From Desulfobulbaceae bacterium (GTDB lineage: Bacteria > Desulfobacterota > Desulfobulbia > Desulfobulbales > Desulfobulbaceae), in assembly GCA_023544645.1 (NCBI GenBank), contig JAMJFO010000037.1, positions 1 to 36,140 of the forward strand: DNA of 36,140 bases. The letters are read 5' to 3'. The notes beneath the pieces were generated by a model. The model was not told where the DNA came from. It ran no database searches and was given only the letters and a program-made list of their open reading frames with translations. Position 1 is the stretch's first letter. Each line of letters begins with the position of its first letter. Made by a program: the position numbers and the translations under genes. This document shows positions 1 to 36,140 of the stretch, piece by piece.

Positions 1-237
1 TTTATTGGTTAGAAACTATCTTTTTTGAGAGATCGAACTCCGACAGACTCCTAGAGGGTAAGTTTTTTCTCTCTGAGTAAATTATACAGCTTTGGCTCAA
101 GTTCTGTCAAACAAAGGTCAAATCATTATGGTGATCGCATACAGTGAAAAAGGGTTCATCCATGCCTGTTCACTCGTCCATTAATCTGATAGAATGAGAG
201 AAGACGACTTGTTCCGGTTCAAAGGCGAATCACGTGT
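1..237. other. Intergenic region upstream of rtcB, possible insertion-sequence end
   Basis: No convincing ORF lies here. The stretch around 39-56 reads TCCGACAGACTCCTAG, whose reverse complement resembles, from memory, the terminal inverted repeats of IS1182/ISNCY-type elements common in Desulfobacterota. That would make bases 1 to about 56 the edge of an element lying mostly outside the window. The rest (60-237) is A/T-rich and presumably carries the rtcB promoter, but I could not find a pair of well-spaced -35/-10 boxes. The rtcB start at 238 has no strong Shine-Dalgarno sequence; the nearest purine run is AAAGGCGAA at 221-229. Confidence 0.3.
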
Positions 238-1413
238 ATGAAACAGATTATTTCCTCTGAAAATATACCCATCAAGCTATGGCTTGACGACATTGAGGAG
301 GGCGCTCTCGGGCAGGCCAGAAACCTGGCGAATCTTCCTTTTGTCTACAAACATATCGCGGTCATGCCCGACGCCCATTTCGGATACGGGATGCCCATCG
401 GCGGGGTCATGGCCACGGAGGATGTAATCATACCCAATGCCGTGGGGGTGGACATCGGCTGCGGGATGTGCGCCATGCAGACTTCATTGCAGGATCTCAG
501 TTCCGACAAGCTCAAGGAAATCATGGCCGGCATCCGAAAGACAATTCCCCTGGGATTCAAGCATCACAAACATGCCCAGGACAAATCGAGGATGCCCGGA
601 GGCAGGGATGGGGCGCCATTGTCATCGCTTCCCGTCATCTCCAGGGAATACACCAATGCCTTGACCCAGCTTGGGACTCTTGGCGGAGGCAATCATTTTA
701 TCGAGATCCAGAAGGGCAGCGACGGACATATCTGGATCATGGTCCATTCCGGCAGCCGGAATCTTGGCTACCGGGTGGCCAACTATTACAACCGCCTGGC
801 CATTGAACTCAATTCCCGTTGGGGAACCAAAATCCCCAAAAGCTGGCAGCTGGCCTTCCTGCCGCTTTCTTCCGAGCCCGGCAGGCAATACCGCCAGGAA
901 ATGGAGTTCTGCGTCGAATTCGCCCTGGCAAACCGGAAGCTCATGATGGAGCGCGTCCAGGATGTTATTGCCGCAGTAGCGGCGCCGGTGACCTTTTCAG
1001 GTTTTATCAACATCGCGCATAACTATGCGGCAATGGAAACGCATTTCAGTAGAAACGTCATTGTGCATCGAAAAGGAGCCACCAGCGCCCGGGAAGGTGA
1101 ATTAGGGATTATTCCCGGATCGCAGGGAACGCCAAGCTATATTGTCCGGGGCAGGGGAAATACGGATAGTTTCACGTCCTGCTCCCATGGGGCCGGCCGC
1201 AAAATGGGACGCAGGGAGGCCCAGCGGAGACTCGACCTCGAGGCTGAAACCAGCCGCCTAGACAAGCAGGGTATTCTTCATTCCATCCGCCATAAGAAAG
1301 ATCTGGATGAAGCAGCCGGCGCCTACAAGGACATAGACAAGGTTGTAGAGGAACAGATCGACCTGGTCGAGGTCGTGGTTTCCCTCCGTCCACTGGCCGT
1401 TGTCAAGGGTTGA
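238..1413 (+). CDS. rtcB: RtcB family RNA ligase (3'-phosphate/5'-OH)
   Basis: RtcB joins RNA 2',3'-cyclic phosphate or 3'-phosphate ends to 5'-OH ends using GTP and Mn2+, and acts in RNA repair. The 391-residue product is close to the roughly 408 of the E. coli enzyme and aligns end to end from memory. Visible signature motifs are VGVDIGCGM (Asp72, Cys75), LGGGNHFIEI (His153), VHSGSR (His170), AHNYA (His261) and SCSHGAGR (His317). Cys75, His153, His170 and His261 are the expected manganese ligands and His317 the guanylylated histidine. The protein ends LVEVVVSLRPLAVVKG, the usual C-terminus of the family. No rtcA, archease or rtcR lies beside it, so it is not in an Rtc operon. The start was chosen as the first ATG giving the usual N-terminus; its ribosome binding site is weak. 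xerC follows 65 bp downstream in the same direction. Confidence 0.95.
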   Translation: MKQIISSENIPIKLWLDDIEEGALGQARNLANLPFVYKHIAVMPDAHFGYGMPIGGVMATEDVIIPNAVGVDIGCGMCAMQTSLQDLSSDKLKEIMAGIRKTIPLGFKHHKHAQDKSRMPGGRDGAPLSSLPVISREYTNALTQLGTLGGGNHFIEIQKGSDGHIWIMVHSGSRNLGYRVANYYNRLAIELNSRWGTKIPKSWQLAFLPLSSEPGRQYRQEMEFCVEFALANRKLMMERVQDVIAAVAAPVTFSGFINIAHNYAAMETHFSRNVIVHRKGATSAREGELGIIPGSQGTPSYIVRGRGNTDSFTSCSHGAGRKMGRREAQRRLDLEAETSRLDKQGILHSIRHKKDLDEAAGAYKDIDKVVEEQIDLVEVVVSLRPLAVVKG

Positions 1414-1478
1414 AGCATGTATTACATAATACGTGCCACCCTTTCCGGGTGTGGCTGGTGTGGGGACAGAGCGTGGTA

Positions 1479-2399
1479 ATGGAGTCGCAGCAGATCGAGA
1501 CATTCAGTGACTGGCTGGCGGTTGAAAAAGGATATTCAGCGCATACGGTGGATGGATACCGTCGGGATGTGAGGGAATTTTTCCGTTTTATCAAAACCAG
1601 ATACGGGGCAGCAGCTGTTTCGCCGGAAAAAGTCCGTTTGTTCATCGCCTCTCTGTATGCTTCCAACAGCAGTTCCACAGTCGCCCGCAAACTCTCGGCT
1701 CTCAGGACTTTTTTCCGTTATCTCTACCGGGAAGGCATTATTACGGCGGATCCGCTGATCGGGGTTGCCAATCCCAAGGCAGTAAGGCATATTCCTGTTT
1801 TTCTGACCGTTGACGAAGTATTTTCCCTGCTTGAGGAACCCGGTGAACAGGATCGTTTTGCGCGGCGCGATGTGGCGATAATGGAACTTATGTATTCGTC
1901 GGGCATGCGGGTTTCGGAAATAGTATCACGGGATATGAATCATCTTGATTTTGAGACAGGAATGGTTAGGGTTAGCGGCAAAGGGAAAAAGGAGCGGATC
2001 ATTCCTTTCGGCACCGCCGCAGCGGAGGCATTGAATAAATACTTTCCCCAGCGTAGGGAATTGCTGGCAGCATGCGCGGCAAGGGGAAAACGGCCTGACA
2101 CCGCAGCATTGTTCCTCAACAGCAGGGGCGGCCGGATAACCCCGCGGAGCGTGGAGAGAATGGTCAAGGATTATGGCTGCCGCGCCGGGATTACGGCAAC
2201 AGTTACTCCCCATGCGCTGCGGCATTCATTTGCCACGCATCTCCTTGAAATGGGCGCGGATCTGCGGACCGTTCAGGAACTTCTCGGTCATGTCAGCCTG
2301 TCAACGACCCAGAAGTATACCCACCTGAATATGGATCATCTGACCAGGGTGTATGATCAGGCGCATCCGTTGGGAAACAGGCAGGCAGGGAACAAGTGA
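1479..2399 (+). CDS. xerC: Tyrosine recombinase XerC
   Basis: Site-specific recombinase that, with XerD, resolves chromosome dimers at dif. The 306-residue product has the SAM-like N-terminal DNA-binding domain (about 1-90) and the catalytic domain (about 105-290). The full catalytic set is visible: Arg144 in SSGMRVSE, Lys168 in VSGKGKKER, His245 and Arg248 in PHALRHSFATHL, His271 in LLGHVSL and nucleophile Tyr280 in TTQKYTHL. The frame is open upstream to a TTG at 1410, but ATG 1479 gives the usual family N-terminus; GTG 1473, placed 7 nt after GGGGA, is an alternative. The gene is followed after 40 bp by hslV and hslU, an order also known from the Bacillus subtilis codV-clpQ-clpY locus. The protein is complete, so a housekeeping role is more likely than a phage integrase. 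Confidence 0.92.
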   Translation: MESQQIETFSDWLAVEKGYSAHTVDGYRRDVREFFRFIKTRYGAAAVSPEKVRLFIASLYASNSSSTVARKLSALRTFFRYLYREGIITADPLIGVANPKAVRHIPVFLTVDEVFSLLEEPGEQDRFARRDVAIMELMYSSGMRVSEIVSRDMNHLDFETGMVRVSGKGKKERIIPFGTAAAEALNKYFPQRRELLAACAARGKRPDTAALFLNSRGGRITPRSVERMVKDYGCRAGITATVTPHALRHSFATHLLEMGADLRTVQELLGHVSLSTTQKYTHLNMDHLTRVYDQAHPLGNRQAGNK

Positions 2400-2439
2400 A
2401 GCACAATAAGATGATATTAACTTCAATCCGGACAGGATT

Positions 2440-2973
2440 ATGAAAAAAACCCGTTCAACAACCATCCTTGCGGTTCGCCACAAGGATGAAGTGGTCGTCG
2501 CCGGTGACGGGCAGGTGACCATCGGCAGCACGGTAGTCAAGCATCAGGCCGCCAAGGTAAGACGTTTGCATCATGGCCAGGTGATCACCGGATTTGCCGG
2601 CGCCACAGCTGACGCTTTTACACTTTACGACCGGCTGGAAAAGAAACTTGAGCAGTATAACGGCAACCTCCTGCGCTCTGCCGTGGAACTGGCCAAAGAC
2701 TGGCGGACAGACAGGATGCTCCGGCGCCTTGAAGCCCTTCTGATAGCGGTGGATGAAAAACACTCCCTGCTGCTGTCGGGAAGCGGAGACGTGATCGAAC
2801 CCGATGACGGTATCCTGGCCATCGGTTCCGGCGGGCCTTATGCCCAGTCCGCGGCAACGGCTCTGGTGCAGCATTCGGATCTTGATGCCGAAACAATTGC
2901 CCGCTCCGCCCTTGAAATTGCCGCCTCAATCTGTGTGTATACCAATCACCATATTCTCGTCGAAAAAATATGA
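2440..2973 (+). CDS. hslV: ATP-dependent protease proteolytic subunit HslV (ClpQ)
   Basis: Threonine protease of the HslUV cytoplasmic proteasome-like complex. The 177-residue precursor begins MKKTRS followed by TTILAV; removal of the first six residues would expose catalytic Thr7, as expected for the family. Other hallmarks are [10 protein letters not shown] and [14 protein letters not shown], and the protein ends [12 protein letters not shown], typical of HslV. The start has AGGA at 2431-2434, 5 nt upstream of ATG. The stop overlaps the hslU start in an ATGA, indicating translational coupling and matched amounts of the two subunits. Nothing is unusual in length or motif content. Confidence 0.97.
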
Positions 2974-4391
2974 CAACGATCAACTCTCAGATACCCCGGG
3001 AAACAGTCCGTGACCTGGACCGCTATATAATCGGACAAAAGGATGCCAAGCGATCGGTGGCCATTGCCCTGCGTAATCGCTGGCGCCGTCAGCAGGTGGA
3101 ATCGCCCCTTCGCGAAGAGATTGCGCCCAAGAATATCATCATGATCGGTCCAACCGGTGTCGGCAAGACGGAAATCGCCCGCCGCCTGGCCAATCTGGCC
3201 GACTCACCGTTTATCAAGGTGGAGGCCTCTAAGTTCACCGAGGTCGGATATGTCGGCCGTGACGTGGAATCGATGATCCGCGACCTGACCCAGCTGGCCA
3301 TCAATATGGTGCGCAAGGAAGAGCAGGAACGGAACAAGGAAAAAGCGGAAAAGATTGCCGAGGAAAAAATTCTCGACCTGCTGCTGCCTCCTGTCCCGCG
3401 TGATAACGGCGGTTCTTCTCCCAGGCCGGATACCAATGTCATCAACCTGCCCTACGGTGTCAATCCCCAGGACGAACCATCCTCCGGCCAGCAGGACAGC
3501 GCCCAGTCAACCCGGGAGAAGTTCCGGCAGATGCTGCGGACCGGGAAGTTCGATGACCGGATCGTGGAAATGGAGGTGCCTGACCAGTCAGCCATGCCCA
3601 TGGTCGAGGTCTTTTCCGCCTCGGGCATGGATGACATGCAGTCGTCTTTGCAGGATGCGTTCAGCAAGTTTTTCCCCAAGAAGAGAAAAAAGCGGAAGAT
3701 CAAGGTTGCCGAAGCATTTGAACTGCTGAAAAAGGAAGAGGCCGAAAACCTCATCGACATGGAAAGTGTCACAGAGAAAGCCATCAGCCGGACCGAGCAG
3801 ACCGGCATCATCTTCCTGGACGAAATCGACAAGATCACCGCCCGCAGCGGGGCTTCGTCAGGCGGTCCGGATGTATCGCGGGAGGGGGTGCAGCGGGATC
3901 TTCTTCCCATTGTCGAAGGCGCAACGGTTACCACCAAGTACGGACCGGTGCGGACCGACCATATCCTTTTCATTGCCAGCGGCGCTTTTCACATGAGCAA
4001 ACCCTCGGACCTGGTTCCCGAATTGCAGGGACGCTTTCCCATCCGCGTTGAACTGCACGCCCTGGGGGAGGATGAATTTTATCGTATCCTGACCGAGCCG
4101 CAGAACGCCCTGGTAAAACAGTACGAGGCATTGATGGCAACAGAGGACGTGGAGCTGGTTTTTGAGGACGACGCCATCCGTGAAATGGCCAGGATCGCGG
4201 TTGAGGTGAACCAGAAAACGGAAAATATCGGGGCGCGCCGGCTGCATACCATCATCGAACGGGTGCTGGATGAAATATCCTTCAATGCCCCGGAAACAGA
4301 TGAAAAACAATTTGTCGTGACCGCGGAATATGTTCATAAGCATCTTGCGGACATTTCAGAGAATGAGGATCTCAGCAGGTTTATCCTGTAA
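2970..4391 (+). CDS. hslU: ATP-dependent protease ATPase subunit HslU (ClpY)
   Basis: AAA+ unfoldase that feeds substrates into HslV. The 473-residue protein shows the N-terminal [21 protein letters not shown] signature region, Walker A GPTGVGKT (60-67), the inserted I-domain (roughly 108-250), Walker B IIFLDEID (about 278-285), the GRFPIRVEL sensor region and the C-terminal tail EDLSRFIL that inserts into HslV. The I-domain is charged and rich in Lys/Glu, with a proline- and serine-rich stretch near residues 140-170, normal for this variable part. Translation is coupled to hslV by a 4-bp overlap. A small zinc-ribbon gene follows 20 bp downstream and may be co-transcribed. Confidence 0.97.
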
Positions 4392-4411
4392 TACACTTAT
4401 TATAAAAAACA

Positions 4412-4945
4412 ATGAACACCATGAAATACAGAATTGATCCGGAATTGCAGTATTGTCCCCAGTGCCAGGATGAGTACCGGGCAGGAATTATTGAATGTGC
4501 CTCCTGTGAGGTGGAGCTTATAAGCGGCAGCAAGATGCTCCAGGCGCAGGAGCGGAAAGCCCGGCGGCTGGAGCAGCGCTCCATGGAGATCACCCCCGAG
4601 GACGAACTGGTTGATATCATCAAGGGTCCGGTGCTGAACATCAAGCAGGTCCAGACCCGCCTGGCCGGCGAGGGGATCCCGTCAATTGTCGCTGCTGACA
4701 GCAATTCATGCGGCAAGGGGTGCTGCGGCAGTGAAGTGCGTCTCCAGGCCCGGATGACCGATGTTCAGGATATCATGGCGTTCATGGCCAGGGAGCACAT
4801 GCAGACCACCGGTCTTGTCGATCATGATACCAGTTATGCGGACGCGGTATTTGACGCATCGGCATTGGACAGCACCTGTCCGGCATGCGGCTGCAGTTTT
4901 TCGCCGAAAAACAAGATCTGTCCTGATTGCGGCCTCTGTTTCTGA
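4412..4945 (+). CDS. Double zinc-ribbon protein with DUF2007-like middle domain
   Basis: A 177-residue cytoplasmic protein of unknown function. The N-terminus has a zinc-ribbon-like pair C15-x2-C18 and C29-x2-C32. The C-terminus has a second pair, C156-x2-C159 and C170-x2-C173. Between them, residues about 68-140 (IKGPVLNIKQVQTRLAGEG and following) resemble the small alpha/beta DUF2007-type putative signal-transducing fold, interrupted by a Cys-rich loop CGKGCCG near residue 100. No membrane segment or signal peptide is visible. It lies 20 bp after hslU, so a link to proteostasis is possible but unproven. ATG 4421 is an alternative start; neither has a good Shine-Dalgarno sequence. The zinc-ribbon reading is fairly safe; the middle-domain assignment is an inference from memory. 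Confidence 0.75.
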   Translation: MNTMKYRIDPELQYCPQCQDEYRAGIIECASCEVELISGSKMLQAQERKARRLEQRSMEITPEDELVDIIKGPVLNIKQVQTRLAGEGIPSIVAADSNSCGKGCCGSEVRLQARMTDVQDIMAFMAREHMQTTGLVDHDTSYADAVFDASALDSTCPACGCSFSPKNKICPDCGLCF

Positions 4946-4970
4946 ACTGCCGATTCTCCGGGCAGCGCAC

Positions 4971-5005
4971 AGCTGCAGTGAACCTGGTTTGGGCAGCTCT
5001 TTTTA
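4971..5005 (+). terminator. Probable intrinsic terminator after the hslVU operon
   Basis: AGCTGC (4971-4976) and GCAGCT (4993-4998) form a perfect 6-bp stem with a 16-nt loop, followed by CTTTTT. It sits 25 bp after the zinc-ribbon stop codon and before the converging dnaE gene. The stem is short, so efficiency is uncertain. Confidence 0.5.
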
Positions 5006-5047
5006 ATAGGATGAGAAGGGCGGGCTGAAGGAAATAAGAACAACCGA

Positions 5048-8000
5048 TCAGTGAACAGTCTGCTGGTTGTTTTTGCCCCGCCATTTGTTGTTGCGCTCGG
5101 GCATTTCAATATCCTTCATCTGGATGGTCAGGGCAGGGTAGCCCAGGGTTTTTTCCACCTGGCGATAAAACTCGGCAGAGGGTTTTATCTTCAGGTCCTT
5201 GAGAATTTCCACATCAACCTCGCCGCGGCCGTCAAAATGCAGGGTCAACCGCACCGGGCAGGTGCCGTGATGCTGGTAGAACATTTCCTTGAGCATTTCC
5301 AGCTGCCGTCGGTTCGTCTGCCTGGCCCGTACCCTTATCACGATCTCACTGGTATATTTTATCATCGCCTGCGCAAGGGTATCTACCGATTCGGCAATGA
5401 TCTTTGCTCCCCGCTCGCCCATCTGCACCTGTCCGAGAATAACAACCGGTTCATCAAGGTCGAGGATGTGGGAACATTGGGCAAAGGTGCTGGGGAAAAT
5501 GACCACCTCCACGCTGGAGACCATATCCTCCAGGACGGCAAAGGCCATCCGGTCGCCTTTTTTGGATTTATGCTCCTTGTAGTTCTGGATAAGCCCCCCG
5601 ATGCGCACCGGATTGTTCTCGCCCCAGTTTTCCAATGCTTCCAGGTCGGTATCAATGACTTTTTTCAGATCATCGGCAACGCCCTCCAGGGGATGGCCGG
5701 TGAGGAAAAAACCGAGGGTTTCCTTTTCAAAGGCAAGCTTTTTCAATTTGGACCATTCCGCAATGTCGGGCAGCTCGATGCAGGCGTGGGCAGTCTGGTC
5801 CTGCTTCCCTCCCAGGGAAAAGAGGTTCATCTGGCCGCTCATGCGGTCTCGCTGCACGGCTTTAGCCTGCTCCAGGGTGTCGTCCAGGGCTGCCATCAGC
5901 TGTGAGCGGTGGCATTTGAGGGAGTCAAATGCTCCGGCCTTGATCAGGCTTTCGATGACCTTGCGGTTGACGCGGCTGGGATCAATACGGCTGCAGAAGT
6001 CGCTGAGAGTAAGGTACGGGCCATTCTCCTCCCGTTCTTCAATAATGGATATCAGGGCCGCGCCGCCGACATTCTTGACCGCGGCCAGGCCGAATCGTAT
6101 ACGGTCGTTAATGACCGTAAAATCCTGGAAAGATTCGTTGATGTCCGGAGGCAGAACATCAATGGCGTGCGTCCTGCATTCGTTTATGTACTTGACCACC
6201 TTGTCGGTGTTGTCCATGTCGCAGGACAGCAGGGCGGCCATGTACTGCGCGGGATAGTGCGCCTTGAGATAGGCGGTCTGATAGGCGATCAGGGCATAGG
6301 CGGCGCTGTGGGACTTGTTGAAACCGTAGCCGGCAAACTTGGCCATCAGGTCGAAAATATAAGTGGCCTTGTCTTCCGGTATATTTTTTTTGCGGGCCCC
6401 GGTCATGAATTTTTCCCGTTCCTGCTCCATGACCGCGGGGATCTTCTTGCCCATGGCTCGGCGGAGGATGTCGGCGTCGCCCAGGCTGTAACCGGCCAGG
6501 ATGTTGGCGATCTTCATGACCTGTTCCTGGTAGACGATGACCCCGTAGGTCTCCTCCAGCACATCTTTCAGCTGGGGAAGGGGATACTCGGGCAGGCGAT
6601 GGCCGTGCTTGGTGTCGACAAAGGTGTTGACCATGCCGCTTTCCAGGGGGCCCGGCCTGTAAAGGGCCACCAGGGCGATGAGGTCGGTGAACTGCTCGGG
6701 CTTCATTCTTTTGAGCAGGTCGCGCATGCCGTCGCTTTCCAGCTGGAACACCCCCAGGCTGTCTGCCTGGCAGAGAAGGTTGTATGTTTTGGGGTCGTCC
6801 AGGGGAATGGCGTTGAGCTGGATCTCGGCGCCGATGTCCTGTTCGATGAGCTTCAGCGCCCTGTCGATAACGGTCAGGGTTTTCAGGCCGAGAAAATCAA
6901 ACTTGATCAGTCCGGTCTTCTCGGTGTATTTCATGTCATACTGGGTCAGGACTTCTTTGTTCTGATCGATGCAGAGGGGGAGGTATTCGACCATCGGTTC
7001 GGGCGAGATGACCACCCCGGCGGCATGGGTCGATTTGTGCCGGGACAATCCTTCCAGGGTTTTGGCAACTGTGAGAAGCTCCTTGATGTCTTCTTCCTTC
7101 ATTGCCTCTTTCAGGCGCGGCTCCTTGTCAATGGCCTTGTCCAGGGTGATCTTCAGTTCTTCCGGCACCAGCTTGGCAATGCGGTCGACCTTGGGCAGAG
7201 GAATTTCGAGAACCCGGCCGACATCGCGGATGACCCCCCTGGCTTTCATGGAGCCGTAGGCGACGATCTGCGCCACATGCTCGTCGCCGCCATATTTTTT
7301 CCGCACGTAATTAATGACCTCGTCCCGCCGGTCCTTGCAGAAGTCGACATCAAAATCAGGCATGGACATCCGTTCCACGTTGAGGAAACGCTCAAAGATC
7401 AGGCCGTAGGGGATGGGATCGATATCGGTGATCAGCATGCAGTAGGCTGCCAGGCTGCCTGCCCCTGAACCACGGCCGGGACCCACTGGGATTTTCTGTT
7501 CCTTGGCCCAGGTGATAAAATCGGCGACAATGAGAAAATAGGCGGCAAAACCCATTTGCTGGATAACCTCGATCTCCATTTCGAGGCGGTCACGATAGAT
7601 CTTGACGTCTTCAGGGGTCAATGGGCCCATTTTGCGCATATGGTCAAAGCGCTGCTCCAGGCCGTCCCGGCATGCCCGGGCAAAAAGGGATTCCAGGCTT
7701 TCGCCTTCGGGCACCGGGAAATTGGGGAAATAATGTTTGCCGAACTCCAGCTCCAGGTTGCATCGGTCGGCGACCTCCAGGGTATTGGTCAGGGCTTCCG
7801 GACAGTAGCTGAACTGCCTCGCCATATCCTCCGGGGATTTGAAATAAAGCTCGTTGGTGGAGAAGCGGAACCGTCTGGGGTCGGACATGGTCCTGCCGGT
7901 CTGGATGCAGAGCAGCACTTCGTGGGCGTAGGATTCTTCCTGGTTCAGATAGTGGCAGTCATTGGTGGCGACCAGTTTGATGCCCAGCTCCCTGCCCAGC

Positions 8001-8575
8001 TTCATCAGCCCTTTGTTGGCGATCTTCTGTTCAGGAATATTGTTTTCCTGAAGTTCGAAGTAGATCCTGTCGCCGAAAATTTCCTGCAGTTCCGTGGCGC
8101 GTTTTTTTGCCCCTTCCGGATCATTGTGGGTTAAACGCCAGGCAATTTCTCCGTGCAGACATGCGCTCAGGGCGATCAGCCCCTCCTGGTGGCGGGCGAG
8201 CAGTTCGTAGTCGATGCGGGGCTTGTAGTAGAATCCCTCGGTCTGAGCCATGGTCGCCAGTTTCATGAGATTCTGGTAGCCGGCCCTGTTCATGGCCAGC
8301 AGTACAATATGAAAATTATGACCGGCGTTCTGGTCTTTTTTGAACCTTCCCTTCTGGGCCACGTAGAGCTCACAGCCGATGATCGGTTTTATGCCGGCTT
8401 TGGTCGCCTTGTCATAGAATTCCAGGGCGCCGTACATGGCGCCGTGGTCGGTCAGAGAGACCGCGGACATATTGAACTCCCGCGCCCGCTCGATCAGGTT
8501 GTCGATGCGGATCGCCCCATCAAGCATGGAGTAGTGGGAATGAACATGGAGATGAACAAAAGGTGCGGTGGTCAT
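5048..8575 (-). CDS. dnaE: DNA polymerase III subunit alpha
   Basis: Catalytic subunit of the replicative polymerase. The 1175-residue product has the standard DnaE1 layout: an N-terminal PHP domain (HVHSHYSMLDGA at 9-20, SLTDHGAMYGALEF), the palm with GPGRGSGAGSL (about 365) and catalytic PDFDVDF (about 404-410), and the third catalytic aspartate in KFDFLGL (about 557). It continues with the finger and helix-hairpin-helix region (DILRRAMGKK, GYGFNKSHSAAYALIAYQTAYLKAHYP at about 755-785) and a C-terminal OB fold (IGGLIQNYKEHKSKKGD, about 985). The length matches the E. coli protein (1160). The start ATG has no clear Shine-Dalgarno sequence. The gene converges with the hslVU operon and lies 67 bp downstream of the pentapeptide lipoprotein gene on the same strand. 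Confidence 0.97.
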   Translation of the reverse strand: MTTAPFVHLHVHSHYSMLDGAIRIDNLIERAREFNMSAVSLTDHGAMYGALEFYDKATKAGIKPIIGCELYVAQKGRFKKDQNAGHNFHIVLLAMNRAGYQNLMKLATMAQTEGFYYKPRIDYELLARHQEGLIALSACLHGEIAWRLTHNDPEGAKKRATELQEIFGDRIYFELQENNIPEQKIANKGLMKLGRELGIKLVATNDCHYLNQEESYAHEVLLCIQTGRTMSDPRRFRFSTNELYFKSPEDMARQFSYCPEALTNTLEVADRCNLELEFGKHYFPNFPVPEGESLESLFARACRDGLEQRFDHMRKMGPLTPEDVKIYRDRLEMEIEVIQQMGFAAYFLIVADFITWAKEQKIPVGPGRGSGAGSLAAYCMLITDIDPIPYGLIFERFLNVERMSMPDFDVDFCKDRRDEVINYVRKKYGGDEHVAQIVAYGSMKARGVIRDVGRVLEIPLPKVDRIAKLVPEELKITLDKAIDKEPRLKEAMKEEDIKELLTVAKTLEGLSRHKSTHAAGVVISPEPMVEYLPLCIDQNKEVLTQYDMKYTEKTGLIKFDFLGLKTLTVIDRALKLIEQDIGAEIQLNAIPLDDPKTYNLLCQADSLGVFQLESDGMRDLLKRMKPEQFTDLIALVALYRPGPLESGMVNTFVDTKHGHRLPEYPLPQLKDVLEETYGVIVYQEQVMKIANILAGYSLGDADILRRAMGKKIPAVMEQEREKFMTGARKKNIPEDKATYIFDLMAKFAGYGFNKSHSAAYALIAYQTAYLKAHYPAQYMAALLSCDMDNTDKVVKYINECRTHAIDVLPPDINESFQDFTVINDRIRFGLAAVKNVGGAALISIIEEREENGPYLTLSDFCSRIDPSRVNRKVIESLIKAGAFDSLKCHRSQLMAALDDTLEQAKAVQRDRMSGQMNLFSLGGKQDQTAHACIELPDIAEWSKLKKLAFEKETLGFFLTGHPLEGVADDLKKVIDTDLEALENWGENNPVRIGGLIQNYKEHKSKKGDRMAFAVLEDMVSSVEVVIFPSTFAQCSHILDLDEPVVILGQVQMGERGAKIIAESVDTLAQAMIKYTSEIVIRVRARQTNRRQLEMLKEMFYQHHGTCPVRLTLHFDGRGEVDVEILKDLKIKPSAEFYRQVEKTLGYPALTIQMKDIEMPERNNKWRGKNNQQTVH

Positions 8576-8642
8576 TGGTATACAATTGAGCAGTTATGAT
8601 TTTCGTGGAGAGGAATCGAAAAATACCGTGCAGGGTGCATCC

Positions 8643-9563
8643 TCATTGCTGCAGCCCTTCTACTCCTTCAAGAAGGGCTCCTTCAAAATCGGTCCCCTCG
8701 ATTTTTGCCCCGTTCAGCTTTGCCCGGATAAGGTTGGCTCCCTTGAGCACGGCATTGGTCAGGTCGCTGTCCCGCAGATCCGCGCCGGGCATATTGGCGT
8801 ATGATAAATCGGCATTTTTAAGATTGGCTCCCCTGAGATCGGCGCGCCTGAGGTTGGCCTTGCTGAGATCAGCGCCTGACAGGTCGGCGCTCTGGAGATT
8901 TGCCGCGATCAAATCGGCGCCGGCAAGATTGGTATCGGCAAGATTGCAGTCCGGACAGTCCTTGGCCATCCATTTGACCGTGGACTTTAACTCTTCTTCG
9001 GTGGGAGCGCCGACGGGAGGAGTAACTCCTGCTGTCTCCGGTTCCGGCGGAGCTGTATCAGGCAATGATGGTCTCCTTGCAGTCGCTTCCCGGGTTGGGG
9101 AGTTGAGAAATTTTCTTTCTGAGCTTTTTGTATCGTGGTAGAGATTTTTTTTGTCTCCCTCAAAACGATCGGCAGTATATTCAAGCACCCCTGAGCTGTT
9201 AAACAGATAGTATTTGCTGCCATCATGGTATACGGGCAAACAGCGGAGCTTGCCGAACCACCACTCGTTCATTTTTATGCACAGCTCTCCCTGCTCCGAA
9301 ACATCCCACCGACCGCTGTCCTTTTTGTTGTATATATCCAATGCATGAACGTAGCTGGTGTCGTCAAAGTAGAGATAAATCTCAAACCTGTTGCCATGGA
9401 CAAACAGGGTGTTTCCCCGGACCAGCAGCAATATTTCCTCGGCAGAGAGTTGGCGACCGTTTTTATCCCGGATTAACTGGGTTGCCGTGGTTGGAGCGCA
9501 GGCCACCAGAAGGTGGGTCGCAAGAAGCAACAGGAACAGAGATTTGAGCAAAGAAGAAGGCAT
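8643..9563 (-). CDS. Pentapeptide-repeat lipoprotein
   Basis: A 306-residue exported protein. The N-terminus has Lys7, a hydrophobic core and a lipobox LVAC with Cys22, so it should be lipid-anchored in the cell envelope. Residues about 25-190 form a poorly characterised domain rich in Tyr, Asp and Trp; residues 160-190 are a Pro/Thr/Glu-rich linker. Residues about 200-300 are about 20 tandem pentapeptide units of the A(D/N)LXX type, for example NLAGADLIAANLQSADLSGA, which fold as a right-handed quadrilateral beta-helix. A CPDC pair just precedes the repeats. The function of envelope pentapeptide-repeat proteins is generally unknown; no enzyme motif is visible. It is upstream of dnaE on the same strand, probably by chance. 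Confidence 0.85.
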   Translation of the reverse strand: MPSSLLKSLFLLLLATHLLVACAPTTATQLIRDKNGRQLSAEEILLLVRGNTLFVHGNRFEIYLYFDDTSYVHALDIYNKKDSGRWDVSEQGELCIKMNEWWFGKLRCLPVYHDGSKYYLFNSSGVLEYTADRFEGDKKNLYHDTKSSERKFLNSPTREATARRPSLPDTAPPEPETAGVTPPVGAPTEEELKSTVKWMAKDCPDCNLADTNLAGADLIAANLQSADLSGADLSKANLRRADLRGANLKNADLSYANMPGADLRDSDLTNAVLKGANLIRAKLNGAKIEGTDFEGALLEGVEGLQQ

Positions 9564-9687
9564 CAGGCTATAAAATATTGTTTTAATAAGGGGTTATGCG
9601 AACGGGGTGAACGCAACAGGGTCTACTCATCTATACTAGCATGAACCCCGGTGATTGCATATCATTTTCTTGAAAACCAAGAGGACG

Positions 9688-9730
9688 AAAAAGGGGGGTC
9701 CAAGGAGGTGGCAGCGAAAAAACTGCCCCC
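9688..9730 (-). terminator. Possible terminator downstream of the cytochrome gene
   Basis: On the minus strand, GGCAG (9727-9723) pairs with CTGCC (9714-9710). The flanking G-run (9730-9726) can alternatively pair with CCCCCC (9698-9693), which is followed by TTTTT. This lies in the 220-bp gap between the cytochrome stop and the lipoprotein start. I see no gene in the rest of the gap (9564-9783). Confidence 0.4.
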
Positions 9731-9783
9731 ATCAGATCAGCCGTGCAAATAGATATCGCGTCGAGGCGATGGCGGAATACTCG

Positions 9784-10413
9784 CTACTTGTCTCCATGAC
9801 AGTTGAAGCAGAGCTGCGATCCGGCCATGGTGTCGCGGACCAGATGCGGCAGGTCAAAGCCGTTATGGGGGTCATGGCATGATGGACACTCCACCTTGCC
9901 GTTAAACATGGGCGTAGGGGGGAATGTCATAATAGCGACACTATCGACCCAAATGATAGGATGACAGGTGGTACAAGCGCTGCCCGCAGTCTGGTGATTC
10001 CAATCTATGCCCACAGGATGGTCGTCTGCAAGATTTGTCCCTACATCGGCATTTCCACCGATGGAAATGGATCCGCTCATTCCGCCGAAAGAATCAATGG
10101 ATATTGTGCCGTCGTGACAGGCCAGGCAGACTTTGGAAGCCGCTCCGGGTTGATCGGCAATAACATCCATGGTCGGGCTGCTGTACAGGGTGTAGATTGC
10201 CGTTGACATCTCGTGGTTCCACAGCGGAGCGTCTATGTTCGAATCCGCGTTATGAGGCGTATGGCATGGGAGACAGATTTCCCCCTCAGACCAGGCATGT
10301 GTGGAGAAATCATGTTCGCTTCCGGCTATCAGGCCCCATGCTCCATGGGAAGAAAACAGCAGCACAATCGCACAAATTGCCCAGCTCAAAGTCCATAACG
10401 TATAATCTTTCAC
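9784..10413 (-). CDS. Pentaheme c-type cytochrome, periplasmic
   Basis: A 209-residue protein with a hydrophobic N-terminal signal (about 7-27, ending SHGAWG) and five CxxCH heme-attachment motifs: CLPCH at 47, CLACH at 96, CTTCH at 147, CPSCH at 176 and CFNCH at 202. Two of them continue as CHTPHN and CHDPHNG, typical of the doubled-CxxCH cytochrome families of anaerobic respirers. It should act in the periplasm as an electron carrier. It is monocistronic, with no quinol oxidase or reductase gene next to it, so its partners cannot be named. The start is GTG 10413, preceded on the minus strand by a GGGGGGA Shine-Dalgarno-like run 5 nt upstream. The last heme site lies only 7 residues from the C-terminus. 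Confidence 0.9.
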   Translation of the reverse strand: MKDYTLWTLSWAICAIVLLFSSHGAWGLIAGSEHDFSTHAWSEGEICLPCHTPHNADSNIDAPLWNHEMSTAIYTLYSSPTMDVIADQPGAASKVCLACHDGTISIDSFGGMSGSISIGGNADVGTNLADDHPVGIDWNHQTAGSACTTCHPIIWVDSVAIMTFPPTPMFNGKVECPSCHDPHNGFDLPHLVRDTMAGSQLCFNCHGDK

Positions 10414-10441
10414 TGTATTCCCCCCTCAGAGTACCGTGTTG

Positions 10442-10469
10442 ATTGTAGCTAACGCATAAGGTTACTGAA
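10442..10469 (-). promoter_or_regulatory. Candidate sigma70-type promoter of the cytochrome gene
   Basis: On the minus strand, TTCAGT (10469-10464) and TACAAT (10447-10442) are separated by 16 bp, about 29 bp upstream of the GTG start. The -10 box is good and the -35 is poor. Confidence 0.35.
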
Positions 10470-10537
10470 TGCTCATTCATTAACCATAAAATACCAATTT
10501 TGCCAATGAAATATTAGAAGATAATGATGAGATATGC

Positions 10538-10554
10538 AACTATCTCTGATAGTT
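10538..10554. repeat. Short palindrome AACTAT-n5-ATAGTT
   Basis: A perfect 6-bp inverted repeat with a 5-nt spacer, in the A/T-rich gap (10414-10567) between the cytochrome and TIM-barrel genes. It could be a weak terminator for the upstream minus-strand operon or a protein-binding site. No T-run follows. Confidence 0.3.
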
Positions 10555-10567
10555 ACGATAATGTATT

Positions 10568-11374
10568 TTAAAAGAGATCCAGAGAGTGAACCGCTTCCAA
10601 GGACATCCAGAGATCCTTCTCGCTGTGGGGTTCGAGGGTGATCAAGGGGGAAATGCTGTTTTGGCGCAGGTGATCGAATAGCTGGGGAAAATCGAATCGT
10701 CCCCGGCCGATGGCGAGGTGGTCGTCCCGATCGCCATGGTTGTCGTGCAGATGGATCTGCCCCAGCCAGGGCTGCAGTCTGTCCAGCCACACCTGCCAGG
10801 TGGAGCCGGCATAGGCCATGAGATGCCCTACATCCAGGCAGAAACCGAAGTTTGATCCCGACAGTTCCTGGAAGAGCAGGTGATGTATATCCGGCAGCTG
10901 CTCATAGGTGTTTTCAAACATCACCGGCGTGCCGGTGGCAGCGGCAATGTCCAGGAGTTCGTTCCAGGTCTCCACGGAATAGCGGAGCCATTGGTCCAGT
11001 TTGTATGAGTGTTTGTTGTCCTCGTAGCCCAGATGGCAGACAATGGATTGGGGCCGGAAAATTTCTGTTAATTGGAATGCCCGGTAAAGCTTCCGGCGGG
11101 TGACTTTCCGGATTTCAGGATCAACAGCTCCCGGCGCAAGATCAAAAAAAGGGGCGTGCAGGGTGCAGGCAAGTCCTTTTTCTTCGAGCCGGCGGGCCAT
11201 AATGATAAAGGCATCATCCGGCCTGGACCAGAGACACTCGCCCTCCAGCCCGATTTCCGGGCGAAGTTCATGGTCAAGAAAGGTCTGGAGCAGGCCCTGC
11301 TCAAGCTGCTCAAAGGGAGCGTTGATGAAACAGCGGCGGATAATTGATGTATATCTATCGGAGGCAATGGTCAT
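10568..11374 (-). CDS. Sugar phosphate isomerase/epimerase-type TIM-barrel protein
   Basis: A 268-residue cytoplasmic protein of the xylose-isomerase-like/AP-endonuclease-family-2 TIM-barrel superfamily. Metal-binding signatures appear in the expected order: CHLGYED, VMFENTYE (Glu), CLDVGHLMAY (Asp, His), QIHLHDNHGDRDDHLAIGRGRFDF (His, Asp, His) and LITLEPHSE (Glu). These residues usually coordinate one or more divalent metals. The superfamily includes isomerases, epimerases, endonuclease IV and phosphodiesterases, and the substrate cannot be told from the sequence. The gene starts 9 bp after the M18 aminopeptidase stop, with its GGAG ribosome binding site inside the end of that gene, so the two are probably one operon. 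A cobamide-remodelling CbiR-like role is a remote alternative within this fold. Confidence 0.8.
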   Translation of the reverse strand: MTIASDRYTSIIRRCFINAPFEQLEQGLLQTFLDHELRPEIGLEGECLWSRPDDAFIIMARRLEEKGLACTLHAPFFDLAPGAVDPEIRKVTRRKLYRAFQLTEIFRPQSIVCHLGYEDNKHSYKLDQWLRYSVETWNELLDIAAATGTPVMFENTYEQLPDIHHLLFQELSGSNFGFCLDVGHLMAYAGSTWQVWLDRLQPWLGQIHLHDNHGDRDDHLAIGRGRFDFPQLFDHLRQNSISPLITLEPHSEKDLWMSLEAVHSLDLF

Positions 11375-11383
11375 AACGATGTT

Positions 11384-12703
11384 TTACTCCGCCAGGCATT
11401 GCCACATGTTCTGGTCATGTGCGGCAGTGAAAAAGGTACGCATTGCCCGGTACAGATGCCAGCCGTCCTTTGCTCCGGCCATTTCACGGATCGAGTGCAT
11501 GGCCAGGCTGGGAACGCCTATATCCAGTGTCTGGATGCCGATGGCGCCCGCCGTGATGGGGCCGATGGTTGAACCGCAGGCCAGATCGCTGCGCATGACA
11601 AATTCCTGGACCGGGATGTCGGCCTGTTCGGCCAGCACCCGGAAAAAAGAGGCTGTCCGGCCCGTTGTCGCGTATCGCTGGTTGGCATTATACTTGATGA
11701 CCGGACCCATGTTTAACCGGGGCAGGTGGTTCTTGTCGTGTTGGTCGGCAAAATTAGGGTGCACGCCATGGGCGTTATCGGTGGAGATACACAGCGAACG
11801 ATGGATGCAGCGCTGTCTTGTTTCACTGTCGGGTATCAGCCGTTCAAGGGTGGAACGGAGGAAAGGCCCCTGCGCTCCGCTGGTGGAAAGGCTGCCTACC
11901 TCTTCATGATCGTTGAGCACAATAAGCGAGTTCTGTGGTTTTTCAGCGTCAACAAGCCCCGTTGCCAGGGAAAAGCAGGAGAGCAGGTTGTCGAGGCGGG
12001 CCCCGGTTATGAACTCCTGCCCGATGCCCACGGTTGCCGCCGGCTGTGAGTCATAGAGGAATAATTCATGGTCAAGGATTTCCGCTTCCCGGATGTTATG
12101 CTCCCGGGCAAGCTGCTCCCGGACAATGGCGGCAAAATCTGGCGAATCCTCGCCGCTGTGCTGCATGACTATGGGAACAAGGTCGGTCTGTTTGTTGATT
12201 TTTTTCTGCTCATTGGCATCCCTGTTCAAATGGATTGCCAGGCTGGGGATAACGGCGACAGGGCGTTTAAAGTCGATCAGGGCGCTGCTGATGGAGGAAT
12301 CGCGGTTCCGCCAGGTCACCCTCCCGGCAATGGACAGGTCGCGGTCAAACCATGGATCAAGCAGGGCGCCGCCATAGGTCTCAACGCCCATCTGCAGCAG
12401 ACCGTGATTGACCATGTCCGGCTTCGGCTTGATTTTCAGCGCCGGGCTGTCGGTGTGCGCCCCGGCTATTCGCAGCCCGGACCCGGCGAAGTCGTCATCG
12501 GCAAGAGAGAGCAGGACCAGGCTGGAGCCGTTCCGGCGTATGAAATAAAGTCCCGGCGTCCTGGTATCCCATGATTCATTTTCATGGAGTTCCGTGAAGC
12601 CTCGGGTCATAAGAAGACGGCAGATGGAGTGCACGGCGTGAAAAACGGTCGGCGACTCCTTGAGAAAATGGAGAAGCTGCCGGATGTAGTTGTCCTGATC
12701 CAT
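11384..12703 (-). CDS. M18 family aminopeptidase (aspartyl aminopeptidase-like)
   Basis: A dizinc exopeptidase expected to release N-terminal acidic residues in the cytoplasm. The 439-residue protein carries the M18 signature series: AGAHTDSP (His83, zinc), GARLDNL (Asp, bridging), LNDHEEVGS (Glu catalytic base and Glu zinc ligand), STDNAHG (Asp) and MHSIREMAG (His near the C-terminus). Length is typical (about 420-480). The whole catalytic set is present, so it should be active. It is the first gene of a likely two-gene unit with the TIM-barrel gene. The start ATG was chosen because the following DNYIRQLLHFLKESPTVFHA matches the usual M18 N-terminal helix. Confidence 0.93.
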   Translation of the reverse strand: MDQDNYIRQLLHFLKESPTVFHAVHSICRLLMTRGFTELHENESWDTRTPGLYFIRRNGSSLVLLSLADDDFAGSGLRIAGAHTDSPALKIKPKPDMVNHGLLQMGVETYGGALLDPWFDRDLSIAGRVTWRNRDSSISSALIDFKRPVAVIPSLAIHLNRDANEQKKINKQTDLVPIVMQHSGEDSPDFAAIVREQLAREHNIREAEILDHELFLYDSQPAATVGIGQEFITGARLDNLLSCFSLATGLVDAEKPQNSLIVLNDHEEVGSLSTSGAQGPFLRSTLERLIPDSETRQRCIHRSLCISTDNAHGVHPNFADQHDKNHLPRLNMGPVIKYNANQRYATTGRTASFFRVLAEQADIPVQEFVMRSDLACGSTIGPITAGAIGIQTLDIGVPSLAMHSIREMAGAKDGWHLYRAMRTFFTAAHDQNMWQCLAE

Positions 12704-12870
12704 ATCGTTTGTTACCCTGTTGTTCCTTGTTTGATAATGCCGGTATATGCTGAGGTTTGCTGTGGCTGCTACAATACTTTTTTACCTGTTTTTTGTAAAG
12801 GATTGGTGCTGGTCGCATCAACAGAAATATGGATTCGAAAATTCAATAATGATCGGAAAGGGTGAAACAT

Positions 12871-13965
12871 ATGGCTGATGCCCCACCGCATTTTTTACTG
12901 CTGGAACCCTATTATGGAGGGTCTCATGGGGCTTTTCTTGAAGGGCTGCAAAAACATCTGCCATTCAGGTTTACCCTGGTCAGCCTGCCGGCCCGCAAAT
13001 GGAAGATGCGGATGCAGCTCGCCGCACCATGGATGGCCGGGGAAACCTGCCGCCTGGTCAAAGAAGGCGCCCAATTTGACGGTATACTCTGTTCATCATT
13101 CATTGATGTGGCAACCCTGCGCGTCCTTCTTGCCGGAGAAGGAATCTCCCTTCCGCTGGCCCTCTATTTCCACGAAAATCAGTTTGCCTACCCGAACCGG
13201 GCCAAAGGCTCTGCCGCATATCAGTTCACGGCTCTCAATTTTACCTCTGCCCTTGCCGCGGACACCATTGCCTTTAACAGCAGCTATAACCGCGAAACCT
13301 TCCTGGATGGCGTGACCGGTTACCTGAAAAAAGCCACAGACATGGACATTCTTTACCGGGTTGATGAGCTGCGGGAAAAATCTCATGTTCTGTATCCGGG
13401 GATCGATTTCAGCGGTTTTGCTCGGTCCGCCGGTCAAAGAGCAAATCCTGCGCCGGTGATTGTCTGGAACCACCGTTGGGAGCACGACAAGGACCCGGAA
13501 ACTTTTTTTACAACCCTGGCTGATCTTTCAGCCAGGGGCATTGATTTCAAGTTGATTGTCCTGGGCCAGCATTTTGCCCGCTGCCCGGAAATCTTTGCCA
13601 GGAGCAGGCAGGTGTTGCAAAAGCACATTGTTCACTTTGGCTATGCTCCCGATAAAACCGACTATATCCGGCTGTTGAACCGGGCCGACATTGTCGCGTC
13701 CACGGCACTGCATGAGTTTTTCGGCATGGCCGTGCTGGAGGCGGTTCGCTGCGGGTGCCGGCCCCTTGTTCCAGACCGGCTTTCCTACCGGGAGCTTTTT
13801 CCGTCAACCTGCCGGTACCCGGAGGGAGGTTTTGCCCGGGCAATCTCCAGGGAGCTGGACAATTATTGCCCCCTGGACAAAAAAGAAATTCTGCAGTTGA
13901 CGGATCACTGTTCCTGGCCCAACATGGCGGACAAATATACAAAGTGGCTGTTGTCCCTTCTGTAA
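12871..13965 (+). CDS. tRNA-queuosine alpha-mannosyltransferase-like glycosyltransferase
   Basis: A 364-residue GT-B fold glycosyltransferase. The N-terminus LLLEPYYGGSHGAFLEGL, followed by LPARKWKMRMQ, ALYFHENQFAYP and NFTSALAADTIAFNSSYNRETFL, is the signature of the DUF3524/QTMAN family. This family includes the enzyme that mannosylates queuosine in tRNA-Asp(QUC) in animals. The C-terminal half has the usual nucleotide-sugar domain (VWNHRWEHDKDPETFF; STALHEFFGMAVLEAVRCGCRPLVP, with the ExxxxG-type region). ATG 12871 is preceded by AAGGGTG with about 6-nt spacing; the GTG at 12862 has its purines too close. It is transcribed alone, divergent from the aminopeptidase gene. The family assignment is firm; activity on bacterial tRNA is an inference. 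Confidence 0.85.
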   Translation: MADAPPHFLLLEPYYGGSHGAFLEGLQKHLPFRFTLVSLPARKWKMRMQLAAPWMAGETCRLVKEGAQFDGILCSSFIDVATLRVLLAGEGISLPLALYFHENQFAYPNRAKGSAAYQFTALNFTSALAADTIAFNSSYNRETFLDGVTGYLKKATDMDILYRVDELREKSHVLYPGIDFSGFARSAGQRANPAPVIVWNHRWEHDKDPETFFTTLADLSARGIDFKLIVLGQHFARCPEIFARSRQVLQKHIVHFGYAPDKTDYIRLLNRADIVASTALHEFFGMAVLEAVRCGCRPLVPDRLSYRELFPSTCRYPEGGFARAISRELDNYCPLDKKEILQLTDHCSWPNMADKYTKWLLSLL

Positions 13966-14070
13966 CTCTGTTTTCACTGCGCAGTAAGTTTCTTTTCTCT
14001 GCCGCGATCATCCCGGCCCAGTTTCGGTCCTGCATCTTCAGACTTTCGGCAACACGCGGCATGGAAAACG

Positions 14071-14136
14071 TGACCGCGGTCGAATTTAACTTGACCCGGA
14101 GCCCGTGCGTTTGTATAGATTTCGACTACGGTCGAC
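14071..14136 (+). promoter_or_regulatory. Promoter and candidate TetR operators of the efflux operon
   Basis: TTGACC (14091-14096) and TATAGA (14114-14119) are separated by exactly 17 bp, a strong sigma70-type promoter. CGGTCGA occurs at 14077-14083 inside the palindrome GACCGCGGTC (14072-14081). It occurs again at 14129-14135 inside the inverted repeat TCGAC-TACG-GTCGA (14122-14135). The copies are 52 bp apart, about five helical turns, and bracket the promoter, as expected for autoregulation by the TetR protein encoded just downstream. Confidence 0.6.
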
Positions 14137-14156
14137 TTTGCTTTTCGGGAGGTGGA

Positions 14157-14777
14157 ATGGCAGGAATCAGGGAACAAAAAAAGAAACAGACCAGGGAGGC
14201 TATCCTTGCGGCAGCGCTCCAGCTTTTCACCAGAAAAGGCTATGAAAATACCAGTATTGACGAACTTGCCCGCAGGGCAGGCATCGGCAAAGGCACTATA
14301 TATAGCTATTTTCAGTCAAAAAGCCAGATATTCCTGGCCTTTTGCGAAGAGCAGCTAGAATACGTCTACAATGAGCTGGCGGTAAAGTCCGACTCCCGGA
14401 CCAGCCTGATCGATCAGCTCCTGACACTGTTCATGGGCGAATTCCGGTTCATCAACCGCAACAAGGAATTCGGCCGTATCCTGATGCGCGAAACAGTATT
14501 TCCCAAAGATCTGACCGGGGCGCGGTCCAGGGAGCTTGACAACAAATATATAGACCTGCTCATGCCTTTGCTCAAAGAAGCCCAGAAGCGGGGAGAACTC
14601 AGGACGGATATTGAGTATATCCTGGTTGTCGGCCATTTTTACGCGCTGTATATCATGGCCGTTTCCGGCTGGTACATGGGGCGCCTGCTGACTGAAGAGG
14701 ATGTGTACATGGTTCTGGAATCTTTGTTTAGCCAGGCGCTGCAGGGATTGGCTCCCGGCAGGAAAGTGGAGGCGTGA
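14157..14777 (+). CDS. TetR/AcrR family transcriptional regulator
   Basis: A 206-residue repressor-type protein. Residues 11-57 are a canonical TetR N-terminal domain: REAILAAALQLFTRKGYENTS, helix-turn-helix at about 32-52 with IDELARRAGIGKGTIYSYFQSK. The C-terminal ligand-binding domain has no recognisable specificity motif. An upstream extension of the frame exists to 13755, but ATG 14157 has a perfect GGAGGTGGA ribosome binding site and gives the family N-terminus. It is first in an operon with an RND adaptor (4 bp downstream) and an RND pump, so it most likely controls efflux in response to a toxic substrate and regulates itself through the CGGTCGA sites upstream. Confidence 0.92.
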   Translation: MAGIREQKKKQTREAILAAALQLFTRKGYENTSIDELARRAGIGKGTIYSYFQSKSQIFLAFCEEQLEYVYNELAVKSDSRTSLIDQLLTLFMGEFRFINRNKEFGRILMRETVFPKDLTGARSRELDNKYIDLLMPLLKEAQKRGELRTDIEYILVVGHFYALYIMAVSGWYMGRLLTEEDVYMVLESLFSQALQGLAPGRKVEA

Positions 14778-14781
14778 ACCG

Positions 14782-15939
14782 ATGAGTGACAAAGAGAAAA
14801 ACACCAGCGGGTCAGACTCCGGAAAACCGGCCCTGCATTTTTTCTGGCGCAATCTTCCCCGCCTGGCCCTTTTGCTCACATTTCTCCTGATCATTATTCT
14901 CATGGTCATGATCAGCGGTGAGAAAAAACGGATGGAGCAGGAAAAAGCAGCGGCCAAGTCCCAGGACCGAAAACCGACAAATGTTGTCCTGCTCGAACTG
15001 AAGCCTACAGCAATGCGGGACGCTATCAACCTGCCCGGGGTCATCGAACCCTGGATCAGGCTTGAGCTCATGGCCAGGATAAGCGGGACCATTGAAGAAG
15101 TGCTCGTGCGAGAGGGAGACGTGGTCGGGAAGGGCGAGCTCCTGGCCCGGATCGAACCGGATGACTACCGCATTGCCCTTGATTCGGCCAGGGCTGCCTA
15201 TGAACTGGCCAGGGCTGACCATGAAAGGGCAAAGATCATGGTCAGTAAAAATGCCATTCCCGTCGCCGACCTCGAAAGCATGGAGGCGAGGATGATCAGC
15301 GCCCGGGCGGACATGGAAAACGCTGAACTCAGGTTGTCACGCTGTAATATCACCGCGCCCATGGCCGGGGTGGTCAGTCGGCTGGATGCCGAGGTCGGGC
15401 TTTTTCTGAGCGTCGGCGACCCGGTGGGACAGATGCTCCGGATCGACCGGGTGAAAGGCGTGGTGGGAATACCTGAGTCCGATGTCCATGCGGTTGGGAA
15501 GATATCCGAGGTGGAAATGACCATCCAGGCTCTGGATGACAGGCGGGTGACCGGCAAAAAATATTTTCTCGCTTCCGCACCGGAAAGCGTGGCCCGCGTC
15601 TACCGCCTGGAGCTGGAAATAGCCAATCCTGACGGCGCAATCCTTCCCGGCATGTTTCTGCGAGCCCATGTGGTCAAGAGGACAATTCCCAACGCTGTTG
15701 CCGTTCCCCTCTACAGTGTTATCACCCGCAACGAGGAGCAGTTTGTCTTTGTCGAACGTAACGGGGTGGCGGAAAAAAGACCGGTGACCCTCGGCATCCT
15801 CGAGAAATGGCAGATCCAGATAACCGAAGGACTTGAAGCAGGCGAAAGGGTCGTGGTCGAGGGGCATCGCGATATTGAAGACGGTCAGAAAATTGAAGTT
15901 ATCCGGGTCCTGACCGATCCTGAAAGCATGCAGTTATGA
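14782..15939 (+). CDS. RND efflux periplasmic adaptor (membrane fusion protein)
   Basis: A 385-residue inner-membrane-anchored periplasmic adaptor. A single transmembrane segment spans about 26-46 after a short cytoplasmic tail. It is followed by a lipoyl/barrel-sandwich half (GTIEEVLVREGDVVGKGELLARIEPDDY), an alpha-hairpin (about 135-180) and the second half ITAPMAGVVSRLDAEVG. Beta-barrel and membrane-proximal domains follow, with VAVPLYSVI and GERVVVEGHRDIEDGQKIEV. The protein bridges the RND pump and an outer-membrane channel; no TolC-type gene lies in this window. ATG 14782 follows GGAGG by about 10 nt. The stop overlaps the pump start by 4 bp (ATGA). Confidence 0.93.
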   Translation: MSDKEKNTSGSDSGKPALHFFWRNLPRLALLLTFLLIIILMVMISGEKKRMEQEKAAAKSQDRKPTNVVLLELKPTAMRDAINLPGVIEPWIRLELMARISGTIEEVLVREGDVVGKGELLARIEPDDYRIALDSARAAYELARADHERAKIMVSKNAIPVADLESMEARMISARADMENAELRLSRCNITAPMAGVVSRLDAEVGLFLSVGDPVGQMLRIDRVKGVVGIPESDVHAVGKISEVEMTIQALDDRRVTGKKYFLASAPESVARVYRLELEIANPDGAILPGMFLRAHVVKRTIPNAVAVPLYSVITRNEEQFVFVERNGVAEKRPVTLGILEKWQIQITEGLEAGERVVVEGHRDIEDGQKIEVIRVLTDPESMQL

Positions 15940-18900
15940 TCATCTCCGATACCGCAGTTCAGAAAAGCATTTCCGTCCTGGTGCTGGGCGTGCTGATCCT
16001 GGTGTTCGGATCGTACTGCTATTCCGTTCTGCCGCGCGAAAGCGAACCGGACATCACCATTCCCAATGTTTTTGTTTCCACCAATTATCGGGGTGTTTCC
16101 TCTGCCGATATTGAAACGGCGGTCACGGTTGAGATTGAAAAGAAACTCAAGGGGCTGGATGGGCTGAAAAAAATCCAGTCGGTCAGCTCCGAGGGAATTT
16201 CCTCCATCAATATTGAATTCGTCACCGGGGTCGATATCGACAAAGCGCTGCAGGATGTCAAAGACAAGGTTGACGAGGCCCTGGGAGAATTACCCACTGA
16301 CCTGGACGAGGATCCCACAGTCTTTGAGGTGAATTTTTCTGAATTTCCCATTGTGGTCTTTTCTCTCTCCGGCACCTGCGGCCTGCCCTGTCTGAAAAAT
16401 ATTGCCGATGACCTGGAAGACGATATTGAAGCCATCACCGGCGTCCTGGAGGTTGATGTCACCGGCGGCCTGGAACGGGAGATCCGGGTGGAGATTTTTC
16501 CGGAAAAACTAGCCTACTACGGCCTGACCATCAACACCTTTCAGCAGGTTGTGGAGAGTGAAAACAAGAATACCTCCGGCGGCGCCATCCGCCTGGGTTC
16601 AGGGCGTTTCCTGCTCCGGGTGCCCGGGGAATTCAGCTCGCCCGATGAAATCTACGGCCTGGTCATGGGGGTGCATGAAGGTGAGCCGGTCTACCTGAAG
16701 GATGTGGCCCGGGTGGTGGACAGCTTTAAGGAGGAAACCAGCAGGTCACGCCTTGATGGACGTGAAGCCATCAACATTGCCGTCAAGAAACGGTCCGGGG
16801 AAAATATCCTGGCCATCACCAGGGAAGTGGACGAACTCATAGAAAAACGCCGCCTGACCTGGCCGGCAGGGACCGAAATCACCAAGCTCATGGACAAGGG
16901 CAAGGATATCAAACGCATGGTGGCGGACCTGGAGAACAATATCCTTTCCGGCCTGGTCCTGGTGGTCCTGGTCATCTTTTTTGCCATGGGTATTCGCAAT
17001 GCCGTTCTGGTCAGCCTGGCCATCCCTTTTTCCATGCTGCTGTCGTTCACCGTCCTCTATATCCTGGGAATAACGCTCAACATGGTGGTTCTGTTCAGCC
17101 TGACCCTGGCCCTGGGCATGCTTGTAGATAACGCTATCGTCATTGTTGAAAATATATACCGGTTTATGGAGCAGGGCGCCTCACGGGTGGAAGCGGCCAT
17201 GAAGGCCACTTCCGAAGTGGCGTATCCGGTTATCGGCTCCACGCTGACCACTCTGGCCGCTTTTTCCCCCATGCTGTTCTGGCCGGGCATAATGGGCGAA
17301 TTCATGAGCTATCTGCCGCTCACCCTGATTGTGACGCTCTCCTCCAGTCTTTTTGTTGCCCTGATTATCAATCCTGCCCTTGCTTCGCTGTTCGTCAAGG
17401 TCAAGGAGGTTAAGGCGGATAGCGGCGCTGCCGGTGGCGGGAAGAGATCGGTGGAGGAGCCGGTGGAGATCCGCGGCGTGCTCCTCACCCAATACAGCAG
17501 AACCCTGCAATTTGCCCTGAAATATCCACTGGTGATGATCGGTTCCGCTTTCTGTGTGCTGATTCTCATGTTCCAGGGATGGCTGCTGGTGGTGGGCCTG
17601 GAGAAACCGGTTGAATTTTTCCCGGAGATTGATCCCAAGGGCATGTATGTCAATGTCGAAATCCCGGAGGGTGCGGAACTGGATTATATTGACCGGGTCA
17701 TGCGGCGCGTTGAAATGGCTGTTGCCGGAGGTGATGATGTGCCGGATTCCACCGGGGGCCACACCTGGGAGCAGTACCGGCAGGCCCTTGCCCTCAAGCC
17801 CTACACTTCCGCGACAGGCGCACCATACCATGGATCCAGCGATCTCAGGAATATAACCGATATCTATATGAAGGCCGTGGTCACCGCAGGTCCCGGCAGC
17901 GCTTTTGACCCCAATGCGCCCAATCACATTGGTGTTCGTTTTCTCGACCTGGAGGAGCGGCATCGTTCTACCCATGACACGGTTGCTGATATCAGGGAAC
18001 GGGTCAAAAATATTCCGGGCGGCAAGATCACCATTGCCATGCAGGAGGAAGGCCCGCCCACCGGCGCTCCCATCAACATTGAAATTTCCGGGGATAATTT
18101 TTCCGTGCTTGGCTCTATTGCCGGGAAAATAAGGGACGTCCTGGAACAGGTCCCCCATGTCAAGGATGTCCGGGATGATTTCAACGAGGGAAAACCTTCG
18201 GTCCAGGTAGTGGTGGACCGGCAGAAAGCCGCCCTGTTCGGTCTTTCCACGGAAATGATCGGCTTTGCACTTAAAACCGCTTACAACGGGCTGGATGTTT
18301 CCACCTACCGGGAAGAGAATGAAGATTATGATATCACCGTGCAGTTGGCGGAAGCCGACCGGAAGGTGATTGATGTGCTGCATGAACTGATGATTCCAGC
18401 TCCTTCAGGAGAAATGGTGCCGCTCTCCACCATCGCCCAAGTACGATACGCCGGATCAATCGGGGACATTGTCCGCATCAATAATGAAAGGGTGGTGACG
18501 GTCAAGGCCAATGTCGATGAGAACAAAATCCCCGGACCGGTGGCCAGAGCCGAAGCTGAAAAGCTCCTCAAGGATATTGCCCTGCCGCCCGGCTACAAAA
18601 TTACATTTACCGGCGAGTTTGAGTTTCAGCAGGAGTCGGAAGATTTCCTGAGCAAGGCCTTTGTCGTTGCCCTGTTGCTCATCTTCCTCATTCTGGTCAC
18701 CATGTTCAACTCGGTGGGCCAGCCCTTTATCATCATGACCTCGGTCATCCTTTCCCTGGGAGGCGCTTTTCTCGGGCTCATGCTGTTCCGGCAGCCCTTT
18801 GGAATCATCATGACCGGGGTCGGCGTTATTTCCCTTGCCGGGGTTGTCGTGAATAACGCCATCGTTTTGCTGGATTACACCAATAAACTCCTGGAAAGGG

Positions 18901-19256
18901 GGTATGCGTTGAAGGATGCAGTCATTTCCGCCGGCGCCACCCGTTTGCGTCCGGTCATCCTCACTGCCATTACCACCATTTTGGGACTGCTGCCCATGGT
19001 GACCGGGGTGTCGTATGATTTTCATAATTGGAGCATTTCCTGGGTGAGCGAGTCCAGCCAGTGGTGGCGGTCCATGGCGGTTGTGGTTATTTTCGGCCTT
19101 GTTGTCGCCACCTTTCTCACCCTGGTGGTTGTGCCGACCCTGTACTACATGCAGAAACGCTCCGTGGAAATCATGGGGCAGTTTCATCGCCGGGTGCATG
19201 ATGAATACTGGGGCCTGTATGACAAACTGGTTAACCGGGATCCAGGTAATTCTTAA
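15936..19256 (+). CDS. RND family efflux permease
   Basis: A 1106-residue proton-driven inner-membrane pump. Both repeats of the RND fold are visible: TM1 at about 12-30, a first large periplasmic domain, TM2-6 with LALGMLVDNAIVIVENIYRF in TM4, a cytoplasmic linker (about 485-515, Gly/Lys rich), TM7 and a second periplasmic domain. A last helix bundle follows (about 905-1080, GVVSLAGVVVNNAIVLLDY-type motif). TM4 has an Asp followed by Asn (VDNA) where AcrB has two Asp, a pattern common in several RND clades. A WSISWVSESSQWW segment sits near residue 1035. It cannot be assigned to drugs, metals or lipids. It is translationally coupled to the adaptor; no outer-membrane factor follows. Confidence 0.93.
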   Translation: MIISDTAVQKSISVLVLGVLILVFGSYCYSVLPRESEPDITIPNVFVSTNYRGVSSADIETAVTVEIEKKLKGLDGLKKIQSVSSEGISSINIEFVTGVDIDKALQDVKDKVDEALGELPTDLDEDPTVFEVNFSEFPIVVFSLSGTCGLPCLKNIADDLEDDIEAITGVLEVDVTGGLEREIRVEIFPEKLAYYGLTINTFQQVVESENKNTSGGAIRLGSGRFLLRVPGEFSSPDEIYGLVMGVHEGEPVYLKDVARVVDSFKEETSRSRLDGREAINIAVKKRSGENILAITREVDELIEKRRLTWPAGTEITKLMDKGKDIKRMVADLENNILSGLVLVVLVIFFAMGIRNAVLVSLAIPFSMLLSFTVLYILGITLNMVVLFSLTLALGMLVDNAIVIVENIYRFMEQGASRVEAAMKATSEVAYPVIGSTLTTLAAFSPMLFWPGIMGEFMSYLPLTLIVTLSSSLFVALIINPALASLFVKVKEVKADSGAAGGGKRSVEEPVEIRGVLLTQYSRTLQFALKYPLVMIGSAFCVLILMFQGWLLVVGLEKPVEFFPEIDPKGMYVNVEIPEGAELDYIDRVMRRVEMAVAGGDDVPDSTGGHTWEQYRQALALKPYTSATGAPYHGSSDLRNITDIYMKAVVTAGPGSAFDPNAPNHIGVRFLDLEERHRSTHDTVADIRERVKNIPGGKITIAMQEEGPPTGAPINIEISGDNFSVLGSIAGKIRDVLEQVPHVKDVRDDFNEGKPSVQVVVDRQKAALFGLSTEMIGFALKTAYNGLDVSTYREENEDYDITVQLAEADRKVIDVLHELMIPAPSGEMVPLSTIAQVRYAGSIGDIVRINNERVVTVKANVDENKIPGPVARAEAEKLLKDIALPPGYKITFTGEFEFQQESEDFLSKAFVVALLLIFLILVTMFNSVGQPFIIMTSVILSLGGAFLGLMLFRQPFGIIMTGVGVISLAGVVVNNAIVLLDYTNKLLERGYALKDAVISAGATRLRPVILTAITTILGLLPMVTGVSYDFHNWSISWVSESSQWWRSMAVVVIFGLVVATFLTLVVVPTLYYMQKRSVEIMGQFHRRVHDEYWGLYDKLVNRDPGNS

Positions 19257-19269
19257 AAAGAGAGAGCAT

Positions 19270-19785
19270 ATGGCCGGGAATATACTACTGATTGGATTCA
19301 TGGGCGTGGGCAAGGGCAGGGTGGCCAGGGCCCTGGTCGAGAAGACCGGGATGTTTGGTGTTGACACCGATGACCTGATTGAATCCCTGGAGAACATGAA
19401 GATCCGCAAAATTTTTGCCCTGCGCGGAGAGCCCTGTTTCCGGGAGTTGGAGCAGCGCACGGCGGACTGGCTTCGCCGCAACGTCAGCAATACCATCGTG
19501 TCAACGGGAGGGGGCTTTTTCAAGGTCAGGAAGCTGGGCAGAAAGGACACGGTTGTGTACTTGCATTCCTCCCTGGAAAATATCATAGCGGCCATGAACG
19601 CGCATCCCAAGGCAAAAAAGAAGATCAGGAAGCGGCCGCTCCTGCAGGATTTGGAGTCGGTTACATCTCTCTATGAAGAGCGGCTGCCGCTGTACCGCAA
19701 AGCTGCCGATCTGGAGGTCAACGTTGAGCAGCGGGAAGCAGAAGATATTGCCGCCGAAATTATGAAAAAATTGAACCCTGGGTGA
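19270..19785 (+). CDS. Shikimate kinase-like protein with altered Walker A
   Basis: A 171-residue protein with the length and layout of shikimate kinase (AroK), which phosphorylates shikimate with ATP in chorismate synthesis. Matches are DTDD (Asp32, Asp34), FREL (Arg58), STGGG (Gly80-82) and KRPLL in the lid (Arg122). The Walker A loop, however, reads GFMGVGKGR: the Ser/Thr after Lys15 that binds Mg-ATP is Gly16, and Arg17 replaces the next Thr. The DNA shows GGC AGG, so this is not a reading slip. It may be a diverged kinase with another substrate, or an inactive relative. The frame is open upstream into the pump gene, but ATG 19270 gives the family start. It sits 13 bp after the pump stop. 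Confidence 0.75.
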   Translation: MAGNILLIGFMGVGKGRVARALVEKTGMFGVDTDDLIESLENMKIRKIFALRGEPCFRELEQRTADWLRRNVSNTIVSTGGGFFKVRKLGRKDTVVYLHSSLENIIAAMNAHPKAKKKIRKRPLLQDLESVTSLYEERLPLYRKAADLEVNVEQREAEDIAAEIMKKLNPG

Positions 19786-19790
19786 CCTGT

Positions 19791-19837
19791 CCCGAAGAGC
19801 TGCGCCTGGATTCACGTTCCAGGCGCAGCTCTTCGGG
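19791..19837. terminator. Perfect 20-bp hairpin after the efflux/kinase operon
   Basis: CCCGAAGAGCTGCGCCTGGA (19791-19810) is exactly complementary to 19818-19837, leaving a 7-nt loop TTCACGT. It starts 6 bp after the kinase stop codon. No U-run follows the plus-strand arm (GTGCTTTGAG), so it is not a textbook intrinsic terminator. It could block transcription or protect the 3' end of the mRNA. Confidence 0.65.
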
Positions 19838-19914
19838 GTGCTTTGAGAGCCGGGCTGCTTCCCTTCTTGACAGAGATATTGCCAGTTGGTATCAAATAAA
19901 GGATACATACATCA

Positions 19915-20535
19915 ATGATTCAGTTCTTCCGTGTTAAAAATATGAAAAATATATTTTTGTATATAGTTTTTTCCCTCCCGGCAGTGTTTCTGCTCATAAC
20001 GCCGGTTTATGCCAATGAGGTGCTGTCCACCATTGATGAGGCGGTGAATCAGTACAAAAATGGCGATTATGAAGGCGCTGCCAGCAATCTTGATTTTGCC
20101 GCCCAGTTGATCAGGCAGAAAAAGAGTGAGGAATTGAAGGAGGTCTTTCCGGATCCTCTCGCCGGCTGGGAAGCGGAACCGCCCACTTCCCAGGCCACAG
20201 GAACATCCGTTTTCGGCAGGAGCGTCAGTGTAAGCCGCGCCTATGTAAAAAATAAATCTTCCATAACCATAGACATCGTGACGGATTCTCCGGTCATGCA
20301 GTCACTGATGATGATGCTGAGCAATCCGGTGATTGCCAGTGCCGGAGGAGGGAAGCTTGAGACGTTCAGCTCCCATCCCGGCATCGTCCAGTACAAGGAG
20401 TCCGACCGCAGCGGCAGTGTCAATATTGTGGTTGATAAACGATTCCTGGTCACCGTGAAGGGCCATCAGGTGGACAGGGAAAACCTGATCGCCTATGCAG
20501 GCGCGATACGGTATGCAGAGATGACAAAAAAATAA
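19915..20535 (+). CDS. Conserved periplasmic protein of unknown function
   Basis: A 206-residue exported protein. A signal peptide covers about residues 10-33, with the likely cut after VYA in ITPVYANEV. The mature part begins with a helical segment (AVNQYKNGDYEGAASNLDFAAQLIRQKKSEEL) that resembles one TPR-like unit, followed by LAGWEAEPP and a beta-rich domain ending YAGAIRYAEM. I recall homologues with the same order (short helical start, then a P-x-GW motif and a C-terminal beta domain) in other Proteobacteria, all without known function. ATG 19942 would give a tighter signal peptide; ATG 19915 has AAAGGA 12 nt upstream. No operon partner is obvious. Confidence 0.7.
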   Translation: MIQFFRVKNMKNIFLYIVFSLPAVFLLITPVYANEVLSTIDEAVNQYKNGDYEGAASNLDFAAQLIRQKKSEELKEVFPDPLAGWEAEPPTSQATGTSVFGRSVSVSRAYVKNKSSITIDIVTDSPVMQSLMMMLSNPVIASAGGGKLETFSSHPGIVQYKESDRSGSVNIVVDKRFLVTVKGHQVDRENLIAYAGAIRYAEMTKK

Positions 20536-20670
20536 ATGTTGGTAAAAGCGCAAAGTGTGGTTGCCTTGCCCCGTGAGTATTTACAATGCAGCCGCTGATC
20601 CGCGCAATGTAAAATGTAAAAAAACTATACTCCCGGGGATGGCTGAAGAGGTTTTTCCCGTGGATGATGT

Positions 20671-20724
20671 AACCCCTGTTGCTTTGGTATAGAATTGGCC
20701 TTCTTCCTGTAACAGGGGTTTTTT
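20671..20724 (+). terminator. Terminator-like hairpin in the leader of the 20737 gene (possible attenuator)
   Basis: AACCCCTGTT (20671-20680) and AACAGGGGTT (20711-20720) form a perfect 10-bp stem with a 30-nt loop, followed at once by TTTT. The ribosome binding site GGAGGT (20727-20732) of the next gene begins two bases after the T-run. A terminator placed this close to a start codon suggests either the end of a preceding transcript with a promoter inside the loop (TATAGAAT lies at 20689-20696), or transcription attenuation. Confidence 0.5.
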
Positions 20725-20736
20725 ATGGAGGTAACC

Positions 20737-20919
20737 ATGCCTGATGAAAAAAAAGAAAAAAAACAGGACGCACACCCTGTTTCCGATGACGCGATTTTCA
20801 AGGTGACCAAGGAAATCGTGGTCAAGTTCATCGAAGTCGGACGTCTGACCCCGGCTAACTTTGAAGAGACCTATAACCAGGTTTTTGCAACCGTGAGAAA
20901 ATCGGTGCGTCCGGAGTGA
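20737..20919 (+). CDS. Small conserved protein upstream of mpl
   Basis: A 60-residue cytoplasmic protein: a charged, Lys-rich N-terminus (to about residue 14) and a predicted helical body, VSDDAIFKVTKEIVVKFIEV followed by GRLTPANFEETYNQVFATV. I recall similar short proteins in Desulfobacterota, without known function. The start is ATG 20737 with a perfect GGAGGT 4 nt upstream; the ATG at 20725 is part of the leader hairpin. The stop overlaps the GTG start of mpl in GTGA, so the two are coupled. Confidence 0.75.
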   Translation: MPDEKKEKKQDAHPVSDDAIFKVTKEIVVKFIEVGRLTPANFEETYNQVFATVRKSVRPE

Positions 20920-22373
20920 GTTCCGCTGCCCAGCTTGATCCGGCTCTCAACAGGGCTCCTGAAGACCTTCGTCATGTCCATGTAATGGGTATCTGTGGCA
21001 CCGGTATGGCCGCCCTGGCCGGGATGCTCAAGGAACGTGGATATTGTGTCACCGGTTCCGACCAGAACGTATATCCTCCCATGTCGGATTTTCTCGCCGC
21101 CTCCGGCATCCCGGTAATGAGTGGCTACAGTGCGGAAAATCTAGATCCTCGCCCGGATCTGGTCATTGTCGGCAATGTAATCCGGGCCGTTAATCCGGAA
21201 GCGTGCCGTCTGGCGGAACTGGGTATCCCTTACCTGTCCATGCCCCAGGCACTGAGCCGTTTTTTCATCCAGGGGCATGTTTCCCTGGTCGTTGCCGGGA
21301 CCCACGGTAAAACCACCACCGCTTCCCTGCTGGCCACGGCTCTCGATACCATGGGCGCCGGTCCGGGATTCATGATCGGCGGAATCGTCGAGGCTTTTGG
21401 TCGCAATTATGCTGTCGGCACTGGGCAATACTTTGTGGTCGAAGGTGATGAATATGATACCGCTTTCTTTGACAAAAGTTCCAAGTTTGTTCATTATCGT
21501 CCTGATTGTGCGATTATAACATCCATTGAGTTTGATCATGCCGATATCTTCACCGACCTGGACATGATCAAGCGTTCCTTTTCCCGTTTTGTTGACCAGG
21601 TTCCAACCGACGGCCTGATAATGGCCTGCGGGGATGACCCGGTGGTTCGGGAGATTGTCAGCGCCGCATCATGCCGGGTTATGACCTACGGTCTGGACGC
21701 CGGGAGTGATTGGCAGCTGGCTGACTTCACGCCCCGGGGACTGACCGCCGCGTTTTCCGTTTATTGCCGGGGAAAATTTTTCGGCTCCTTTACCCTTCCC
21801 ATGCCCGGACTGCATAACGGGCTGAATGCCACCGCGGTTATCGGTCTTATGGATTCGCTGGGATTTGATCCTGATGCCATTACCAGGGGGATTGCTTCTT
21901 TCGGAGGGGTGAAGCGGCGGCAGCAGGTCCGGGGTGAAGTGAATTCCATCACTGTTATCGATGATTTTGCCCATCATCCGACTGCTGTGCGCGAAACTGT
22001 CCATGCCCTGAAGATGGCCTGGCCCCAGCGCCGCCTGGTGGCGGTCTTTGAGCCGCGGACCAATTCAAGCCGCCGAGCCGTTTTCCAGACCCGGTATGTT
22101 GACGCTTTTGCGCATGCCGATGTTGTGGTTGTCCGGGAACACGTGCCGCTGGACAATGTTCCCGCGGATCAGCAGTTTTCCTCGGCACAGCTTGTTGAAG
22201 ATCTCGCCGCGGCAGGGAAAAAAGCATATTATTTTGTCGATACGGACCAAATCCTGAGTTTTCTTGGTGACTTTGCCAGGCCCGGTGACGTTGTTGCCAT
22301 ACTTTCCAATGGCGGTTTTGATAATATTCATCAACGTTTACTTGATATCCTGGCCGCCGATGCCATACAATAA
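20916..22373 (+). CDS. mpl: UDP-N-acetylmuramate:L-Ala-gamma-D-Glu-meso-DAP ligase (Mpl)
   Basis: Mpl attaches recycled L-Ala-gamma-D-Glu-meso-diaminopimelate tripeptide to UDP-MurNAc, saving cell-wall material. The 485-residue protein shows the Mur ligase layout: N-terminal nucleotide-binding VHVMGICGTGMAALAG (21-36), ATP loop GTHGKTTT (128-135), the Mpl-specific EGDEYDTAFFDKSSKF, the central SIEFDHADIF and the C-terminal VIDDFAHHPTAVRET and FEPRTNSSRR. The EYDTAFFDK motif separates Mpl from MurC and MurE. The start is GTG 20916; a later ATG would remove the Rossmann strand. It implies the organism has meso-DAP peptidoglycan and imports murein peptides. A small 2-TM protein gene follows. Confidence 0.95.
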   Translation: MSSAAQLDPALNRAPEDLRHVHVMGICGTGMAALAGMLKERGYCVTGSDQNVYPPMSDFLAASGIPVMSGYSAENLDPRPDLVIVGNVIRAVNPEACRLAELGIPYLSMPQALSRFFIQGHVSLVVAGTHGKTTTASLLATALDTMGAGPGFMIGGIVEAFGRNYAVGTGQYFVVEGDEYDTAFFDKSSKFVHYRPDCAIITSIEFDHADIFTDLDMIKRSFSRFVDQVPTDGLIMACGDDPVVREIVSAASCRVMTYGLDAGSDWQLADFTPRGLTAAFSVYCRGKFFGSFTLPMPGLHNGLNATAVIGLMDSLGFDPDAITRGIASFGGVKRRQQVRGEVNSITVIDDFAHHPTAVRETVHALKMAWPQRRLVAVFEPRTNSSRRAVFQTRYVDAFAHADVVVVREHVPLDNVPADQQFSSAQLVEDLAAAGKKAYYFVDTDQILSFLGDFARPGDVVAILSNGGFDNIHQRLLDILAADAIQ

Positions 22374-22415
22374 GAGTATGCTTTTGTTTACTCAAACCAT
22401 TTCCGGAAGATATGG

Positions 22416-22619
22416 ATGCAGAATCTGAACAAGAAGAAAAAAATGGGCGGCTGGATAATGGCGGCCTTTGTGGTCTGGCTGGTGATGAATATCCGCGTTG
22501 CCGCGGGTATCGGTACGATATTTGAACGTGCCGTTGATGGCCTGGTCGGGATAACCCTGCTGGTTATCGCAGTTTTTCTGGCCCTTGATTTTTTTGGCCT
22601 GACAGGAAAGAAGCGGTAA
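22416..22619 (+). CDS. Small two-helix membrane protein
   Basis: A 67-residue protein with a Lys-rich start (MQNLNKKKKM) and two hydrophobic segments at about 11-30 and 44-62, ending in GKKR. The positive ends suggest both termini are in the cytoplasm. No function is recognisable. The ribosome binding site is a weak GGAAGA at 22405-22410. It lies 42 bp after mpl and may be co-transcribed. Its stop codon is one base from the converging stop of the Hpt gene. Confidence 0.6.
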   Translation: MQNLNKKKKMGGWIMAAFVVWLVMNIRVAAGIGTIFERAVDGLVGITLLVIAVFLALDFFGLTGKKR

Positions 22620-22620
22620 A

Positions 22621-22956
22621 TCAGAGTATTTTGTCGAGTTCCTTTTTAAGCTCGTCGACCAGCTTGGAACGGTCACCATTGATATGGCAGACCTGCATGT
22701 GGTTTTCAATGGAATATGCTTTTTCCGCCAACTCGGGCAGGCCCAGATTGAGGAGCGCTCCCTTGATGGCATGGCCGGTCCGGCTGAGCGCATCGCTATT
22801 ATCGGTCACCGCGAGATGTTCAAGCTCTGTCATCAGATTCCTGATGGTCCCGATGAAGCGGGGCATCACCGTTTCGATTTTTTCATCCGAAAGCAGGTAC
22901 GCTGAGCTGAGGTGGTCCTTTATCCTTTCGCGGTATGTGATATGTTGCTGTTCCAC
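22621..22956 (-). CDS. Stand-alone Hpt (histidine phosphotransfer) domain protein
   Basis: A 111-residue all-helical protein. RTGHAIKGALLNLGLPELAEKAYSIE is the Hpt signature, with the phosphorylatable histidine in GHAIKG. Such proteins relay phosphate between a hybrid histidine kinase and a response regulator. No kinase or regulator lies in the window, so its partners are unknown. The start is GTG 22956 and has no clear Shine-Dalgarno sequence. The gene is divergent from tilS across a very A/T-rich 97-bp region. Confidence 0.85.
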   Translation of the reverse strand: MEQQHITYRERIKDHLSSAYLLSDEKIETVMPRFIGTIRNLMTELEHLAVTDNSDALSRTGHAIKGALLNLGLPELAEKAYSIENHMQVCHINGDRSKLVDELKKELDKIL

Positions 22957-23053
22957 TGTTGTGCCGAAATGATGCCTGTTATAATTTTCAATTTACGTAT
23001 ACTCTATAATACAATTTTTTTGCCATTATTCCAATTTTTTTTACTGCCATTCA
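22957..23053. promoter_or_regulatory. A/T-rich divergent promoter region (hpt/tilS)
   Basis: The 97 bp between the divergent hpt and tilS starts contain long T-runs and a perfect TATAAT at 23005-23010 on the plus strand, but no -35 box at the right distance. I cannot assign exact promoters. Confidence 0.35.
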
Positions 23054-24097
23054 ATGCATTTTCTGGAACGTCTAATTGCTGATATAATAAGCCGGGATCA
23101 GTTGATCAGGGACAGCGAGCGCCGCGTTACAGTAGGCATCTCGGGCGGCCCGGATTCCGTGGCGCTTTTCCATGTGCTGCTTTTCCTGCGGGAAACATTG
23201 GGCATATCCCTTGTGGCCGCGTATATCAACCACGGACTGCGCCCCGAGGAGGCGGAGATTGAAGAACATTTTGTCCGCTCCTTGTCTGAAATGGCGCAGG
23301 TGGCGTATCAAACCATTGAGGTGGATGTCCGCGAATTTGCCCGGCAGGAAAAAATATCGCTGGAACACGCGGCCCGCGATCTCCGCTATAAGGCCCTGCG
23401 GGAAATAGGGCGTACGCACGGCGCCCCCTTGATCGCGGTTGCCCATACAGCGGATGACCAGGCAGAGGAAATACTTCTCCGTCTCCTGCGCGGAAGCGGA
23501 AGAAAGGGGCTGTCCGGGATGCGCGGCCGCGCCGATGATATCATCCGGCCGATGCTGTCCATCGATAAGGAGAGCGTCCTGCGTTATCTTGAAGACAAAA
23601 ATATTTCTTATTGCATTGATTCATCCAATACCGATATGCGTTTTGTCCGTAATCGCGTCCGCCACTCATTGATTCCGTTTCTGGAACGTACCTTTGACCG
23701 GGGTATTCGCCGGGCGCTGCGCAAAACCGCCGACAGCCTGGCTGAAGATGAAGATCTGCTGGAAGATTTGACGCGGGAAGCCGCACGCAGGGTTCTGGCG
23801 TCGGCGGATGATGAAAGGACGCTGGAATATCCGGTGATGCTCCTTGACCGCCCGAAATTCAGGGAGCTTCCTGCCGCACTGCAGCGGAGAGTCGTGGAAT
23901 TACTTCTCTGGCAGTTGCATTGCCCGGCAAGCTATTCCCATATCATGAAAATTGTCCAAGCGGCCGATACCGGCAAAACAGGCAGCGAGATTCACCTGAG
24001 CCGGGGATTGCGGGCGGGGGTCCAGCGGGAAAGGCTTGAATTCCTCTACCCGCAAGGCCAGTCGTCCTGGCGGGGGAGGTTATATCCCAAGAGATAG
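23054..24097 (+). CDS. tilS: tRNA(Ile)-lysidine synthase
   Basis: TilS converts C34 of the CAU anticodon of tRNA-Ile2 to lysidine, which is essential for reading AUA. The 347-residue protein has the PP-loop SGGPDS (30-35) and the family motifs INHGLRPEE, LEHAARDLRY, VAHTADDQAEEILLRLLRGSG, MLSID and DSSNTDMRFVRNRVRH. The C-terminal part (about 215-340) corresponds to the substrate-binding domain; the extra domain of the 432-residue E. coli protein is absent, as in several short TilS forms. The start ATG has no visible Shine-Dalgarno sequence but gives the normal N-terminus. Confidence 0.94.
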   Translation: MHFLERLIADIISRDQLIRDSERRVTVGISGGPDSVALFHVLLFLRETLGISLVAAYINHGLRPEEAEIEEHFVRSLSEMAQVAYQTIEVDVREFARQEKISLEHAARDLRYKALREIGRTHGAPLIAVAHTADDQAEEILLRLLRGSGRKGLSGMRGRADDIIRPMLSIDKESVLRYLEDKNISYCIDSSNTDMRFVRNRVRHSLIPFLERTFDRGIRRALRKTADSLAEDEDLLEDLTREAARRVLASADDERTLEYPVMLLDRPKFRELPAALQRRVVELLLWQLHCPASYSHIMKIVQAADTGKTGSEIHLSRGLRAGVQRERLEFLYPQGQSSWRGRLYPKR

Positions 24098-24162
24098 TTT
24101 TTACGGCAGGCAAGCGTAAACATAATAACGATGAACAAGTCTTTTCAACAAGGAGTACGGTC

Positions 24163-24399
24163 ATGAACCATATGTTGCAAATAATCGGGTTTTGCTTTTT
24201 GCTGTTGACGGTTGTCAGTTCCGCCGGCTGGTCCATGGATTTTGTCAACGTGAGCAACGAGGAGTTGTTCGAGCTGCGCGGCGCTATTCAGAATGCGCCG
24301 GAAGCTGACCAGGAGGTGTACCGGACAGAGTGGGAAAAAAGGGTTGCCGGTTTGACGATGAAGAAAAGAAACAATGTCCGGAACCTCCCGAAGCAGTGA
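24163..24399 (+). CDS. Small exported protein of unknown function
   Basis: A 78-residue protein with a signal peptide (about 1-23, likely cut after AGWS or nearby) and a short helical mature part (FVNVSNEELFELRGAIQNAP, then EVYRTEWEKRVAGLTMKKR). The SNEELFELRG pattern is reminiscent of the DUF1104 family, from memory. AAGGAG lies 8 nt upstream of the ATG, a strong site, which supports it as a real gene. It precedes the formate dehydrogenase operon by 294 bp; no functional link is visible. Confidence 0.6.
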   Translation: MNHMLQIIGFCFLLLTVVSSAGWSMDFVNVSNEELFELRGAIQNAPEADQEVYRTEWEKRVAGLTMKKRNNVRNLPKQ

Positions 24400-24693
24400 A
24401 AAAAACGGCGCCGAACTCGATCAACCCCCTGTTCCCGCTCAGGGCTATGAGAAGGAAGGGGTTCAGGGGCAGATTATTTTCGGGGGATTTACGCAAAACA
24501 GCGGTTCCGACCGTTGAGGAGAGCGGAAATGTACAAGATTCAAGCTTTTTACAATATCTCAGCCCATTTTGGGACAGCGCCGCGATAAAAATTGGTTGTC
24601 TCCTTTATCGTGCTCACATAGAATGTAATTAAAGGCGTTTATTGTGCAGGCATGCCCGTCGTTGTTTTCAGCAGTGGAGGAGATTGGAGCCGG
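24400..24693 (+). promoter_or_regulatory. Intergenic region with the promoter of the fdhA operon
   Basis: The gap holds no convincing gene. TTGTCT (24596-24601) and TAGAAT (24619-24624) are separated by exactly 17 bp, giving a transcript start near 24631 and a leader of about 60 nt before fdhA. GGAGGAG (24676-24682) is the likely ribosome binding site. CCCTG (24428-24432) and CAGGG (24441-24445) can form a weak hairpin after the small exported gene, but no T-run follows. Confidence 0.5.
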
Positions 24694-26730
24694 ATGATGC
24701 GTGATGTGATGACAATTTGCTGCTACTGCGGATGCGGCTGCGGTCTGTACCTGCGTGTGGTCAATGGCCGGGTTGTCGGTTCCGCGCCCAGCCGCAATCA
24801 CCCTGTTTCCAAAAACAACCTCTGTGTCAAAGGATGGCACGCCCATGAACATATTCACTCCCCGCAACGCTTGACAAGCCCCTTGGTGCGCAAAGACGGC
24901 CGCCTGGTTCCCGCGTCCTGGGACGAGGCTCTGGACCGGACCGCGACAGCCCTGAAACGGATCAAGGACCGGTACGGCCCGGACGCCATCGGTCTGCTTG
25001 CATCCGCCAAGTGCACTAACGAAGAAAACTACCTGCTGCAGAAATTCGCCCGGGCGGTCATCGGCACAAACAATATCGATCATTGCGCCCGTCTCTGACA
25101 CGCCCCCACCGTGGCAGGTCTTGCCATGACATTCGGTTCAGGCGCGATGACCAATTCCATAGCCGAAATCGAGCACGCCCAGGTGGTCCTGGTGTCCGGT
25201 TCAAACACAACGGAAACGCATCCCCAGATCGCCCGCCGCATATATGATGCCGTGGACAACGGCGCCAAACTCATTGTCATTGATCCCCGCCGCACGCAGA
25301 TCGCCCGCCACGCCCATCTGCATCTGCAGATTCGACCGGGCACCGATATTCCGCTGCTCAACGCCATGATGCGCAGCATTCTTGATGAAAATCTCGTTGA
25401 TGATCTTTTTATCGAGATGCGCACGGAAAATTATTTTGCCATGCGGGATAAACTTTACCAGGTCGATATTTCCCAGGCCGCGACCATCTGCGGCGTCGAT
25501 GCCGACAGCATCCGGCTTGCAGCGCGAATGTACGCCCGGGCTCAGCGTTCGGTTATCTGCTACTGCCTGGGAGTAACCCAGCATGTCTGCGGAACGGATA
25601 ATGTGCGCTCCTATGCCAATCTGGCCATGCTCACCGGCCATGTGGAGCAGGAGTTCACCGGGGTCGATCCCCTGCGCGGCCAGAACAATGTCCAGGGCGC
25701 CTGCGACATGGGCGCGCTCCCTGCTGTTCTGCCCGGATATATGCCGGTAGCCGATGAGACCGCGCGAACTAAATTCCAGCGGGCATGGGGGGGGAAATTA
25801 CCGGAAAAGCCGGGCATGACCGTCCTGGAGATGACCCATCCCGCCGACGGAAAGGTGAAGGCCATGTACATCATGGGCGAGAACCCGGCGGTCAGCGACC
25901 CGGATCTTTCCCGGGTGCGGCATTCTCTGGATCACCTTGAGTTTCTCGCGGTTGCCGATATTTTCCTCACCGATACCGCCAGGCTGGCGGATGTGGTTTT
26001 TCCGGCAGTGACCTTTGCCGAAAAAACCGGCACCATCACCAGTTCGGAAAGACGGGTCCAATTGCTGCACAAGGCCATCGAACCCGTTGCCTCTGCCTGG
26101 CCCGATGACCGGATTATCATGGAATTGAGCCGTCGCCTCGGGTATCCCATGGACTATGAATCTCCTGCCGAGATCATGGAGGAGATCTGCATGCTGACGC
26201 CCATTTACGGCGGCATGTACCATGACCGTCTCGATGCCGAATGGGGGGTGCAGTGGCCGTGTGCCGGCCGTGAGCATGGGTCCACCCAGTTTCTCCATAA
26301 ATTCAGCTTTGCCCGCGGCAGGGGGTGGTTCGAACCGGCGGAACACCAGGCGCCGGTTGAATCCGCAGACGCCGATTTTCCGTATATTCTGGTAACCGGC
26401 CGCGTTTATCATCATTTCCATACCGGGACCATGACCAGGCGCAGTCAGCTCCACAACCGGGAGTACAGCCAATCCCTGATCGAGATCCACCCGGAAGACG
26501 CTGAAAAACTCAGCGTCGCTGAAGGAGAACATGTGCGGTTAACGTCCCGGAGAGGTGACTGCGCCTTTATTGTGACCATCACCGACCGGGTCAGTCCCGG
26601 TCATGTATTTGCCAATTTTCATTTTACCGAAGCGCCGGTCAATTTTCTGACTGTTAAACAAAGCGATCCGGTGGCCAAATGTCCTGAATACAAAGTCTGC
26701 GCGGTACGGATCGAAAAGGTCGCGGCATGA
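24694..26730 (+). CDS. fdhA: Selenocysteine-containing formate dehydrogenase catalytic subunit
   Basis: Molybdenum or tungsten bis-MGD formate dehydrogenase, FdhF type, interconverting formate and CO2. Read through the in-frame TGA at 25096-25098 the protein has 678 residues (FdhF of E. coli: 715). Sec135 lies in DHCARL-U-HAPTVAG, matching the CARV-U-HGPS active site; the next residue is the conserved catalytic His. The N-terminus binds one 4Fe-4S cluster (Cys9, Cys12, Cys16, Cys44), followed by Lys46 of the VKG electron path. Further matches are GRGxxN-like PLRGQNNVQGACDMGALP, YIMGENPA, the active-site region Arg-Ile-Ala-Arg and the C-terminal molybdopterin domain. There is no signal peptide, so it is cytoplasmic. 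The start is ATG 24694 or 24697 after GGAGGAG. The stop overlaps the next gene by 4 bp (ATGA), making it first of a four-gene operon. Confidence 0.95.
25096..25137 (+). promoter_or_regulatory. Bacterial SECIS element in fdhA
   Basis: The UGA is followed after 18 nt by the apical loop GGTCT (25117-25121), closed by TGGCA (25112-25116) with TGCCA (25122-25126). ACCG (25108-25111) and CGGT (25134-25137) can close a lower helix. The loop sequence and the 18-nt spacing equal those of the E. coli fdhF SECIS as I recall it, which supports selenocysteine insertion by SelB here. Confidence 0.85.
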
Positions 26731-27812
26731 ACAGGAATTTTATCCTGAAAAAAGATCATCTCCAGCCTCTGCTGCGCAAGCTGAGCAAGACCCACCGGCT
26801 TGTTGCCCCGGTCCGCAACGATTTCGGCGACACCCTTTTTACCGAAATCACCCGCCTTGATTCGGCGGTCATTGATCTGCAAAATCAGCCCCAGTCGTCC
26901 CTCAAGTCCTTTTTCTTTCCGCAGCAGGAAACATTGTGCAGTTATATTGTCGATAAAAAGCTGAACAAAGGAAAGATGGAATACAGCTTTCACGCCCGGC
27001 TGCCGGAGAATGCGCCTACTGTTTTTTTCGGTGTGCGCTCCTGCGATATGTTTGCGGTCATGTACACGGACATGATTTTCCTGCACCAGCACGAAAGGGA
27101 TATTTATTACGAACAGCGCCGCGACAGTTCAATTTTCATCAGCATCGGCTGCAACAGGCCTTTTGCCAACTGCTTCTGCAATGCGACCCGCAGCGGTCCT
27201 TTCCTGGACGGCGGTTTTGATCTGCAGTTGACGGATCTTGGCGACCGCTGGTTTGTGGAGACTGGCAGACCCCGCGGGGTCAGATTGACCGAGGAATGGC
27301 CCGGTTTTTTCACCCCTGTTTCCGAGGATGACAAGAGAAAACAATTTCAGGCCGAGCTGGAAGCCAGGGGCCTGTTCAGGAAGCTTGTCCATGTTGATCT
27401 GGCAGTCAAGCTGCTGGCCGAATCCGAGCCGCCGGAGCGGATCATCGAGGAATTGTCCCGCCGCTGCCAGGATTGCGGCGGCTGCGCGTACATCTGTCCC
27501 ACCTGCACCTGTTTTAACATCTCGGACCTGGCGTTGAACGAGGATAGCGGAGAACGGATCAGGTCGTGGGATGCCTGCACATTCAGCGGTTTTACCCTGA
27601 TGGCCGGTAACCACAACCCGGTGAATGCCGCCAGCGAACGCATTCGCAAAAGGTTTCTCCATAAGCTGCGCCATGATGTGGAAAAACATGGGCGGCCAAG
27701 CTGTGTCGGCTGCGGCCGCTGCGTTGAAATGTGCTTCGGCGGCGTGGACATTGTCCGGTTCATAGACATGTTGACCGCTGCCGGTGAAAATGGCTTGCAG
27801 GGGGAAAAATGA
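26727..27812 (+). CDS. Iron-sulfur electron-transfer subunit (HydB/AsrA-like)
   Basis: A 361-residue cytoplasmic protein of the sulfhydrogenase beta-subunit/anaerobic sulfite reductase A family. The N-terminal half has the family-typical FGVRSCDMFAVMYTDMIF, IGCNRPFANCFCNATRSGPF and DLQLTDLGDRWFVETG. The C-terminal half binds two 4Fe-4S clusters: RCQDCGGCAYICPTCTCF (from about 246) and CVGCGRCVEMC (from about 326). In known complexes this subunit passes electrons between a catalytic subunit and a flavoprotein. Here it is coupled to fdhA upstream and to the flavoprotein downstream by 4-bp overlaps, so it is most likely the electron link of a formate dehydrogenase complex. It could in principle bind NAD(P)-reducing partners as in group 3 hydrogenases. 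Confidence 0.88.
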   Translation: MNRNFILKKDHLQPLLRKLSKTHRLVAPVRNDFGDTLFTEITRLDSAVIDLQNQPQSSLKSFFFPQQETLCSYIVDKKLNKGKMEYSFHARLPENAPTVFFGVRSCDMFAVMYTDMIFLHQHERDIYYEQRRDSSIFISIGCNRPFANCFCNATRSGPFLDGGFDLQLTDLGDRWFVETGRPRGVRLTEEWPGFFTPVSEDDKRKQFQAELEARGLFRKLVHVDLAVKLLAESEPPERIIEELSRRCQDCGGCAYICPTCTCFNISDLALNEDSGERIRSWDACTFSGFTLMAGNHNPVNAASERIRKRFLHKLRHDVEKHGRPSCVGCGRCVEMCFGGVDIVRFIDMLTAAGENGLQGEK

Positions 27813-28699
27813 TGCGCAACTACAACAGCCGGCAAACTGCGAAACCGGGGAAAAAACCGGTTCCCTTGTTCGCGGACAGAAACGCCTATCTTCCGCTCCG
27901 GGCAATTATCAAGGATATTGTCGAGGAAAATGAGCTGGTCAAAACATTTGCAGTTGTCTTTGAAGATGAAATTTATAACACTAACTTCACCTATCTCCCC
28001 GGTCAGTTCCTGATGCTGTCCATGCCGCACTGCGGCGAAGCGCCTATTTCATTTTCCTCCTCGCCGTCCCGTCCCGGCAGTTTTTCGCTCACCATCCGCA
28101 AGGCCGGAAAGCTGACATCCGCGGTGCATGAGCTGCAGCCCGGGGATATGATCGGGGTGCGCGGCCCCTATGGCAAACCGTTTCCCTTTGAGGAGATGCG
28201 CCGGCATGATCTCCTGTTTGTTGCCGGCGGCATCGGCATGGCCCCGCTCCGCTCGGTCATCGAGTTCTGCCTTGACTATCGCGCTGACTATGGCGACATC
28301 AAGGTCCTCTATGGCTGCAAAACCCCCGCCGACTTCTGTTTCCGGCAGGATCTTGAAAAATGGGCCGGGGAGGGCCTTATCACCACCAGATTTACCGTTG
28401 ACGCTGCCTGCGAGGAATGGAACGGCTGTGTCGGCCTGGTGACGGACCTGCTTGATGATGTCACCATCAGCGCCGGCAGCGTCAAGGCGCTGGTCTGCGG
28501 CCCCGGCGTCATGATCCGCTTTGTTGCCGAGAGGCTGCTGCGTTCGGGTCTGCCGGCCGGCGACATCATCACAACCCTTGAACGGCATATGAAATGCGGC
28601 ATCGGGGTCTGCGGCCACTGTCATTATGATTCCAGGATGATCTGCACCGACGGTCCGGTCTTTACAGTGTCCCAGCTTCCCGACCTGGAGAGCCTATGA
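27809..28699 (+). CDS. FAD/2Fe-2S NAD(P)H oxidoreductase subunit (HydG/AsrB-like)
   Basis: A 296-residue flavoprotein of the ferredoxin-NADP reductase superfamily. It has the FAD-binding beta-barrel (YLPGQFLMLSMPHCGEAPISFSSSP), a GVRGPYGKPFP loop and an NAD(P)-binding domain (LLFVAGGIGMAPLRSVIEF, VLYGCKTPADFCF, VCGPGVMI). A C-terminal 2Fe-2S segment follows with four cysteines (CGIGVCGHCHYDSRMIC, about 263-280), as in HydG, AsrB and PyrK. The family exchanges electrons between NAD(P)H and Fe-S partners. It is coupled by 4-bp overlaps to the HydB-like gene before and the RACo-like gene after it. Together with FdhA this would make an NAD(P)-linked formate dehydrogenase or a branch point to the activator downstream. 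Confidence 0.88.
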   Translation: MMRNYNSRQTAKPGKKPVPLFADRNAYLPLRAIIKDIVEENELVKTFAVVFEDEIYNTNFTYLPGQFLMLSMPHCGEAPISFSSSPSRPGSFSLTIRKAGKLTSAVHELQPGDMIGVRGPYGKPFPFEEMRRHDLLFVAGGIGMAPLRSVIEFCLDYRADYGDIKVLYGCKTPADFCFRQDLEKWAGEGLITTRFTVDAACEEWNGCVGLVTDLLDDVTISAGSVKALVCGPGVMIRFVAERLLRSGLPAGDIITTLERHMKCGIGVCGHCHYDSRMICTDGPVFTVSQLPDLESL

Positions 28700-30672
28700 G
28701 CAAAAGGGCGACGCTTTGTCAGGTACGGTTTGTTCCCGCTGGGCGTACCGTGGAAATCGAGCAGGGGGCAACGGTTATCCGGGCGGCAAGGCAGGCCGGT
28801 CTGCATATCAATGCCTCGTGCGGCGGAACCGGCGTATGCGGCAAGTGCCGTGTCCTGATAAAGGAGGGCTCCGTTGACGGCGGCATCAGCGACAAACTCT
28901 CGCCGGAAGATGTGCAAAAGGGGATCAGGCAGGCCTGTTCATCGCTCATTCGGGAAAACATCATTGTCGAGCTCGACGACAAAGCCGGTCTGCATGGCGG
29001 GCTTCTCAGCTCCGACGTTCCGGAAAAACACCGGGCGGCAATGCATGTGTTTGATATTGAGGAGCTGCAGGAGGAGGGGATTTTCATCCCTCCCATCGAA
29101 AAGTTTTTTCTCGAGCTGCCGCGCCCGGATTTTTCAGACCGGCAGGCTGATGCCGGCCGTCTTCTCAGGTCCATGGATGAACAGTATGGTGAACGGCATA
29201 TCCAGATCAGCCATCACATCCTGAAAACCATCCGCAGAGTATTCCGGGAGGATGACTTCCGGGTGACCGCCACCCTGGAGCGGCCGGTGAACAAAAGATT
29301 CCGGTCAAGGCTGCTGCAGGTGCAGTCCGGCAACTGGACGGACCGCAATTACGGCATAGCGGTTGATATCGGCACCACAACGGTGTACGGGCAGCTCATC
29401 GACAAACTTTCCGGCCAGGTCCTGGCCGAAGCCGGCGACTACAACCGCCAGATAAGCTACGGCGAGGATGTTATCTCGCGGATGATCCATGCGGAAAAAC
29501 CGGAAGGCCTGAAACAGATGCATGAGCTGGTAACCGAAAGCATCAACAGCATCATCGATTTCATGCTGAGCAGAAAACATATCGGCAGGGACGAGATCAC
29601 CTCCATCACCCTTGCCGGCAATACCGCCATGACCCATCTTTTCCTGGAGCTTGAGCCGCATAATATCCGCCGCAGTCCCTATGTTCCGGTATCCACCATG
29701 TTCCCGCCCGTACGGTCCACCGACCTCGGCCTGCATCTCTGCAGCCACTGTTCCGCTCTTCTTTATCCGGCGGTGTCCAGCTATGTCGGCGGTGATATAG
29801 TCGCCGGGATCATGGGTTCCGGCATGTACCGGACGGAAAAGCTGAGTTTGTTCATCGACATCGGCACCAACGCGGAGATTGTCATCGGTAACCGGGAATG
29901 GCTTGCCTGCGCCGCCTGTTCAGCCGGGCCCGCGTTTGAAGGGGGCGGCATTCTCCACGGCATGCGGGCCGGAGCCGGGGCAATCGATGATTTCAGCCTT
30001 GATCCGGTCACCCTGGAGCCGATGATCATGACCATCGGCGCCAAACCGCCTCTGGGAATCTGCGGTTCCGGCCTGCTTATTCTTATCGCCACCCTGTATG
30101 AAAACGGCGTCATCGACCAGAGCGGCAGATTTGACCGGGACCTGGAAACAAGTCGCATCCGCGAGGGCCGCAGCGGATATGAATTTGTTCTGGTGTGGGC
30201 CGAGGAGTCCGGGGCGGAGCGTGATATTGTCCTGACCGAGGTGGATATCGACAATTTCATCCGGGCCAAAGGCGCGATCTATGCCGGGGTGAAAACCCTG
30301 CTCCATGAGGTCGGGCTGGCAATAGGCGATATCGAGCAGGTTATTCTCGCCGGGGCCTTTGGCTCGTTTATTGACCTGGACAGCGCCATGACCGTCGGCC
30401 TGCTGCCGGAACTGGATGCGGACAAATTTCTCTATGTCGGCAACGGTTCGCTCATGGGCAGCCGCATGAGCGAGTTGAGCAACCATATCCGCCGGGACGT
30501 CGTCAAGACCATGCAGAAGATGACCAGCTTCGAACTCTCGGAAGTCCCTTCCTACAAAGACCAGTATGTTGCCTCCCTTTTCCTCCCCCACACCGACGAA
30601 ACTTTATTCCCCGCCGCTGCCGGAAGGCGCCGGCAGATGGAACAGCTGAAAAAAGTGGCGGATTTCCACTGA
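28696..30672 (+). CDS. RACo-like 2Fe-2S/ASKHA reductive activator (DUF4445)
   Basis: A 658-residue protein of the family of RACo, the ATP-dependent reductive activator of corrinoid proteins. Residues about 1-95 form a plant-type 2Fe-2S ferredoxin domain with CGGTGVCGKC (Cys42, Cys48, Cys51) and Cys81. A linker (about 110-215) follows, then the ASKHA ATPase fold: GIAVDIGTTTVYGQLID (about 219-235), ITLAGNTAMTHLFLEL, SYVGGDIVAGI, LFIDIGTNAEIVIG, ACAACSAGPAFEGGGI, LGICGSGLLILIATLY and VILAGAFGSFIDLDSAMTVGLLP. In acetogens RACo returns Co(II) corrinoid to Co(I) at the cost of ATP. No methyltransferase or corrinoid protein lies in the window, so the target is unknown. It overlaps the flavoprotein gene by 4 bp, making that complex its probable electron donor. 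Confidence 0.88.
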   Translation: MSKRATLCQVRFVPAGRTVEIEQGATVIRAARQAGLHINASCGGTGVCGKCRVLIKEGSVDGGISDKLSPEDVQKGIRQACSSLIRENIIVELDDKAGLHGGLLSSDVPEKHRAAMHVFDIEELQEEGIFIPPIEKFFLELPRPDFSDRQADAGRLLRSMDEQYGERHIQISHHILKTIRRVFREDDFRVTATLERPVNKRFRSRLLQVQSGNWTDRNYGIAVDIGTTTVYGQLIDKLSGQVLAEAGDYNRQISYGEDVISRMIHAEKPEGLKQMHELVTESINSIIDFMLSRKHIGRDEITSITLAGNTAMTHLFLELEPHNIRRSPYVPVSTMFPPVRSTDLGLHLCSHCSALLYPAVSSYVGGDIVAGIMGSGMYRTEKLSLFIDIGTNAEIVIGNREWLACAACSAGPAFEGGGILHGMRAGAGAIDDFSLDPVTLEPMIMTIGAKPPLGICGSGLLILIATLYENGVIDQSGRFDRDLETSRIREGRSGYEFVLVWAEESGAERDIVLTEVDIDNFIRAKGAIYAGVKTLLHEVGLAIGDIEQVILAGAFGSFIDLDSAMTVGLLPELDADKFLYVGNGSLMGSRMSELSNHIRRDVVKTMQKMTSFELSEVPSYKDQYVASLFLPHTDETLFPAAAGRRRQMEQLKKVADFH

Positions 30673-30870
30673 AATCAGGAGGTGTATTCTCGAGCGCAAG
30701 GAACATGTGGGTGATTTGTGGCAACGCTCTGAGAAATTATTCAGGAAGCCCTAATGAGGATCATATTAGGGAGGGGTTGCTTGACCCTGCCTAAGAAATC
30801 GAGCAGGAGGTTTGGGCAGAGATCAACGTTTCATCTTGGACATCCGGCAGAAGAGCAATGGAAAGGAGAA
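30673..30870. other. Intergenic boundary region with a hairpin and possible transposase remnant
   Basis: CCCTAAT (30749-30755) and ATTAGGG (30765-30771) form a perfect 7-bp stem with a 9-nt loop 77 bp after the RACo-like stop; it may end the fdh operon although no T-run follows. On the plus strand, 30797-30890 can be read as EIEQEVWAEINVSSW and following, which vaguely resembles the C-terminus of IS4-type transposases; this reading is weak. Confidence 0.3.
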
Positions 30871-31647
30871 TCAAGGTTCCTCCTGTTCAATAGGGCCTAC
30901 GTTGTTAATGGGATTTTCGCAGTGAAATGAATCCTTGTAACTCGTCAACAGGTTGAACCTGATGATGGACCAGATAGCTGAAAATCCGTCCTTCCAGTTG
31001 ATTTTTTTTCCTTCAGCATAGGTGCGGCCGAAATAGGAGATAGGAACCTCGTAGATTCGTATATCCTTTATTTTGGATATTTTGGCTGTCATTTCCGGTT
31101 CAATGCCGAATCGGTTGGAGGTAAGTTTCATGCTGCGCAGGATCTCCCCGCGGAAGGCCTTGTAGCAGGTCTCCATATCGGTCAGGTTGAGGTTGGTAAA
31201 CATGTTGGAAAGGAATGTAAGGAAACAGTTGCCCATATAATGCCAAAAGTAGAGGACTCTCGATATTTCACCCTTAAAGCGTGAACCAAATACTACATCA
31301 GCTTTTCCGTCAACGATAGGGCGCAAAAGAATGGAGTAATCCTTCGGATCGTATTCGCGATCAGCATCCTGAATGATGACAATGTCCCCTGTGGTTTTAG
31401 CTATTCCTGTACGGATAGCCGCACCTTTTCCAGCGTTTATTTCATGCGAAAGAAGGATATAGTTGTCTTTCCGCTCAACAATGCTTTCGAGAATCTGTTT
31501 CGAGTTGTCAGTTGAGCTGTCATCAATGATCACAATTTCATGGGAGCTTATGAAAGTAAGGCTTTCCAGAGCGTCCTCTACTAGATCAAGGATCGATGCA
31601 ATCGTTTTTTCTTCGTTATAAACCGGAACTATAATGCTAAGTTTCAC
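30871..31647 (-). CDS. GT2 family glycosyltransferase (dolichol-phosphate mannosyltransferase-like)
   Basis: A 258-residue soluble GT-A enzyme. [67 protein letters not shown] (with the QDAD metal site), VVFGSRFKG and the acceptor-loop region are typical of DPM1/undecaprenyl-phosphate glycosyltransferases. It lacks the C-terminal membrane helices of ArnC or GtrB, as in DPM1-type short forms. It probably charges a polyprenyl phosphate with a hexose used by GT-C enzymes such as the one at 32287, in glycan assembly. The start is GTG 31647, after AGGGG. It lies opposite to its neighbours, next to a transposase remnant, in a region that looks more A/T-rich by eye. Confidence 0.9.
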
Positions 31648-31691
31648 AGGATCCCCTGGCAGCTATTTTTTACATTATCCTGAAACCGTGA

Positions 31692-31964
31692 CGGCTTCCA
31701 GGAATCTATCTGGGTAAACAGCTTCCACTACCGGAAATAACCCCGGTCCACCCCAGGTTACAGGAATTGGAAAAGATCAGCGAGATAATGGATCAGAATA
31801 ATAGCATATGCTCCCTGGTCGCACAAGATTTTGGTTGGGGTGACAATGCAACCGTCGGTGAAGGGGTGAGCGCCGAACAGATTGTCCGGGCGGCGATTAT
31901 CAAACAGAGCGAAGTATACAGTTACGAAGAGCTTGCTTTTCACCTTGCGGACTCCAGGGCATAA
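31692..31964 (+). pseudogene. Transposase N-terminal fragment (ISNCY/IS1182-like)
   Basis: An open stretch of about 90 codons without a normal start (TTG 31767 is the only early start). GEGVSAEQIVRAAIIKQ followed by YSYEELAFHLADSRA matches the N-terminal domain of ISNCY/IS1182-type transposases, in which a GLSAE-x2-LRAALLKQ block is followed by LSYEELAFHLxDS. The match stops where the reading frame ends; the DDE catalytic domain is absent downstream. It is therefore a remnant of an insertion sequence, consistent with the surrounding region being a recombination hot spot. Confidence 0.7.
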
Positions 31965-32286
31965 ACTCCGGGAGAAATCTTACGTACTCGGTGCAGGAAG
32001 ATTTCTCGCATCCGTTCGACAGCTTTTTTTCTGACGCTGGCAATACATTTGCTGAGTTTCATTGGTAAATAGGAAATTAAAAACTGGTCATCAGGGCCAG
32101 GTCAGAGTTATAGTAGGAAAAAAAACGAGTGTTGTGTGGTCTCTGCCAAACCACTACAGAAAAGTAGCCTGGGGTCTTGGGGGCCGGATTTTTACCAATA
32201 CCTGGATCCGTTAGCGTACCAGAACGGTCCAGATGCAGGGCATCAACGATGTTGATTGTCCTGGTGCGATATCACCAGGGAAAATC
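31965..32286. other. Intergenic region with a 10-bp inverted repeat
   Basis: No gene is supported in these 322 bp. GAGAAATCTT (31972-31981) and AAGATTTCTC (31998-32007) form a perfect 10-bp stem with a 16-nt loop directly after the transposase fragment, and a 7-T run follows at 32023-32029. It may be a terminator or the scar of an insertion-sequence end. The remainder presumably holds the promoter for the membrane-protein genes; I found no clear boxes. Confidence 0.45.
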
Positions 32287-34662
32287 ATGACTGAAGATTC
32301 GCTCGAACAAATTCGGGTTCCGGCTCTTGTTGTCATCCTTTGCGCGGCGTTCATTCTAAGATTGAATCTTGCGGTTAAGTCATTCTTCTCAACGTTTGAT
32401 ACGTCTACTGTAGGGCTTATGGCTTTACGGATTCTCCGTGAGTTTGAGTATCCTCTCTTCTATTATGGTCAGGATTACATGGGCGCCCTTGAGGCCTATA
32501 GCGCTGCTGTTTTCTTTTCCCTCTTTGGCGTCTCCACTACTATTCTTTCCCTTGCGCCGACATTTTATACTCTTGGCTGGGTTTTTGCTACATACCTTCT
32601 TTTTGCCGAAATTTCCGGCGTTGCCGGGGGGCTTGCCGCCTCCCTGACAGTTGCTGTATGCGGCTGGTATCCCCTTTGGTTTTCAATGGCCACATACGGT
32701 GGATATCCTGCAACTTTCTTTTTCGGTACGCTCTTCCTCTGGCTCATTGTGCTGATTTGCTTTCGTGAGTCTGGTACGACCCGATATTATATTCTTTGCA
32801 CAATCGCCGGATGTGCAGCTGCACTGGGGATATGGACAAACTTCCAGGTTTTTTCCTATCTTGTCGCTGGAGGACTTGTGGTGTCCGTTGTGCTTATCCA
32901 AAAGGATAAAAGACGCCGGCTATCCGGACCTTTCGGTGTGATGGCCCTGGTTGCCTTTCTCGGCCTTATTCCCTTTATTTACAGCAAAATGGGTCCGAGC
33001 GTCGGCATGGATCATTTCGTGGATAAAAGACAAATACACCTCCCAACGAATATCGAAATGTTCCTTGTTGCCATGAAACGGCAATTTCTCTGGCCAGAGA
33101 CACCATTCCCGGGTCTGAGTGAGGCTGCGTTTTTTTCCTATTCCGGTATTATTGGTATCGGTCTTTGGGAACTTGCCAGAAACATAAAAGAAAAAAGAGA
33201 AATCTTCGTTCCACTTGCCTTCATCCCTGTGTTTTTGATCTTGTTTTTGCTTCACCCAAAGGCCGCCACCGGAGCAACCCGCTACACAATTCCCCTTATG
33301 GCCGTTGGAACGGCTCTTTTCGCCGCTACGGCCGTTTCTTCACGAAATAGGATTTTGAAAAACCTTGCTTTTCTGTTCCTTGCAATCTGGACGGGTTTTA
33401 ATTTTATTTCCGCCCTGGCAACCTCCGAGGTAAAAAGTAACAATGCTGAATCCATCCGCGAAAGCCGTCGGCAGATAGTCACTGCCGCTGAAGATCTGGG
33501 GCTTAAGTATATCGAAATTATTGGTTCTGAAATTGATGGTCTTGATGGGCAGAACTTGACCTTTTATGCGAACGACAGAGTGCGTTTTGTGGCTATTCTG
33601 GACGAAAGGCATTTCCCTTCAGCCGATGAGGCGGAGCGCGATAACAACTCAGGACTTTTATGTAAGAGAAGTCATTTTGGCAAGGTTCGCGACTCCCTGA
33701 GTTCCGCTGGTTTTTCATTTAAGCATCGACCGGTTTCCGATAGGGTGATAATTTACGATATCCAGGCTCCAACAGAAAGGTACAGGTCCGTTCCTCCCCG
33801 GGAAATGGATATTCAACTGAGAAATAATATTTTTTATGATCTCGCAGGTAATCTCTTCGACCGGGATGATACAACGGGCATTGAATTTTCTTTTTCAGAA
33901 GCTGTTACCTCTTTCGAGATAGATGTGACTTTGCATTCCCCTTTGGCTGTAGGCGGAATAACTTTTTATTCACCATTGCATACATGGGCCGTCGGGGATT
34001 TCCTGGTCAGGGGTTCCCTTGATGGTAAAAGCTTTTTCCCTCTCTCGGAAGAACTGCAACAGCACCTGCCAGTCAGTCGCGCGGGAAACAAAGCTCTGAT
34101 TATGAGGCATCTCAATCCCGTGGAACTCCGTTTTCCCGCGCAAACGGTGAAATATCTCAAGATTCGCCTGCGTCCGCTGGAAAGTACCCGGAAACCCTGG
34201 TATCTGAGCGAAATGTTCATCTTTGAGCATCTTGGCGAAGGAACACCTGTTACAGAGAAAGAGATTAATGCAATTAGTGTTTCTCTGAATAAAAAGGATA
34301 TCGATTTCTGCTCGGCAGATCCCTGGTTGAGCTCACGTTTATTGAAAACAACAGAGAACATGTCAGTTTATGGCCGGTACAACCGCCGGTATGAAAAGAC
34401 CCGGGTAGATAGACATCTGAAACCACGTCCAGGCCTTGCTTTTGTTATTGATCACTCGGTAGCCGGTGAGGCTGAAAGCATTCTTTGTGACGTTGTGACA
34501 GAAGGGCTTATTGTTCAGCAGGAGGATTTTGGCCATTATCGTCTGTTCACGTTCAAAGGCGCGGAAAAACAGAACCGGGGAGGGCGCGGTCCCATTCTGA
34601 CGTGGAACGATCACATGGTGTTGAAAACAACAGGCCATGTTGGAATGGAGAAAAAACCTTGA
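32287..34662 (+). CDS. GT39-like membrane glycosyltransferase with C-terminal discoidin-like domain
   Basis: A 791-residue protein. The N-terminal half (about 10-385) has roughly ten membrane segments. FDTSTVGLMALRILREFEYPLFYYGQDYMGALEAY is the first periplasmic loop signature of GT39/PMT-type GT-C enzymes, with the catalytic Asp in FDTSTVG; such enzymes take sugar from a polyprenyl-phosphate donor. Residues about 400-500 are extracytoplasmic. About 530-660 resemble an F5/8 type C (discoidin) galactose-binding fold: FLVRGSLDGKSFFPL and TVKYLKIRLRPL. A further C-terminal segment of unknown fold follows. ATG 32287 after AGGG (32277-32280) is preferred over ATG 32233, which has no ribosome binding site. 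The stop overlaps the next gene. The neighbouring GT2 enzyme could supply its donor. Confidence 0.75.
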   Translation: MTEDSLEQIRVPALVVILCAAFILRLNLAVKSFFSTFDTSTVGLMALRILREFEYPLFYYGQDYMGALEAYSAAVFFSLFGVSTTILSLAPTFYTLGWVFATYLLFAEISGVAGGLAASLTVAVCGWYPLWFSMATYGGYPATFFFGTLFLWLIVLICFRESGTTRYYILCTIAGCAAALGIWTNFQVFSYLVAGGLVVSVVLIQKDKRRRLSGPFGVMALVAFLGLIPFIYSKMGPSVGMDHFVDKRQIHLPTNIEMFLVAMKRQFLWPETPFPGLSEAAFFSYSGIIGIGLWELARNIKEKREIFVPLAFIPVFLILFLLHPKAATGATRYTIPLMAVGTALFAATAVSSRNRILKNLAFLFLAIWTGFNFISALATSEVKSNNAESIRESRRQIVTAAEDLGLKYIEIIGSEIDGLDGQNLTFYANDRVRFVAILDERHFPSADEAERDNNSGLLCKRSHFGKVRDSLSSAGFSFKHRPVSDRVIIYDIQAPTERYRSVPPREMDIQLRNNIFYDLAGNLFDRDDTTGIEFSFSEAVTSFEIDVTLHSPLAVGGITFYSPLHTWAVGDFLVRGSLDGKSFFPLSEELQQHLPVSRAGNKALIMRHLNPVELRFPAQTVKYLKIRLRPLESTRKPWYLSEMFIFEHLGEGTPVTEKEINAISVSLNKKDIDFCSADPWLSSRLLKTTENMSVYGRYNRRYEKTRVDRHLKPRPGLAFVIDHSVAGEAESILCDVVTEGLIVQQEDFGHYRLFTFKGAEKQNRGGRGPILTWNDHMVLKTTGHVGMEKKP

Positions 34663-36125
34663 TACAACGTTTGGTAATGGTTGGTCTTGCATTGTTGGCC
34701 GGCGGCCTGCTCACTTTGCCGGTTGTGTTCATGCTCACTCCACAGGGATCAGGCTTTGATGCAGGTTGGCTTTCCGGTGCTGTCTGGCTTCTCATTCCAC
34801 TGATTGTCGCTCTGCGTAAATATCATCCGCAAAACCAGATTTTACGGCCAGCTTCCTGGAAAGAAACACTCCCTGAAATCGTCCTTGTGCTATTCCTCAT
34901 CTGGTATTTATTTACAGGTGCAACGACTCATAGCTGGTTCTACTTTATCCAGTGGTCTCCTTACTCAACGCTCAATCCTTTTCATTCAGGACCTGCATGT
35001 TTCTTTTTCCTCGTATCTTGTTTCTGGATAGTTTTTCTTGTCCGGCGAAATGTCTCCGTCGAACGCTTGATTCTCCTGCTTGTCCTTGGTACACAGGTCA
35101 TCTCCTTTATTTTATTTCTTGACGAGACAAAAGGTTTGCCGCTCTATCGTGACGACCATCCTTCCTTCATGTTCCGGCTGTGGGCATTAGGTAGTATTTT
35201 TCCACGTTTGACTTCCTTTACTCCATTCTGGAATGGCGGTGTTCTGGAGACGGTCATACCCAAAACCGGTATTCTTGGACCGGGATTACTTTTTTTGCCG
35301 CTGTGGAAATTTGCGAAAATTGAGCAGGTCTACACACCGGCCATTGGATTTATTTACATTTTCTTCATCCCCTGGCTGACTGCCGTGTCGCTGAGGTTCA
35401 TGCGCATCTCCTGGACTGGAGCTCTCACCGGTTGTCTGTTGAGCGGTTCCCTTAGCCTGACTTACTTTCTCTGGTCCCTCCACTTTGGTACGATAGGGGC
35501 TAATCTCTCATCGGCCTTTGTTCTTCCGGTTGGCGCCTGCCTGTACAGGATCGTCCTGCTTGAGGATAGAAAAATTCTGACCCTGTTTCTTCTCTCAGTC
35601 TCAGCTTATTTTTTGATTCTCTGGCCTCCCGGGATAATAATGCTTTTCGCAGTGCTGTCAGGTTTTCTTTTTCACCTGCGCAGATTTTCATGGAAAAAGA
35701 TGGGATTCCTCCTCGCTGCAGGGGCAATAACAGCATTGCTCTATCTGCGGCAGGCAGTCATTATTTTACAGGGGACAGAACTCCTTAAATTCGTTACGAG
35801 AGATGTTGGTGGCGGATTTTCCGGCAATGCTTCAGCAATTCAAGTTATTTTGTCCGGCTTCTCTTTGCTGGTGGAGCAAGCCCATAGAGCCAACCCCCTC
35901 CTTGTTCTGTTAGGTGTCGGAGGAGTCTTTGTCCTCAAAGATCGGTCCCTCAGGCTATGGCTTATTCCGATAATAATACTTCTCTTGCTGATAGCGGGCT
36001 TTGGTGGAGCCCTCCTCCCACATCTTCAACTGCATCGGATGATAATTCCCTGCCTGTTCATATTGGTTGTTCCAGCTGTCATAACTAGTGTCCGTACAGC
36101 TGGCTATAACGCGTTGATTTTATAA
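34659..36125 (+). CDS. Multi-pass membrane protein, probable glycan-related
   Basis: A 488-residue integral membrane protein with about 11-12 hydrophobic segments. The start is TTG 34659: GGAG lies 8 nt upstream at 34647-34650 and the TTG overlaps the previous stop codon (TTGA); an upstream ATG at 34602 lies inside the preceding gene. YRDDHPSFMFRLWALGSIFPRLTSFTPFWNGG in the first large loop recalls the YfhO/PTPS-related membrane families, which act on lipid-linked sugars; I cannot name a substrate. It ends 15 bases before the window edge. Related proteins are often longer, so a truncation is possible; the stop is followed by a run of seven A. It is translationally coupled to the GT39-like gene. 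Confidence 0.65.
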   Translation: MIQRLVMVGLALLAGGLLTLPVVFMLTPQGSGFDAGWLSGAVWLLIPLIVALRKYHPQNQILRPASWKETLPEIVLVLFLIWYLFTGATTHSWFYFIQWSPYSTLNPFHSGPACFFFLVSCFWIVFLVRRNVSVERLILLLVLGTQVISFILFLDETKGLPLYRDDHPSFMFRLWALGSIFPRLTSFTPFWNGGVLETVIPKTGILGPGLLFLPLWKFAKIEQVYTPAIGFIYIFFIPWLTAVSLRFMRISWTGALTGCLLSGSLSLTYFLWSLHFGTIGANLSSAFVLPVGACLYRIVLLEDRKILTLFLLSVSAYFLILWPPGIIMLFAVLSGFLFHLRRFSWKKMGFLLAAGAITALLYLRQAVIILQGTELLKFVTRDVGGGFSGNASAIQVILSGFSLLVEQAHRANPLLVLLGVGGVFVLKDRSLRLWLIPIIILLLLIAGFGGALLPHLQLHRMIIPCLFILVVPAVITSVRTAGYNALIL

Positions 36126-36140
36126 CAAAAAAATAGAAAA

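Follow-up and report, generated by a model that had tools for sequence, protein, structure and literature searches.

The gene at positions 12871-13965 (+) of the window, the whole 36,140-nucleotide stretch of Desulfobulbaceae DNA analysed here, encodes a protein whose domain content places it firmly in the QTMAN family of tRNA-queuosine mannosyltransferases. The best explanation of the data, to which we assign a probability of about one half (0.52), is that this protein represents a bacterial QTMAN: a GT4-type glycosyltransferase with a GT-B fold and a retaining mechanism, which would mannosylate queuosine (Q) at tRNA position 34, most likely in tRNA-Asp. The sugar donor, the acceptor base, the tRNA species and the activity itself are what we infer from the domains, conserved residues, predicted fold and gene content described below.

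Queuosine decoration in animals and bacteria

The animal tRNA-queuosine alpha-mannosyltransferase, QTMAN or GTDC1, was reportedly described by Zhao et al. in 2023. According to the available parts of the respective papers, QTMAN is identical to GTDC1 (PMC11705514), QTMAN adds mannose to tRNA-Asp and QTGAL adds galactose to tRNA-Tyr (PMC12313893), and the linkage in mannosyl-queuosine (manQ) is alpha-allylic (PMC8654956). An alpha-linked manQ agrees with the product of a retaining enzyme that starts from GDP-alpha-mannose. In the portions available, a 2020 review places mannosyl- and galactosyl-queuosine in eukaryotes and not in bacteria (PMC7694415), and a 2024 review describes glutamyl-queuosine as known from bacteria alone and assigns the sugar forms to vertebrates (PMC12710937). 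The main text of a paper on tRNAs of V. cholerae (PMC12588516) contains no words beginning with mannos, glycosyl or manQ. Among the papers listed by a literature search over titles and the beginnings of abstracts, with partial coverage and few subscription papers, none reports manQ or the QTMAN family in bacteria.

Two other enzymes that decorate Q34 are relevant for comparison. Like the window protein in the reading proposed here, GluQRS (YadB), the glutamyl-Q tRNA-Asp synthetase, is a bacterial enzyme acting on Q34; however, it is a minimal aminoacyl-tRNA synthetase with a fold other than that of QTMAN and does not exceed its cut-off in the source genome. The animal tRNA-queuosine galactosyltransferase, QTGAL (B3GNTL1), also attaches a hexose to Q34 but belongs to a different glycosyltransferase family. 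Its product, according to the available parts of the sources, is beta-homoallyl-galQ, on tRNA-Tyr (PMC8654956, PMC12313893).

The gene and its domain architecture

The gene is a single open frame of 364 amino acids that runs from the ATG at 12871 to the stop at 13965 and is preceded by a Shine-Dalgarno-like GGAAAGGG (12855-12862, +), 8 bases ahead of the ATG; a GTG at 12862, 9 bases 5' of this ATG, is a possible alternative start. The acceptor-side domain (residues 8-178; 12892-13404, +) matches Pfam PF12038 (QTMAN_N), Pfam's tRNA-queuosine alpha-mannosyltransferase N-terminal domain, with an E-value of 6.6e-52 and 176.1 bits against a cut-off of 25, over profile positions 2-168 of 168. It is followed by a GT4 donor domain, PF00534 (Glycos_transf_1; residues 192-309; 13444-13797, +; E = 1.7e-13). 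No NCBIfam model exceeded its cut-off for the window protein. In a profile search of the source genome (153 contigs totalling 3.85 Mb, completeness 99.92%), PF12038 is single-copy. It is also matched by every member of a 46-sequence alignment that combines the window protein with 45 of the 99 available relatives.

The first-pass annotation, which had taken the protein for a relative of the animal tRNA-Q mannosyltransferase, was thus right about the family, and the four signatures that it quoted are all present: EPYYGGSH (residues 12-19), LPARKWKMRM (39-48), YFHENQFAYP (99-108) and SALAADTIAFNS (126-137). The likeness moreover extends beyond the N-terminus, to the GT4 donor domain with its invariant motifs.

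Animal QTMAN/GTDC1 is the named family of the PF12038 domain and likewise has a GT4 domain after it. An approximate human GTDC1 sequence, used as a query, aligned with the window protein in both domains, with 49% identity in the donor domain (137 residues) and 30% in the acceptor domain (178 residues), a lead that points to likeness across both domains. The window protein differs from its animal counterpart in that it is shorter than this approximate human sequence, the domains of which flank a long insert, and in that its host is a bacterium that itself carries genes for making Q.

Conserved residues and predicted structure

In an alignment of 100 rows (97 different sequences; 80 loci were found via peptide patterns containing the quoted motifs, which biases the conservation of these motifs among the 80), 25 positions are identical throughout: P13, H19, R47, H101, E102, N103, Q104, Y107, P108 and F135 on the acceptor side, and W199, N200, H201, R202, W203, D206, K207, F213, G232, P239, F242, Y265, S277, G285 and E290 on the donor side. 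Another 19 of the 100 rows, 3 of them identical to rows among the 80, were retrieved with the N-terminal Pfam domain as the sole criterion; these rows also keep the C-terminal motifs, for which this route carries no selection bias. A short frame (L018, 299 aa) was kept in the alignment, and the copy of genome G084 is absent from both alignment and tree.

On the acceptor side, the invariant P13 and H19 lie in the EPYYGGSH loop (12904-12927, +). The basic motif LPARKWKMRM (12985-13014, +), with R47 in 100/100 rows and W44 in 97, is a proposed contact with RNA or Q, and YFHENQFAYP (13165-13194, +), in which HENQ, Y107 and P108 are found in every row, is a proposed wall of the active site; together, R47 in the basic strip and HENQ-YP may hold Q and the anticodon loop. 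The donor side contains WNHRWEHDK (residues 199-207; 13465-13491, +), with R202 and K207 in 100/100 rows, and we take R202-x4-K207 to be the usual GT4 donor-phosphate clamp. The E-x7-E motif from E282 to E290 (EFFGMAVLE; 13714-13740, +), presumably the usual retaining-glycosyltransferase motif of GT4 enzymes, retains E290 in 100/100 rows and E282 in 96/100, with D replacing E282 in L104-L107. If these residues and H101 of the acceptor domain play the roles that we assume for them in a retaining active site, the pattern of E282/E290, R202, K207 and H101 is complete in the window protein, and all of it is conserved.

An AlphaFold2 model, built from the 46-sequence alignment described above, has a mean pLDDT of 90.9 and a pTM of 0.89. 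With VIA-align, it superimposes over nearly its full length on retaining GT-B glycosyltransferases, including sucrose-phosphate synthase (Z 29.4, rmsd 2.9, 329 residues aligned), methylmannose polysaccharide mannosyltransferase (Z 28.9, rmsd 3.1, 322), MshA (Z 28.7, rmsd 2.9, 328) and the GDP-Man complexes of PimB' (Z 25.5, rmsd 3.2, 321) and PimA (Z 23.9, rmsd 3.7, 312); all of the best 50 entries listed bear the names of glycosyltransferases or sugar synthases. The GT4 enzymes PimA, PimB', MshA and BshA, to which the R-x4-K and E-x7-E pattern is common, share the GT-B fold (Z 23.9 to 28.7, 312-328 residues aligned) but have other acceptors and are 13 to 16% identical to the window protein. 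The protein accordingly displays the QTMAN architecture, QTMAN_N followed by a GT4-type donor domain in a GT-B fold, the fold being that of the predicted model. Such a structural match, resting on a model, shows the fold and not the substrate: many UDP-sugar enzymes are among the matches, and the Foldseek list also has UDP-GlcNAc 2-epimerases, so that the donor cannot be read from the fold. At the sequence level, phmmer found no convincing match among solved structures (best E 0.075). A family profile retrieved GT4 matches from the Protein Data Bank sequences with E-values from 1.9e-8 (PimA at 0.005); the best stretches fall within the donor half, and no more than two sequences, of GDP-mannose-dependent phosphatidylinositol mannosyltransferases, extended into the end of QTMAN_N.

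Taken as a queuosine mannosyltransferase, the protein would bind a nucleotide sugar, most likely GDP-mannose, in its C-terminal domain via R202/K207 and E282-x7-E290, while QTMAN_N, with its basic LPARKWK-R strip and invariant HENQ-YP wall, would hold the anticodon loop and present the cyclopentene-diol of queuosine-34. Transfer of mannose with retained configuration would then yield alpha-mannosyl-queuosine, most likely in tRNA-Asp, once Tgt, QueA and QueH have completed Q.

Distribution of the family

A search of a species genome collection yielded at least 589 pattern matches and at least 582 confirmed relatives. The best 80 of these relatives (of at least 582) are 43-60% identical to the window protein and, by record title, include 52 Thermodesulfobacteriota, 8 Nitrospirota, 5 Pseudomonadota and 5 unplaced records, with 10 more that carry 'Deltaproteobacteria' names and are read by taxonomy as Myxococcota. 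Cultured carriers include Desulfopila aestuarii DSM 18488 and Desulfofustis glycolicus DSM 9705 (loci L020 and L044). The gene is patchy: whole-genome searches detected it in 11/118 genomes of the phylum of the window, and it was found in 10/197 genomes of a second phylum (that of G119, a Nitrospiraceae record), in none of 14 control genomes and in 2/5 sampled genomes of the window's own family, the window's genome included. A quick, midpoint-rooted tree, with phylum labels after record titles, splits the 100 rows into 89, the window among them, and a divergent branch of 11, the members of which come from families f12, f18, f33 and f42 and from four second-phylum genomes. Plasmid and phage collections contained no QTMAN relative at 1e-5, and none of 5 pattern-matching stretches of viral contigs was confirmed in a single-protein scan, which reaches close relatives only; a mobile or phage origin of the gene was rejected on these grounds.

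Queuosine and GDP-mannose genes in the carrier genomes

The first-pass annotation had tied its claim to a queuosine pathway in the host and to the absence of GluQRS. Both expectations hold in the source genome, but they discriminate poorly. The genes queA (C98:66908-67984, 415 bits), tgt (C69:9772-10854, 505 bits) and queH (C69:46217-46723, 210 bits) are all over cut-off, and no protein exceeds the GluQRS cut-off of 276.7 bits (TIGR03838), the best match being a 520-aa frame at 224.9 bits that, by its length, is a Glx-tRNA synthetase. Across the carriers of the two samples, a queA match is found in 21/21 genomes (weak in G150, 1e-27), QueH is over cut-off in 17 and QueG in exactly the other four, so that, counted among carriers only, all 21 have QueG or QueH; tgt is over cut-off in 15/15 carriers searched, among which G120 and G121 lie outside the 21. 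In three of these 15 genomes, G018, G084 and G108, two Tgt proteins exceed the cut-off, and the latter two genomes also have GluQRS.

The base rates of these genes are high, and the Fisher tests are not significant; co-occurrence therefore has no power to show a dependence on Q. A queA match is found in 116/118 genomes of the phylum of the window and in 190/197 of the second phylum, without enrichment among QTMAN carriers (p 0.82 and 0.69, respectively), and QueH is over cut-off in 11/11 carriers and 90/107 non-carriers (101/118 overall; p 0.17). GluQRS is over cut-off in only 13/118 genomes of the phylum and coexists with QTMAN in 2/21 carriers, which makes its absence a poor discriminator as well. 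Mutual exclusion of QTMAN and GluQRS was not borne out (2/11 carriers vs 11/107 non-carriers in the phylum sample, p 0.35; 0/10 in the second sample, counted among carriers only). The Q and GDP-mannose genes of the carriers are consistent with, although not diagnostic of, an enzyme that takes finished Q as its substrate.

The GDP-mannose gene of the source genome, GMP_PMI (C142:30088-31479, 654 bits), is only a precondition for GDP-mannose being the donor. Counted among carriers only, GMP_PMI is over cut-off in just 14/21; the remainder comprises five partial matches (216-304 bits), a 21-bit match in G084 and no match in G249. These last two carriers, which lack a clear GMP_PMI, would fit an enzyme that glycosylates tRNA Q but differs from the vertebrate one in the sugar, the hydroxyl or the Q-tRNA that it uses, producing, for instance, glucosyl-Q or galactosyl-Q, or modifying the Q of tRNA-Asn, -His or -Tyr. 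The many UDP-sugar users among the structural neighbours point the same way, as does the presence of manQ on mosquito tRNA-Tyr, reported in the available part of the source (PMC11705514), which indicates that the tRNA varies even among animals. GluQRS and QTMAN, moreover, are found together in G084 and G108 (family f42), which is simplest if the two marks are placed on different tRNAs or hydroxyls; if both enzymes are active in one cell, they would either compete for tRNA-Asp or diverge in this manner. Nevertheless, the motifs of the donor domain are invariant in 100/100 rows, the source genome has a full GMP_PMI, and the G108 copy belongs to the divergent branch and not to that of the window. 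We consider such a different specificity unlikely for the window protein, although it is the best placed of the alternatives.

Gene neighbourhood

Neighbouring genes were compared across 93 stretches (the window and L001-L092), in 85 of which, two being the window itself, the QTMAN gene is in the ORF set; the mechanical choice of ORFs missed it in L019, L037, L046, L058, L084 and L090, L091 and L092 represent loci of queA, and this comparison excludes L098-L107. Most neighbours were named by eye, Pfam having been applied to only nine ORFs, all from the window itself. In the 85 stretches, the nameable neighbours are mostly housekeeping genes that differ between groups (a glucan-branching-type enzyme, FtsY-like and CoaBC-like proteins, an aminotransferase, shikimate kinase, M18 peptidase and others), and no Q gene was recognised next to QTMAN. 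One group has glycosyltransferase-like proteins, named by eye, a few genes upstream (clusters 17 and 19; 9/93 and 8/93 stretches). No tRNA or other RNA family was found in the 36,140-nt window.

The lack of a recognised Q gene among the neighbours would also fit a generic GT4 enzyme whose substrate is a lipid, a glycan or a small molecule; the bacterial branch would then have a different acceptor and owe its Pfam name to the animal protein. The GT4 family is very broad, and QTMAN is absent from 107/118 and 187/197 genomes of the two phyla although nearly all of them have queA. However, the acceptor-side domain is strongly conserved, with H19, R47 and HENQ-YP in 100/100 rows, the neighbours that can be named are mostly of the housekeeping kind, and each of the 21 carriers combines a queA match with QueG or QueH. 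To us, this explanation appears somewhat less probable still than glycosylation of Q with another specificity. Decay or inactivity of the gene is very improbable: its presence is patchy even within its own family, but all 364 codons are open, all 25 invariant positions are kept, and identity to relatives reaches 60% over the whole length (best 80 of at least 582).

Several features of the neighbourhood deserve separate mention. A shikimate-kinase-like gene directly follows QTMAN in 17/85 stretches. In the window, the corresponding gene (19270-19785; PF01202, 9.6e-30), the protein start of which, MAGNILLIGFMGVGKGR, is by eye common to the gene after QTMAN in L003, is located about 5.3 kb further on; the intervening region (14157-19256) encodes a TetR regulator, an HlyD-type adaptor and an AcrB-type RND pump and looks like an inserted efflux operon. 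A small cysteine-cluster protein of the CVQCGNCC type is encoded directly upstream of QTMAN in 13/85 loci (e.g. L030:5529-6008); by mechanical ORF ends, the two frames overlap in 11/13, and these genes could be translationally coupled. On the other side of the window gene, and divergent from it, lies an M18 aminopeptidase (11384-12703, -; PF02127, 1.9e-132), the cluster of which is represented in 10/93 stretches, two of the 10 being the window itself. Further away are a cytochrome with doubled CXXCH motifs (9784-10413, -; PF09699, 3.1e-11) and a protein with pentapeptide repeats (8643-9563, -; PF00805, 1.3e-31) after a start that, by eye, resembles that of a lipoprotein.

Implications

The existence of the QTMAN family in bacteria is not in itself new, given that bacterial proteins score far over the Pfam cut-off for QTMAN_N; a bacterial hexosyl-Q chemistry, if true, would be. 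At somewhat less than even odds, Thermodesulfobacteriota and Nitrospirota may themselves produce mannosyl-queuosine by means of a bacterial QTMAN, in which case manQ would not be a eukaryotic invention; the combination of GluQRS and two Tgt proteins in f42 could then mean two competing or complementary Q decorations per cell, and a bacterial family of this kind may be the source of the animal gene. With a working bacterial QTMAN, bacteria would join animals in having this wobble modification and would offer simple hosts for studying the effect of the Q sugar on decoding, as well as QTMAN proteins for structural work, the best stretches matched by the family profile among Protein Data Bank sequences being those of the donor half.
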